From: a virus
Length of the DNA: 46,674 bases
Reading direction: 5' to 3' (one strand)
IMG/VR virus record: IMGVR_UViG_3300036398_003363
Span: 1-46,674 of that record
The translations under genes and the position numbers were made by a program. Below the pieces are notes generated by a model. It was not told the DNA's origin. It saw nothing but the letters and a program-made list of their open reading frames with translations, and did no database searches. Every line of letters begins with the position of its first letter. Position 1 is the stretch's first letter. Of the stretch, positions 1 to 46,674 are shown one piece after another.

Positions 1-1840
1 CGCCGCCTAAACCAAACGTTTCACCACGCGCTAACGTTGGTACAAAACTCGTACCGGCTGTATCGCTGACGCCGCCGCGATGAGTAGCGCCCAGCAGGCT
101 TTTTTGTTGATAAGAGCCCAGCATGCGCGTCATCCAGTCAGGATCCGACGCGACATTCGCCATACCGCGCACCATTTCTGGCTCAAACGGTGGCGGCTCT
201 TTATGGGCCTCGATGTCCTTAACGCCATACTTGTTCAAATTGTCTACTACAGACTTACCAATCTTTGTACCGATTGAGTAATGCAGTGCTGGCTTTTCGA
301 GGTAGTGCCCCATCATACCTTTTGGATTACCGCGTACGCTGCCCGTTCTAGGCTGCCATGTACGCTCAAGCGCAGAATACGGCACTACGTCATCGGGAAC
401 ATAGTCGCCGTATTCGTCTGTAAGCCGCACGTGATTGATTAGCCCGCGGGATAAAAGCTCGATATTCCGCCGATGCGCCGTAATTCCGCTGTTCTGCATT
501 ACTTGCCGCATAGCTTGGACGAAATAACGCCGGCCCTCGCCGATGCCTTTGTGCTTTACGATCTCACCCGGACTTGGCATGCCAGCGGACACAACATCGC
601 CAGCTTCTAGCGTGTCGCCCTTTTTAACGTTAATGGCGACATCTGTTGGTACGTAATGATCTACGCCATTAACGGTCACGTAATTGCCGCCTTGCGCAGC
701 TGGGCGTATTTCTTGCACTGTGCCGTCAACAGTAGAGTGCGTAGCGCCGTTCGGGTACTTCTCGGGAACCTGTACAAGCGCGTTTAGCGCTTTAAAGCCA
801 GCAATAGATCCAGCTCCGCCAACGCCGCCAGAGTGCTTAGAGCTGATCTGCGCCTGCGTGACTGGTTCGGCGAGCGCTTGGGCCGCGGCAATTCCGACAT
901 AGTCGCCAATCGGCGGTAAACGATCTTTCTCGCGGTAACCTACGTCTTTAGCAAATACGCCGCCGTCATCTGGGCCGCCTACTGTCGGGCTGCGCACCAG
1001 TATGTCGGATATGCCCATGTTTTTCAGGTCTTTGAGTATTTTCGGCGTCAGTATCGTATTCCGCTTATACGGCCCTACACCACGCGCCAGTAGCGCGCCT
1101 TCGTTATCAACGTCGTCAACGTCTGTAGGATACCCGCGACCTTCGTCTGGCACGTCGTCATCATCGTCTTTTGTGACGAGCAACCGATGGTTCATTTGCG
1201 TAAGCTGCTTTGCGAAAAAGCCAGCATCAGACGTCGCAGTCTTTAAATCGATTAGCCCCTTGCGCGTACCGAACGCTCCAGCGAAATACTCTACCGGACG
1301 CAGGCCCTGACTGTAGCTCCGCATCACAGGAATCGGGATCGGGTCGTTCTTGTGATCGACGTATTGCAGGTCTGCGCCAAGCAAGCTATTCAATTGGAAT
1401 TTATTGCCTTTAATGCCGGCTGACACTTGATGGAACAGCGGGTTGTCTTGCTCTTCAGCGTCTTTGTATACGCTGTCTACAAGTTCTTTTTGCGCTGTCG
1501 ACGTCATCTCGAGAATTTTGAGATTACGCGCTTTATCAGATAGTGCGCGGTCGGCAAGGATGCCACGTAAGCGCTGTCTTACCTCGTGCTGCTTCTTAAG
1601 CGCGGATATCGTTGGTCTGATAGCGTCAAGACCGACGGATAACCCGTTTGTGGTGTATGACGTGTCACGCCCAACGTCTTGAAGCCGCTTTGTAATATCG
1701 CGGTACTTGTCCGGATACCGTTTTGCTATCTCCGTTGCCAGCGCCGTCATGTTCTTTTTTGTCAGAACGCGGTTGTAGTCTTGGAGATCAGCCGGTAAGG
1801 CGTCATTAATCAGTAATTGGCCCAGTGTTGTTTTAAGCAT
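1..1840 (-). CDS. RNA polymerase beta-prime, C-terminal part (partial)
   Basis: Separately encoded C-terminal part of the multisubunit RNA polymerase beta-prime subunit. It starts at ATG 1838-1840, overlaps the upstream stop by one base (TAATG), and is open through base 1, giving at least 613 residues. Around residues 180-205 it has the bridge-helix region (GTRKGLIDLKTA, compare E. coli GARKGLADTALKTA). Around 312-336 is the trigger-loop region (VGIAAAQALAEPVTQ then KHSGG, compare VGVIAAQSIGEPGTQ then FHIGG), with the trigger-loop His kept. The four cysteines of the second bacterial zinc site just before the trigger loop are absent, and I find no cysteine anywhere in the readable part. It must assemble with the beta/beta-prime-N fusion at 3499-7950, because the two halves of the active centre are on different chains. 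Identity is secure; the extreme C-terminus lies outside the window. Confidence 0.95.
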   Translation of the reverse strand, partial: MLKTTLGQLLINDALPADLQDYNRVLTKKNMTALATEIAKRYPDKYRDITKRLQDVGRDTSYTTNGLSVGLDAIRPTISALKKQHEVRQRLRGILADRALSDKARNLKILEMTSTAQKELVDSVYKDAEEQDNPLFHQVSAGIKGNKFQLNSLLGADLQYVDHKNDPIPIPVMRSYSQGLRPVEYFAGAFGTRKGLIDLKTATSDAGFFAKQLTQMNHRLLVTKDDDDDVPDEGRGYPTDVDDVDNEGALLARGVGPYKRNTILTPKILKDLKNMGISDILVRSPTVGGPDDGGVFAKDVGYREKDRLPPIGDYVGIAAAQALAEPVTQAQISSKHSGGVGGAGSIAGFKALNALVQVPEKYPNGATHSTVDGTVQEIRPAAQGGNYVTVNGVDHYVPTDVAINVKKGDTLEAGDVVSAGMPSPGEIVKHKGIGEGRRYFVQAMRQVMQNSGITAHRRNIELLSRGLINHVRLTDEYGDYVPDDVVPYSALERTWQPRTGSVRGNPKGMMGHYLEKPALHYSIGTKIGKSVVDNLNKYGVKDIEAHKEPPPFEPEMVRGMANVASDPDWMTRMLGSYQQKSLLGATHRGGVSDTAGTSFVPTLARGETFGLGG

Positions 1841-2082
1841 TAGAACAACCTCGACATCTCTTCTACTGATTTTACCTTCACTTCACGCACAATCGTCGTT
1901 TTGTCGATTCCCAACGCTTTTACTAGTCCAGCAAAGTCTTTGTCGCCGGCTGTGGCTGTAACAATGCTGTGGTCGTCGCCTTCTACAGCCACGAAAATGA
2001 TATTGCCGGCGTTATCCTCAAGAATAACGCTGTGCGCGGCAGTTACCGTCGGCTGCAAGAAGTGCTGCGATTTAACGCGCAT
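1840..2082 (-). CDS. small hypothetical protein between RNAP genes
   Basis: An 80-residue protein that I do not recognise. Its start overlaps the end of the preceding gene by 11 bases, and its TAA shares a base with the ATG of the beta-prime C-terminal gene, so translational coupling with the polymerase subunit is likely. The sequence alternates short hydrophobic strands (VILEDN, IIFVAVEG) with a C-terminal helix ending VEEMSRLF, which suggests a small alpha/beta fold. There is no signal peptide, membrane segment or cysteine. Its place between polymerase genes makes an RNAP accessory role possible, but nothing in the sequence shows this. Confidence 0.75.
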   Translation of the reverse strand: MRVKSQHFLQPTVTAAHSVILEDNAGNIIFVAVEGDDHSIVTATAGDKDFAGLVKALGIDKTTIVREVKVKSVEEMSRLF

Positions 2083-2818
2083 TTTGCGTCAGGCTCCGCA
2101 GTAACGCCGAAGCGGCTCCGGCTGAAACTTGCAGATTAATTGGCTGCTCGGCTTCGTTGTTCGCGGGAACGGGGTCGCCGATATATGACGCAGCTTTCGG
2201 CGCGTCAGCGAGCTGCCACCACGCGGCCTTTGTTGGCGGAATAGGCGCTACGGCCCCGCCGGTTTGCGCCGGATCAGCCCCGGCGTAAACGTCTTGCGGT
2301 AATTGAGCTGCAGCGGGGTCGCCAGCCGGGGCAGGGGCCGCGGGTGGTGCGCCGGTACCGCCGGGAAGCGCCTGTTCGGCTGGCGGTGCAGAGGTCGAGC
2401 CCGGTGGCAGCACGATGGCTTCGGGCGGGAGCTGCACACCCATTGCGTTCATGATCGCGGTAAGCTGCTGCTGCATGTTATACAGACGATAATCAATCAT
2501 CTGCATCATTTGTTCAGGTTTCAGCTTCTGCTGCGCAGGCGCGGCCGGTGCGGCAGGCGCAGGCGCCGGTGCTGGCGCAGGAGCGCCCATGCCGCCGCCC
2601 ATAGGCGGACCGGCGACGGCTGCCATAGCTGGGTCAACCGGGGGAGCGCCGGCCATTGCAGGATCTTGCGGCGGGGCTCCGCCCATAGCGGGATCTGCCG
2701 GCGGCATTCCAGCAGCGCCGGCAGCGGCGTTAGGATCAACGGCCGGGTTCATGACGACAGCCGACTTGCTAAAACGTTCTTTGGCGAGCCGCAGCAGCTC
2801 TGAATTTACAATAGCCAT
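2072..2818 (-). CDS. Pro/Ala/Gly-rich low-complexity protein
   Basis: About 248 residues, mostly intrinsically disordered. The N-terminal 25 residues form a likely amphipathic helix (SELLRLAKERFSKSAVV). Next come tandem repeats of the type PPxDPAMxGAP, a PAPAPAPAAPAAP stretch, one ordered helix near residues 105-130 (PEQMMQMIDYRLYNMQQQ), and further Pro/Ala/Gly sequence. I place the start at ATG 2818 because the GGAGG at 2825-2829 then sits six bases upstream; an in-frame GTG at 2821 would be only three bases away. There are no cysteines. The composition resembles phage scaffolding or virion linker proteins, but no family is recognised. It lies between the two RNAP genes. Confidence 0.8.
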   Translation of the reverse strand: MAIVNSELLRLAKERFSKSAVVMNPAVDPNAAAGAAGMPPADPAMGGAPPQDPAMAGAPPVDPAMAAVAGPPMGGGMGAPAPAPAPAPAAPAAPAQQKLKPEQMMQMIDYRLYNMQQQLTAIMNAMGVQLPPEAIVLPPGSTSAPPAEQALPGGTGAPPAAPAPAGDPAAAQLPQDVYAGADPAQTGGAVAPIPPTKAAWWQLADAPKAASYIGDPVPANNEAEQPINLQVSAGAASALLRSLTQNAR

Positions 2819-2854
2819 CACTAACCTCCGTGTTTAATCGAACAGGCGTTTATT

Positions 2855-3484
2855 TTACGATTTTTTGATGCAGCACAGCCACGCTACCTGCGGAAATGCC
2901 GGATAAAAATTTTCCAAATTTGCCGCGACAGTTACCTCTGCCGTGCTGGCGTCGTCAATTTCGTGCCAGTTCCAGATTTTATCTACGTACTCTGCGTGAA
3001 AGACATCGCCATTTGGCGCGTAGTCGTGGGCCATAATGACGTCTTGCGGCTTGAGGTACGGCGCGAATAAGTTAAACTCGCGCACCTTGTTGCCGCCGTC
3101 ACAAAGTAGCAACACGCGTCCGGGCTCTTGAATAGCCGACACCAGTGCGCGAATGTTTTCTGGCTGAAAAATATCACAAACACGCATGTCGATATTACGA
3201 GAAACGAATCCAAAACGCTGGCTTAACTCGTCGCGCAAGCCTTCGTTTATCTCATACGTGACAAATTTTGCGCCGATACCGTCGCACAGATCTTTGAGCA
3301 ACAACGACAAGCCGCCGGATGACGTGCCAATTTCTACGACCAGTTTGAAATCAGAATTTGCAGCAAAAAAGTCCCGGAATACCGAGAACGCTTTTGGATT
3401 TTGCTGCGCGCGACAGTCTAAATAAACAAATCCGCCTTCGCGCCAGTCGGTGTCGGCTGGGATTGTGTGTACAAAATCTGTCAT
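2855..3484 (-). CDS. class I SAM methyltransferase-like protein
   Basis: 209 residues with a Rossmann-type methyltransferase signature. VVEIGTSSGGLSLLL near residues 49-63 matches motif I (E-x-G-x-x-x-G), and a VLLLCDGG strand near 124-131 followed by PYLKPQDVIMAHDY fits the later strands and the acidic motif. The overall pattern is closest to the CmcI / cephalosporin-hydroxylase-like branch of small class I methyltransferases, which act on small molecules or sugars. The substrate cannot be read from the sequence. A GAGGAA ribosome site precedes ATG 3484. It sits immediately downstream of the beta/beta-prime-N gene, inside the RNAP cluster, so it may be an insertion separating the two polymerase parts. 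Confidence 0.8.
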   Translation of the reverse strand: MTDFVHTIPADTDWREGGFVYLDCRAQQNPKAFSVFRDFFAANSDFKLVVEIGTSSGGLSLLLKDLCDGIGAKFVTYEINEGLRDELSQRFGFVSRNIDMRVCDIFQPENIRALVSAIQEPGRVLLLCDGGNKVREFNLFAPYLKPQDVIMAHDYAPNGDVFHAEYVDKIWNWHEIDDASTAEVTVAANLENFYPAFPQVAWLCCIKKS

Positions 3485-3498
3485 ACGCGCGTTCCTCG

Positions 3499-6400
3499 TT
3501 AACTAGTGTGCTCTACAATGTGTACAGGCGTGTCGACTTCGATGTCGCCGCGCCGATAAGCCGCAATCGCATCTTTTTTGTTTCGGAACACTTTTGGCTG
3601 CGCCTTTTTATCCACGCGATTAGAAGCAACATACAGCCCAGACTGAAATTCCGCTACTGGCGTGTAATGTGCTTTAAACGTCGAGGCAGCAAACAGATTT
3701 TTGCTCGGCAACATCTTTACGATAGCTTCTTTTGCTGCTTCATCCGTGCTTGGGACGTGATATTGCATCGCGTCCCCGTCAAAGTCGGCTCCGAAACCTT
3801 TTGTTACGAGCGGGCTCACCTCCATAACCTTGTTTTTCGTTAATCGCGGGTAAAACGCCATCATACCATAGCGATGCAGCACCGGCGCTCTGTTAATTAC
3901 AATTGGCCGCGAGCTCATTTGCGTCTGTAGCTCCGCGTGGGCCTCTTTGTTCTTGCTTTCAAAGGCGTTTACAGCCTCCATGCGCGGCAGACCCCGGCGG
4001 ACGAGACCCCGTACGATAAATGGCTTGTATATCTCCCACGCTTTCTCTTCCGGCAGCGCCACCTGATCCATATCAAGGTCAGGGTTCGGCGTAATTACAG
4101 CGCGGCCGACGAGATCCACCGTGCTGCTAAGCAGTTTTCGCTGTACGGTGCCGTACTTTGGCGAATTACCGAAGATTTGCGACAGGAAACCGCGCACACG
4201 CCGCTCAACGTTCTTGGCTTGCGTTGGATCGCCTAGACCTGTGACGCCCTTCATCGCGTCATATACACCCAAACGCGCGTCGCCTGTATCTTCAAGCACA
4301 CCAGCCGACTCTTTTAGTGCGCCGTTAGCGTCGAGCAGCTCTTTGTACAGATAGTTTGCGTCAGCCACGAGCGGCATCTTCTTCTGCCCCATCGTCGACA
4401 CAGGTCGAAACATAGGCGGAATAACCGGCATCTTGTTTAACATCCAGCTCTCTGGGTGTACGCCGGTTTTTTCTGCGCTTTTCAGGAACGCAAGCTTTCG
4501 CACAGCTGCGTCGCGCAGAGTTTTACGGCCAGATTGGATGTCTTGGCGCGCCTGCTCAATCGCTTTTGGCAGATTGATCTTTTTAAGCGCGGCTGAAATA
4601 GCTTGTGGGCCAGTTGCGTCGTCTAGCTGCTCGCGGCCAGCCAGTACGTCCCGGAATTTCTTTTCTGTTAACCCGAGCACGCGACGAATCGGCTCTTCCA
4701 TAACAGGATTCGGCATCGGCTCAGCCAGCGTGATCTTCGACCAGCGATTTCCGTTGTGCCCGCCTGTGATGGTCTCGTCAAATAACCCGCCGGCTTTAGG
4801 CCGCATTCCGGCTTTCCAGTCAACCGTTTCGGCGTTCTTGAGCTCACGATCGCCCGCAAGTTGCTCGATGTCTTTGTCGGTCAGCGCCATGATGTGCGTT
4901 TTTGTGCCTTCGCGCACTGTGTTAATACCAGAGCCGCGCAGCTGCTCTACGAACTTAGTGTACACCTGCGGAATCCGCGGAAGCGGGGCAGAATAGCCAG
5001 CCATGAACTGCGACCAGTATTCGGGGTTAGCCTGCCCGCGCACCATTTTGGCGTCGCGTATTACCTGCCCGGCGCCGTGCGATAATAACGCGCCAAGGTC
5101 GAGCGTTCCGATGCGCTTGGAGCCTGTCTCGCCGCCCTTTGCCGGAGCGCCTTCAGCCGTGTAGCCGCCGGTTGATCTACCTTGCGCTTTTGCTTCGGCT
5201 GTATGGTGTAACTTCATGAAAAAGCGATTGCCGACAAGCACGTCTTTAATTTTGCGGCCTGTATCGGGGTCGGTTACGTTCTCAAGATCTTGCAGACCGT
5301 TTTTGCGTAACTCGCTTTTAGCGAATTCGATGAGATCCTGCTGGCTGTCGAAGTCTTTAATCTTGAAAGGCTGGCCTGTCTTCTCGGCGACTTTACCGAG
5401 AGCCGCTTCGATGAGCTGCGCAGGATTAATACGGCTCGCCAGACCGAGCGGACTGACCAGCACCTCAAGCGGGCGATTCTGGGCATCCTGCGGCATTTGA
5501 TCGTCGGGGATAACAGCGGCAACAACGCCTTTATCGCCAAACCGACCGGTCAGCTTATCGCCGACTTCCATGCCGGCCTGATTTTTCACTACGACACTGA
5601 AGCCCTTTTTTGTGGGTGTGACGTCCGTGACGGTTCCGGGCGAGTGATGGTTCCAGACCACGCTGTCGTTAGAGAAGTTAGCCGATTTGCCGCGATAAAC
5701 TTGGCCGTATGTTGTCTCGTTGGCTTTGCTGACAAGAATCAGCGGATCGCCGAACTTCACGGTGGCGCCCTTTTTAATTACGCCGTTGTCGTCGAAATTC
5801 TCGAGCGTTTTCTTGTCGTACTCTTGCGGGAATAAGCTGATGAATTTCTTTTTGTCGATGTGGTTGTTCTCGTCAGCTTCGGCTTCGTGCTGGTACATGT
5901 GTTCAGACGTCAGGCGCTTGGCCGCGGACTCTGAAATAACCACAGCATCGTCGTATACGTAACCTTTGAACGGCAAATAACCGACGCGCATATTCAAACC
6001 CAGCGCCGCGGTGCCGTTCTTGTCGGTAAAGTTTGAGGTGGCAAGAAGCTGGCCGGGCTTTACGACATCGCCGGGCTGGACGTTGGCTTTTTGCGTCCAG
6101 AATGTTTTACGGTTAAATGGCGCGTCGTTGTACAGATCGATTACTTGCTTATTGCCGTCTTTATCGCGCAGCGTAATATCGTCGGGCGTTACTGCCACAA
6201 CCTGCGCGTGCCCATCGGCGTACACGGCGCCCATGTTTTTACCCATGTCGTCTTCGTACGACTTACTCGAGTCTGTTGCGACGGCTGATTGAATAAGCGG
6301 GGCTTCAGCGCCAACGAGCGGGAGCGCCTGCGTAAACATGCGGCTACCCATGATCACGCGGTGGCCCTTCATGAACGCCTTCATCGGCACCATGTTTGAG

Positions 6401-7950
6401 AGCGACGACAGTGACGAGTCCATGTCAGGAACCATGTACTGCGCTTCTTCGCGCGGCACGTATTTCATCTTGCCGTTTACGATAGCGGCCACATTCGGCA
6501 GATCGCTGTTATCTTCGCCGGGGAAAGCCAGCGGCACGTCAGCGATGTCCTGCGGCGACTTGTATTCCAGCTCGCCGGTCTTGAGGTTCTTCACCTTCAT
6601 GTAGATTTTGCCGTCAGAGCCCTTTAAAGCTCCGCGGGCAAATCGCATATCGACGCCGACCTTGCCAGATTCCGGTGTTCTGAGGTAATCCACAAAACCG
6701 AAATGGCTCGGTTGCACACTGCGGCTTTCAACTGGCACCGCGTCCAAGCTCCCGATACCGCCTTCGCCAAGTCGTGTGACGCGCGCTTGATGATCGAAAA
6801 TTTCAGCCGGATTAATTTCCTCAAGGCTCGAGCCCAGCCCGCTTCCGACAAGCGCCGCAGTAATAGCTTTGTTAAATACGCCCGTCGGAACGTGGTCGAG
6901 TGTTTTCTTTGCCGTAGCCTTCCAAAGTAACTGCCGCAGCGTGTTGCGGTCTTTGGTAAACCGCTCGGCGATCAAATCCTCTGGCCCGAGGATATGCTGG
7001 AACGCCATGCTGTCGCGGTCGTCTGGGTCTGATTCTTTGCGATTTACAGCAATCAGCTTTTTTGTGATCTTAAGAATAGCGTCAGGCGTGAGGTTCTTAA
7101 TAGGCTCTCCCAGCGTGCGCTTTGTCACCTCCGGGTCCATCTCCATCCGACTAAACTCATCGAAGATAGCCTTCTGCTTGCCTTCCGCGTCGATACCGGG
7201 CACTGGCTTGTAGACAAGTCGGCTGTATAGCTTATCGATAGTGCCGGCGTCGCCTTTTTCCATGTTTACAGCGGTAAGTTCGTTGCCCCACGCTTTGCGG
7301 ATTTCTTGCTCCGGCACGCCCATAGCTTTAAGCATCGGCATAAGGGGGATCTGCGCCTGCCCGATATTGATCTTAAATACGCCGGTCTTGGGGTCGAGGA
7401 AGTAGCGGTGCATGCGGCCTTTACCCGGCAGCACATTCACATGCGCTTCGAGCTCGCCGTTGTCTTTCTCGCGGGTGTATACGCCAGCCCGCAACCGCAT
7501 CTGGTGCGCCAGCGTGTACTCGACGCCGTTGTTTACGAACGTCCCGGCGTGCGTAAGGTATGGCACATTAGCGATAGTGGCCCGCTTCTGCGAGATAGGC
7601 TTGCCTGTTGCGTTATCTGTTAGCGTCCACGTTCCGCGGAGCTTTCTGGCTAAACTGCCGTGCGACAAAATCGCGGCTTTATGCTCGCGCTTTGAGAACG
7701 TCTCTGGGCCTTCGTAGCCGACGTCCTGCAGACTTAACGTATACAGATCGTTCTGGATCGGCTTGATATTCTGGGCTTCTCGTACAGCGCCGTTAAAGAT
7801 GTTGTTGCGAATAGCGCTCGGCTCAAACGGCGCTACGGCAATGGCCGACTGCTGCGCTTGCTGGAACACGCCACCGCGAAGAGCGTTTACGTCACCGAAT
7901 TCACGAGTGCTTGGCGTCAGTATCGAGTTGGACGGATTTAAGTCTGGCAT
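3499..7950 (-). CDS. RNA polymerase beta fused to beta-prime N-terminal part
   Basis: A 1483-residue fused catalytic subunit. The beta landmarks appear in order. The first is THAGTFVNNGVEYTLAHQ near residue 132 (compare GTFIINGTERVIVSQ). The second is VPMKAFMKGHRVIMGSRM in the central region. The third is LGLNMRVGYLPFKGYVYDDA, and the fourth is GDKLTGRFGDKG near 795-806 with both active-site lysines. The last is ARSTGGY-like GRSTGGYTAEG with the beta C-terminal region to about 1050. Beta-prime starts around 1090. MPVIPPMFRP lies near 1173, INRAPVLHRYG follows, and GADFDGD near 1386-1392 has all three catalytic Asp residues. The chain stops about 90 residues later. No beta-prime N-terminal zinc-binding domain is present, and I find no cysteine in the whole protein. 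ATG 7950 is preceded by GAGAAAG. Homology to bacterial RpoB and RpoC is clear by eye. The missing part of beta-prime is at 1-1840. Confidence 0.97.
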   Translation of the reverse strand: MPDLNPSNSILTPSTREFGDVNALRGGVFQQAQQSAIAVAPFEPSAIRNNIFNGAVREAQNIKPIQNDLYTLSLQDVGYEGPETFSKREHKAAILSHGSLARKLRGTWTLTDNATGKPISQKRATIANVPYLTHAGTFVNNGVEYTLAHQMRLRAGVYTREKDNGELEAHVNVLPGKGRMHRYFLDPKTGVFKINIGQAQIPLMPMLKAMGVPEQEIRKAWGNELTAVNMEKGDAGTIDKLYSRLVYKPVPGIDAEGKQKAIFDEFSRMEMDPEVTKRTLGEPIKNLTPDAILKITKKLIAVNRKESDPDDRDSMAFQHILGPEDLIAERFTKDRNTLRQLLWKATAKKTLDHVPTGVFNKAITAALVGSGLGSSLEEINPAEIFDHQARVTRLGEGGIGSLDAVPVESRSVQPSHFGFVDYLRTPESGKVGVDMRFARGALKGSDGKIYMKVKNLKTGELEYKSPQDIADVPLAFPGEDNSDLPNVAAIVNGKMKYVPREEAQYMVPDMDSSLSSLSNMVPMKAFMKGHRVIMGSRMFTQALPLVGAEAPLIQSAVATDSSKSYEDDMGKNMGAVYADGHAQVVAVTPDDITLRDKDGNKQVIDLYNDAPFNRKTFWTQKANVQPGDVVKPGQLLATSNFTDKNGTAALGLNMRVGYLPFKGYVYDDAVVISESAAKRLTSEHMYQHEAEADENNHIDKKKFISLFPQEYDKKTLENFDDNGVIKKGATVKFGDPLILVSKANETTYGQVYRGKSANFSNDSVVWNHHSPGTVTDVTPTKKGFSVVVKNQAGMEVGDKLTGRFGDKGVVAAVIPDDQMPQDAQNRPLEVLVSPLGLASRINPAQLIEAALGKVAEKTGQPFKIKDFDSQQDLIEFAKSELRKNGLQDLENVTDPDTGRKIKDVLVGNRFFMKLHHTAEAKAQGRSTGGYTAEGAPAKGGETGSKRIGTLDLGALLSHGAGQVIRDAKMVRGQANPEYWSQFMAGYSAPLPRIPQVYTKFVEQLRGSGINTVREGTKTHIMALTDKDIEQLAGDRELKNAETVDWKAGMRPKAGGLFDETITGGHNGNRWSKITLAEPMPNPVMEEPIRRVLGLTEKKFRDVLAGREQLDDATGPQAISAALKKINLPKAIEQARQDIQSGRKTLRDAAVRKLAFLKSAEKTGVHPESWMLNKMPVIPPMFRPVSTMGQKKMPLVADANYLYKELLDANGALKESAGVLEDTGDARLGVYDAMKGVTGLGDPTQAKNVERRVRGFLSQIFGNSPKYGTVQRKLLSSTVDLVGRAVITPNPDLDMDQVALPEEKAWEIYKPFIVRGLVRRGLPRMEAVNAFESKNKEAHAELQTQMSSRPIVINRAPVLHRYGMMAFYPRLTKNKVMEVSPLVTKGFGADFDGDAMQYHVPSTDEAAKEAIVKMLPSKNLFAASTFKAHYTPVAEFQSGLYVASNRVDKKAQPKVFRNKKDAIAAYRRGDIEVDTPVHIVEHTS

Positions 7951-7975
7951 AACACTTTCTCATATGCGGCTCAAA

Positions 7976-8833
7976 TCAGTCAGCAAGTTTCTTGATCGCA
8001 ACCAGCTGCTCCGGGTCGATATAGAGCGGCGCGGCGCCCTCGATGCGCGCGCGCGACTTGCGCGCCTTTTCCAGCGCCTTGTCTTTGCTGCGAGCACGAG
8101 TCCAGTCGTACATCATTTTGCCGGAGAGCGCGCCAGTGCCGAGCGTTGTTGTTAAATACGCTTCCATGCCGCCCGGAACTGCGCGCAACGGATCGAACGC
8201 CTTATTAGCTAGCCAGCCAAGCAACGAACCATCAGCTTGTTTTTCAGAAAAAGCGCTAAACGCAGCGTCGAACGCTGCAGCGTGTTTTTTACCCATCAAC
8301 GCACGCTGATACTCTTTTTTGGCCTCTTCTACCATGTCATCTTGCTCTTCTTTGCGCTTACGCGCCTCGATGCCGTTGATAAGCTGTGATCCGCCGTAAA
8401 GGCCAGTCATGGCGGCGCCGATAACTGCTGGCGTGTGCATGGCCGGATCGATGTAATTTACAGCCTTCCCGATGCCCTGCGTCGTATTGGCATAAAGCTG
8501 TCGAAGTGTGTCTACGAGCGACGCCGAAATTTTTTCAATTTTCTCGCTGTCGTCGATTGTTTTAGCCCCGGGGCCAAATTTTGTGTGTGTATTTTTTGGT
8601 TTATTTGCGGACTGCATTAAGTGATACAGACGCGTCCCCGATAACCCCAAACCAAGGCCGCCAAGTGCGGCGTTAATTACGTTACTGCCGGTCACTTTAT
8701 CGCGCGCGGCGTCAGCTACAGCTTTAGCGGCTGCGGCGGTGGCGGCGGAACTGGCGGCGTTAGCTGGGTCAAATACGTTCCAAAGCGGCGTCAGAACGTG
8801 TTCGTATATGTCGTTGCTTTGTTTTTGCGTCAT
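7976..8833 (-). CDS. virion-like protein with glycine-rich hydrophobic helices
   Basis: 285 residues, family not recognised. The N-terminal region is Ala-rich (SSAATAAAAKAVADAA), followed by glycine-rich hydrophobic segments near residues 55-66 (ALGGLGLGLSG) and 132-150 (AVIGAAMTGLYGGSQ), a highly charged helix (EARKRKEEQDDMVEEAKKEYQ), and another hydrophobic GTGALSGKMM segment. This mix of membrane-active glycine-rich helices and charged coils, with no cysteine, recurs in several proteins of this window (14442, 31246, 38239, 39599) and is typical of phage internal or ejected virion proteins. It lies directly upstream of the RNAP fusion gene, with a 25-base gap. Confidence 0.75.
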   Translation of the reverse strand: MTQKQSNDIYEHVLTPLWNVFDPANAASSAATAAAAKAVADAARDKVTGSNVINAALGGLGLGLSGTRLYHLMQSANKPKNTHTKFGPGAKTIDDSEKIEKISASLVDTLRQLYANTTQGIGKAVNYIDPAMHTPAVIGAAMTGLYGGSQLINGIEARKRKEEQDDMVEEAKKEYQRALMGKKHAAAFDAAFSAFSEKQADGSLLGWLANKAFDPLRAVPGGMEAYLTTTLGTGALSGKMMYDWTRARSKDKALEKARKSRARIEGAAPLYIDPEQLVAIKKLAD

Positions 8834-9183
8834 GATTTAGCCTTTGGCGGAAGCATGCCATAAACCTGCGCCCACTCCAACCAGACGCGAAAATGCTTGC
8901 GTTCATCGTCCCAGTTGTCGTTCCGGCGCTGCTGTAGGTACCAACCATTGATTATTTTATCGTTTACGTCGTCAAATTCCGCCTTCTGCTCAGCGTCCCA
9001 CAACTCGAACATCTTGCTCTTGAAATCCAGCCTAATGTCGAGGTTTTCGAGTTCTTCTTTTTTTAGGTCTGGCGGAAGCGCGTCTCCGCGCACGGGAAAC
9101 CCGTCCATGGTGCCCGGCCAGTGCAGGCGGTCATTGCCGTGCGCTGAACCGCCGCGTTCGCCAAAATACTTTTTAATGCTCAC
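8830..9183 (-). CDS. hypothetical acidic protein
   Basis: 117 residues, not recognised. It overlaps the next gene start by four bases (ATGA at 8830-8833), so the two are probably translationally coupled. The sequence is charged and rich in Trp and Asp, with long predicted helices (KKEELENLDIRLDFKSKMFELWD, shown only in part by DLKKEELENL; then RNDNWDDERKHFRVWLEW). There is no signal peptide, membrane segment or cysteine. Its position in a run of virion-like genes suggests a structural or assembly role, which is inference from context only. Confidence 0.75.
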   Translation of the reverse strand: MSIKKYFGERGGSAHGNDRLHWPGTMDGFPVRGDALPPDLKKEELENLDIRLDFKSKMFELWDAEQKAEFDDVNDKIINGWYLQQRRNDNWDDERKHFRVWLEWAQVYGMLPPKAKS

Positions 9184-9587
9184 GCGTCAGTGTGTCCTAA
9201 TCGGTACTGCCGCAGCTTTTTGCGGTTTTTCGCTTTCTCCGCGTAAAGCTTATATGTCGTAGCCAGCTCCTGCGCTTTCAGTTCGTCATCGTCGACGCGC
9301 GGCTCGACCATCTTTGCCGCACCGTAGCCGAGCGCCCCGCCCACGCCGCCTGCGGCAAGAATGGGTGTCGCGTAAATCCCCGCAAGCCCGGCTAATGTGT
9401 TTTTTGCGCCGGCGCTAAGCAAACCGCTGAGGCCGCCGCTGAGATCGATCGGTGACCAATCAAACGCCTGCTTGTTAAATTCGGCGATTTTTTCGAGCCG
9501 CGCCTCAAGCTCGGCGCCAGCTAATTTTTCTTCGGCGCATCGGGCTAAAAACCCGAGCTTAAACGCTTCCTGAGCTGTAATTTCCAT
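9180..9587 (-). CDS. small virion-like protein with hydrophobic centre
   Basis: 135 residues, not recognised. The N-terminus (AQEAFKLGFLARCAEEKL) is of a kind seen at the start of many large-phage virion proteins: a short amphipathic helix with LGFL and a conserved-looking Cys. A hydrophobic, glycine-rich stretch follows near residues 50-95 (LSGLLSAGAK, LAGIYATPILAAGGVGGALGYGAA), then a basic C-terminal tail (KAKNRKKLRQYRLG). The stop overlaps the ATG of the following gene (8830-9183) by four bases. A membrane-interacting virion or ejection protein is plausible but unproven. Confidence 0.75.
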   Translation of the reverse strand: MEITAQEAFKLGFLARCAEEKLAGAELEARLEKIAEFNKQAFDWSPIDLSGGLSGLLSAGAKNTLAGLAGIYATPILAAGGVGGALGYGAAKMVEPRVDDDELKAQELATTYKLYAEKAKNRKKLRQYRLGHTDA

Positions 9588-10088
9588 TTAAAACTCTCCC
9601 GGGAGAATAAGCTTCTTTTTACCAGATTGCCCCGGGGAAACGGAAAAGTCAGGTTTAACATGTTTGCCAGTGTCTTTACCAAGCGGTAATGCTCCCGGCG
9701 TAGCTGTATTGAAATTCGCGGCGTTGGCCATCGATAATATGCTCTTACGATTTGGCCGGTGCCGCGCAAACCACGCATCGACTGTCGGGTCGGTGCGGTC
9801 GCCCTGCTCTTTGGCCTCTACAGCGGCGGCGATCATCATGTCGACGCCTTCTTGCAGATCCATGCGGTCTTGAGACATCCACTTACGGTCAGGATTCTCG
9901 GCCATCATGGTGCGGAGCCGCTGGGCCTCGCGGCCGAGCGCTTGCGCCCGCTCAAGAAACTCGCGGCGCGTTAATACGAAGAACTCACCGGTATCTTCGT
10001 CGTGCAGACAGACAAATCCGTTCTGCGCGTAAAACTTCAAGCCACGATACGTATAACACTTACCGATCACATCCTTGCGATCTGCCAT
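9588..10088 (-). CDS. hypothetical protein, N-terminal beta-rich domain
   Basis: 166 residues from ATG 10088. I prefer this start because it has a GAGAG ribosome site and lies eight bases after the upstream stop; a longer reading to 10133 would run back into the upstream gene. The N-terminal 45 residues (YTYRGLKFYAQNGFVCLHDEDTGEFFVLTRREF, in short blocks) read as a small beta-rich domain, followed by a long charged helix and a basic C-terminal tail. No family is recognised. The next gene begins directly after it with no gap. Confidence 0.75.
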   Translation of the reverse strand: MADRKDVIGKCYTYRGLKFYAQNGFVCLHDEDTGEFFVLTRREFLERAQALGREAQRLRTMMAENPDRKWMSQDRMDLQEGVDMMIAAAVEAKEQGDRTDPTVDAWFARHRPNRKSILSMANAANFNTATPGALPLGKDTGKHVKPDFSVSPGQSGKKKLILPGEF

Positions 10089-10096
10089 GATAACTC

Positions 10097-10489
10097 TCAG
10101 CTGTGTGACATTTGATAAACCCACGGCGGGCACTTACCGTTCGGGCAGTTTTTACCGACAGGCTGGCTGGGGCTACGGGGCGGAAAACCGACCTCTGGTT
10201 TCGGCGGTACGATTAACGGCAGCGTGGGCCTTGCCGGCGCTGTAATAGGCTGACAAGTCGGGCACTTCGTCCAATGTATGCCGTCCCCTGTTTTTACCTT
10301 ACCTGTGCCGTTACAGGTAGGGCAATTTTTCGGATCAACAGGATTTGGCTTTACTGGTGCCGTCGCAGGAATAAGAGAAGCGTAAGCAGCCTCTGCCGCC
10401 ACCACACCGATATAGTCTTTTTGAGGTGTTGTGACATGCGTAGAGCCCCAGCCGAAAAATGCAGCTATAAATAAAAGCCACTTGTACAT
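10097..10489 (-). CDS. secreted protein with DnaJ-type zinc motif
   Basis: 130 residues. The N-terminus MYKWLLFIAAFFGWGS is a signal peptide or signal anchor. In the middle, CPTCNGTGKVKTGDG followed by WTKCPTC gives two CPTC pairs arranged like one zinc module of the DnaJ cysteine-rich domain (CxxCxGxG...CxxC). A second Cys pair lies near the C-terminus (NCPNGKCPPW), and the rest is proline-rich. A strong AAGGAG precedes ATG 10489. The protein is probably exported or anchored on the outer face of the membrane. It sits directly after the papain-like peptidase, so it may be a partner or surface protein. The DnaJ resemblance is limited to the zinc motif; there is no J domain. Confidence 0.8.
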   Translation of the reverse strand: MYKWLLFIAAFFGWGSTHVTTPQKDYIGVVAAEAAYASLIPATAPVKPNPVDPKNCPTCNGTGKVKTGDGIHWTKCPTCQPITAPARPTLPLIVPPKPEVGFPPRSPSQPVGKNCPNGKCPPWVYQMSHS

Positions 10490-10498
10490 GAGTACTCC

Positions 10499-11524
10499 TT
10501 AAATGTTTCCACGCGCGCCGTAGCTTTTCAGCTTCTTTGGCGGCCAGCCGTTTGCGCCAGACAGCGCGATCATATCCCTGTTTTTGATATCAGACCATTT
10601 AGCCCAGAACGAACCAATCGGGATGTCAACGAATGTGCCGAAGATACGACGCCCGCCGTCATTCCAATTTCCCCAGCTGTTCGCAACTAAAATTAAAGGC
10701 TCGCCGTACAGCTTGATAATCTCAGGCCGGTCGTCCACCGCGATATACGCGAGCGCGTGCGCCCACCCGCCCTGTCTTTTACTTACACCATTAATATCGC
10801 GCGTATTTGAAAAACCTTCGCCACCGCAGCTACTCACGCCATAACCATTCGCCAGCATGTCTCGCAGCTGCTCGTACGTATCGAGCACCGTTGCTGTGCG
10901 CATTAAATGCGGCGCGCCAATCTTTCGCCACGACTCAGGCGGCGTACGCGAACCGTAAATACCGGCATTACGCGCGCTGTAGCTTGTGAAGTCTACATTG
11001 ATCTCGTCGTACTTCTTGCGCAACCACATTCCGCTGTCTTTGATAACGACACCGGCGGCTTCGGAGCAAAACCAGCCGTCCCCGCCGTGCCGGCGCCAAT
11101 TGTAAATCGCTTCCGTGCTGAGAACGCCGTTTAGCCGCGCTGTGTCGCTGACTTCGGGTGCGCCTTCTAACTTACCGCTTGCCTCGTCGGGGGTACCACT
11201 CGTTATGTCACAACACATGGTTGTTAAACAGGCGTTCCGTGTCGACCATGAGACACAGTCTCCACGGCCCTGCGCTCCGCCCGGTAACGAGTCCGGGTAA
11301 AGCTTGAGGATCTCCAGAAAGGGCAAACTAAGCTTGCCCTTCCCGGAGTCCTCTAAACCATAAGCAGAACAAGCCATGGCGCCTTGCGGCAAACCGCCCG
11401 CTGCAGCAATATCGGCCTGCAGGCGCGCAGTCGCGTCGGGATCGCATATGGCGCCGACAAAGCCACTTTCGTAAGCTTTTACGACGTCATATACGTTGTC
11501 GAAAAAGAGTTCGTTGTCAGCCAT
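10499..11524 (-). CDS. papain-like C1 cysteine peptidase
   Basis: 341 residues with the full C1 peptidase layout. The oxyanion Gln and nucleophile are in AQGRGDCVSWS (Gln85, Cys90), the catalytic His is in GGWAHALAY (His256), and the Asn is in LVANSWGNW (Asn282). The SWG that follows the Asn is characteristic of papain family members. There is no signal peptide and no obvious inhibitory propeptide. Known phage relatives act as virion-associated or lysis-related enzymes, but the substrate here is unknown. It is one of four unrelated peptidases in the window. ATG 11524 is preceded by AAGGAA. Confidence 0.9.
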   Translation of the reverse strand: MADNELFFDNVYDVVKAYESGFVGAICDPDATARLQADIAAAGGLPQGAMACSAYGLEDSGKGKLSLPFLEILKLYPDSLPGGAQGRGDCVSWSTRNACLTTMCCDITSGTPDEASGKLEGAPEVSDTARLNGVLSTEAIYNWRRHGGDGWFCSEAAGVVIKDSGMWLRKKYDEINVDFTSYSARNAGIYGSRTPPESWRKIGAPHLMRTATVLDTYEQLRDMLANGYGVSSCGGEGFSNTRDINGVSKRQGGWAHALAYIAVDDRPEIIKLYGEPLILVANSWGNWNDGGRRIFGTFVDIPIGSFWAKWSDIKNRDMIALSGANGWPPKKLKSYGARGNI

Positions 11525-11543
11525 GGCGCGTTCCTTTTAAATA

Positions 11544-11882
11544 TCAGCCAACATTTTCTGCGTCGTCGACCGCTGGCGTTTCTGCCTTTTCGCTGACGAG
11601 CGTAACGCCTAAACCGCCCGGCTGGGACGGGGGCAGCGTGTCGGCAGCTACGAACTCAACAACAGCCGGCACAGACTTGTTGCCAGCATCGTCAACGTCG
11701 ACGAGTGTGAGCACTACAGTGGAGTCCTGCGGCACAGTAAGCAGACCAAAATCAACAGAAGAACCGGGGAAGCTACGCTCGCTCGGCTCTTCGCCGCCCA
11801 CCACGACCGTCAGTACGCGCGAAACAACGTCACCGTCAACAACCGGACCAGCCGAAATCGTATAAGTCAAAGAGTCAGCCAT
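11544..11882 (-). CDS. Ig/FN3-like beta-sandwich protein
   Basis: 112 residues from ATG 11882, chosen because AGGAG lies seven bases upstream. The sequence is beta-rich, and VLTLVDVDDAGNKS followed by DTLPPSQPGGLGVT matches the end of one Ig-like domain and the usual linker into a fibronectin type III domain, of which only the first strand is present. The same frame stays open upstream to ATG 12011, which would add a 43-residue membrane segment (PLMFLLVLGSIVAWILFFYA). A longer membrane-anchored product from that start is therefore possible and is reported as a finding. The role is probably adhesion or virion decoration. Confidence 0.7.
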   Translation of the reverse strand: MADSLTYTISAGPVVDGDVVSRVLTVVVGGEEPSERSFPGSSVDFGLLTVPQDSTVVLTLVDVDDAGNKSVPAVVEFVAADTLPPSQPGGLGVTLVSEKAETPAVDDAENVG

Positions 11883-12010
11883 AAAAGAAGCTCCTATTTG
11901 TCGGTAAAAAAGTGTCGGCGTTGTAATGCTTTTGGCGGCATCCAACGCGTAAAAAAACAATATCCACGCAACTATCGACCCGAGCACCAGTAAGAACATA
12001 AGAGGGGGCA

Positions 12011-12457
12011 TTAGCGTGTCGCCGAGTTAGCAATGATTTCACAAGCAGTCACGAGCTTTTTTTGCGTATCAGGGTTGTTCGGCATTACGTCTGTGCCTAC
12101 CGTCTTTAAAAACACAGTTTCGATTGCGTCGTCCAGACCCTTATACTTGCCGGGCGTATCGATCGCCAACTGCAACGTGCTTGCTTGCAGCTCAGCCCAC
12201 TGCTCTGTCGTTGTGATGCGCTTGCCGGAGTCGCGGGCAAGCACTACACCTAACGCAGAGTAAACACCGTTAATACGCGCCAAGTCTTCAGGCGTAGCGG
12301 GCTCGAGGATTTCAAGCAGCGTCTTGTCGGTTACTTTTGGCGTGCCGGGAACAGCGGCCGGCTTTGGCGAAGAAAAACCGTTAGGGAACAACAGCGACAC
12401 CGCGAGCATGGCGCCGGCTAACCACAAGATAACAGCATTACCGCTTTTGTAGTTCAT
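12011..12457 (-). CDS. membrane-anchored hypothetical protein
   Basis: 148 residues from ATG 12457, which overlaps the upstream stop in an ATGA arrangement and follows AAGGTG. One N-terminal transmembrane segment (AVILWLAGAMLAVSLLFP, residues about 8-25) is followed by a soluble helical domain (TPEDLARINGVYSALGVVLARD and onward). It is probably a type II membrane protein or one with an uncleaved signal, facing the periplasm or exterior. It belongs to a run of small membrane proteins between the FN3-like gene and the matrixin. Such clusters often belong to lysis or host-envelope modules, but no spanin or holin family is recognised here. Confidence 0.75.
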   Translation of the reverse strand: MNYKSGNAVILWLAGAMLAVSLLFPNGFSSPKPAAVPGTPKVTDKTLLEILEPATPEDLARINGVYSALGVVLARDSGKRITTTEQWAELQASTLQLAIDTPGKYKGLDDAIETVFLKTVGTDVMPNNPDTQKKLVTACEIIANSATR

Positions 12458-12741
12458 ACAACACCTTTTGATGGTTGCTGAAACTCGACAATGACGCGCA
12501 GCAATACGGTGCACGCGTCTACGCCTTCTTTGCATTCCTCAGCCGCGAGCCGGTCGCGGAGCTGCGTCACAGCCACAATGTCGTTCACCAGACTGACGGC
12601 AATTGACGGCTGTACGACAGGTACGTCGCTGGTCTGCTTCGGGGCCGTGATAGCCCGAACGCCAGCAAAAACTTTAGCGCGGTAAACAAACAAACAAGCG
12701 GCAGCGAAAAGAGCCGCGCAAATTAACTGAAACTCTGTCAT
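12454..12741 (-). CDS. small single-pass membrane protein
   Basis: 95 residues. One N-terminal transmembrane helix (LICAALFAAACLFVYRA, about residues 5-21) is followed by a short soluble tail with predicted helices (SLVNDIVAVTQLRDRLAAEE) and two cysteines. The stop overlaps the next start by four bases. The N-terminal anchor plus helical periplasmic tail is spanin-like in outline only; there is no nested Rz1-type lipoprotein frame that I can support. No family is assigned. Confidence 0.7.
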   Translation of the reverse strand: MTEFQLICAALFAAACLFVYRAKVFAGVRAITAPKQTSDVPVVQPSIAVSLVNDIVAVTQLRDRLAAEECKEGVDACTVLLRVIVEFQQPSKGVV

Positions 12742-12776
12742 GATTTCTCCAATACGTTTAAGGTACTGTTATTTTA

Positions 12777-13586
12777 TCAGAATTGCGGAACAAGCATGTA
12801 CGGTTTGCCGTTAATCATAATTGTGCCCATAACTTGCAGAGCGTCAACCTGCTTCTTCTGTGATGCGCGCTTCCGCTTGCCGTAAAGCTTAACCATCTCT
12901 TCTATGTCGCCCTTTTGTGGTGTGCGGCAATTAGGATCATAATACGGCGCCATTAAATTGCCCTTGCTCAAATGCGCAAGCCCAAGCGCGTGCCCGAGCT
13001 CGTGGCAGATAACGGCAACAGCCATGTCGAACGACCAATCTTCAGCTTCGTCAAACATTTGATCGAGCTGTACGTTAGCCGCAACGCCGCACGGCAGCTC
13101 GCTCCACGCCAACGTACCGCCGCGATCGTCTAGATTAACTGCACGACCTTTACCGGAACGGGCCAAAATATTCGCGTTTGATGGACCGTCTACACGAACA
13201 GGCTCGATGTCGCAAACCGCCGACCACTGCGCAAACGCCGTGTCATAGGCCAGCTGTGTCTGCTGCGCCGTAATACCCGGAAGCGTTAATTCCGCGTAAT
13301 ACGTAATGTTCTTCATCGGCCATTTACAAACATCGCCAGCGCCTGTGATATTGAAATCAGGCAAACCGCAGCGATGCCGCGACATCACATGCGCTGTACG
13401 CATGCCAACGAATCCAGTCGGCTCGAGGCCGTTAAACTTCTGGTATTCGCGAACAGCGGCTTCTAATGCTTTGCCGCTTGTCTTCTTCGCGGTAGCCCAC
13501 GGCTGCGCGCCAAAATAACCGTACGCGTGCAGCTTCTTCAGTATCTCGTGAGTAGAAATTACGTTTTTATCGGTTTGTTTAGCCAT
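12777..13586 (-). CDS. matrixin (M10A-like) metalloprotease with cysteine switch
   Basis: 269 residues with the domain order of an animal matrix metalloproteinase zymogen. Residues 12-70 form a peptidoglycan-binding-like prodomain (LHAYGYFG, REYQKFNGLEPTGFVGMRT). HRCGLPDF at 71-78 then matches the MMP cysteine switch PRCGVPD, with Cys73. A catalytic domain follows with HELGHALGLAH at 195-205 (three zinc His and the catalytic Glu) and Met212 as the Met-turn. The C-terminal DIEEMVKLYG matches the final MMP helix. There is no signal peptide, so release by lysis or carriage in the virion is likely. Cys73 should keep it latent until the prodomain is cleaved. GGAGG precedes ATG 13586. Target unknown. 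Confidence 0.93.
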   Translation of the reverse strand: MAKQTDKNVISTHEILKKLHAYGYFGAQPWATAKKTSGKALEAAVREYQKFNGLEPTGFVGMRTAHVMSRHRCGLPDFNITGAGDVCKWPMKNITYYAELTLPGITAQQTQLAYDTAFAQWSAVCDIEPVRVDGPSNANILARSGKGRAVNLDDRGGTLAWSELPCGVAANVQLDQMFDEAEDWSFDMAVAVICHELGHALGLAHLSKGNLMAPYYDPNCRTPQKGDIEEMVKLYGKRKRASQKKQVDALQVMGTIMINGKPYMLVPQF

Positions 13587-13612
13587 CGTACGCCTCCTTG
13601 CGTATGTCCGCG

Positions 13613-14017
13613 CTATTTTTGCTGCGCGGCTAACTCCATTATTTCCTGTATTTCTGTGTCGTCAGCCCGCTCGGCAACATCGACTAACGCGGCATACAGA
13701 ATATTCTCTGCGCACTCTTCGCTGTCGCCGTGGCACTGTGTTTCCCACATTTCGTCTAATTTTTTACGCAACCGGCGCGTTCGCAGTGGCGAGAGGGCAC
13801 GCGCGTTGCGTATGTCGTTAACAATCTTGTCAGGGTGCCGCCGTTTCTGACAAATTGCGATTACCTGAACAATAATCGAGATAATCATGATTATTGTAAA
13901 TGGATCGAACCGAGCGGACGCCCCAGCGCGAAAAGAGACTTCACTTAAGAGCGTCTCCCTTGCTCGCCGTAACGCCGCGCTCGATTCGATCCGATTTTGT
14001 AGTTCTTTGTCTGTCAT
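13613..14017 (-). CDS. single-pass membrane protein
   Basis: 134 residues. A hydrophobic segment near residues 38-57 (PFTIIMIISIIVQVIAICQK) is flanked by an N-terminal amphipathic helix and a basic, helical C-terminal half (RRTRRLRKKLDEM-type charge pattern, then acidic). Its start overlaps the stop of the upstream two-helix protein by four bases (14014-14017), so the pair is probably co-translated. It is a possible partner of the holin-like protein upstream. No family is recognised. Confidence 0.75.
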   Translation of the reverse strand: MTDKELQNRIESSAALRRARETLLSEVSFRAGASARFDPFTIIMIISIIVQVIAICQKRRHPDKIVNDIRNARALSPLRTRRLRKKLDEMWETQCHGDSEECAENILYAALVDVAERADDTEIQEIMELAAQQK

Positions 14018-14382
14018 CGCTTACTCGTACTGCGCCCCGCGTGCATGCGTTCGATGGCGATGGCCTCTGCGTAACGGTACTGCGCGGAAATCTGCTCAGT
14101 CTTTACTGCAGCCCGACCGGCCAGATACTTCCAGACAACTAAGCCGTTTACGCTAATCACGCTGACGGCAGTAAGAATAGCTGTAGTCGCCTTTGTCAGC
14201 TCCTGCGCGCTATTGCCGTCAAGCAAGCCAACGACAGTAGCCGCCGTGATCAAATTAACCGTAACCGTGCCGACCAGCGATACAAATTCAGGCGTGAGCC
14301 ATTCTTTGACTGCGCCGTTTTCGTCTGCCGCGCCAAATACACGCAGCTCTTCAACAACTTTTGTGTTAACAGGTTTAACCAT
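14014..14382 (-). CDS. two-helix membrane protein, holin-like
   Basis: 122 residues with two predicted transmembrane helices near residues 33-53 (VSLVGTVTVNLITAATVVGLL) and 67-88 (ILTAVSVISVNGLVVWKYLAG), a polar N-terminus and a basic C-terminal tail. The size, topology and charged tail resemble class II holins, and it is coupled by a four-base overlap to another small membrane protein. No holin family motif is identifiable by eye, so this is a topology-based guess. An inverted repeat (14400-14404 with 14411-14415) lies just upstream of its ribosome site. Confidence 0.65.
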   Translation of the reverse strand: MVKPVNTKVVEELRVFGAADENGAVKEWLTPEFVSLVGTVTVNLITAATVVGLLDGNSAQELTKATTAILTAVSVISVNGLVVWKYLAGRAAVKTEQISAQYRYAEAIAIERMHAGRSTSKR

Positions 14383-14441
14383 ACAAGCCTCCTAGATGTG
14401 GCGCGATATTGCGCCAAAATAACTAACCCCACAACTTTAAA

Positions 14442-15473
14442 CTAACGCTGCCCGAAAAGCGGCGGAATAACTGTGTGTAGCATCCCGCCCCATAGGCCAA
14501 TGTCTTGAATTTTTTCTTGCGCTGGCTGACTTAGGCCGGCAAGCGCGCCAAGCGTCCTACCCGCAATATTTGCGGTGACCATGCCGACACCAGCTGACGC
14601 CAGTCCGTTAATCACGGTCGCTGGGCTAATAATCGGCGAGCGGGCCTGTGACGCAATACCCGACATAATCCCAGTCGTGGCTGCGGCAATTTGCGGAGAC
14701 GTGTGCCTATCAACCATTCCTGTCTGATCGTAGCCCGTTCGCGCGTCGGCCCAAACTGCGCGGTTAAACGCGTCTACTTTGATAACCGGGGCGCCGAGCC
14801 CTGTCATATTTTGGCGGTTTATATCCGGGAAAAAGGCGCTAGCCTTTTTTCCGGCCATATTTTGCGGAATTGGCGTGAGATTACTCGTCAACCACGAGCG
14901 CCAAAAGCCCTGATCAAGCTTATTTGCCGTAGTGCCGGCCTCGAGCGCGCCTATGCCGGCTCCGCCCAGTAAACCCAGCGTGCCAAGCGTCCGGCGTAAC
15001 GTGCCTTGCTCTAGCATACGCTCGGGGATAACTTGTTCCGCGAGTGCGCCGGCGCCGTAACCTAAACCGCCAAGGGCAAGACCAGATACAACAGCGTGCG
15101 ATAACGGCGTAGGACCGCCAAGCGCACTATTTGCTGCGCCCCAAGCGTCACCGATACCGCGCAGGATCGGCCCAGCTATTTTGACCAGTACGCCAGTTGT
15201 CGGCGCGGCTGTAGAAAACACAATGTCGCACGCGGCCCCAAGCTTTTCAGCGTACGCTTTCTTCATGTACGCAGACTGTTCCTGCCGCGTATGCACAATA
15301 ATGCGCTGCGCGGTAGGATGCCAGCTAACAGTCGCAAGCGGGAGCAGACCAAGCGCGCTAGCCGCCTTGTTGTGCGCAGCGCGTAAAGCTAGCGCGGCGG
15401 GCAGAAGAGCTTCTACGCAAAGCGGCACTTGCTGCCACTCTTCCAGCGCAAATTGTTGGGCGTTTGCTGTCAT
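14442..15473 (-). CDS. large virion-like protein with glycine-rich membrane segments
   Basis: 343 residues, unrecognised. The first 100 residues are helical (LPAALALRAAHNKAASALGLL). Several glycine-rich hydrophobic stretches follow (VVSGLALGGLGYGAGALAEQ, LGLLGGAGIGALEAG, VINGLASAGVGMVTANIAGR). The middle contains KKASAFFPDINRQNMTGLG and VDAFNRAVWADARTG. This fits the group of putative internal or ejected virion proteins in this genome. The start at 15473 has only a weak ribosome site (no clear GGAG within 12 bases). Possible role in DNA ejection or membrane passage, inferred from composition only. Confidence 0.75.
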   Translation of the reverse strand: MTANAQQFALEEWQQVPLCVEALLPAALALRAAHNKAASALGLLPLATVSWHPTAQRIIVHTRQEQSAYMKKAYAEKLGAACDIVFSTAAPTTGVLVKIAGPILRGIGDAWGAANSALGGPTPLSHAVVSGLALGGLGYGAGALAEQVIPERMLEQGTLRRTLGTLGLLGGAGIGALEAGTTANKLDQGFWRSWLTSNLTPIPQNMAGKKASAFFPDINRQNMTGLGAPVIKVDAFNRAVWADARTGYDQTGMVDRHTSPQIAAATTGIMSGIASQARSPIISPATVINGLASAGVGMVTANIAGRTLGALAGLSQPAQEKIQDIGLWGGMLHTVIPPLFGQR

Positions 15474-15502
15474 ACACGTATTGTACAGAGTTTTGAGGCA
15501 TT

Positions 15503-15799
15503 TTAACGCAGCATACCAAAAATCGCGTTAACTATTGCGTATGTCATGTACAGCCAAAACGTTACGCCAATTACCCAGCCGATCTTACGTAAAGGTAATT
15601 TGAAAAATTCCGTGCGAAGCTGCTGAAACGGGATATTACGCAAAATAGCCAGCGCGCGGATGTAGTTAATCAGCTGAATGTTGCTGGGTGTAACAACTGG
15701 CGGCTCTGGAGTGACTGGAGCCGGTTCCGGTGCGGGAGCCGGCTCTGGTTGCGGCTCGACTCTCTTTGGATACAGCCAGTTGCGCACTCTGTTAAACAT
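15503..15799 (-). CDS. proline-rich membrane-anchored protein
   Basis: 98 residues from ATG 15799, which overlaps the end of the Nudix gene by eight bases; a longer reading to 15856 would lie mostly inside that gene. The order is a basic N-terminus (MFNRVRNWLYPKR), a Pro/Glu/Ala linker (PEPAPAPEPAPVTPEP) of the TonB spacer type, a helical block (IQLINYIRALAILRNIPFQQL) and a C-terminal transmembrane helix (KIGWVIGVTFWLYMTYAIVNAIF, in part GVTFWLYMTYAIVNAI). It is likely tail-anchored in the inner membrane. Family unknown. Confidence 0.75.
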   Translation of the reverse strand: MFNRVRNWLYPKRVEPQPEPAPAPEPAPVTPEPPVVTPSNIQLINYIRALAILRNIPFQQLRTEFFKLPLRKIGWVIGVTFWLYMTYAIVNAIFGMLR

Positions 15800-18101
15800 T
15801 TTTCGATAGCGCGTTAAGCACGCCGTCTCCACGTTCGTGAATAAGCTGCGTGGCAAAATCTTGTTTCGGGTACTGTCCCCGCGCGATCGCCAGATACTTC
15901 TGCTCGCGATGGCCGGGTATTAACGTATCACGCCATGACTCTGTATTGCGGTCGAGCGCGGCCTGATTGTCACCACGGTCTTTCACTTTACGGACGTGCG
16001 CCATGACGTTCCCCAACAGCGACTGGTTCTGGTCGTACTGGATGGGCGTCTGCGTCAAATGCCTGAAATACGGATTAGACGCAGCCTTGGATTGAACTGG
16101 CACAACAGTCGGGATAATCAGCGGGTCGGCGTGGAACTTGAACTTGGTAGGGGCGTGCGTAATTCCCATGTGATACGGCTCTGGATCGTCTACCACCCAC
16201 TCGTGCGGCGCCTCGGCCATGAGCTTCTTCAGAATCTGGTTCTTCTGGTCGTAGCGCTTATTGTCAGAATGCTCTTTGGCTTCGCGCAGCTTACGAATAA
16301 TAGCCGGCATAGCGGCTTTTTCGCTCAGCTTTTCTTTTTCGTAGTACCCGGGGTCTTTTTGCAGATGATCCTTGGCAATTTCTTTGGCGACTTGATCATT
16401 GCTGGTATGTTCGTGCTCATCTGCGGCTCCTGCGGCAAGGTCTTTTGGGGAAAACTTACTATCGGGAATGTTGTCGGCTTTACCGCCCGGGAGAAGGTCG
16501 GCGGCGGTCTTCTTAGCGGCGTTAGCAATAATGTGATTAAGCGCAGCTATACGCGCGGTAGCAATAGCGGGCGCGTTGTATTTTTTCACACGCTGCATAA
16601 TCGCCAAAGCTTCGGTCGGATCGTAGTAGCCGCGATCTTTGGCAGCCCAAAAATCGAGATTTTTGCCTTGAGCGTGATTAACAATGTCGGCGGCAATAAA
16701 ATGCGTCCGAGAACCAGCAAAATTGCCGCGCCCTTTTTTGGCTTTTTCAGCGCGCATCTTTGCAGTCCAAGGAAAATCAACAGGCGCCACGGGAAGCACA
16801 CGCGCGTTGGTAGCCTTAATGCCAGTTTCTTCCTCTAACTCGCGCAAAGCGGCCGTAGCTGGATCCTCGCCCGGGTCAATACCGCCACCGGGCAGCGCGA
16901 AAGATCCGTCGTTGTCCCACTTGCCGCCATAGAGTTTGCCTGTGATTGGGTCGCGGGCATAAACCTCAGCGCGTTCGCGCCACGGTAATTTTTCTGCCGC
17001 TTTTTTAAGCACAGGCGCAAGCAATTTCTTAATGTCCGGCCCAATGTAGTCATCGCCCTCGGGAACGCCGTGCGCCAGCGTGATAATCGGATCAGATCCT
17101 ACAGTGGCTTTAAAATTACCGGGTTTTAGTTTGTGCTTAGCCAGTTCAAGATAGTGCTCATGCGGGTTATTTGGATCAGTGCCTAATGCGCGAAACGCAG
17201 TTGGTTTGATCTTTACCCCAAGCTCTTCAAACATCTCGCGGGCGGCTGTTTGCGCAGGCGTTTCACCAGCTTCGACACCGCCGCCAATAAACCTCCGCTT
17301 GCCGAGGTTTTGCGGCCACTTCGGGTTGTTAAGTGTTTCGAGCAAGTACTTGCCCTTATACGGGAGTACCACGCGTACACGCTGTTGGACCGCGTCGGCA
17401 TTCGCAGCCTTTTCTCCCGCGCAGCATGATTTTTTGCAGACGCAATTAGGCGGGCAGGTGCAACGGCCGGAGCAATTGCACTCATACGTTGTTTCGGCGT
17501 CTGCGGCGGCTTTCAGCTCACCGCGGCCGGCGGCAGTGTCAAACTTGCTGACGGTGTTGTCACGCAGGACGTTTCTACGCCGGACAGCTACGGTAATGTG
17601 GAACGGGTGGTCGCCATTGGGCAGCGCAGACAAGCCGTAGCTCTTGCGCAGTGCCGACAACTCTGGGCTTGAGATTTGAATAACCCAGAGCTTGCTCACG
17701 CCGTCGATGTTGTTGGGTGTGATCTCTTTAATCGGGCCTAGAGCGTACTTAAAAGAATGCCCGCGCTCGTTAATCTTACCGGGGCCGATCCGCTCGACCT
17801 CTTCGGCTGTCATGGCCGAAATATGCGCGTTTAAAAGCTCTTTGTCTACGTTGGGCACATTCAGCGTGCCCGCCAGCGGCAGCTCAGCCCCGGCATGCGA
17901 CATGGCGTCAAATACGCCGCGCACAAGGGCGTTCGGCACTGACAAGAGCAGCCAGCCGCTTTTGGCCAGATAGAGCCGGCCAGAGAGATGATATTCAGTG
18001 CCGGCTGTTTTAGCCGACTTTGAGAGCCAGCCGTGCGCGTTGCCAATGGTGTAAAACGGCGACGCCTGCGTTGACTGGTATAAGACAGACAATCCGTCCA
18101 T
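15792..18101 (-). CDS. 2H phosphoesterase-like + double Nudix fusion
   Basis: 769 residues. Residues 90-175 carry two H-x-[ST] motifs (HIS at 93-95, HIT at 168-170) at the spacing of 2H phosphoesterases, which cleave cyclic or 2'-5' phosphodiesters. Residues 208-227 hold a metallothionein-like cluster with all eight cysteines of the protein in CxC and CC steps. Two perfect Nudix boxes follow: GGVEAGE...REMFEELGV (about 274-296) and GGGIDPGE...RELEEETGI (about 405-428). Near 566-592, TSNDQVAKEIAKDHL resembles a motif found in other phage virion polypeptides. The C-terminal 170 residues are unassigned. A processed polyprotein or a multifunctional nucleotide-clearing enzyme is possible. The Nudix assignment is firm, the 2H assignment moderate. 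Confidence 0.9.
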   Translation of the reverse strand: MDGLSVLYQSTQASPFYTIGNAHGWLSKSAKTAGTEYHLSGRLYLAKSGWLLLSVPNALVRGVFDAMSHAGAELPLAGTLNVPNVDKELLNAHISAMTAEEVERIGPGKINERGHSFKYALGPIKEITPNNIDGVSKLWVIQISSPELSALRKSYGLSALPNGDHPFHITVAVRRRNVLRDNTVSKFDTAAGRGELKAAADAETTYECNCSGRCTCPPNCVCKKSCCAGEKAANADAVQQRVRVVLPYKGKYLLETLNNPKWPQNLGKRRFIGGGVEAGETPAQTAAREMFEELGVKIKPTAFRALGTDPNNPHEHYLELAKHKLKPGNFKATVGSDPIITLAHGVPEGDDYIGPDIKKLLAPVLKKAAEKLPWRERAEVYARDPITGKLYGGKWDNDGSFALPGGGIDPGEDPATAALRELEEETGIKATNARVLPVAPVDFPWTAKMRAEKAKKGRGNFAGSRTHFIAADIVNHAQGKNLDFWAAKDRGYYDPTEALAIMQRVKKYNAPAIATARIAALNHIIANAAKKTAADLLPGGKADNIPDSKFSPKDLAAGAADEHEHTSNDQVAKEIAKDHLQKDPGYYEKEKLSEKAAMPAIIRKLREAKEHSDNKRYDQKNQILKKLMAEAPHEWVVDDPEPYHMGITHAPTKFKFHADPLIIPTVVPVQSKAASNPYFRHLTQTPIQYDQNQSLLGNVMAHVRKVKDRGDNQAALDRNTESWRDTLIPGHREQKYLAIARGQYPKQDFATQLIHERGDGVLNALSKNV

Positions 18102-18121
18102 AGTCGGCCTTGTGTGCAGGA

Positions 18122-18283
18122 TTAGCGAGGCCGAGCTTGGATGTCAGGGATTCTGACCGCGGTCGGCTCTCGCTGCTGCACATGCTCCGCGGCGGCTTTA
18201 GCTGAAATCAGCAGCAGTCCAGCGCAAACCATCATCGCCATGGCCGCAGCTACGCTCAGGTCTTTACGAATTTCCTGTGTCAT
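18122..18283 (-). CDS. small membrane protein (53 aa)
   Basis: Short gene overlapping the end of the holin-like gene by 20 bases in another frame. ATG 18281-18283 has GGAGT ten bases upstream, and the frame runs to TAA at 18122-18124. The product begins MTQEIRKDLSVAAAMAMMV, with one transmembrane or signal segment (about residues 10-28, AAMAMMVCAGLLLISA) and a short polar tail. It fits a small lysis accessory or holin antagonist in context, with no family match. Its size makes the call less certain than its neighbours, but the ribosome site and coupling support it. Confidence 0.6.
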   Translation of the reverse strand: MTQEIRKDLSVAAAMAMMVCAGLLLISAKAAAEHVQQREPTAVRIPDIQARPR

Positions 18284-18623
18284 CTTCTGGACTCCCGTGG
18301 TCGTCGCGTTCGTGGGTAATGATGACTTTTATGCCTGCTCCGGCTAACAGAGATATTAACAAATCGGTGAGCGTCGAACCACCCATGCCGGCCAGCACGC
18401 AAATTCCTATTAATCCGTGAACGTTTTCAGCTTTTCGGTAATTTTGGTACCAAATTAACGCTATAGCCAGCCCCAGAAAGCCGGCGTTCAGCATTGCACT
18501 AATTATAGCTACATAGGAGACCTTTTTCCGCGAAAACCGCAGAAGCGTAGCCAGTCCGGCAAATGACGATACCCCGAAAGCACTGGCAAACACAGTTAAC
18601 GAATGCATATATTCGTCGAGCAT
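18264..18623 (-). CDS. three-helix membrane protein, putative holin
   Basis: 119 residues with about three transmembrane helices (residues roughly 10-28, 36-58, 70-98), separated by a basic loop (RFSRKKVSY), and a strongly acidic and His-containing C-terminal tail (HERDDHGSPEDD). The topology fits holins of the three-helix kind, but no family motif is certain. GAAGGTGG precedes ATG 18623. The structured intergenic element lies directly upstream (18647-18876), so that element could act as the leader of this gene. Confidence 0.65.
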   Translation of the reverse strand: MLDEYMHSLTVFASAFGVSSFAGLATLLRFSRKKVSYVAIISAMLNAGFLGLAIALIWYQNYRKAENVHGLIGICVLAGMGGSTLTDLLISLLAGAGIKVIITHERDDHGSPEDDTGNS

Positions 18624-18646
18624 GTTGCCACCTTCAGTTAAAACAA

Positions 18647-18876
18647 GTTAAGTGTTGTGCGCTCCTGTGATCCCCTCCACAGGTCCGAACCCCGGCGAAC
18701 CGGGGCAAAGCAATGACTTTCTAAGGCGTATAACTCAACCTCGTGCGGCATTCATCGCTCCACCTACCGTGTACACGGCCGTAGCCTGACCACGGACTCC
18801 CGCTAAACACGTCACATCCCTGCTCTGTATTTAGCCCTAACCAGTCGGCCACCACGACTAACGCACAACACTTAAC
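18647..18876 (-). ncRNA. candidate structured RNA closed by a 15-bp stem
   Basis: This is the largest gene-free stretch in the window (18624-18909). Its ends, gttaagtgttgtgcg at 18647-18661 and cgcacaacacttaac at 18862-18876, are perfect 15-bp reverse complements. Inside are four more perfect stems: 18664-18669 with 18678-18683; 18690-18695 with 18700-18705 around a four-base loop (UUCG on the minus strand); 18802-18807 with 18830-18835; and 18843-18847 with 18855-18859. A 12-base palindrome lies at 18767-18778. No open frame of note crosses it. I compared it by eye with RNase P RNA, tmRNA, 6S and SRP RNA and saw none of their conserved cores. The strand is assumed to follow the neighbours. 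A DNA-level role (origin, centromere-like site) is not excluded. Confidence 0.55.
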
Positions 18877-18909
18877 AGTTTATCAGCGTTGAAACACAAC
18901 CCGAAATGC

Positions 18910-19914
18910 CTACAGGATCTTAGCCGCGATTAAACAACCGCGCGCTACGGCGTGTAACGGGTCAGCGGCATGTCTGACTTCTTTAATCTCGAGCGGAAAA
19001 TCGGCTTCTGCCAGCTTCTTGGCAAATAAGTCGACAAACCCGGCCGCTTTACTCGTACCGCCCGCTACCGCAATTGGCAGCGGATTCTTGAACTTCGGCA
19101 GGAGCTTGTGGCCCGTGAGCGCAGCCGCCAGCTGTTTTGCCGTGTAATCGATCAGGCGCTCGTAATAAGCAGATACGGCACCCAGAATCGGACTTTCGTT
19201 CGGCTCGCCCACAACGAACGTGCCGTGTTCCTTTTCAGCCTGCACAACCGAGTCTGGCTCGGCTGTTGCGACGGCGGCCATGCGATCCACCCAGTCACCT
19301 GACTTAGTTGTGGAGAACATAACAGTCGGCTCGCCATTGAGCATGACGCAGCAATTCACCATACCCGCGCCCCACGAAAGAGCGATGCCGGTGTAATCGT
19401 CGTTCTCGAATTCGGAGTAGCACAGCGCTTCAGCTTCATTGATAGCCTTTGGGCTATAGCCGACCTCGCTTAAGATAGCCTTTACTATATCTTCGTGGTA
19501 ACCGACGTCGAAGTCCTCGTCTTCTTGATCGACAGGCTGCGCCGGGATACAGAACACGATCTTTTCGCCCGGTTCGCTAGCTTGGCCAGAGACTTCCTTG
19601 AGGATATAGGCCAAAATACGTTTGGCGTCTTTTTCCTTGGGGCTGACGACACCGCGGTACATCGGGCGCTTGGCAGACTCGTTGCGCTCCACGGCTTTTT
19701 CAATAGCATCTTGACCGAGCAGGATAAAGCTGCCGTCTTCGTCTTTTACAACGACCCGGCCCGCTAGACCTTTCTCGATCATCTTGGCGGCGACGGGCGT
19801 GGTCGGCTTAATAACGTAAAACGCGTCACGGAAGTCTTTGTATTCGACCGTGCCGGATTCGCCGTCTTTGGCAAGAACCACGAATGATGTACCAACGTCT
19901 AGACCTTTAGCCAT
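18910..19914 (-). CDS. actin-like ATPase (ParM/MreB/Hsp70 superfamily)
   Basis: 334 residues with actin-fold landmarks. LDVGTSFVVLAK at residues 5-16 is phosphate-1, NEAEAL at 159-164 is the connect-1 region, LSWGAGMVN at 179-187 is phosphate-2, and AVAGGTSKAAGF near 282-293 is the adenosine motif, followed by a final HAVARGCLIAA helix. Phosphate-2 is atypical: the usual Asp at its start is Ser, so ATP hydrolysis may be altered. The gene starts directly after a small membrane protein (19917-20270), which could anchor the filament. Phage and plasmid actins position or segregate DNA; that role is inferred here. The ribosome site AAAGG lies inside the end of the upstream gene. Confidence 0.88.
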   Translation of the reverse strand: MAKGLDVGTSFVVLAKDGESGTVEYKDFRDAFYVIKPTTPVAAKMIEKGLAGRVVVKDEDGSFILLGQDAIEKAVERNESAKRPMYRGVVSPKEKDAKRILAYILKEVSGQASEPGEKIVFCIPAQPVDQEDEDFDVGYHEDIVKAILSEVGYSPKAINEAEALCYSEFENDDYTGIALSWGAGMVNCCVMLNGEPTVMFSTTKSGDWVDRMAAVATAEPDSVVQAEKEHGTFVVGEPNESPILGAVSAYYERLIDYTAKQLAAALTGHKLLPKFKNPLPIAVAGGTSKAAGFVDLFAKKLAEADFPLEIKEVRHAADPLHAVARGCLIAAKIL

Positions 19915-19916
19915 TA

Positions 19917-20270
19917 TTATTTGCCTTTCAGTTGCGCGAGCCGTGAAACCGATGCCTGAATATCATCATCGGTCGTGACGGTTTTGCCAATAGCTGTCTC
20001 ATTGGATTTGGTCAAGCTGTCTGTCTTGACGGGCGCTACAAATTTACTGTCGTTAATCTCGACCTTATTCGCGGCTTTCGGCTTATCCTCGGCGGCGACT
20101 TTCCGAAAAAAGTCTTTTGGCTTCTCAGCGACAATGTCCGATATCTGCGACGCAAACAGATTTACTGTCCGATATATAAGGTCTAAGCGGCCCGCGATGT
20201 AACCGATCGCGTAGCCAAAGCACAGTAAGAACAACGCCGTAGCGTATGCGTAATAAATTCCGTCTATCAT
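19917..20270 (-). CDS. membrane-anchored adaptor-like protein
   Basis: 117 residues. One N-terminal transmembrane helix (YATALFLLCFGYAIGYIAG, about residues 9-27) is followed by an amphipathic region and a long, charged, probably disordered cytoplasmic tail (Lys, Ala, Thr, Ser-rich) that ends in a short helix (DIQASVSRLAQLKGK). It ends immediately before the actin-like ATPase ATG, so the two are very probably co-expressed. The layout would suit a membrane anchor for an actin filament, with the terminal helix as contact site. That is inference from position and topology. AGGTAGGT precedes ATG 20270. Confidence 0.78.
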   Translation of the reverse strand: MIDGIYYAYATALFLLCFGYAIGYIAGRLDLIYRTVNLFASQISDIVAEKPKDFFRKVAAEDKPKAANKVEINDSKFVAPVKTDSLTKSNETAIGKTVTTDDDIQASVSRLAQLKGK

Positions 20271-20285
20271 GAGACCTACCTAAGT

Positions 20286-20702
20286 CTAGTAATTTAATCG
20301 CCGCGTCGCTCGCGGGCATACTAAATTATCATCTAAAACGGGCAGCGTCTCAAATACGCAAAACTGCCCCTCAAACGCCCTGAACGCTGCCGTATCAGCG
20401 GCGCCTATTCCTTCTGGTAGGTCGTCTATCCAGACATCTACGCTATAACCGCGTGCTCGAGCTGCGGCCCGCTTTGGTTCGTGGTTGCAGAAAATACACC
20501 GGGTAAGCAGGCTAAACGCGTACGGGCCGAATACGCGGCCTAATTCAGCACGGCTTCTTGCGCTGTCTGTGCGGCCTGTTACGCACAGCACACGATGGCC
20601 GCGTGCAACAGCGTCAATTACGACGCCGCGCCAAAAATCGATATCGCCGGTAAACGTGCGATCAAAGTCGAGCGCAATGGTCAGGCGACGGTACGGGTTC
20701 AC
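20286..20702 (-). CDS. HAD-superfamily phosphatase-like protein
   Basis: 138 residues from GTG 20702, chosen because the GTGA there overlaps the upstream stop in the usual coupled arrangement. Motif I is ALDFDRTFTGD (nucleophile Asp12, acid Asp14), motif II is CVTGR, and the acidic motif IV is VWIDDLPEGI. The cap is minimal, as in polynucleotide-phosphatase-type or small-molecule HAD enzymes. CIFCNHEPK near the middle is a possible extra metal site. Substrate unknown. The gene follows a PD-(D/E)XK-like nuclease, so nucleic-acid end processing is one possibility. Confidence 0.85.
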   Translation of the reverse strand: MNPYRRLTIALDFDRTFTGDIDFWRGVVIDAVARGHRVLCVTGRTDSARSRAELGRVFGPYAFSLLTRCIFCNHEPKRAAARARGYSVDVWIDDLPEGIGAADTAAFRAFEGQFCVFETLPVLDDNLVCPRATRRLNY

Positions 20703-21172
20703 GGTGTTTTGAGTACCCACCACGCATCTGCCCACTTGCTGTCGGGCGATAAGCTCAGCTTGTACCGGTTTAGATCAATCTCGCCCGCTGGCATAATGTA
20801 AAAATGTCCGTATTTGATATTCGCAAATATGAACACGTCTACTTCGCCGGCCTCGTACCCGCGTGCCGGCGACGACATGTACGTGCCATTGCGCACATGT
20901 CCGACTTTGTTCCGCTTAACGGAAAACGCTGTAGAGCTGTTTTTTGTTTGCCCGTCCAGTTGCGTAGCTTTTATTTGCGCGCGTTTGAGCAAACTGCCGT
21001 ACGCCGTAACGATGTCGAAACCGATGTCGATCATTGGCGTGCACGGTAGTATTTTGTGCAATAACAACTGCGCATTTACTAACGCCACGCCGGCTGCGCC
21101 AATAGCCTGCGCCGTCGGCCATCGCATTTTTTCTTCGTACGACTGCACGCGTTTCGCATCGTCCGTCGTCAT
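20699..21172 (-). CDS. PD-(D/E)XK endonuclease-like protein
   Basis: 157 residues. The core MIDIGFDIVTAYGSLLKRAQIKATQ (about residues 46-70, read in blocks IGFDIVTAYG and AQIKATQ) matches the strand-D-turn-strand-QxK pattern of PD-(D/E)XK nucleases such as Holliday-junction-resolvase and intron-endonuclease relatives. An N-terminal helix carries an early acidic residue, and later strands (EVDVFIFANIKYGHFYIMP, in part DVFIFANI) agree with the fold. It probably cuts DNA. Its end overlaps the HAD gene by four bases, linking the two functions. Confidence 0.78.
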   Translation of the reverse strand: MTTDDAKRVQSYEEKMRWPTAQAIGAAGVALVNAQLLLHKILPCTPMIDIGFDIVTAYGSLLKRAQIKATQLDGQTKNSSTAFSVKRNKVGHVRNGTYMSSPARGYEAGEVDVFIFANIKYGHFYIMPAGEIDLNRYKLSLSPDSKWADAWWVLKTP

Positions 21173-21214
21173 TAAGTTGGTTCCTGCATCCGTGCCAGAG
21201 CCAATTGTTGAAAT

Positions 21215-22192
21215 TTAGTTCTTTGGTGTGTAGTCCAAATTTCTCATGTAGCGGTCAATTAACTTGGCTACATCATCCACCTCGATCATGGCCATGCACT
21301 GCGGCACCCACTGCCCGTCTTCCATCATTATTGGTGCTACGCATAAGCTGTTGTTTTTACTGTCGCCGTCCTCAAGCGGCACCACACGACTTTTCCAGCA
21401 GCCGCCCTTGTCGCAACATTTCAGCATCCCGCAAGTGTGCAGATAATGGTGGTTCGGGCCTTCTTCCCAGTGCGGCGCTTCGCGCCCGCCGGCGATAGTG
21501 ATATTAGCCCTGCTGGCTCGTCCGAAACGCGGATGCGCTGGTACGGCATACGCTAAATGCATCGGGAAGCTGACACCGGAGATCACGCCAAACGCGTTAT
21601 ATACCAACCGAATGAGCTGGCGCGTGTCGGTCTTGCCAACCATGTTAATCAGATTAGCGCCAGTCAGCTGCGGGTGGGTGTGTTCGGACGCGCCTACTTG
21701 AACAAACCACACATCAGGGAAACGATTTACGAGCTCCTGATATCTCGCAAAAGACCACGTCTTAGCCGTGAAGTCAGATTTGTGACCAGCGTTAAGCGCC
21801 CAATACGGCACGTCACGACCCAGAATCTCGTGCACGCCGGATATCCAGCCCTGCTCCGCTTCGCTAACCGGGATAACACCCGCGAAATTCGTCGGCTTAA
21901 TCGGCCGTCCCAGCTTTTCAGCTAAGTAGGCCGTAAACGCCGTGGAGAATCTATACGGTTTATTATTGCTTTCGTGTATGTGCGGATATTCCATCTGGAT
22001 AGTTTGCACATCTGGCGCGTTATCCGGAATTTTCGTAATCAGCGGGTTTTCCTCGAAAAGAGCCCGCACAGTCACGCGCACGTCTGTCAGATACTCTCCC
22101 GGATATGTTTCATGCAGACTTGTGAGCGCGTACAGCATCATCACAAGATCGCCGGGGCTTTGATGATTCGTCAGAATAAGCTTCTGTGCCAA
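21215..22192 (-). CDS. glycosyltransferase family 9-like protein
   Basis: 325 residues. The N-terminal Rossmann domain begins LILTNHQSPGDLVMMLYAL, the GT9 (heptosyltransferase-type) phosphate-binding start, and the C-terminal half contains WALNAGHKSDFTAKTW, YQELVNRF, and VISGVSFPMHLAYAV, as in the ADP-heptose transferase fold. Near residues 245-265 there is a cysteine cluster (HTCGMLKCCDKGGCWK) that could bind zinc or form disulfides and is unusual for the family. The start is TTG 22192 with AGGAG eight bases upstream. It is expected to transfer a sugar onto a glycan. It sits next to a GT-methyltransferase-GT fusion. Confidence 0.85.
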   Translation of the reverse strand: MAQKLILTNHQSPGDLVMMLYALTSLHETYPGEYLTDVRVTVRALFEENPLITKIPDNAPDVQTIQMEYPHIHESNNKPYRFSTAFTAYLAEKLGRPIKPTNFAGVIPVSEAEQGWISGVHEILGRDVPYWALNAGHKSDFTAKTWSFARYQELVNRFPDVWFVQVGASEHTHPQLTGANLINMVGKTDTRQLIRLVYNAFGVISGVSFPMHLAYAVPAHPRFGRASRANITIAGGREAPHWEEGPNHHYLHTCGMLKCCDKGGCWKSRVVPLEDGDSKNNSLCVAPIMMEDGQWVPQCMAMIEVDDVAKLIDRYMRNLDYTPKN

Positions 22193-22209
22193 AACGCTGC
22201 TCCTTGCGC

Positions 22210-24339
22210 CTACAGACCGTATTTCGCTTTGTACGCGTCAACACGCGGTTGCATGCCCGGCAGCACTAATTCTGGCTTTCCGTGCCACGCTACAATATGC
22301 GGTGCCGTAGAGCTATACTCTGGCGCCCATTCAACATTGTTCCACTCGTGCCCGACGATGTGCGCTAACGCCGGCTGCGCGTTTAGCAATTTGTTAAAAG
22401 CGTGCTGATCGCCCCACGGGTGTCCTTCGTCGTCGGTTTGACCCCATCGCGACAACGGCGTCACTGCCGCGCCGCCAATGTTGCGCACAAATAACACGCC
22501 GGCGTTTACGTGATTGTAGTAATGATCGCCGGGGTGCGGCCTGTCACCGTGAAATGTTGCGGCAAACACAGCACGCGGGTGCGCGTTAGCCCATACGTCC
22601 AATAACGGCGTGTCACCGAGCCACAGCGCGTCCGTATCAAGCCAACAAATGAAGTCATAACCGCGCGCAGCGTAATCCGCAAGCATGCGGTGCTTTTCCC
22701 AATACGCGTGACGCCCAGATTTAGCTTCGCGCTCGACGACGTAGTCATAGCCGTATTTGCGGCAGGCGTGCGCGTGCAACGGCGCCGCGCAATCTAAAAA
22801 GGCAGACGCACCGCCATTAGCAAACTGCAGTACCGCAACTTTCGGCGGCTTAATCGCCGGAGCGTCGCCACGCCAAACGACAAGCAGACCCCGGTCGCAC
22901 GCTTCGTCTGGGGTTGTCGAAACGTTAAACAGCTGCACAGCGTATTTTTTCTTGCTCTCTTCGTAGATCTGACGCAAATTCGGCGTGGCGCTGTATGTTA
23001 CGTCGTGAAAAAATACGCAACCGCCCGGTTTGGCTAGCTGTACGGTCTTTTCCCACCACTGTTGCGCGTGATTATGATCAGCGTCGGATACGATTAAATC
23101 GTATGCCGGGGCGGCGTTGCGCACAAACTCTTCTTCTGCTGCTGTGATAACTGTTAAACGCTCTTGCTCGAACGCCGTAATGGCTGGGCAAACGCCGGAG
23201 AAATCAAGCCAGTTATCGACCACCGTGAGTTGGCCGCGCGTATTTTTCGCCATCGCATCAAGCAATGCAGTTGCCGTGGCACCAGTGCCCAATCCAATTT
23301 CAAGTAAATTAGCCGGCTTCAAAGCCCGAACGATTCCGTATATGTGCTCAATATGACACTTATCAATGCCGATGTTACTGGGTAGCCCGGTATCAATTGG
23401 CATCGGCCCCGGTAATTTTGGCTGCAGCGCCGTTATGGCTTGCCGTGTTTCGGGTGAGGTTTCGCGGATCAAATACTCGGCTAAGAATTGATTACACACC
23501 TCCGGCACATGCTCGAACTCCGTGTTTGGGCGTGTGTCCCATTTAACGCCGTGATGAAACAGCATACGGCCCGCTTCATCTTTCTGGTGAAACAACGGCC
23601 ACGGTGCGGAGCTAGGATGCGGAATCATCCCGTACTCTGTGCCAAGTGCGCGCCAAGCAAGCCGAAAAGTGTCTTTGTCGCCGTGTATGTGTAGATACCA
23701 GAACGCGCTTTCCTCGTTAAACGCGTTGGCAAGTACAAGCTCGCGCCAACAGCGATGACGATCAACGACAATCTGCCCGCTTTCAAACTCGGCTTCGTCG
23801 CGATAAGGGATACCGGTCATTCCCCATATGTGAAAATCGGCCGGCCAGCGGCCGCGATCGGGCCAAAAAAGCGCGCCGTGTTGCGCGTACAACGGCGAAT
23901 CAAAAAGAGTTTCGATGTTTTGCAGTGGTAGGTTATCTGCATCCAGCAGGATAAACTCACGCCACGGGCAGTGCAGCATAGCGTACGCTTTTACTTCCCA
24001 ACCGTTTAACCGCTTGTGCGGATGTGTCTGCTGCATTACGCGAGCGTCGACAAACTCGACGTCAAGTGGCGTGAACATCTCAGCCATTTTTTGCGGCACT
24101 TCTTGCGGCCCAAGATGCCATATCTGCACTGGCAGTCTAGTGCCAAGATGCCGCAAGAGGTTGACGGTGATCCACGCGGAAGTCAGATACCGACCGCCGG
24201 CGCAGATAACAATACCGCGACCTGTAAGATTATCAGGAGGCGCACACTGCCGTGCCGCATTCACGGCAGTGTGTACCCACTCTGACGAATTAGCCGTATC
24301 AAGCTGAGGGAGCAGTTGCGTTAAAAAATTGCCCGCCAT
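22210..24339 (-). CDS. glycosyltransferase-methyltransferase-glycosyltransferase fusion
   Basis: 709 residues, three enzyme domains. Residues 40-300 hold a GT-A domain with FILLDADNLPL (DxD at 133-135) and a GT71-like pattern (alpha-mannosyltransferase type; ALFWPDRGRW and later). Residues 335-485 form a class I methyltransferase with LLEIGLGTGATATALL (motif I near 346) and DLIVSDADHNH. Residues 500-709 form a second GT with FICWLDTDALWLGD (DxD near 571) and a HVNAGVLFVRN stretch like GT34 (galactosyl/GMA12-type). AGGAG precedes ATG 24339. The protein probably builds and methylates a short glycan on the phage or host. Substrates unknown. Confidence 0.88.
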   Translation of the reverse strand: MAGNFLTQLLPQLDTANSSEWVHTAVNAARQCAPPDNLTGRGIVICAGGRYLTSAWITVNLLRHLGTRLPVQIWHLGPQEVPQKMAEMFTPLDVEFVDARVMQQTHPHKRLNGWEVKAYAMLHCPWREFILLDADNLPLQNIETLFDSPLYAQHGALFWPDRGRWPADFHIWGMTGIPYRDEAEFESGQIVVDRHRCWRELVLANAFNEESAFWYLHIHGDKDTFRLAWRALGTEYGMIPHPSSAPWPLFHQKDEAGRMLFHHGVKWDTRPNTEFEHVPEVCNQFLAEYLIRETSPETRQAITALQPKLPGPMPIDTGLPSNIGIDKCHIEHIYGIVRALKPANLLEIGLGTGATATALLDAMAKNTRGQLTVVDNWLDFSGVCPAITAFEQERLTVITAAEEEFVRNAAPAYDLIVSDADHNHAQQWWEKTVQLAKPGGCVFFHDVTYSATPNLRQIYEESKKKYAVQLFNVSTTPDEACDRGLLVVWRGDAPAIKPPKVAVLQFANGGASAFLDCAAPLHAHACRKYGYDYVVEREAKSGRHAYWEKHRMLADYAARGYDFICWLDTDALWLGDTPLLDVWANAHPRAVFAATFHGDRPHPGDHYYNHVNAGVLFVRNIGGAAVTPLSRWGQTDDEGHPWGDQHAFNKLLNAQPALAHIVGHEWNNVEWAPEYSSTAPHIVAWHGKPELVLPGMQPRVDAYKAKYGL

Positions 24340-24383
24340 ATCGACTCCTGTACTGCGGATAACTTACGACTTACTGTAGCCGA

Positions 24384-24719
24384 TCACACCGTATCCGGGT
24401 CAATATTCGTCAGCGAAGCACTCGAGAAGATACGCACGATGTACTGCTCGCCGTTGACGGGGCTGCTGTCCTTAGTGGCCAACACAGTCGTCTTCGTGAT
24501 TTCCATAGCACGCGCTACCGTAACGCCCTGCGCGGCGTTCGCCTTCTGCAGCAGCGCAAGCACAAATGCTTCCGGCTTTGCGGTTTCCGGCGTATTAAAG
24601 TTGCTACCTACGCCAAGTTCAGACGGCTTGAACGTAATAGTTGCGGTAGCGCCCGTGCCAGTTAACGAAGCGGACGCGCCAAATATTGTTGTTAGAGATG
24701 TAAGATAGTCCATTGCCAT
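24384..24719 (-). CDS. small beta-rich protein, possibly abundant
   Basis: 111 residues, unrecognised. The sequence is Thr/Ala/Ser-rich and beta-strand-like (GTGATATITFKPSELGVG, VNGEQYIVRIFSSASL), with a central helix (PEAFVLALLQKANAAQG), no cysteine and no signal. It has the best-looking expression signals in the window: an AAGGAG site and a promoter-like TATAAT/CATAAT sequence just upstream. That would fit a virion decoration protein or a DNA-binding protein made in large amounts. It is the first gene after the tRNA. Confidence 0.78.
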   Translation of the reverse strand: MAMDYLTSLTTIFGASASLTGTGATATITFKPSELGVGSNFNTPETAKPEAFVLALLQKANAAQGVTVARAMEITKTTVLATKDSSPVNGEQYIVRIFSSASLTNIDPDTV

Positions 24720-24750
24720 AGTTAAACTCCTTGAAATGAGGTCTTACTAG

Positions 24751-24777
24751 ATTATATTATGCCACAAATACACGCAA
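24751..24777 (-). promoter_or_regulatory. sigma70-like promoter candidate
   Basis: On the minus strand TTGCGT (24772-24777) and TATAAT (24751-24756) are separated by 15 bases. An overlapping alternative is an extended -10, TGGCATAAT, at 24756-24764. Spacing for the first pair is short. It lies between the tRNA and the 24384-24719 gene and would transcribe that gene. If phage RNAP has its own promoter motif, this may instead be for host RNAP. Confidence 0.45.
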
Positions 24778-24789
24778 GATCAGTTCATA

Positions 24790-24876
24790 CGGACGGGGAG
24801 GGATTCGAACCCCCGGAGCCCGTTAGGGCTCGCCGGTTTTCAAGACCAGTGCATTAAACCGCTCTGCCACCCGTCC
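24790..24876 (-). tRNA. tRNA-Ser(UGA)
   Basis: A complete class II tRNA on the minus strand. The 7-bp acceptor stem is GGACGGG with CCCGTCC and discriminator G. The anticodon loop is CTTGAAA with anticodon TGA, the long variable arm is typical of serine tRNAs (GAGCCC pairs with GGGCTC), and the T arm contains GGTTCGAATCC. No CCA is encoded, so host or phage nucleotidyltransferase would add it. It is the only tRNA I find in the window. Confidence 0.95.
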
Positions 24877-24880
24877 AAAA

Positions 24881-25087
24881 TTAAAGCTGCCGCGTTTTAA
24901 TTAGCTGCTCAAATATGTTGAAAACACGCTGTAACCGGCGGTCGTGCAGTTCTTTTACGCCGATCAACGCGTTTAATAGCGCGTCGTCGCCGCTTTCTGC
25001 GCCGCTAGCAATTAACTCAAGATCGTCTGATGTGTTCCAGCAAGCCGTAATGGCTTCTTCAAGCTCAAACCGCGTAGGGTTGTCCAT
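24881..25087 (-). CDS. small helical hypothetical protein
   Basis: 68 residues, all predicted helix (FELEEAITACWNTSDDLELIASG, in part LEEAITACWN; then DALLNALIGVKELHDRRLQRVFNIFEQL, in part VKELHDRRLQR). There is no membrane segment. It lies between the ferritin-like gene and the tRNA, 13 bases after the former. No family is recognised. The coupling with the ferritin-like gene suggests joint expression. Confidence 0.7.
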   Translation of the reverse strand: MDNPTRFELEEAITACWNTSDDLELIASGAESGDDALLNALIGVKELHDRRLQRVFNIFEQLIKTRQL

Positions 25088-25100
25088 TGAGCGCTGTTCC

Positions 25101-25541
25101 TTATTTCAGAAGTTGCCTTAAGTGATCCAGATCTTCACGGCTGTCCTTGATCTGCTCCTCGAGAAATATCTCAAGCCATTTTAAGTCGACAGCGTCGTCC
25201 GAAGAGTGGCAGATTACCGTAGAAAGCTGCGCAATTCTCTGCACGTAATTTTTAACGACTTCAGCTTCCATAATCGCGGCGTAGCTTAACAAATCACGCG
25301 CGTCGGTGAGCTTTGGGAAGTCGTTGCTCTCGGTCGTGGCAGAAATACCCAGTCCGATGATTAAGTCGGAGAACTGGCTTACGTGATGCAACTCACTTTT
25401 AGCCTGTTCAAGAAAAAACTCTTTGTACTCATGCGCATGCAGTCCTGTGGCCGCACTAGCCGCATACAGGTAGAAGCGCATGTGCTTCCACTCGTTCTTG
25501 AGATCTTCGTTGAGTAGGGGAACAAAGTCGGCTAGTTGCAT
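25101..25541 (-). CDS. ferritin/bacterioferritin-like protein
   Basis: 146 residues forming a four-helix bundle. Likely di-iron ligands are Glu17 (LKNEWKHMRFY), Glu50 and His53 (SELHHVSQ), and Glu92 or Glu94 (MEAEVVKNY), with Glu128 in EIFLEEQIKDSRED. The spacing matches bacterioferritin (E18, E51, H54, E94, E127), but the last His of that set is not clear. Ferritins store iron and protect DNA from oxidation. In a phage the gene may limit Fenton damage or bind iron in the virion. It sits between the tRNA-side small gene and a nuclease gene. Confidence 0.82.
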   Translation of the reverse strand: MQLADFVPLLNEDLKNEWKHMRFYLYAASAATGLHAHEYKEFFLEQAKSELHHVSQFSDLIIGLGISATTESNDFPKLTDARDLLSYAAIMEAEVVKNYVQRIAQLSTVICHSSDDAVDLKWLEIFLEEQIKDSREDLDHLRQLLK

Positions 25542-25548
25542 ATGACCC

Positions 25549-26184
25549 TCAATGAGTTAATTCAGCGAAACGGGGAATAGACCGCGATCGCACGGGCTTA
25601 AATGGTGTCAGTATTGTATATGGTACGTTCCAGCAATCACCTCTGAAATGGAAAGGTTTGCGCGGCGAGCTTGTAACATCAAATTCGCCTTTTGCTGCAA
25701 ATTTAGCGTATCGTTCAAATTCTTCTCTTGAAATGTAACCGACTAAGTGCACAAAGCGACGATCGTGACTTGAAGAAGCAAAACTGTAGAAGTCGCACTG
25801 CTGACGTTTGTTAGCGGCGGTTACTGAGGCTAGATAATGCTCCAACGGCGGATCGTCTCGCTCCTTACCTTTGGTGTCAGTTGACTGATCAGTGGCATTA
25901 CTTATCATGTCGCAATTAATGGTTTCCTGATGCGTTGTTGGCCACCTGTAGCCCTTTGCATTGACGATCGGCAAAACATTATTAAACACAACTGTTTCGT
26001 TCAAAAAATAATCAAACTGCACAATCTCGCATAGCGCTCCAACAAAATGACCCTTACCGTCGCGCAGCGAGTCGCGCGGTGCGGCCATGCCGCGATCTGC
26101 ATAGACCTGCAGATAAGCTTGTTGACGCTCATACGCACGTTTGTATTGATCTGCCGTTACAGGGATTTTAATAGGTGCAAACAC
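25549..26184 (-). CDS. PD-(D/E)XK nuclease-like protein
   Basis: About 211 residues from GTG 26184, because GGAGGA lies nine bases upstream at 26194-26199; the ATG at 26208 lies upstream of that site. The sequence contains ATDQSTDTKGKERDD followed by a PLEHYLASV helix and CDFYSFASSSHDRRFVHLVGYISREEF. This order, an acidic residue, D-x-K, helix, then a C[DE]FYxF strand and a GYI strand, is typical of phage restriction-endonuclease-fold proteins. The N-terminal half (about residues 40-90) would supply the first acidic residue. DNA cleavage is likely; target unknown. Confidence 0.72.
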   Translation of the reverse strand: MFAPIKIPVTADQYKRAYERQQAYLQVYADRGMAAPRDSLRDGKGHFVGALCEIVQFDYFLNETVVFNNVLPIVNAKGYRWPTTHQETINCDMISNATDQSTDTKGKERDDPPLEHYLASVTAANKRQQCDFYSFASSSHDRRFVHLVGYISREEFERYAKFAAKGEFDVTSSPRKPFHFRGDCWNVPYTILTPFKPVRSRSIPRFAELTH

Positions 26185-26250
26185 TATACGCACTCCTCCA
26201 CGCGTCATTGCGTCGAGGGAGTCTACAAGCCGATGCCGTATCTGGCAATA

Positions 26251-26976
26251 CTACAGCTTGCGCAAAATTGCAGCGACAAGCTTGTGGCGAACGACGTCTT
26301 GCGGCTCGAATTCGTACACGCCGATTCCGGGTGTCTTATCCAGCCTTTCAACAACTTCCGACAGCGCGCAGTAATTATCTCGAGCGTGTTCGTAGAGGTC
26401 GCTTTGGCTCGGGTCGCCGGTCACGATGACTTTGGTATTCTGCCCAAACCGCGTAAGAAACAGCTTGAGCTGCGTATAGGTCGCGTTCTGCGCTTCGTCG
26501 AAAATGCAAATAGAGTCGTTGAAGGTACGGCCACGCATGTAACACAGCGGGGCAAGCACTACCGCCTTGTTGATGATCTCACGCTTAGCGCTTTGTTTGC
26601 CAAGCATCAGCTCCATGGTGTCGTACAGCGGCTGCATGTACGGATTGACCTTCTCGCCAAACGTGCCGGGGAGAAAGCCAAGTTTCTCGCCGGCCTCGAC
26701 GATAGGCCGCGTGAGGACGATCTTTTCGACCTGCTTGGTCAGCACTTGGTTAATTGCGTACGCCATTGCCAAGAATGTTTTGCCTGAACCAGCGGCGCCA
26801 AGCAGAAACGTCATATCGTGTTCGGCAATAAGCTGCAGCGCGGTCTTCTGTGCTTCTGTGCGCGGATTAAACTCTACAGGCGCGTAAATATTCGTCTCTT
26901 GTTTGTCTTTGCGCTCCTGCTTGCGCTCTTGTCGCCGGGCGGATTTGTTGGCTACGCGGCGTGTCTTTTTTGCCAT
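26251..26976 (-). CDS. phoH: PhoH-like ATPase
   Basis: 241 residues. After a basic N-terminal tail (KKTRRVANKSARRQERKQERK, in part) comes a PhoH core: Walker A GAAGSGKT at 60-67, TRPIVEAGEKLGFLPG, Walker B ICIFDEAQNATYTQLK near 155-170, and sensor motif VIVTGDPSQSDL. PhoH proteins are P-loop ATPases related to RNA helicases and are common in large phages; their exact role is not established. AAGGA precedes ATG 26976. The gene is separated from the nuclease upstream start by about 65 bases. Confidence 0.95.
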   Translation of the reverse strand: MAKKTRRVANKSARRQERKQERKDKQETNIYAPVEFNPRTEAQKTALQLIAEHDMTFLLGAAGSGKTFLAMAYAINQVLTKQVEKIVLTRPIVEAGEKLGFLPGTFGEKVNPYMQPLYDTMELMLGKQSAKREIINKAVVLAPLCYMRGRTFNDSICIFDEAQNATYTQLKLFLTRFGQNTKVIVTGDPSQSDLYEHARDNYCALSEVVERLDKTPGIGVYEFEPQDVVRHKLVAAILRKL

Positions 26977-27001
26977 GAGACGTCCTTGTCTGTGAGTAAT
27001 A

Positions 27002-30000
27002 TCAACGAGGTAAACCGACGCCCTTCGATGAAAATACAGATGGCTGGTACTTCCCGTTTGCGCCGATAGACGATACGGGCGGGCTTGCTGGGCCGGTAGA
27101 GGTAGTCTGCGGCGGGCTGAACGGAATCATGCTTGGCCGACCGTCAGGCCTACGAGGAGGTGGCTGAACGGGGGCTGGTGGCGTCGCAGCTTGTGGTCGG
27201 GGCGTTGGAGGCGAAGCTGCTGAGGCGGCTGGGGCAGCTGGAGCCGAAACTACCGGTCGCGGGGGAGGCGGCACTCCTGCTGGTGCTGCCGCAGGCATAC
27301 CCGGAAAATTAGCCAACCCGCGGTGATCGCCGCGGCTGCCGACAACGCGGTGAAGATTATCGCGCAAATCTGGGCTGAGACCGTGTGTTTTCAAAAGCGA
27401 CATAGTAGCACCGCGTGCTTTAACTGGGTCGCTGAGGTCTGTTTTTTTGTACCGCGGATGCGTCTGCAACAACGGCGCAACTCCGGCTGTCATTTCTGGC
27501 GTCCACGCGCCGTTTAAACCCACCGGTGCCGGCGCTTCACGCCTACCAATTACAAACGAACCGCCGCGGTCGGCTGCTTTTTTCTCTGTCTTCTTTTTTG
27601 TTTTGCCCTTTGGTCGGCATGAGTTGTTGCTGTATGGCTTTTTGCCCGGTACAGGCTCATAGCCAGCCCAGCAACGGGCGGCTTTACGCATGCGGTCAAC
27701 AATAACAGAGGCTTTTTTTATACCCGCCAACGCTCGGTGCGCTTTTTGAATCTTGTCGCCGTATAACACTGGCCCCACGCTGCGCTCGAGCGGGCCGAGA
27801 GCGTTCCAATTTGGATTAGCTAGTGTTTTAAGCAATGCTTGTTGCTGCTCTGGCGCTAACCCAAGATACAACTGCTGCATTGTTTCTTCTGGCAAATCCA
27901 ATAACGGCAAGCCGTCTTTTGGATTTTTGGTCATGTTTTCAAAAAAAGCATTTGGGTTTTGTTGCACTTTTGTCACAAGTTCGGCTTGTGCGGCGGGTAA
28001 ACCTGCAGTTTGCACACCGGGTTTAGTGCCAGCGGGCGCGGGCGCGTCAGACAACTGCGACTGCGGCGCGGCTGGCGGGCCAGCTGCTGCGTTTGCTGGT
28101 GGCGTAATTTGCGGCTGCTGCTGCATTTTTTCTGCTTCGGCTGCGTACGTCGTGCCCGGGTCAGCAGCCGGTGCTGGTGTTGCGGCCGGGTCTGCGCCGC
28201 CGAGCATCGTGTGCAACCCTGACATCACAGTATTGCCGAGTCCAGATGTGAATTGCTGCGCGTCTGCGCCAAACATACCGCCCGCTGCGCCAGCAAAACC
28301 AAGACCTAAACCGCCTAGAACTAAACCCAGCCCACTACCGCCGAGTAAACCAACCATGGCCATCGGCACACCGAACGCGAGCGCCATTTGCCCCATCGTG
28401 CCCATATTGTTCCACATGTCAGTAGCGCCGGCGACTATCTGACCAAACATGTCTGGATTTTGTGCCGCTTCAGGCTGCTGCGCTAACTGTTGCTGTACAA
28501 GGTCATTAAACGCAGCAGTTTGCTTATCCGCAAACGGTTTGGCTTCTGGAGAGTTTGGATCTTTTTGCCATGCTTCCGCAGCCGATTTAAGTTCAGGCGA
28601 TATGCTGGCCTTATTTGTCTCAACCCATTTCTTAGCGTAATCGGTGCGCGCCGCTTCTTTTTGTTCCCGCGTCGCTTTTGGATCGTTAAGTACCGTTTCA
28701 TACGGCTTGTGGTCGACAGCTTGGGCTGGTTGCTGTGTTGATTGCTGTGCTTGTTGTTGGGCTGGTTGCTGCGCTGCTTGCTGTGTTTGCGGCGCAGTCT
28801 GTCCTGCCGCGTCCGTCGGTCCTTGCGGCGGAGCCGCGCCCCAAGCAGCAGGATTCGCGCCAGCGGCAGCAGCGCCGGTCGGCGCAGCCGGTTGCTGCTC
28901 TTTTTCGTACAGATCTTGAAACTGCAGCTGCTGCTGTTCCGTTAAATTATCAAAGTCAGCGGCGGTTTGAATATTGTTGTCCGTAAGAAATTTTTCCATT
29001 TCAGGGCTGAACCCGCCGCCCGCGTCGGCCGCTTGAGTTGCCGGTGTTTCCGGTACCTGCGTCTGCGCTACCGCGTTCTCAGTCGGCGCCAGCAACTGCC
29101 CCGGAAATAAAGCGACATTATCCGCGTAGTTTGTACCGCGTATCTGATCGAGCGGACGCACGATACCTTCACGCACAACCTGCGTACCCATCGCTACCGG
29201 AGCCTGCCACTTGCCAGATAAACCAGTGACGTTACCGTACGTATTTGCAACTGCGCCAATACCGCGCGCAATAGGCTGCGCGGCGTTCGGGAGCATTGTG
29301 GCAGCGGCGCCAGCCGTTCCCGCGGCGATCCGCCCAGCGGCCGAACCGGGAAGCATGTAAGCGCCAGTGCCGACCGCCATATCAGACGCGCCGTTAGCTA
29401 TGTCGTGCGCAGTCTGCATCGAGGGACTTAATTCAGCGCGCTGTTGCGTGCGCATATCCGCCACAGCTGTCGGGGCTTCGCGGACGCCGACATATTGGCC
29501 GAAACTGTTTGCCATGTCGCTGGCGCCGGCAACTGTAGCGTCATTAAATGGTTTAGCAATACTGTCAAAAAACTGCGCGCTATTGTCGGCCAGTCCTGCC
29601 GCGTCCATTCCGCGTGCGCCCAACTGTGCCGCCCCAACCGTTGCGCTGCCTACGGCGCCCACGCCGAAATTAGCCATACCGCGACCAAAGTTATAAATAC
29701 CGCCCGCCATATTGCCGACACCTTGCCGCAAACCAGAGCCAAAAGCCGGCAACAGCGCCGTGTCTGTGGTTGAAGCTGGGACGCCCCTTGCCGCTGGCGG
29801 CTGCGGCCCTTGCGCCGGAGCCGCGCCGTATGCCGCGGGATCTTGACCGGGGCCGGGAATACCCGTACCCATTGGCCCCTGCGCCGGAGCCGCGCCGTAT
29901 GCGGCAGGATTTACGCCAGCAGCGTTAACAGCTTTTGAAACTAAGCCAGCTGCGTCAGGGAGGCCGGCTCCGCCGCCGCCCGGACCGTATGCGTACGTAG

Positions 30001-30715
30001 ATGGCTTATTATCAAGGCCCGAATTACCGGGTCTACCAACCGGAAGCATAGAGCCGACGTAGTCGCCAACAGCGTTACCAGCTTGTACGCGAGCATTGTT
30101 AATCTGCGTACCAACTTGCTTAACGTCAGAACCCATTTGATTCAATGTGCCACGCATTTCATCAGCCATCGACATGGGCTTATTGCCAACGCCAGAATTA
30201 CCCGGCCTGCCAACCGGAAGCATAGAACCGACGTAATTACCGACAGCGTTACCAGCTTGTACGCGAGCGTTATTCAGCTGCGTGCCAAATTGCTTTACGT
30301 CAGAACCCATTTGCTTAATGTCAGCACGCGTTGTGTCAACTATTGACATAGGCTTATTATCAAGGCCCGAATTACCGGGTCTACCAACCGGAAGCATAGA
30401 GCCGACGTAGTCCCCAAACCGGGAAGAAGCGCCGTGAATCTTCGCGCCAATTTGTTTGGTTTTGTCGTAAATAGCGGCGCGGGCCTGTGCGTCGCCCGGG
30501 CCTTGTTTGTCAAACGCCCAACGGCCAGACTGCCCGCCTGTGGTTTTACCCATCTGGGCAATTGGCTTAATTGGTGGAACGACCTTTTCAGCCGTATTAG
30601 GCTTTACGGGTTGCGGCGGTACAGGTTGCGCGAGCGGGCCGTCAACGGCAAACTTGATAATTTGACGAACGCGCTCACGTTCAAGGATGGCCAGCGCTAT
30701 CGGCGTTTTCTTCAT
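27002..30715 (-). CDS. large repeat-containing virion-like protein
   Basis: 1237 residues. The N-terminal 250 residues contain three copies of a roughly 58-residue unit centred on YVGSMLPVGRPGNSG followed by coil-forming sequence (MGSDVKQFGTQLNNARVQAGN). A Pro/Ala/Gln-rich region with PAAYGAAPAQGP repeats follows, then a very hydrophobic glycine-rich segment near 780-830 (ALAFGVPMAMVGLLGGSGLG), and a C-terminal RCWAGYEPVPGKKPYSNNSC motif with a Lys-rich tail. That motif holds its only two cysteines. A tape-measure or ejected internal protein is plausible; no catalytic domain is seen. ATG 30715 overlaps the end of the cupin gene and has AAGGA upstream. Confidence 0.8.
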   Translation of the reverse strand: MKKTPIALAILERERVRQIIKFAVDGPLAQPVPPQPVKPNTAEKVVPPIKPIAQMGKTTGGQSGRWAFDKQGPGDAQARAAIYDKTKQIGAKIHGASSRFGDYVGSMLPVGRPGNSGLDNKPMSIVDTTRADIKQMGSDVKQFGTQLNNARVQAGNAVGNYVGSMLPVGRPGNSGVGNKPMSMADEMRGTLNQMGSDVKQVGTQINNARVQAGNAVGDYVGSMLPVGRPGNSGLDNKPSTYAYGPGGGGAGLPDAAGLVSKAVNAAGVNPAAYGAAPAQGPMGTGIPGPGQDPAAYGAAPAQGPQPPAARGVPASTTDTALLPAFGSGLRQGVGNMAGGIYNFGRGMANFGVGAVGSATVGAAQLGARGMDAAGLADNSAQFFDSIAKPFNDATVAGASDMANSFGQYVGVREAPTAVADMRTQQRAELSPSMQTAHDIANGASDMAVGTGAYMLPGSAAGRIAAGTAGAAATMLPNAAQPIARGIGAVANTYGNVTGLSGKWQAPVAMGTQVVREGIVRPLDQIRGTNYADNVALFPGQLLAPTENAVAQTQVPETPATQAADAGGGFSPEMEKFLTDNNIQTAADFDNLTEQQQLQFQDLYEKEQQPAAPTGAAAAGANPAAWGAAPPQGPTDAAGQTAPQTQQAAQQPAQQQAQQSTQQPAQAVDHKPYETVLNDPKATREQKEAARTDYAKKWVETNKASISPELKSAAEAWQKDPNSPEAKPFADKQTAAFNDLVQQQLAQQPEAAQNPDMFGQIVAGATDMWNNMGTMGQMALAFGVPMAMVGLLGGSGLGLVLGGLGLGFAGAAGGMFGADAQQFTSGLGNTVMSGLHTMLGGADPAATPAPAADPGTTYAAEAEKMQQQPQITPPANAAAGPPAAPQSQLSDAPAPAGTKPGVQTAGLPAAQAELVTKVQQNPNAFFENMTKNPKDGLPLLDLPEETMQQLYLGLAPEQQQALLKTLANPNWNALGPLERSVGPVLYGDKIQKAHRALAGIKKASVIVDRMRKAARCWAGYEPVPGKKPYSNNSCRPKGKTKKKTEKKAADRGGSFVIGRREAPAPVGLNGAWTPEMTAGVAPLLQTHPRYKKTDLSDPVKARGATMSLLKTHGLSPDLRDNLHRVVGSRGDHRGLANFPGMPAAAPAGVPPPPRPVVSAPAAPAASAASPPTPRPQAATPPAPVQPPPRRPDGRPSMIPFSPPQTTSTGPASPPVSSIGANGKYQPSVFSSKGVGLPR
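30003..30412. repeat. 62-bp perfect direct repeat within the 1237-aa gene
   Basis: The 62 bases at 30003-30064 recur without a mismatch at 30351-30412, 348 bases apart. A third, diverged copy lies between them (about 30177-30238). The repeats encode the YVGSMLPVGRPGNSG units. Perfect identity of the outer copies, with the middle copy diverged, suggests recent copying or gene conversion between the outer two. Confidence 0.9.
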
Positions 30716-31106
30716 TGTCGTCGTCCTTGACTTTGTCTCCGAGCCTCACGACGTCCTTGTCTGAGTGGTGTGTGCTAAATTCAAACAGCATGGATTCTTC
30801 AATGCCTTTGAATTTATGCCACATGCCCGGCGGAATGTGAAATGCCATATCGGGCGTCATGGTCAACGTCGCGGCGAAACTCGGGTCTTCGTCCCAGCCG
30901 TACGTGAGCAGCACTTTACCCGACTCGAGATACATTACCTCGTCTTTGATTTTGTGATAGTGAAAGCTGCACTCTTTGCCTTTTTCGATAAACAGCTTTT
31001 TACCGCAGTACCGCCCGTTCCAGATCCAGTCCTCGTGGCCCCAAGACTTCTCAACATAAACGCGCTGTTCGGCGTTGATCACAAATTTCTTGGCAGGCGT
31101 AGCCAC
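30681..31106 (-). CDS. cupin-domain protein
   Basis: 141 residues from GTG 31106 with GAGGTG five bases upstream. It has a single cupin barrel. Motif 1 CSFHYHKIKDEVMYLESG gives His49, His51 and Glu56 as metal ligands, and motif 2 MAFHIPPGMWHKF gives His97. The closest pattern is the mannose-6-phosphate isomerase / sugar-binding cupin group, so a sugar-nucleotide or sugar-phosphate role fits with the glycosyltransferases elsewhere in the window. The C-terminal 20 residues are acidic and probably disordered. Its end overlaps the 1237-residue gene by 35 bases in another frame. Confidence 0.88.
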   Translation of the reverse strand: MATPAKKFVINAEQRVYVEKSWGHEDWIWNGRYCGKKLFIEKGKECSFHYHKIKDEVMYLESGKVLLTYGWDEDPSFAATLTMTPDMAFHIPPGMWHKFKGIEESMLFEFSTHHSDKDVVRLGDKVKDDDNEENADSAGHP

Positions 31107-31130
31107 GATTCACCTCATAAAGACAGTGTT

Positions 31131-31136
31131 AGTATA
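31131..31136 (-). promoter_or_regulatory. possible -10 element upstream of the cupin gene
   Basis: TATACT on the minus strand, about 25 bases upstream of the GTG start and just downstream of the strong terminator at 31188-31219. No good -35 at 17 bases is visible. The position makes sense for a promoter that restarts transcription after the terminator, but the motif alone is weak. Confidence 0.3.
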
Positions 31137-31187
31137 CAAGATAGCTAGCAACGTATTACAGCACGGATGCGCGCGGCTGAAAAGAGA

Positions 31188-31219
31188 AAAAGCCGCAGAA
31201 TGTTAGTTCTGCGGCTTTT
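31188..31219 (-). terminator. intrinsic terminator hairpin
   Basis: A 13-bp perfect stem: aaaagccgcagaa at 31188-31200 pairs with ttctgcggctttt at 31207-31219 around a six-base loop. On the minus strand the GC-rich stem runs into TTTTTCTCTTTTC, which fits termination of the 31246-31848 gene. The plus side also has T-rich sequence, so it may act in both directions. It marks the clearest operon end in the window. Confidence 0.88.
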
Positions 31220-31245
31220 CTTTTGGTTTTTTAGCGCTGCGCTAA

Positions 31246-31848
31246 TTAACTGGTCCGCGCGCGGCGGCTAAGGGCCTCAATAAGCTGCGGGCCATATACG
31301 CCAGCAGCGCCGCCTAAACCCGCGCCAGCTAAACCAGCCAGCCACGGAGTGCCCTGAGCTTCTTCGTCGTCTTTCTTGGAGCGCAACAAGTTTACAAGCG
31401 CCATAGCGCCAGCGCCGCCAAGCGCTGCCCCGCCTGCACCGTAGCCGAGAGTCTTAAGATCCAATCCCAATCCTTCCGCCAACTCCGACGCCGGCGTGGC
31501 GGCATCGACAACACGCTTCTTGCCAGACTCGAAAGTCGAATTGGCGTCAGCCAAAATGCCCTCGCGGTGTTGCTTGATACCGCTGCGGCCCGGAATAGTC
31601 ACCGACGGCTCTCCCTTCAAATCGCGTATTAAACGCGAATCAGCAAATGCAGGAAGCTTGCCGGCGTCAGTTGTTTCGGCCGCGGGCGCTGTCAGCTCGC
31701 GCTCACGCAACGGGCGGCCAAAAGGGCCGGTATCGGTGTTAATAAGCTTTTCGCCCGCTGCGCCCATGCTGAGATCGGGCGCGCCCATTGTCGAATTTGC
31801 CAGCTTCTTCGTGAACCGGCGTAGAACATTGACGTCGAGGTAGCTCAT
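31246..31848 (-). CDS. virion-like protein with two glycine-rich helices
   Basis: 200 residues, unrecognised. The first 120 residues are polar and helical (LRRFTKKLANSTMGAPDLSMG). Two hydrophobic glycine-rich segments follow at about 133-155 (LGYGAGGAALGGAGAMALVNLL) and 167-185 (WLAGLAGAGLGGAAGVYG), separated by a charged loop (RSKKDDEEAQG). There is no cysteine. It has the same style as 9180, 14442, 38239 and 39599, which I group as putative membrane-active virion proteins. It is followed by the strong terminator. Confidence 0.75.
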   Translation of the reverse strand: MSYLDVNVLRRFTKKLANSTMGAPDLSMGAAGEKLINTDTGPFGRPLRERELTAPAAETTDAGKLPAFADSRLIRDLKGEPSVTIPGRSGIKQHREGILADANSTFESGKKRVVDAATPASELAEGLGLDLKTLGYGAGGAALGGAGAMALVNLLRSKKDDEEAQGTPWLAGLAGAGLGGAAGVYGPQLIEALSRRARTS

Positions 31849-31900
31849 GAAATAACTCCATAATGTACGAGGGGGTAGCCGTAATTTTAACGATTTGCAC

Positions 31901-32179
31901 TTATAGCGGCAACTCAGCTATGCCGCACATAAGTAAACCAATCCATGTCCCAAATCCCATGCCCAGCACGACGCCCATTTGACACAGCCATTTCCGGGAC
32001 TGTGTAGGCTGCTCGGTCAGCAAAATCAGGTTAGCGCCGCGGGTCAGCGCTATCAGCATGGCCATCATTACAGCCATCTGCACGTTTTTGTCGGCAATTG
32101 CCCGTGTATACAGAACAATCACGATGTCGGCCGCCGTGGTAATAGCAAACGCCGCAAAAATAGCGCGCCACAAAGTCAC
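31901..32179 (-). CDS. three-helix membrane protein
   Basis: 92 residues from GTG 32179. It has three transmembrane segments (about residues 5-24, 35-54, 68-88) and almost no soluble part. It begins three bases after the end of the AlkB-like gene. A holin-like or small transporter-like role would fit the size, but no motif supports either. Confidence 0.68.
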   Translation of the reverse strand: MTLWRAIFAAFAITTAADIVIVLYTRAIADKNVQMAVMMAMLIALTRGANLILLTEQPTQSRKWLCQMGVVLGMGFGTWIGLLMCGIAELPL

Positions 32180-32182
32180 GGC

Positions 32183-32716
32183 TTAGCACTCCCGGCCTCT
32201 GAAAACAATCGAGTATCTCGTTGATTCTACCGGCAAAATAGCGTGGTGCCAGTCGGTTCTAATAACGTCCCGCATCTGCACAAGACTACGCGGCGGCAGC
32301 CCTACTTCAAATTTATCGTCGCCGTGAGTAAACAGCATTACAGCCGGGCTCAATAAACTCAGTACGGTAATAACTGGACCGGCTTCCCGCGCGTCAATGT
32401 GCGGATGAATTTGCTGCCCGGCTAAATACTCGTTTACGGTCACGGCATCTGGCTGACCGGCTATAAGCTGCTGGGCAATAAGCTTGTTAATCGCCGGGGC
32501 GAAGTAGTCTGGGATAACATTTGAAACAAGATTGTCTTTGTAGATATCGCCGTCGCCAAAACGATGGATGCTGTTACGGTGTTTTGCCGACACCATGCCA
32601 AGAGACGGCCGGTACGTACTAGCAATACCGTCAACCAGCTGCTTCTCTTCTTCAAGAGAAATAAAGTCCGGCAGCAGTGTTAGCCCAAGCTTTTGCCAGT
32701 CGGCTATTGTTTGCAT
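32183..32716 (-). CDS. alkB-like: AlkB-like 2OG-Fe(II) dioxygenase
   Basis: 177 residues. The double-stranded beta-helix core has EYLAGQQIHPHIDAR with the HxD iron ligands His106 and Asp108, the distal His at 157 or 158 (DWHHAI), and Arg167 and Arg173 in TRYSIVFRGR for 2-oxoglutarate and base binding. That is the AlkB signature. AlkB enzymes remove alkyl groups from DNA or RNA bases; some phages and viruses carry them for protection or for modified bases. It overlaps the HNH gene by 13 bases. Confidence 0.9.
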   Translation of the reverse strand: MQTIADWQKLGLTLLPDFISLEEEKQLVDGIASTYRPSLGMVSAKHRNSIHRFGDGDIYKDNLVSNVIPDYFAPAINKLIAQQLIAGQPDAVTVNEYLAGQQIHPHIDAREAGPVITVLSLLSPAVMLFTHGDDKFEVGLPPRSLVQMRDVIRTDWHHAILPVESTRYSIVFRGREC

Positions 32717-33051
32717 TTTCGTTTCAACATCGTTTTGTGATAATCATGCGCCATCTTGCGTACATCTTTATTGTAACAATGATAGTTCATGAAATGACCA
32801 AACACGATGTGACACGGAGATCCGCACAACGTAATTAAATTTTGCGGATCACATTCCAACACAGGCGATAAACTCACAGGAATAATGTGGTGGACTTCCA
32901 AGTTGGCTGTTCGGCCGCAGGCAACACACGCCGGCTCTTTCAATAAGTGCTCAGCCCGCACAGCCCGCCACTGGCTTGCCCGCTGCCGCATATCCAGAAT
33001 GTGCCTAGGGCGCATCCAGAACGGCAGCAGACTGTATAGAAAAGCAAGCAT
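32704..33051 (-). CDS. HNH endonuclease
   Basis: 115 residues. The zinc-supported HNH core runs CVACGRTANLEVHHIIPVS, then DPQNLITLC and GSPCHIVFGH: Cys42, Cys45, Cys76 and Cys80 as the zinc set, His54-His55 as catalytic His, and Asn71. The N-terminus is hydrophobic and aromatic. Free-standing HNH nucleases in phages act as homing or packaging nucleases. No adjacent intron is visible. The end overlaps the AlkB-like start. Confidence 0.92.
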   Translation of the reverse strand: MLAFLYSLLPFWMRPRHILDMRQRASQWRAVRAEHLLKEPACVACGRTANLEVHHIIPVSLSPVLECDPQNLITLCGSPCHIVFGHFMNYHCYNKDVRKMAHDYHKTMLKRKCKQ

Positions 33052-33061
33052 GGCTGAAATC

Positions 33062-33289
33062 TCATGTCGTGCATTGTCCGCCGTCGCAGCATGTTTCGTT
33101 AATCGTGTGACACTCTCTGCAAATTAGCTTTCCGCGTATCTCTTGCAGCTCGCCCTGACACACGAAACAGACAGGCTGAATTTGTTTACTGCCGCCTACG
33201 TGTCTTGGGATATACGGGCAGTTTCGGCATTTACTTCCGCAACACCGACCGTGTGCCAACAACCTCTCCCGCGATAAAGGCTGGCTCAT
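33062..33289 (-). CDS. small cysteine-rich zinc protein
   Basis: 75 residues with 12 cysteines. RCCGSKCRNCPY near 15-26 matches the CCGxxCxxCPY core of a small bacterial family (DUF5522-like). A zinc ribbon follows, CFVCQGELQEIRGKLICREC, then TCCDGGQC. It probably binds two metal ions. The start ATG overlaps the upstream stop by four bases. Role unknown. In a window where most large proteins avoid cysteine, the density here is notable. Confidence 0.8.
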   Translation of the reverse strand: MSQPLSRERLLAHGRCCGSKCRNCPYIPRHVGGSKQIQPVCFVCQGELQEIRGKLICRECHTINETCCDGGQCTT

Positions 33290-33534
33290 TTCTTTAATTT
33301 GACAATAATGTACGTGCCGAGAAACGCACCAGCGGCCAAAAACGCTATGTACGCCACATTGCGCGAATACGTGATAACGCCATACGCCGCCAGACTGTAC
33401 AGCAGTGAACTCGCGACGGCTGCCTGCATTTCTTGCCGTTTACCGACCGCGATGATGTACCACGCGTACAATACATCAATCAAGACGTACGTTATGAAAA
33501 TCAAACCGGCTGTGTACCAACTGAAGTCTGTCAT
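33286..33534 (-). CDS. three-helix membrane protein
   Basis: 82 residues, with transmembrane segments at about 6-26 (LIFITYVLIDVLYAWYIIAV), 38-56 and 62-79. The stop and start overlap the neighbours by four bases on each side, so it is part of one translation-coupled chain: HExxH peptidase, this protein, Cys-rich protein. Function unknown. Confidence 0.75.
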   Translation of the reverse strand: MTDFSWYTAGLIFITYVLIDVLYAWYIIAVGKRQEMQAAVASSLLYSLAAYGVITYSRNVAYIAFLAAGAFLGTYIIVKLKK

Positions 33535-33881
33535 AACACCACCGCAGCGAAGTTACGCTCATACGCGGAATAGACTTCGCTGTACGCCACGCCCCACGCA
33601 GCGTCGTGGGCGAGCTTGTTAAACACTTCGTCTGTGGGCGCCGTATCCAGCATGTGGTTCCACGCGCGAGCATGCGCCCACTCGTGGATCAACACGTCGA
33701 TTGCGCGGGCAGGGTCTAAGTTCTTATCAATTTCGATAGCAAACGTTTTGCCGTGCTTCCAGCAACGCCCCTCAAGATGCTTCCCCAGACGAATGCGCCG
33801 TACAGAAATAGGGAAAGCGGGCGGTACGTGTTTCTTGAGCGTGCGGATCAACGCCTGATAATTCTTGAAATTGGTTGCCAT
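33531..33881 (-). CDS. HExxH zinc metallopeptidase-like protein
   Basis: 116 residues. LIHEWAHARAW at 65-75 carries the HExxH zinc-binding motif (His66, Glu67, His70), preceded by an IEIDKNL strand as in SprT/ImmA-type minimal peptidases. The third ligand is probably among residues 85-105 (EVFNKLAHDAAWG). There is no signal peptide, so it is cytosolic, with AAAGGAG before ATG 33881. It may cleave a host regulator or a phage protein; family level is uncertain. Confidence 0.8.
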   Translation of the reverse strand: MATNFKNYQALIRTLKKHVPPAFPISVRRIRLGKHLEGRCWKHGKTFAIEIDKNLDPARAIDVLIHEWAHARAWNHMLDTAPTDEVFNKLAHDAAWGVAYSEVYSAYERNFAAVVL

Positions 33882-33935
33882 TCCTTGGCTCCTTTAAGGC
33901 GTCCTGCCGTAATGAGTGAAGTGCCAGCATAGCCA

Positions 33936-36900
33936 TTAGTCCGCGTCCGGGCCATACTCAGAACCGAAGAAGAAATCTCGAATTTTCTCGTACGTGCTAC
34001 GCGAATCATCCGGGTCGTCTTTAAATTCTTTCTCAGCTTTAATCTTGTGTTTCTTGGGCGACAGATACTGCTGATACGCCAACCCCGGAATTGGCGTGCC
34101 TACGTACATACGCGGCGCACGCTTACCGAACGTAAAGCTCGTTCCGGGGATGAGTTTCTTTACAGTTAAACTAGGTCCGCCAAGACTTAAATTCACAGCA
34201 AGGTTTTCAGTCATCGGAAACCGTTTGTACCAGCGAAACGCGGCCTCTTTGCCGAAGTCGGCCAGTTCTAGATTCACGCTGCCGCACTTGCAGTTCCATT
34301 TGCGCAGTGATTTGTTAATACGCGAATCCGGATCTGATTTGGCTTTGCTGCCCGTGTTCTTACTCTTCATTCCGCACATACGCGAGCAGAAAGAATTCTG
34401 CCGCTTCGCACGGTCGCCCTTCGGGTTAGACTCCGTCACGGGAGCTTTTAAGTTTCCGCCCGTAGATCTGTTGTAGCTCGCGCGGCCTTTGGCGTTTAAA
34501 CCGCCTTCTTCGTTTTTACCGGCGCTACGCTGCCACGCTGGACTAGAGCCCGCAGCCTTGCCGAACGCAGTTAAATCCGCGTTTGTCTTGCTCATAAAAC
34601 CGTTGTTCCACATATCCATACCCATACCAACAAGCGTGCCAACTTGACTTGGATCGCGCCCCGGGCCAGCAAAACTTAACGCCGGTACGTCATAGCCCGT
34701 CATAGTTTTTACACCAGCTCGTATGGTGTCTTCCGGTGTTTTGACGCCGGCGATCACCTTAATCGGCGCGGGGGTTAGCTCAGCTTTGCTAGACATTAAC
34801 GACGCAGGCATTGGCCCGGGTTTAAGCGATTTTGGCGAAGTTGGAGGCGGGACTTTGCCGGCGAGATAAGTAAACTTGCCTGACCGCGCAAATCCGGGAG
34901 AAGGCGTAGTAGGAGCCGCAGGCGGTTTAGGTGTGGCTGGGGTAGGCGGCTGTACAGCTCCCATACTTTGCGCCGCTGTCTTCTTCTGCGTGCCGACTTC
35001 TCTGAGTAATTGCCGAAAGCGTTCGTTAAGCACTTCTTTCTCCTTCGATAACCGCTCGAGAATTTCGTCGCCGGTTCGTTCGCGGCGGTAGCCCATGAGC
35101 TTGCCAATAAAGCTCGGCTCTTCTGACTTTGATATAAACCGCTGCACAGCTACGTTCTTGAGCTCTTCAGGCAGGTCGTCGTGGCTGTCAAAGCGCAAAC
35201 CACGGCCCTGAGCTTGCTGTGTCCGGCTTTCGTGCCAGTGCGGGTCTAAGAGCTGGATAAGGTTCGTGCCCTTGGTCGACAGACCTTCAGCGCCAGCAGG
35301 GCCAATTAAAAGCGCGCGCAGCTTGCCCTCGTTGTAATCTTTCAGGGCCTGCTGGCGGATCTTTGTGGGTACGCCGCCGTGGAACATGCCGTGCGGGATG
35401 TTGTACTTATTCAACGCGGCAGCATAGGGCTCTAAGCCAGCGCCAATATGGTTTGAATAAATAATTGCTTTCCTGCGCGGGTCTGAATCAAGTGTTTCCC
35501 GCAGGCGCTTGTACGCTTCTTGTAATTTCCCAGATTGCTGGAACGCCTTGAACGTGTCCTTGTCAGCCCGGAATGGCAGCGGCGACACTGAGTTCTGCCG
35601 CAGTCCCGTCAAGAAGCTATTGAGTTTCGAGAGCTCGTCTTTGCTCAGCGGAAACTCTTTGTCCAGCTTCCAGAGAAAGCCCGGTGGAATTTTGGTACGC
35701 AGGGCTTTCTGAATTTTTTGCTGCGTGCCCGAGAGCGGAACGGTAATCTTCTCTTCGTTAACGTTCACGCCTTCGGGGGTCTTGCTTGGTTGATAGTCCA
35801 CGTGGCCGGTAAGCGTCTGCTTTAGCTCGCGCTCGTTTTTAATGACAGGGCGCACGCCGGGCTTCACGCCAGCCAAAAAGTTAATAATACCGGGGTGGAC
35901 AGTCTTGTAGCCGACGTACCTGCGCTCGAACTCTTGCGGCGAGATGTTCTTCCTAGCTACGAGAGAGATTAAGTTAGCCAAGTCACTAGGAGAATTAGTG
36001 ATAGGCGAACCAGTGAGCAGCAGTAATCTCTTGGCGTTCTCAGCTACTCCCTTTGCTGCTTGAGCTGCAGAACCGCCCGGATTACGCAGCCTGTGCGCTT
36101 CGTCCATGATCACAGTCTGCGGCTGGTTGGTGAACTTCTTGCCCAGCCCAAGCCCCGTGTAAGACATAATCTCCGGCTTGCTGCCCGTGGTAAACTTCTC
36201 TACTTCTTTTTGGAAGTTCCCCTTTAAGCTAGCCGGCGCAACGATGCCGTAGTCGTCGTTGTACTTTTGCTTGGCGGCTTCGGCAGCAGCGAGGGCCGAG
36301 AGCGATTTACCAGAACCGAGCCCGTGATAAACAATCATCCGCGGATTATCGTCATCTACGGTGTCTTGGATTCTCTGCTGGTGCTCTTGCAGCTGGACTT
36401 CGGGAAGCAGCGCGGATTGTTTGGCTAACGGTATTTTTAATGGCAACGTCATTTTGAATAACGACGGATTAGCGCCAAGTCCCTGTGATGCCGCTGCTTG
36501 CCGTGCCACAAGGTCCGAAAAGCGAAAATCGAGAACACCCTTCGAATTCATCCGCACGCCGCTGCCATACGACACACCACGACCTTGCCGCATAAGGCTT
36601 TTCCATACACGCTGCGCGGCATCTGATACTTCTGTGTCGCTTGAAATTCGTCCTCCGGGTACTTGGCGAGCCAACTCCATGTACATTTTTTTGCCGAGAC
36701 CCATTCCGCGGAACTTATCTGATAATTCCGAACGCACAATTTGCGTACGGCCAAATGGATCCACAGTTGTCTTCATAAGGCCAGCAGGCGTTTTACCAAC
36801 AAACGCGCGGTACATACCAGACGTTACACTGTCAGGCACGAGCTTGAAAAGCGCGCGTAATCTTGAGGCACTTTTTTCGTTTGCTAAATCCGCCTGATTT

Positions 36901-37370
36901 TGGTCGGTTTCGGCCTGCTTGGCCCGCTCTTGAATAAACTGCTGCATGGCTTTGTTCTTGTACGCGTCCAGCATTTCGGTCGTTGCTGGGGCTTGCTCAG
37001 GCGCGACGAGCTTACTGGGGTCGATTCCCCAGTTCCGCAGCGCCCAGCCCCTTCTTGGCGTTGGCTTTTTAGTGAATGGCCCGCCGTGACGTGACTTAAA
37101 GTTCAACCAGCGCTTCATCTGGCGCTCGTCTTCTTCGGGGATCCTTCTCCCAGACGCGTAGCGCTTGTACCACTGCGCCCAGCCCTTCGGGTCGTGCTCG
37201 GAGACCCATTCGGGCTTCCATTCGCCCAAGCTGGCTAAACGCGGGCCTTGGCCACGATACAGGGCGTCGTAAACACCCAAGTGCTCGAGCTGCTCCGGCG
37301 TATAGTCTGGCTGAAAACGCCCGGCTAAGTCAGCTGCCGGATTTTCAGGTTGCTCGGGGCTGTCGGGCAT
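33936..37370 (-). CDS. GNAT + SNF2-type helicase fusion
   Basis: 1144 residues. Residues about 165-270 form a GNAT acetyltransferase (FRGMGLGKKMYMELARQ, the RxxGxGK acetyl-CoA loop). Residues about 325-760 form an SF2/SNF2 ATPase with GLGSGKS near 348, DEAH near 421, LLLTGSPITN (motif III), a helicase C domain with FHGGV and AGAEGLSTKG, and QAQGRGLR (motif VI) near 718. The C-terminal region has a Pro-rich linker and a NSFCSRMCGMK...WNCKC motif near 990-1035 holding all four cysteines, known from other large-phage proteins. It may be a chromatin-like remodeller or a transcription-linked translocase for the phage RNAP, by analogy with viral transcription helicases (inference). Confidence 0.92.
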   Translation of the reverse strand: MPDSPEQPENPAADLAGRFQPDYTPEQLEHLGVYDALYRGQGPRLASLGEWKPEWVSEHDPKGWAQWYKRYASGRRIPEEDERQMKRWLNFKSRHGGPFTKKPTPRRGWALRNWGIDPSKLVAPEQAPATTEMLDAYKNKAMQQFIQERAKQAETDQNQADLANEKSASRLRALFKLVPDSVTSGMYRAFVGKTPAGLMKTTVDPFGRTQIVRSELSDKFRGMGLGKKMYMELARQVPGGRISSDTEVSDAAQRVWKSLMRQGRGVSYGSGVRMNSKGVLDFRFSDLVARQAAASQGLGANPSLFKMTLPLKIPLAKQSALLPEVQLQEHQQRIQDTVDDDNPRMIVYHGLGSGKSLSALAAAEAAKQKYNDDYGIVAPASLKGNFQKEVEKFTTGSKPEIMSYTGLGLGKKFTNQPQTVIMDEAHRLRNPGGSAAQAAKGVAENAKRLLLLTGSPITNSPSDLANLISLVARKNISPQEFERRYVGYKTVHPGIINFLAGVKPGVRPVIKNERELKQTLTGHVDYQPSKTPEGVNVNEEKITVPLSGTQQKIQKALRTKIPPGFLWKLDKEFPLSKDELSKLNSFLTGLRQNSVSPLPFRADKDTFKAFQQSGKLQEAYKRLRETLDSDPRRKAIIYSNHIGAGLEPYAAALNKYNIPHGMFHGGVPTKIRQQALKDYNEGKLRALLIGPAGAEGLSTKGTNLIQLLDPHWHESRTQQAQGRGLRFDSHDDLPEELKNVAVQRFISKSEEPSFIGKLMGYRRERTGDEILERLSKEKEVLNERFRQLLREVGTQKKTAAQSMGAVQPPTPATPKPPAAPTTPSPGFARSGKFTYLAGKVPPPTSPKSLKPGPMPASLMSSKAELTPAPIKVIAGVKTPEDTIRAGVKTMTGYDVPALSFAGPGRDPSQVGTLVGMGMDMWNNGFMSKTNADLTAFGKAAGSSPAWQRSAGKNEEGGLNAKGRASYNRSTGGNLKAPVTESNPKGDRAKRQNSFCSRMCGMKSKNTGSKAKSDPDSRINKSLRKWNCKCGSVNLELADFGKEAAFRWYKRFPMTENLAVNLSLGGPSLTVKKLIPGTSFTFGKRAPRMYVGTPIPGLAYQQYLSPKKHKIKAEKEFKDDPDDSRSTYEKIRDFFFGSEYGPDAD

Positions 37371-37372
37371 TG

Positions 37373-38170
37373 TTATTTCTCACGGGCAGCTTCGTACTTC
37401 TTGATCTCCGATTCTACCCAATCCGTGTATAAACTCACACGTGTATGCGCGGATTCGTCTGTATAAGTCCCGTCTGGCTTGCCGTCCTTGGCCATCAAAA
37501 ACGAGTGAATTCCGGCTAATTTGTTCCCTATAAATAAGCCGCCGCCTGAATCGCCCGGTGTAATTAAGAACTCCATTACTGTTTTTTTGTACATGCTGGG
37601 ATCGCACACCAAGACAGACCGCTCTAGGCTCGAGACGGTATTACTTCCAGCCCTGCGCTTACCGTCTGACGCGACCATGCCCGTGTGAAACGTGCCCTGA
37701 AAGCCAAAACCGGCGATCGTAGCTTGCTTGCCCAGCTCGTCAGAGTCTGTGTATAGCGCCGGGTAAAATTCTAATCCTAGGTCGCTCTTGGAATACCCGA
37801 GCGCGATGTCGTAATACCCGTTCCTGCCGTCGTCGAACTCGGGGTGGCTAATCACGTGGCTGAGCGGATACTCAACTGGATCTGCGTCATCGCTCAAAAT
37901 AGTGGGGTCAGCCACGTTATTTACAACATGCGCAGCCGTGACAATCCAGTGCGGCTGAATCATAACAGCCGAACCATACCATGTAACAACGCGCATAGGG
38001 TCAGCCGGATTGGGCTCGCGCGACCGAATTCTTCGCACAAATGGAAACTTCTTGCCAAACTCGACGTACGTTTCGTCGGGCGTTTCGGGGTCGCGGGTGC
38101 CGGCTGATAAAACACCAGCGAGCAGAAAAAAGAAGACTAGTGTTAACAGAGTAATTTTGACGTATCGCAT
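37373..38170 (-). CDS. secreted trypsin-like serine protease (S1)
   Basis: 265 residues. The signal peptide ITLLTLVFFFLLAGVLSAG (about 6-24) is followed by an S1 protease. His81 is in IVTAAHVV, Asp121 in YYDIALGY, and Ser208 in TPGDSGGGLF. The region also includes WYGSAVMIQPHW, the usual start of the fold. There is no activation propeptide of note. It is probably exported by the host Sec system and acts outside the cytoplasm. A strong AAGGAGG precedes ATG 38170. The helicase gene starts two bases after its stop. Confidence 0.92.
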   Translation of the reverse strand: MRYVKITLLTLVFFFLLAGVLSAGTRDPETPDETYVEFGKKFPFVRRIRSREPNPADPMRVVTWYGSAVMIQPHWIVTAAHVVNNVADPTILSDDADPVEYPLSHVISHPEFDDGRNGYYDIALGYSKSDLGLEFYPALYTDSDELGKQATIAGFGFQGTFHTGMVASDGKRRAGSNTVSSLERSVLVCDPSMYKKTVMEFLITPGDSGGGLFIGNKLAGIHSFLMAKDGKPDGTYTDESAHTRVSLYTDWVESEIKKYEAAREK

Positions 38171-38238
38171 GGCGCCTCCTTGCGACGATGCGGAATGTTT
38201 ATTTAATAGCCCGGCTCCGCTCTACGTATTGAGATAAT

Positions 38239-39564
38239 TTACTTCGCATGTCCTGCCATCGATTGCAGTTCTTGCTGCGATATGTGCGGAGTGGCAGGCT
38301 GACCGGACTCACGTAAAAGTTGCATGTCATATTGCTGACCGTTGGGCGTCAGAGAAAACGCCTGACTCACCCACGGATGCTTCTCAGCTAAGAACTTATC
38401 CCAGAACATGCGCCCCATCAGGCTTTGCATGAATCCGGCGTTGGTCTGCCCGGCGTTGTAACCGTCTTCACTCGCGCTTGGTTCGCTCCACCAACTTGGG
38501 CGCAGGACGTCCATATTGGTGACGGCCTGACGCGCTGCTGCTAAGTCGCGCTTGCTCGGCGTCATGTCGTAGCGGTCGAGCGTGCGGCCTTTGTAGCTGT
38601 AACCATACGGCTTAATATTCACCTGCTGGCCGCCGACGAGAGAATCGCTGCCTAGTACACCGGTATCTATAAACTCGCGCTTGCCGCTCTCAGTCGGAAT
38701 ACTTTTTCCGGGGTTTACGAGCATACCCGACGGATCACGGATAGTGCGGCCTACTGGAAGCATAAGTTGCCGGACATGCTTTTCGTAGCCCGGGTTCTTC
38801 TCGTTAAGCGAATAATAATCCGGGCCTTGGCTACCCTTATTTTTTTGCCAGTAGTCTTTTATCGGATCAGTGCTGTGAACGCCGTGCTCGATTCTGCCAA
38901 GCTCTCTGCGCGCGCCGACAATATTGTCTAACACGCCCGCGGACTCTGGCTTATCTAAACCAGTGTCTGTGAGAATCTTTTTGAGCACAGCCGGGTCGTA
39001 GCTGGGTTTGTCTAACACACCAGCGTCCCAAACATGTTTTAGGCTTCTCGGCGTCAGCTGTTTTAATTTATCGCTGGCGTCATAACCAATTGGCACGATC
39101 GAGTTTGACGCGTATCGCCGAAACCTGTCACCGGCTATGTTCGCCCCACCAGCGCCAATAGCCGCGCCTGTCAGCACTCTTTTCAACGCAGTGCTTAATC
39201 GGCTTTTGCCCTCGGGCTTTTTTGCCAGCGCGTCATAGAGTAAACCAGCGCCGCCGCCTAGCGCTCCGCCCAAGAGCATGTCTTTAGGATGAAACCCGGG
39301 GAGCTGCGCTTTGATGTCCTGCCAGCTAGCTTGTTTTTTCTTCTGCGCTTCTTGCTGGTCTTGCAGATATCGCCGGTACATCATGACTAGCCCAAGCCCG
39401 CCGATACCCAATGCGGGCACAGCAGCTGCAAGCACGCCACCGGCGCTATCTGAGCCGTGGCCGTACGTGTTCGCAAATCCCGGCTCAGTGTTTTTGATAG
39501 CGGGATTATTGCGGGCGATTTCAGCTGCTGTGTCTACAGAAATAGGCGGAATCGGGGTGCTCAT
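38239..39564 (-). CDS. large virion-like protein
   Basis: 441 residues, no cysteine. Near residues 40-62 is a hydrophobic segment (GVLAAAVPALGIGGLGLVMMY), then a charged coil (LQDQQEAQKKKQ), then glycine-rich helices at 95-150 (LLGGALGGGAGLLYDALA; VLTGAAIGAGGANIAG). The C-terminal half is polar (MLPVGRTIRDPSGMLVNPG, KPYGYSYKGRT). The MLPVGR string also occurs three times in the 1237-residue protein. I infer an internal or ejected virion component. No catalytic motif is seen. Confidence 0.75.
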   Translation of the reverse strand: MSTPIPPISVDTAAEIARNNPAIKNTEPGFANTYGHGSDSAGGVLAAAVPALGIGGLGLVMMYRRYLQDQQEAQKKKQASWQDIKAQLPGFHPKDMLLGGALGGGAGLLYDALAKKPEGKSRLSTALKRVLTGAAIGAGGANIAGDRFRRYASNSIVPIGYDASDKLKQLTPRSLKHVWDAGVLDKPSYDPAVLKKILTDTGLDKPESAGVLDNIVGARRELGRIEHGVHSTDPIKDYWQKNKGSQGPDYYSLNEKNPGYEKHVRQLMLPVGRTIRDPSGMLVNPGKSIPTESGKREFIDTGVLGSDSLVGGQQVNIKPYGYSYKGRTLDRYDMTPSKRDLAAARQAVTNMDVLRPSWWSEPSASEDGYNAGQTNAGFMQSLMGRMFWDKFLAEKHPWVSQAFSLTPNGQQYDMQLLRESGQPATPHISQQELQSMAGHAK

Positions 39565-39598
39565 GGCGCGGCCCTTTTACGTACGACGAGAGTTTGAT

Positions 39599-41329
39599 TT
39601 ATTCTTCGTCGTCGTCCCGCTTCTTCTTTTTTGGCTGATTCATGTGATACAAAAGCGCAGCCAAGCCGGCGGCGCCCAGACCAGCGCCAATTGGATACTT
39701 ATTCCTGTCTAAAAAGCCCATCGCATCGCCGAACATGTCGGACCCTTCAGGCTTAGCAGTAGGAGCTGCTTTATCGCCGAATGGATCTTCGCCGCGCGCT
39801 AACGAGCTCTGGTTGGGCGCTGCTTTAGCCAAAGGTTCGCTGTTGAGATACTTCGGGTTTGTCACGCCAGCAATCATCTGCTCGTACTTGTCGTCAAAAC
39901 CCGGAGCAGCTGGGCCTTGTATCGGACCAGCCGGGGCGGGCTTAGCTGCAGACGCGGGCTGCTTGCCAAGCGGATCGACGCGTTGCGACAGTAAGCTTGT
40001 TATTGGTTTTGCTGGTGTTGCTGTGGCTGCAGGGCTTGGAATAGCCGGTTTTGCCGGCGGGGCAAACTGTGGGCCAGACGAATCAAAATTTACGTTAGGC
40101 GTTCCGAGCACTGCGCCAAAACCGCCGTGTCCCCTAACAGGTGCGGTGACGGGTGCCGGAGGCTTCGGGCGCATATCTGGGCTAGGGAATTTTGCGGCTT
40201 GTTGCGCGCCAAACGCTGCAACAGCTCCGGGCACGCCAGCGTCTACGTTCTCCGTGGCGTAACGCGGATTGGGCAATGACTTAATCGGTGGCAGCATGTT
40301 CCGACTGGCCTGAAACATACTTTCACTCGCGGCCGGCCCAGTTGGAGTTGGTTGCATCATCGCTTGCTGGTCTGCTGGGCTCAAGCTGTTGAATAAGCTA
40401 TCGCCAAGTGCATCCGCCACTTTCATGCCGAACGCATACGCGCTCTTGGCGCCCTCTTCAGGTTGCTTAGCCTTGGCTTCGCTGTGCTCTGTCTCTGTCA
40501 CGGGAGGCTTGCCAATTTCAACTGACTTTTGGCTCGCGTCTGTGACAGCCGGGCTTGCGCTGGTGTAGGGCTTCTTATTGGTCGGGCCGTTGGGCATAGC
40601 GCACGGCGAACAAGATGACTGCGCTTTTTTAATTGCCTTGGCTTGCGCCGCGTCAGATAAACCCTGCGACTGCGCCATAATCTGCTGCCAGTTATCAGGA
40701 TGCCGCGCTTTGAGCCGCTTAACGTTCGGGTGATCGGGGTCAAACGTCATGCCGGTGACTTGCGCAATTTTGGCGCCAAATAAGTAGAACGACATAGCTG
40801 CTTTTTCCTTTTTCTTTGGTTCGTCTTCGAGTTCGAGTTCTTCGCCGATGCGGTTGTGCGCTTTCAAACCTAAATAAGCTCCGCCGCCTAATCCAGCAAG
40901 TCTGGCGGCTACCTGAGTTGCCGCTGCAGCATTGCCTTTTTCGTCCATACCAGTGCCGCGAGAAATAGCGTCACCGGCCATTGAGCCAAGATTCTGCCCA
41001 AGGCCCATCGCGCCGCCAATGGCTCCGCCCCCAGCTGCCCCGCCCAACATGTATTTTAAAAGCTTACCCTTGGGCGCAATTATCCCGCCGCTAGCAGTTC
41101 CCATCGCCGCGCCAAGAAGAGCAGAATGGAGCGGATGACGCGGCGACGAAAGAAACGCCTTTTTCTCCTTCTTCTTTTTGTATTCGCTGTCGATTTTTGC
41201 GAACAGCTCGGCGCTCGGTTTCTCTCCAGCAGCTTGGGCGCGCATCAAGGCATTGTTAAACACCTCGTGGTCCGGAAGCTCTTTTTTCGGCGGCGCTGGC
41301 TGCTTGTGGAAATCGACGTAACTGCTCAT
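39599..41329 (-). CDS. large virion-like protein with one Cys motif
   Basis: 576 residues, unrecognised. The N-terminal part is charged, followed by glycine-rich hydrophobic helices near 65-110 (ALLGAAMGTASGGIIA; MLGGAAGGGAIGGAMGLG) and 140-160. KKAQSSCSPCAMPN near 242 holds the only two cysteines. MSFYLFGAKIAQV near 180 and AYAFGMKVADALG later are similar short YxFGxK[IV]A motifs, which in phage proteins often begin protein segments. The C-terminal half is Pro/Ala-rich, ending in a hydrophobic helix (YPIGAGLGAAGLAALLYH) and a Lys/Asp tail. Possible polyprotein. Confidence 0.75.
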   Translation of the reverse strand: MSSYVDFHKQPAPPKKELPDHEVFNNALMRAQAAGEKPSAELFAKIDSEYKKKKEKKAFLSSPRHPLHSALLGAAMGTASGGIIAPKGKLLKYMLGGAAGGGAIGGAMGLGQNLGSMAGDAISRGTGMDEKGNAAAATQVAARLAGLGGGAYLGLKAHNRIGEELELEDEPKKKEKAAMSFYLFGAKIAQVTGMTFDPDHPNVKRLKARHPDNWQQIMAQSQGLSDAAQAKAIKKAQSSCSPCAMPNGPTNKKPYTSASPAVTDASQKSVEIGKPPVTETEHSEAKAKQPEEGAKSAYAFGMKVADALGDSLFNSLSPADQQAMMQPTPTGPAASESMFQASRNMLPPIKSLPNPRYATENVDAGVPGAVAAFGAQQAAKFPSPDMRPKPPAPVTAPVRGHGGFGAVLGTPNVNFDSSGPQFAPPAKPAIPSPAATATPAKPITSLLSQRVDPLGKQPASAAKPAPAGPIQGPAAPGFDDKYEQMIAGVTNPKYLNSEPLAKAAPNQSSLARGEDPFGDKAAPTAKPEGSDMFGDAMGFLDRNKYPIGAGLGAAGLAALLYHMNQPKKKKRDDDEE

Positions 41330-41345
41330 TGTCAGTTCCTTAAAA

Positions 41346-42182
41346 TTACGCTGCGGGCGACGGCGCGAGCTTTTCTATTCTAAACTCTTTGGCCGGCTGC
41401 GTACACATCGGGTTATTACAGTAAATGTGGTCGTAGGCTGTAGTATAAAACGTTCCCCCCTCCCGGCCGATGTGGTGCGAGCGGGAAATAGCCGGTAAAA
41501 GCACCTGTAATTTCTTCTCGGCTATTAAACCAGTGACGCTATGGTCCCAGCCGGCGCCATCTCGGTACCAGTTGGGCTCAAAATGGGTTTTCCAGTTATG
41601 CCGGGTTACAGCCAAACAAAGCGCTGAAAACCCAGTCCCGGGATAGATTTGCCCCGGGTCTGCGTCGGCTTTGCTGTCGTGGTTGTATAAATTCAAGCAG
41701 AGATACTTGTCGCGCTCTGGATGCTCGAGATACCACGTGGCTAAGCGTACGGCGTCTGGAGATAAAATCACGTCGTCTTCTAGGTATAAAACCCCGGGAA
41801 CGTCCGTAGTGTCAAAAATGGTCTTGATCGTGTTATAGGGATTATGCGCCACCCCCAGACTGTGCGGATTCCTGTGAATAACCGTGGGCATGAATTGAAT
41901 CCCGTCACACACTTTAACCACGTCAGCGTTGGCCGGCTCCAGACCCACGTGGAGCGTGTATTTCTCCAAGCCAGCATTATTGGCCAGTGTGTACAGCACT
42001 TCACGGAGATAGCCCGGCCGATTAAACGCCGTCAGGGCCATGGCGTAGCTGGGCTTGGTCTCTGGCGAAAATAGCCCAGAAAGCAGCCGGATCGTCGCCG
42101 TGCCGTGCAACAGGTCCGCCAGCGTAGCGGAATTCGGCAGGTATTTGTTAAACACAGCCAGCGCGCGAAGCAGTTCATTCAT
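41346..42182 (-). CDS. GnT-I-like (GT13-type) glycosyltransferase
   Basis: 278 residues with a GT-A fold. YAMALTAFNRPGYLREVL starts the nucleotide-sugar domain, and VLYLEDDVILSPDA contains the EDD metal site, as in N-acetylglucosaminyltransferase I (VEDDLEVAPD). GAGWDHSVTGLIAEKKLQVLLPAISRSHHIGREG matches the acceptor half of that family (shown here in blocks WDHSV and LLPAISRSHHIG). It is probably GlcNAc or a similar sugar transfer to a glycan or virion protein. It is placed just after the tail-fibre genes, so virion decoration is possible. Confidence 0.85.
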   Translation of the reverse strand: MNELLRALAVFNKYLPNSATLADLLHGTATIRLLSGLFSPETKPSYAMALTAFNRPGYLREVLYTLANNAGLEKYTLHVGLEPANADVVKVCDGIQFMPTVIHRNPHSLGVAHNPYNTIKTIFDTTDVPGVLYLEDDVILSPDAVRLATWYLEHPERDKYLCLNLYNHDSKADADPGQIYPGTGFSALCLAVTRHNWKTHFEPNWYRDGAGWDHSVTGLIAEKKLQVLLPAISRSHHIGREGGTFYTTAYDHIYCNNPMCTQPAKEFRIEKLAPSPAA

Positions 42183-42224
42183 AACATAACCCTCGTGCTT
42201 GAATTATAACAAGCACACGGGGCG

Positions 42225-42509
42225 CTATGAATTCTCAGGGATTACTGACAGCTCAGGCGGCATAAACGCACCTTCTGGCGGATTGATATCTTCCCTGAAT
42301 ACATACCCAATCCCGGCGTAATTCATACGGTAGGGTGTGCCGCCAAGTATGTGCTCGCCGTTCTGTGTGTTATAGCTAGTCCTGCGGCACTTCTGGCCCC
42401 TGAACTCCCCGTAGTGTTGTTCCCAGTCAATGCCGCCTTCGCCTTCGTCTTTGCCGACGATGACTTCTGTAACTACGTTGTTCTCATCCAAGAATGCGTA
42501 GTGCGCCAT
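42225..42509 (-). CDS. small phage tail-associated protein
   Basis: 94 residues. It has the layout AHYAFLDENNVVTEVIVGKDEG ... CRRTSYNTQNG ... YRMNYAGIGYVFREDI, a widespread small protein of marine and large phages whose genes sit in tail-fibre clusters. GGAG precedes ATG 42509. The structure is probably beta-rich; function is unknown, most likely a virion or tail component. Confidence 0.82.
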   Translation of the reverse strand: MAHYAFLDENNVVTEVIVGKDEGEGGIDWEQHYGEFRGQKCRRTSYNTQNGEHILGGTPYRMNYAGIGYVFREDINPPEGAFMPPELSVIPENS

Positions 42510-42554
42510 GAGTTAACTCCAAGTGACTGTGCCGCTGCTTTACTGGCGATCGCG

Positions 42555-43022
42555 TCAAATACCCGCCGCCTCACGAAACGCTTGATCGACTTGCTCTTCG
42601 GTTAAACCCAGCGCCTGAGCCAACGGAATTAACATTGGATGCGCGCGCTCAACGTAGGGTGCGTATTCCCACTCGATCTGTACGATGTCCCGCTGGAGTG
42701 GATCCGGAATAGCGTCGATAGCAGATTGAACCGCAGCCAGCGAAATGCCGTGCTGAACAAGCCAGAGGCGTATTTGGCGCGCCGATACAGACTTCGGCAC
42801 GTTAGACAAAAGCGGGAGAGGCTCGTCGCTGGCATCTACGTATCCGGGGAACGCCGCCAGCATATCCGTGGAGTTAGGTGATCCGGGCAGCGTCACAGTC
42901 GCCAGCGGAGCAGCGCAATTGCGAAAAGCATCCTCCGACGCGAAAGAACGCACGACATAATTAGTCTCGGTGATCACGTCTACGATTGCGACGTGTTGCT
43001 CTGGCGATATAAGTCTGTACAT
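42555..43022 (-). CDS. tail-fibre-associated protein (XkdW-like C-terminal motif)
   Basis: 155 residues. The C-terminal half SARQIRLWLVQHGISLAAVQSAI ... DIVQIEWEYAPYVERAHP ... ALGLTEEQVDQAFREAA (quoted in pieces) follows a pattern common in phage tail proteins near fibre genes: a SxRQxRLxL start, an I-x-WEYA centre and an LGLTxxQxDxxF end. The N-terminal half is beta-rich. The role is likely in tail-fibre or baseplate assembly. It lies 12 bases after the propeller gene. Confidence 0.8.
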   Translation of the reverse strand: MYRLISPEQHVAIVDVITETNYVVRSFASEDAFRNCAAPLATVTLPGSPNSTDMLAAFPGYVDASDEPLPLLSNVPKSVSARQIRLWLVQHGISLAAVQSAIDAIPDPLQRDIVQIEWEYAPYVERAHPMLIPLAQALGLTEEQVDQAFREAAGI

Positions 43023-43034
43023 GGTTGTCCTTAG

Positions 43035-44243
43035 CTAATTATTGTGATTCCAGTATGGAGACAAAATAACATTCGGATCAGGCTGCGTGCTTAAACCTTG
43101 AAACCGCCCGCCGTAGATTCTCGCTGCCGTGGCGTTGAACGGAACGCAAAAAATACGCCCGTCTCGCATAAGCACGCCATAAGAATACGCTGTCGATCCG
43201 GGATAGCCGCCACTGGTAACCCGATCAGTAGCGTCCGTAAACGGGTTATAGATTTGCGGAGTAGTCGCGTTTCCGGGAACGCAAAAAACCCGTCCGTCTG
43301 CCATGAGTACTGCTCCGTTGCTCCAACCGTTGCTGCCAAAGACAGTAGCCGTCCTCGTGGTGCTGTCAGTCACTGGATCGTAAATCATTGTGAATCCGAC
43401 GTTAACACTGCCCGGCGAGCAGAATATTCTCCCATCTGCCAAAACCACACCCCCCGCATAGGTCCGAGCCCCGGTGCCGCTGGGATACACGCCATTAGAG
43501 ACGATTGTCGTGTTACGTACTGGGTCATAGATGCGGGCCGTCGTAGCCGAGGCGGGTACTACAAAAGCGCGGCCGTCTGGAAGGAGTACAGCCGATCTAT
43601 GCCCGTCTGCCGCCGGGAAACTTCCGACTGCAGAAAGCGTGTCTGTTACAGGGTTATACAAGCGGCCTGTAAATGAGTTGTTCGGTTGAGCGAATACGCG
43701 ACCGTCTGGAAAAACACAGCCTCCGGCAAAAGCAGAGCCACTTCCGGGATAAGCGCCACCAGCGAGAACTGTTGTGTCGCGGACAGGGTCATAAATTCTT
43801 GCCTGCCCGCCATCCGCCGAGGCTTTTAAGCAATACACTCTGCCGTCGAGCATAAGCACGCCGCCACGCAAACTGCCGAGACCGGGGTACGTGCCGCTTG
43901 CCGCCACAAACGAGTCTTTGATGGGGTCGTAAATCAACGCAACAGTGGCGTTAAACGGAACAAGAAACACGCGCCCATCTGGTAGCAGAACCCCGCCGCT
44001 ATATGCGCCGCCGCCCGGAAAAACGTACGAGGTAGATACGAATGTTGTGTCAGGGATTACAGCCGTGTCGATGCGAGAACGCAGCGCCCGTTGAAATTTC
44101 GGGAAGTGCGTCGTACCAACTACGCGCCACTCAGGCGTAGCAGTTGGATCTGCGGGCATCTGCATTGGAATAGCAGTGCGCCCGGAAAGACCAAACGGCA
44201 TCGCAATCGGGCTCGCGCCAGAAGCTATTAAGCCATTGTTCAT
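43035..44243 (-). CDS. seven-repeat beta-propeller-like tail protein
   Basis: 402 residues. Seven repeats of about 45 residues each contain a GGVLLPDGRVF-type strand pair and an ARIYDP strand, as in kelch or YVTN-type propeller blades. The repeats start with LLPDGRVF, LMLDGRVY, VFPDGRVF, LLPDGRAF, VLADGRIF, LMADGRVF and LMRDGRIF. The N-terminal 75 residues may attach it to the tail. Seven repeats suit a closed seven-bladed propeller. Such domains bind glycans or proteins, so receptor binding is likely. The start overlaps the upstream stop by four bases. Confidence 0.87.
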   Translation of the reverse strand: MNNGLIASGASPIAMPFGLSGRTAIPMQMPADPTATPEWRVVGTTHFPKFQRALRSRIDTAVIPDTTFVSTSYVFPGGGAYSGGVLLPDGRVFLVPFNATVALIYDPIKDSFVAASGTYPGLGSLRGGVLMLDGRVYCLKASADGGQARIYDPVRDTTVLAGGAYPGSGSAFAGGCVFPDGRVFAQPNNSFTGRLYNPVTDTLSAVGSFPAADGHRSAVLLPDGRAFVVPASATTARIYDPVRNTTIVSNGVYPSGTGARTYAGGVVLADGRIFCSPGSVNVGFTMIYDPVTDSTTRTATVFGSNGWSNGAVLMADGRVFCVPGNATTPQIYNPFTDATDRVTSGGYPGSTAYSYGVLMRDGRIFCVPFNATAARIYGGRFQGLSTQPDPNVILSPYWNHNN

Positions 44244-44623
44244 AGGTCGGCGGCTAACGCGGTGACGTGAGTAACCTGCGAAACGCTAGTGGTGACGCGG
44301 ACAGACCACGATGCAGACGGCAGTATAAGATTTGCGTAACTGTTTGACACACGCGCAGTCTGGACTGTGGCTGAGCCAGTTGCTGCAGCTACGGTAATTT
44401 CATCAAAATGCCAGTACGTTGTGCCGTCAAAAAGAAACACACGCACAATAGCTGCCACGCTTGTAGCCGCCATCTTTACAACGATTTCAGCCACACGGGT
44501 GCCAGTAGCCGCGCCAGTAATTAAAATGCCGACGTTAGTGGGTGCTGTGTAGCTCGGCTCTGCTGTCGCGATAGACACGGCGCTAATTCTGGGAGTAACT
44601 GCAAATTGTGGTGCTGTTGCCAT
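44240..44623 (-). CDS. small beta-sandwich tail protein
   Basis: 127 residues, Thr/Ala/Val-rich and beta-strand-like throughout (VGILITGAATGTRVAEIVVKM, VRVFLFDGTTYWHFDEI). There is no membrane segment. It is in the fibre cluster between two attachment-type genes and the propeller gene, and it is four-base coupled to the latter. It is likely a small virion or fibre accessory subunit. A similar small protein (45806-46135) lies upstream. Confidence 0.75.
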   Translation of the reverse strand: MATAPQFAVTPRISAVSIATAEPSYTAPTNVGILITGAATGTRVAEIVVKMAATSVAAIVRVFLFDGTTYWHFDEITVAAATGSATVQTARVSNSYANLILPSASWSVRVTTSVSQVTHVTALAADL

Positions 44624-44632
44624 GATTGTTCC

Positions 44633-44923
44633 TTAACGAAAGTTGGCCCATAGAGACAGGGCGATAGCTGCCTGCACGCTACCAGTGAGACGCTCATTGG
44701 ACACTGTGCCGCTAATGATAGCTTCTCCGGCGTGAGTGTGCGAGCTAGCTGCAGCGCCAATATCGCTGGCTGTGAGCGCGTCTACGCCGCCAGTAGCGTG
44801 CGTTGATTTATGCGCGGCAACGCTGGCTGCGAATTCCCACGCTGTGCCAGACCACGTATACACACGCCCATTTTGAGTACTGGTCTGGCCGACAGTAGGG
44901 TTAGCTGGAAACGAGAGCGGCAT
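44633..44923 (-). CDS. tail-fibre protein with SFPANP N-terminal module
   Basis: 96 residues from ATG 44923, which has AGGTG seven bases upstream. The N-terminus MPLSFPANPTVGQTS and GRVYTWSGTAWEF is shared with the protein at 46136-46453 and is a known phage fibre attachment module. The C-terminal part (ASSHTHAGEAIISGTVSNERLTG, in part SHTHAGEAIISGTV) matches the spacer and trimer end found in many fibres. It is a short fibre or connector. Confidence 0.82.
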   Translation of the reverse strand: MPLSFPANPTVGQTSTQNGRVYTWSGTAWEFAASVAAHKSTHATGGVDALTASDIGAAASSHTHAGEAIISGTVSNERLTGSVQAAIALSLWANFR

Positions 44924-44939
44924 AAAAGCACCTGTTAAA

Positions 44940-45809
44940 TTAAGTAAACGTAACCGTGCCAGTACCGGCTGTAAACCGAATAATTTCGTCGCCGTTAGCG
45001 GCAAATGAAACAGTAGAAGAAAGCCCGGCGCTAATCGTTGGTGTTAATATTGGACTAAAGCGCACGACAACAATTCCAGAGCCCCCAGAGGTGCCGCTGC
45101 TGAACGTGCCGCCACTCGAGCCGCCGCCATTTCCCGTATTCGCTGCGCCCGCTGTATTCACGCTAGCCCGGCCGCCAGCTGCATACGTTACGCCGTTTAG
45201 CAATGACGCCCTGCCAATCCCGCCTAGCCCGTGCCCGCCGCTGGTCCCTGCTTCGCCCGCACCGCCAGCACCGCCGCCTCCGCCAGCGCGGTATGTATTA
45301 CTTGGCGTATTTGTAAAGAAAGCATTTCCGCCGTTGTTGCCCTGCCCTAAATAACCAGACCCGCCCAGCGCGTTAGTGCCGCTTACGACTATACCCGATC
45401 CGCCGCCGCTGCCGCCCTTGATGCCGCTCCAAGAGTTCCAAACAACGGAGTTGCCGCCGCCCGCGCTCCAATAAAATGCGCCACCACCTCCGCCGCCATA
45501 AGCTATAATATCAGCAAAAAAACTATCTGAGCCGTCTGCGCCTTGGCCTATGCCGCCCGGTCGCGCGCTTCCGCCACCACCGGCACCAATACTTATCGTG
45601 TACGCCGTTCCAAGAGTAATCGCGACGGCCGTACGCTCTAAAAAACCACCAGCACCGCCCGGCCCGCCGATAAATGCTGGGTTCGCGGCGCTGCCGCTAC
45701 CGCCTCCGCCACCACCAGCCACAACCAATACTTGTATCGTCCGGCTTACACCAGAACGCAGCTTAGATGTATTTGCAGTGTTTGCGCTGGAGCCGTATCG
45801 AATCGTCAT
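44940..45809 (-). CDS. glycine-rich tail adhesin
   Basis: 289 residues. About residues 30-245 are glycine-rich, with GGGGGG runs, GGGGGSARPGGIG-type loops and repeated GGAGG blocks, and small beta strands between them. This resembles the polyglycine-II sandwich adhesins of T-even phage tail-fibre tips (S16 gp38 type) and their relatives in other phages. The N- and C-terminal parts are beta-rich, and the C-terminus STVSFAANGDEIIRFTAG could be the attachment domain. It probably contacts the receptor directly. The start overlaps the upstream stop by four bases. Confidence 0.85.
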   Translation of the reverse strand: MTIRYGSSANTANTSKLRSGVSRTIQVLVVAGGGGGGSGSAANPAFIGGPGGAGGFLERTAVAITLGTAYTISIGAGGGGSARPGGIGQGADGSDSFFADIIAYGGGGGGAFYWSAGGGNSVVWNSWSGIKGGSGGGSGIVVSGTNALGGSGYLGQGNNGGNAFFTNTPSNTYRAGGGGGAGGAGEAGTSGGHGLGGIGRASLLNGVTYAAGGRASVNTAGAANTGNGGGSSGGTFSSGTSGGSGIVVVRFSPILTPTISAGLSSTVSFAANGDEIIRFTAGTGTVTFT

Positions 45810-46135
45810 GTGAGTTCTACGCCGAATAGGGAAAACGCCAATGTATTTGTGGCGCTGTACACCGTCACAATATCTGTCGCGGCCAGTGAGATACCCAACG
45901 TTAAAAACACCGAGTCATTGCCCGCGATACCGTTGTCAAAAATCAAATAATGCGCTGTGTCGATACTCGCGCCCGCGGGCCTGACGGCAACTCGATACGT
46001 CGTTGCCGTGCTGGATATGTTGCAAATACTTAATGTCGAGCAAATCGCGCTGGTCGCTCCGGGAACTGTATAGAGCGTCGTATTCGAGGCGGCAGCGGGA
46101 TTCACTTGGCCTAATACTTTGTGTGTCTGGGGCAT
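45806..46135 (-). CDS. small beta-rich tail protein
   Basis: 109 residues, strand-like and rich in Thr, Ser, Ala (NTTLYTVPGATSAICSTLSI and TYRVAVRPAGASI). This pattern recurs in small phage fibre accessory proteins. It starts with ATG 46135 directly after the preceding TAA and is coupled to the adhesin by a four-base overlap. No catalytic features are seen. Confidence 0.78.
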   Translation of the reverse strand: MPQTHKVLGQVNPAAASNTTLYTVPGATSAICSTLSICNISSTATTYRVAVRPAGASIDTAHYLIFDNGIAGNDSVFLTLGISLAATDIVTVYSATNTLAFSLFGVELT

Positions 46136-46453
46136 TTACATCCCTCCCAATAAAAACGGATGGAAAATAGTGAGCCCAGCTGTCGGGTCTGTCGCTGAAA
46201 CTGTAGTGGGTGTGGCGCCTGACTCTACGTACTCACTGCCTGTCCAGCGATACATTCTGCCTGTATCAGTGGCGACGTACACAATTCCAGTTACGCCCGG
46301 CGCTGGAAAAGAAGTCGTCGTGGCGTACTCAACCGTGCTGGTGCCAAGAGCCGCGGGTGTTAATTCCCACGCATAACCAGACCAGCTGTACGTCCGGCCG
46401 CTCTGCACGGACAGTTGACCGACACTGGGGTTTGCTGGAAATGAAATAGGCAT
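46136..46453 (-). CDS. tail-fibre protein with SFPANP N-terminal module
   Basis: 105 residues. MPISFPANPSVGQLSVQ and GRTYSWSGYAWEL match the N-terminal module of the 44633-44923 protein. The second half has GIVYVATDTGRMYRWTGSEYVE, the usual phage fibre carbohydrate-module-like repeat. A glycine-rich end follows. It is likely part of the virion tail. It starts six bases after the stop of the partial LamG protein. Confidence 0.82.
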   Translation of the reverse strand: MPISFPANPSVGQLSVQSGRTYSWSGYAWELTPAALGTSTVEYATTTSFPAPGVTGIVYVATDTGRMYRWTGSEYVESGATPTTVSATDPTAGLTIFHPFLLGGM

Positions 46454-46459
46454 AATTAA

Positions 46460-46674
46460 TTACGGATTGGGGAACGCTGCGGTGGGCGGCGTAAACGCGC
46501 TGGTATATCGGGCGGCGGTTGTAATTCGCACTTCGTCTATTTTGCCGCTCCAGTATCCGGCAAACGTGTCACTGCCCTCAACGTTATACGGCCATGTGCC
46601 GATATACAACGGATACGTTGAGGTTACGGGCGTGTTTAAATTCGAGATTGTCCCGACTAACTGCCCGCCAGCAA
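46460..46674 (-). CDS. LamG-like tail-fibre protein, C-terminal end (partial)
   Basis: Partial: 71 codons reach from the TAA at 46460-46462 to the window edge. The translated end reads GYWSGKIDEVRIT then ARYTSAFTPPTAAFP, the final strands of a laminin-G / concanavalin-like jelly-roll domain that is common at the C-terminus of phage fibres and binds glycans. The preceding sequence GTISNLNTPVTSTYPLYIGTW fits earlier strands. The N-terminus lies outside the window. It probably belongs to a large fibre or receptor-binding protein. Confidence 0.85.
   Translation of the reverse strand, partial: AGGQLVGTISNLNTPVTSTYPLYIGTWPYNVEGSDTFAGYWSGKIDEVRITTAARYTSAFTPPTAAFPNP

What the first reader, a model, noticed from the sequence alone, without database searches (positions are those of the whole stretch)
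18647..18876. Candidate new structured RNA closed by a perfect 15-bp stem
The only large gene-free region has perfectly matching 15-base ends, four further perfect stems (one with a UUCG-type loop) and a 12-base palindrome in 230 bases. No known RNA class was recognised. It lies between the actin-like ATPase gene and a holin-like gene. It could be a stand-alone ncRNA, a leader that controls the holin, or a DNA site used by the actin system.
Basis: partly seen in the sequence, partly recalled or inferred. Interest (0 to 1): 0.72.

Follow-up and report, generated by a model that had tools for sequence, protein, structure and literature searches.

The report
New pseudoknotted phage RNA before holin
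A roughly 220-letter RNA with an elaborate, evolutionarily supported fold sits directly in front of a probable cell-lysis gene in a whole group of large uncultured bacterial viruses; it matches no known RNA family and may control when the virus bursts its host.

Summary
Window 18647-18876, read on the MINUS strand (the strand of the neighbouring genes), is one member of a sharply defined RNA family that I found in about 92 IMG/VR contigs (roughly 50 distinct sequences), apparently all from one group of ~200-kb uncultured phages, one copy per genome. 97% of cells are paired, 44 of 66 pairs change on both sides, and no shuffle equals this. G-U pairs outnumber A-C mismatches 387 to 18, so a sense-strand RNA is selected, not a DNA site. 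No Rfam family, sequenced phage or prokaryote species genome matched. The RNA abuts a conserved -10-like box and always ends 18-59 nt before one weakly holin-like gene (47/47 and 80/80), while the gene upstream varies. The actin-like neighbour (Volactin) is incidental: Volactin phages outside this group lack the RNA. Best reading: a promoter-proximal 5' leader RNA controlling a holin/lysis operon in cis (about 0.5). Main rival: a trans-acting ncRNA cut from that leader (about 0.33). Mechanism is untested. The family is new to Rfam; one phage-RNA catalogue I could not open might already list it.

The parts
18647..18876 (-). whole structured RNA domain, 5' end at 18876, 3' end at 18647
   Evidence: covariance model R1 hit 18649-18873 (-), 197.5 bits, E 4e-66; 66 pairs supported by covariation. 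The window near-twin L001 was in the training set, so the score alone is not independent.
18862..18876 (-). P1, 5' strand (15 bp in the window; median 14 bp in the family)
18647..18661 (-). P1, 3' strand
18843..18859 (-). P2 hairpin, near-invariant loop UGGUGGY
   Evidence: 3 of 5 pairs with two-sided changes, all cells paired
18848..18852 (-). pseudoknot, 5' half (P2 loop)
   Evidence: pairs with 18745-18749 in every sequence; C-G/U-A/U-G exchange; best of 591 candidate helices
18745..18749 (-). pseudoknot, 3' half (P5 internal loop)
18807..18830 (-). P3, variable stem with CA-GGGA-UG (GNRA-type) loop
   Evidence: 6 of 8 pairs with two-sided changes; loop GGGA in 34/43, UGGA in 8/43
18767..18795 (-). 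P4 with an inner mini-helix
   Evidence: 3 of 9 pairs with two-sided changes, 96.6% of cells paired
18710..18758 (-). P5 and P5a
   Evidence: 10 of 12 pairs with two-sided changes
18689..18706 (-). P6 hairpin (UUCG loop in the window)
   Evidence: 7 of 8 pairs with two-sided changes
18664..18683 (-). P7 hairpin
   Evidence: 4 of 7 pairs with two-sided changes
18877..18884 (-). -10-like element GATAAACT abutting P1
   Evidence: 5/6 or better match to TATAAT in 32/52 distinct upstream sequences against 12.2 (max 21) in shuffles; weak in the window itself, where no sigma-70 promoter pair is found
18264..18623 (-). downstream holin-like gene (119 aa, three predicted helices)
   Evidence: phrog_6384 (holin) in 9/10 members, best E 9e-5, but 0.06 for the window protein; no Pfam family above cut-off; three helices at low confidence
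18582..18632 (-). predicted hairpin over the start codon of the holin-like gene (possible output of control)
   Evidence: more stable than synonymous-codon shuffles on average, mean z -0.86 over 46 sequences, not universal
18910..19914 (-). Volactin (actin-like) gene upstream; a neighbour, not judged a functional part
   Evidence: PF25216, E 7e-63

Best explanation
SHOWN by comparison: the minus strand of 18647-18876 encodes a ~220-nt RNA domain, a multi-branched junction closed by a long P1 stem, with seven further conserved helices, a GNRA-type P3 loop and a P2-loop/P5 pseudoknot. SHOWN: in all members examined it lies just upstream of one holin-like gene. INFERRED: transcription starts at the conserved -10-like box so that P1 begins at or next to +1, and reads through the RNA into the holin-like gene and the genes behind it, because the 18-59-nt gap leaves no room for a full second promoter in most members. 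INFERRED, most likely function: the folded domain is a cis-acting 5' leader setting the expression, and so the timing, of the holin/lysis transcription unit, by binding a ligand, a phage or host protein, or the transcribing polymerase. Access to the holin start codon, which in many members lies in its own hairpin, is one possible output. Which of these inputs and outputs applies is unknown. Confidence that the RNA is real and selected is about 0.97; the figure below is for the cis-leader mechanism.
For: Covariation far above both controls and strand-specific G-U use. Constant downstream partner: 47/47 distinct RNAs and 80/80 loci of the holin-like gene, gap 18-59 nt, while the upstream gene varies. 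-10-like box abutting P1. No consistent terminator after P1. Start codon of the holin-like gene tends to be in a stable hairpin. The RNA and the gene are both absent from the other Volactin phages examined.
Against: No conserved expression platform (terminator/antiterminator or sequestered ribosome-binding site) joins the RNA to the gene; the gap is variable in length and sequence. T-runs just after P1 (TTTT in the first 12 nt in 11/49, against 0/49 further on) could mean partial termination, i.e. a separate small RNA. The whole region is syntenic within one phage group, so constant adjacency is weaker evidence than it looks. Holin assignment is weak for the window protein (E 0.06).
Confidence: 0.5

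Rival explanations
1. A stand-alone, trans-acting ncRNA, transcribed from its own promoter and ended or processed at P1, that acts on host or phage machinery (ribosome, RNA polymerase, packaging) and merely shares an operon start with the holin-like gene.
For: Both ends of the RNA pair with each other in P1, which abuts the -10-like box; very highly conserved core; T-rich tract after P1 in a share of members; no visible expression platform. Large phage RNAs of unknown function such as GOLLD and ROOL are known (PMC12286853).
Against: No consistent terminator, and in most members no room for a separate promoter of the next gene. Never found away from the holin-like gene, although region-wide synteny weakens this.
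Confidence: 0.33
2. A self-cleaving or otherwise catalytic RNA that processes the operon transcript upstream of the holin-like gene.
For: Compact pseudoknotted fold with a highly conserved core.
Against: No match to any ribozyme in Rfam even at E 5-10; no sequence hint of a cleavage site.
Confidence: 0.06
3. A DNA element (centromere-like or nucleating site) used by the actin-like Volactin system; the stems are DNA inverted repeats.
For: The island directly adjoins the Volactin gene in the window.
Against: G-U pairs 387 versus A-C 18: selection is on RNA. Direct repeats absent. Distance to Volactin varies from 36 nt to several kb, and 21 other Volactin phage records lack the element.
Confidence: 0.02

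Closest known systems
Riboswitches / structured 5' leaders in Rfam
   Same: Compact conserved fold at the start of a transcription unit, directly before one constant gene.
   Different: No sequence or structure match to any of 4227 families; no ligand known; no recognisable expression platform; linked gene is holin-like, not metabolic.
HK022 put RNA (promoter-proximal antitermination RNA; PMC9378689)
   Same: Phage RNA element at the start of a transcript, promoter-proximal.
   Different: put is a much smaller element that acts directly on the host polymerase; the element here is ~220 nt with nine helices, and no effect on polymerase is known.
Lambda S 'sdi' structure (holin start-region stem; PMC3359269)
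   Same: mRNA structure at the start of a holin gene controls initiation; a start-codon hairpin is predicted in many members here.
   Different: sdi is a small start-site structure; the new RNA is a separate large domain upstream, and dual starts were not shown.
GOLLD / ROOL / OLE (large ornate RNAs; PMC12286853)
   Same: Elaborate, highly conserved phage- or bacteria-encoded RNAs of unclear function; GOLLD rises during lysis.
   Different: Those are about 600-800 nt or more, GOLLD and ROOL often lie near tRNAs, and their Rfam models do not match here.

Membership tests
Any Rfam 15 family (4227 models) | Covariance-model score at or above the gathering threshold | tested here: not met
   No match in the island at gathering threshold, at E 5, nor any credible match for two distant members at E 10
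Riboswitch | Conserved structured domain in the 5' UTR of a constant gene | tested here: met
   Position and conservation shown; transcript itself inferred, not observed
Riboswitch | Expression platform coupled to the domain | tested here: inconclusive
   No conserved terminator or SD-sequestering helix; start-codon hairpin in many but not all members
Riboswitch | Specific ligand | not testable with these tools
   needs in-line probing or SHAPE with ligands
HK022 put RNA | Promoter-proximal position | tested here: met
   -10-like box abuts P1 in most members
HK022 put RNA | Direct effect on RNA polymerase pausing and termination | not testable with these tools
   needs in vitro transcription
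GOLLD / ROOL / OLE | Match to the Rfam model | tested here: not met
Actin-type partition (centromere) site | DNA direct repeats next to the actin-like gene | tested here: not met
   no direct repeats found; RNA-specific G-U pairing; element absent from other Volactin phage records
Phage holin (the downstream protein) | Small multi-helix membrane protein matching holin profiles | tested here: inconclusive
   phrog_6384 in 9/10 members, best E 9e-5, but E 0.06 for the window protein; no Pfam match above cut-off; three helices at low confidence

The most novel reading that the evidence does not exclude
A new class of regulatory RNA: a ~220-nt pseudoknotted leader that senses a signal, or binds the phage's own RNA polymerase, and so sets the lysis clock of a group of large phages; to my knowledge the first RNA of this complexity tied to holin control.
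Probability: 0.3. Interest if true: 0.88.

Novelty: new variant of a known kind. Interest (0 to 1): 0.7.

Why it matters
Few phage RNAs of this complexity are known and several have no known function. This one has a secure secondary structure, a firm boundary, a single constant partner gene and about 50 distinct natural variants, so its role can be tested at once. If it controls the holin, lysis timing in these large phages would be set partly by a structured RNA.

Tried and rejected
DNA/centromere idea: rejected by G-U bias and by absence from other Volactin phages. 12-nt palindrome as a dimer site: not conserved. Coding island: no conserved ORF. Known RNA at low stringency: none credible. 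Isolated phages: no DNA or holin-like protein match in 50,697 records; two huge phages with distant Volactin lack the RNA and the holin-like gene. Prokaryote species genomes: no exact pattern match (a pattern search, not a covariance-model search). Missing Shine-Dalgarno at the partner gene: not special in this phage. Terminator/promoter scans around the RNA: nothing clear. The model of the holin-like protein is too uncertain (mean pLDDT 62) for a fold search. The 2023 catalogue of candidate structured RNAs in viruses and phages (Fremin and co-workers; title and DOI recalled from memory) was not held, so prior listing there could not be checked.

Full report
OBSERVATION. The island 18647-18876 is bounded by a perfect 15-bp inverted repeat and lies between genes ending at 18623 and starting at 18910. 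Both strands fold much better than dinucleotide shuffles (minus -99.1 kcal/mol, z -4.6; plus -76.8, z -5.3). Rfam finds only a tRNA elsewhere in the window, and nothing in the island even at E 5.

HOMOLOGUES. Starting from the neighbouring actin-like protein (Volactin, PF25216, E 7e-63) I fetched related phage contigs and saw the same island in many of them, always on the strand of the genes. A pattern from its most conserved stretch found 83 IMG/VR contigs and no contig among 84,980 prokaryote species genomes. Later searches added about nine more contigs, about 92 in all by my hand count. Whole records of 198-205 kb carry one copy each; one record has a second, very weak match (G034, E 0.004, 14 bits) that I regard as chance.

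STRUCTURE. Forty-three distinct sequences (mean identity 69%, minimum 54%) give 61 nested pairs, 42 with two-sided compensation. Mutual-information ranking puts 19 annotated pairs in the top 20, and a non-nested pair that is 100% pairable (columns 26 x 129) ranks alongside them. It extends to a 5-bp pseudoknot between the P2 loop and the P5 internal loop: the best of 591 possible 5-bp helices between unpaired columns, paired in every sequence, with C-G/U-A/U-G exchange. For all 66 pairs: 97.0% of cells paired, 44 pairs with two-sided changes, 0/500 shuffles; slid controls pair only 36-44% of cells. An alignment with 47 distinct model-fitted sequences gives 97.5% and 48; that alignment leans towards the model by construction. 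G-U cells number 387 and A-C cells 18: the molecule under selection is the sense-strand RNA, not duplex DNA. The P3 loop is GGGA in 34/43 sequences.

NEIGHBOURHOOD. In all 47 distinct RNAs with enough downstream sequence the next gene encodes the same ~119-aa protein; conversely all 80 retrieved loci of that protein carry the RNA, ending 18-59 nt before its start. The gene upstream varies: Volactin, a ~152-aa gene, or others. The 119-aa protein has three predicted helices (low confidence) and weak holin profile matches (phrog_6384 in 9/10 members, best E 9e-5, but 0.06 for the window's own protein). Genes further downstream include other small membrane proteins, one with a marginal holin resemblance, and a matrixin-type peptidase with a peptidoglycan-binding domain. 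Volactin phages outside this group (21 records, many of them fragments) lack both the RNA and the 119-aa gene. The actin link therefore looks incidental.

TRANSCRIPTION. A -10-like hexamer abuts P1 (5/6 or better in 32/52 distinct upstream sequences, against 12.2 on average in shuffles), so the transcript probably starts at P1 (inference); in the window itself the element is weak and no standard promoter pair was found. In some members an extra hairpin lies between this box and P1. No consistent terminator follows P1, although short T-runs are enriched there. The gap to the holin-like gene cannot hold a full second promoter in most members, so the RNA is probably the start of that gene's mRNA.

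MECHANISM. I favour a cis-acting leader controlling the holin/lysis unit (0.5). The start codon of the holin-like gene tends to lie in a hairpin more stable than synonymous shuffles (mean z -0.86, 20/46 below -1, 3/46 above +1), which recalls the lambda S sdi element (PMC3359269), but it is not universal. A trans-acting RNA cut from the leader is the main rival (0.33). A put-like effect on polymerase (PMC9378689) is a specific form of the cis idea; the phage encodes its own large multisubunit-type RNA polymerase chain. Missing Shine-Dalgarno sequences are common in this phage and do not discriminate.

NOVELTY. No Rfam relative and no isolated-phage relative. It is a new RNA family; in kind it resembles structured leaders or ornate phage RNAs. 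The 2023 catalogue of candidate phage RNAs could not be opened, so prior listing cannot be excluded.

Noticed in passing
18910-19914: A Volactin-family (PF25216) actin-like protein, a family named from haloarchaea, is encoded by at least 264 matched stretches of IMG/VR contigs, including phage groups with quite different neighbourhoods yet about 76-79% identity to this one.
   Followed up: partly
3499-7950: A single 1483-aa ORF carries both RNA polymerase beta (Rpb2) and beta-prime (Rpb1) domains, i.e. an apparent beta/beta-prime fusion in a phage.
   Followed up: no
L088, L101, L109, L129, L147 (just upstream of the RNA): An inverted repeat such as CTACCG...CGGTAG lies directly before the -10-like box; its sequence differs between members but the palindrome is kept. 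A TTTGACAATTTGC-like stretch recurs further upstream.
   Followed up: no
L011, L022, L047, L115 (5' of P1): An extra hairpin (e.g. GGUGUUUACGG...CCGUAAAUACC) lies between the -10-like box and P1 and overlaps the 5' strand of P1, so the two could compete.
   Followed up: partly
window and related loci, many genes: Several genes of this phage group start without a recognisable Shine-Dalgarno sequence, in some gene families in nearly all members.
   Followed up: partly
15792-18101: A 769-aa protein with 2H phosphoesterase and NUDIX matches; relatives in the same position range widely in length and some appear to lack the NUDIX stretch.
   Followed up: no
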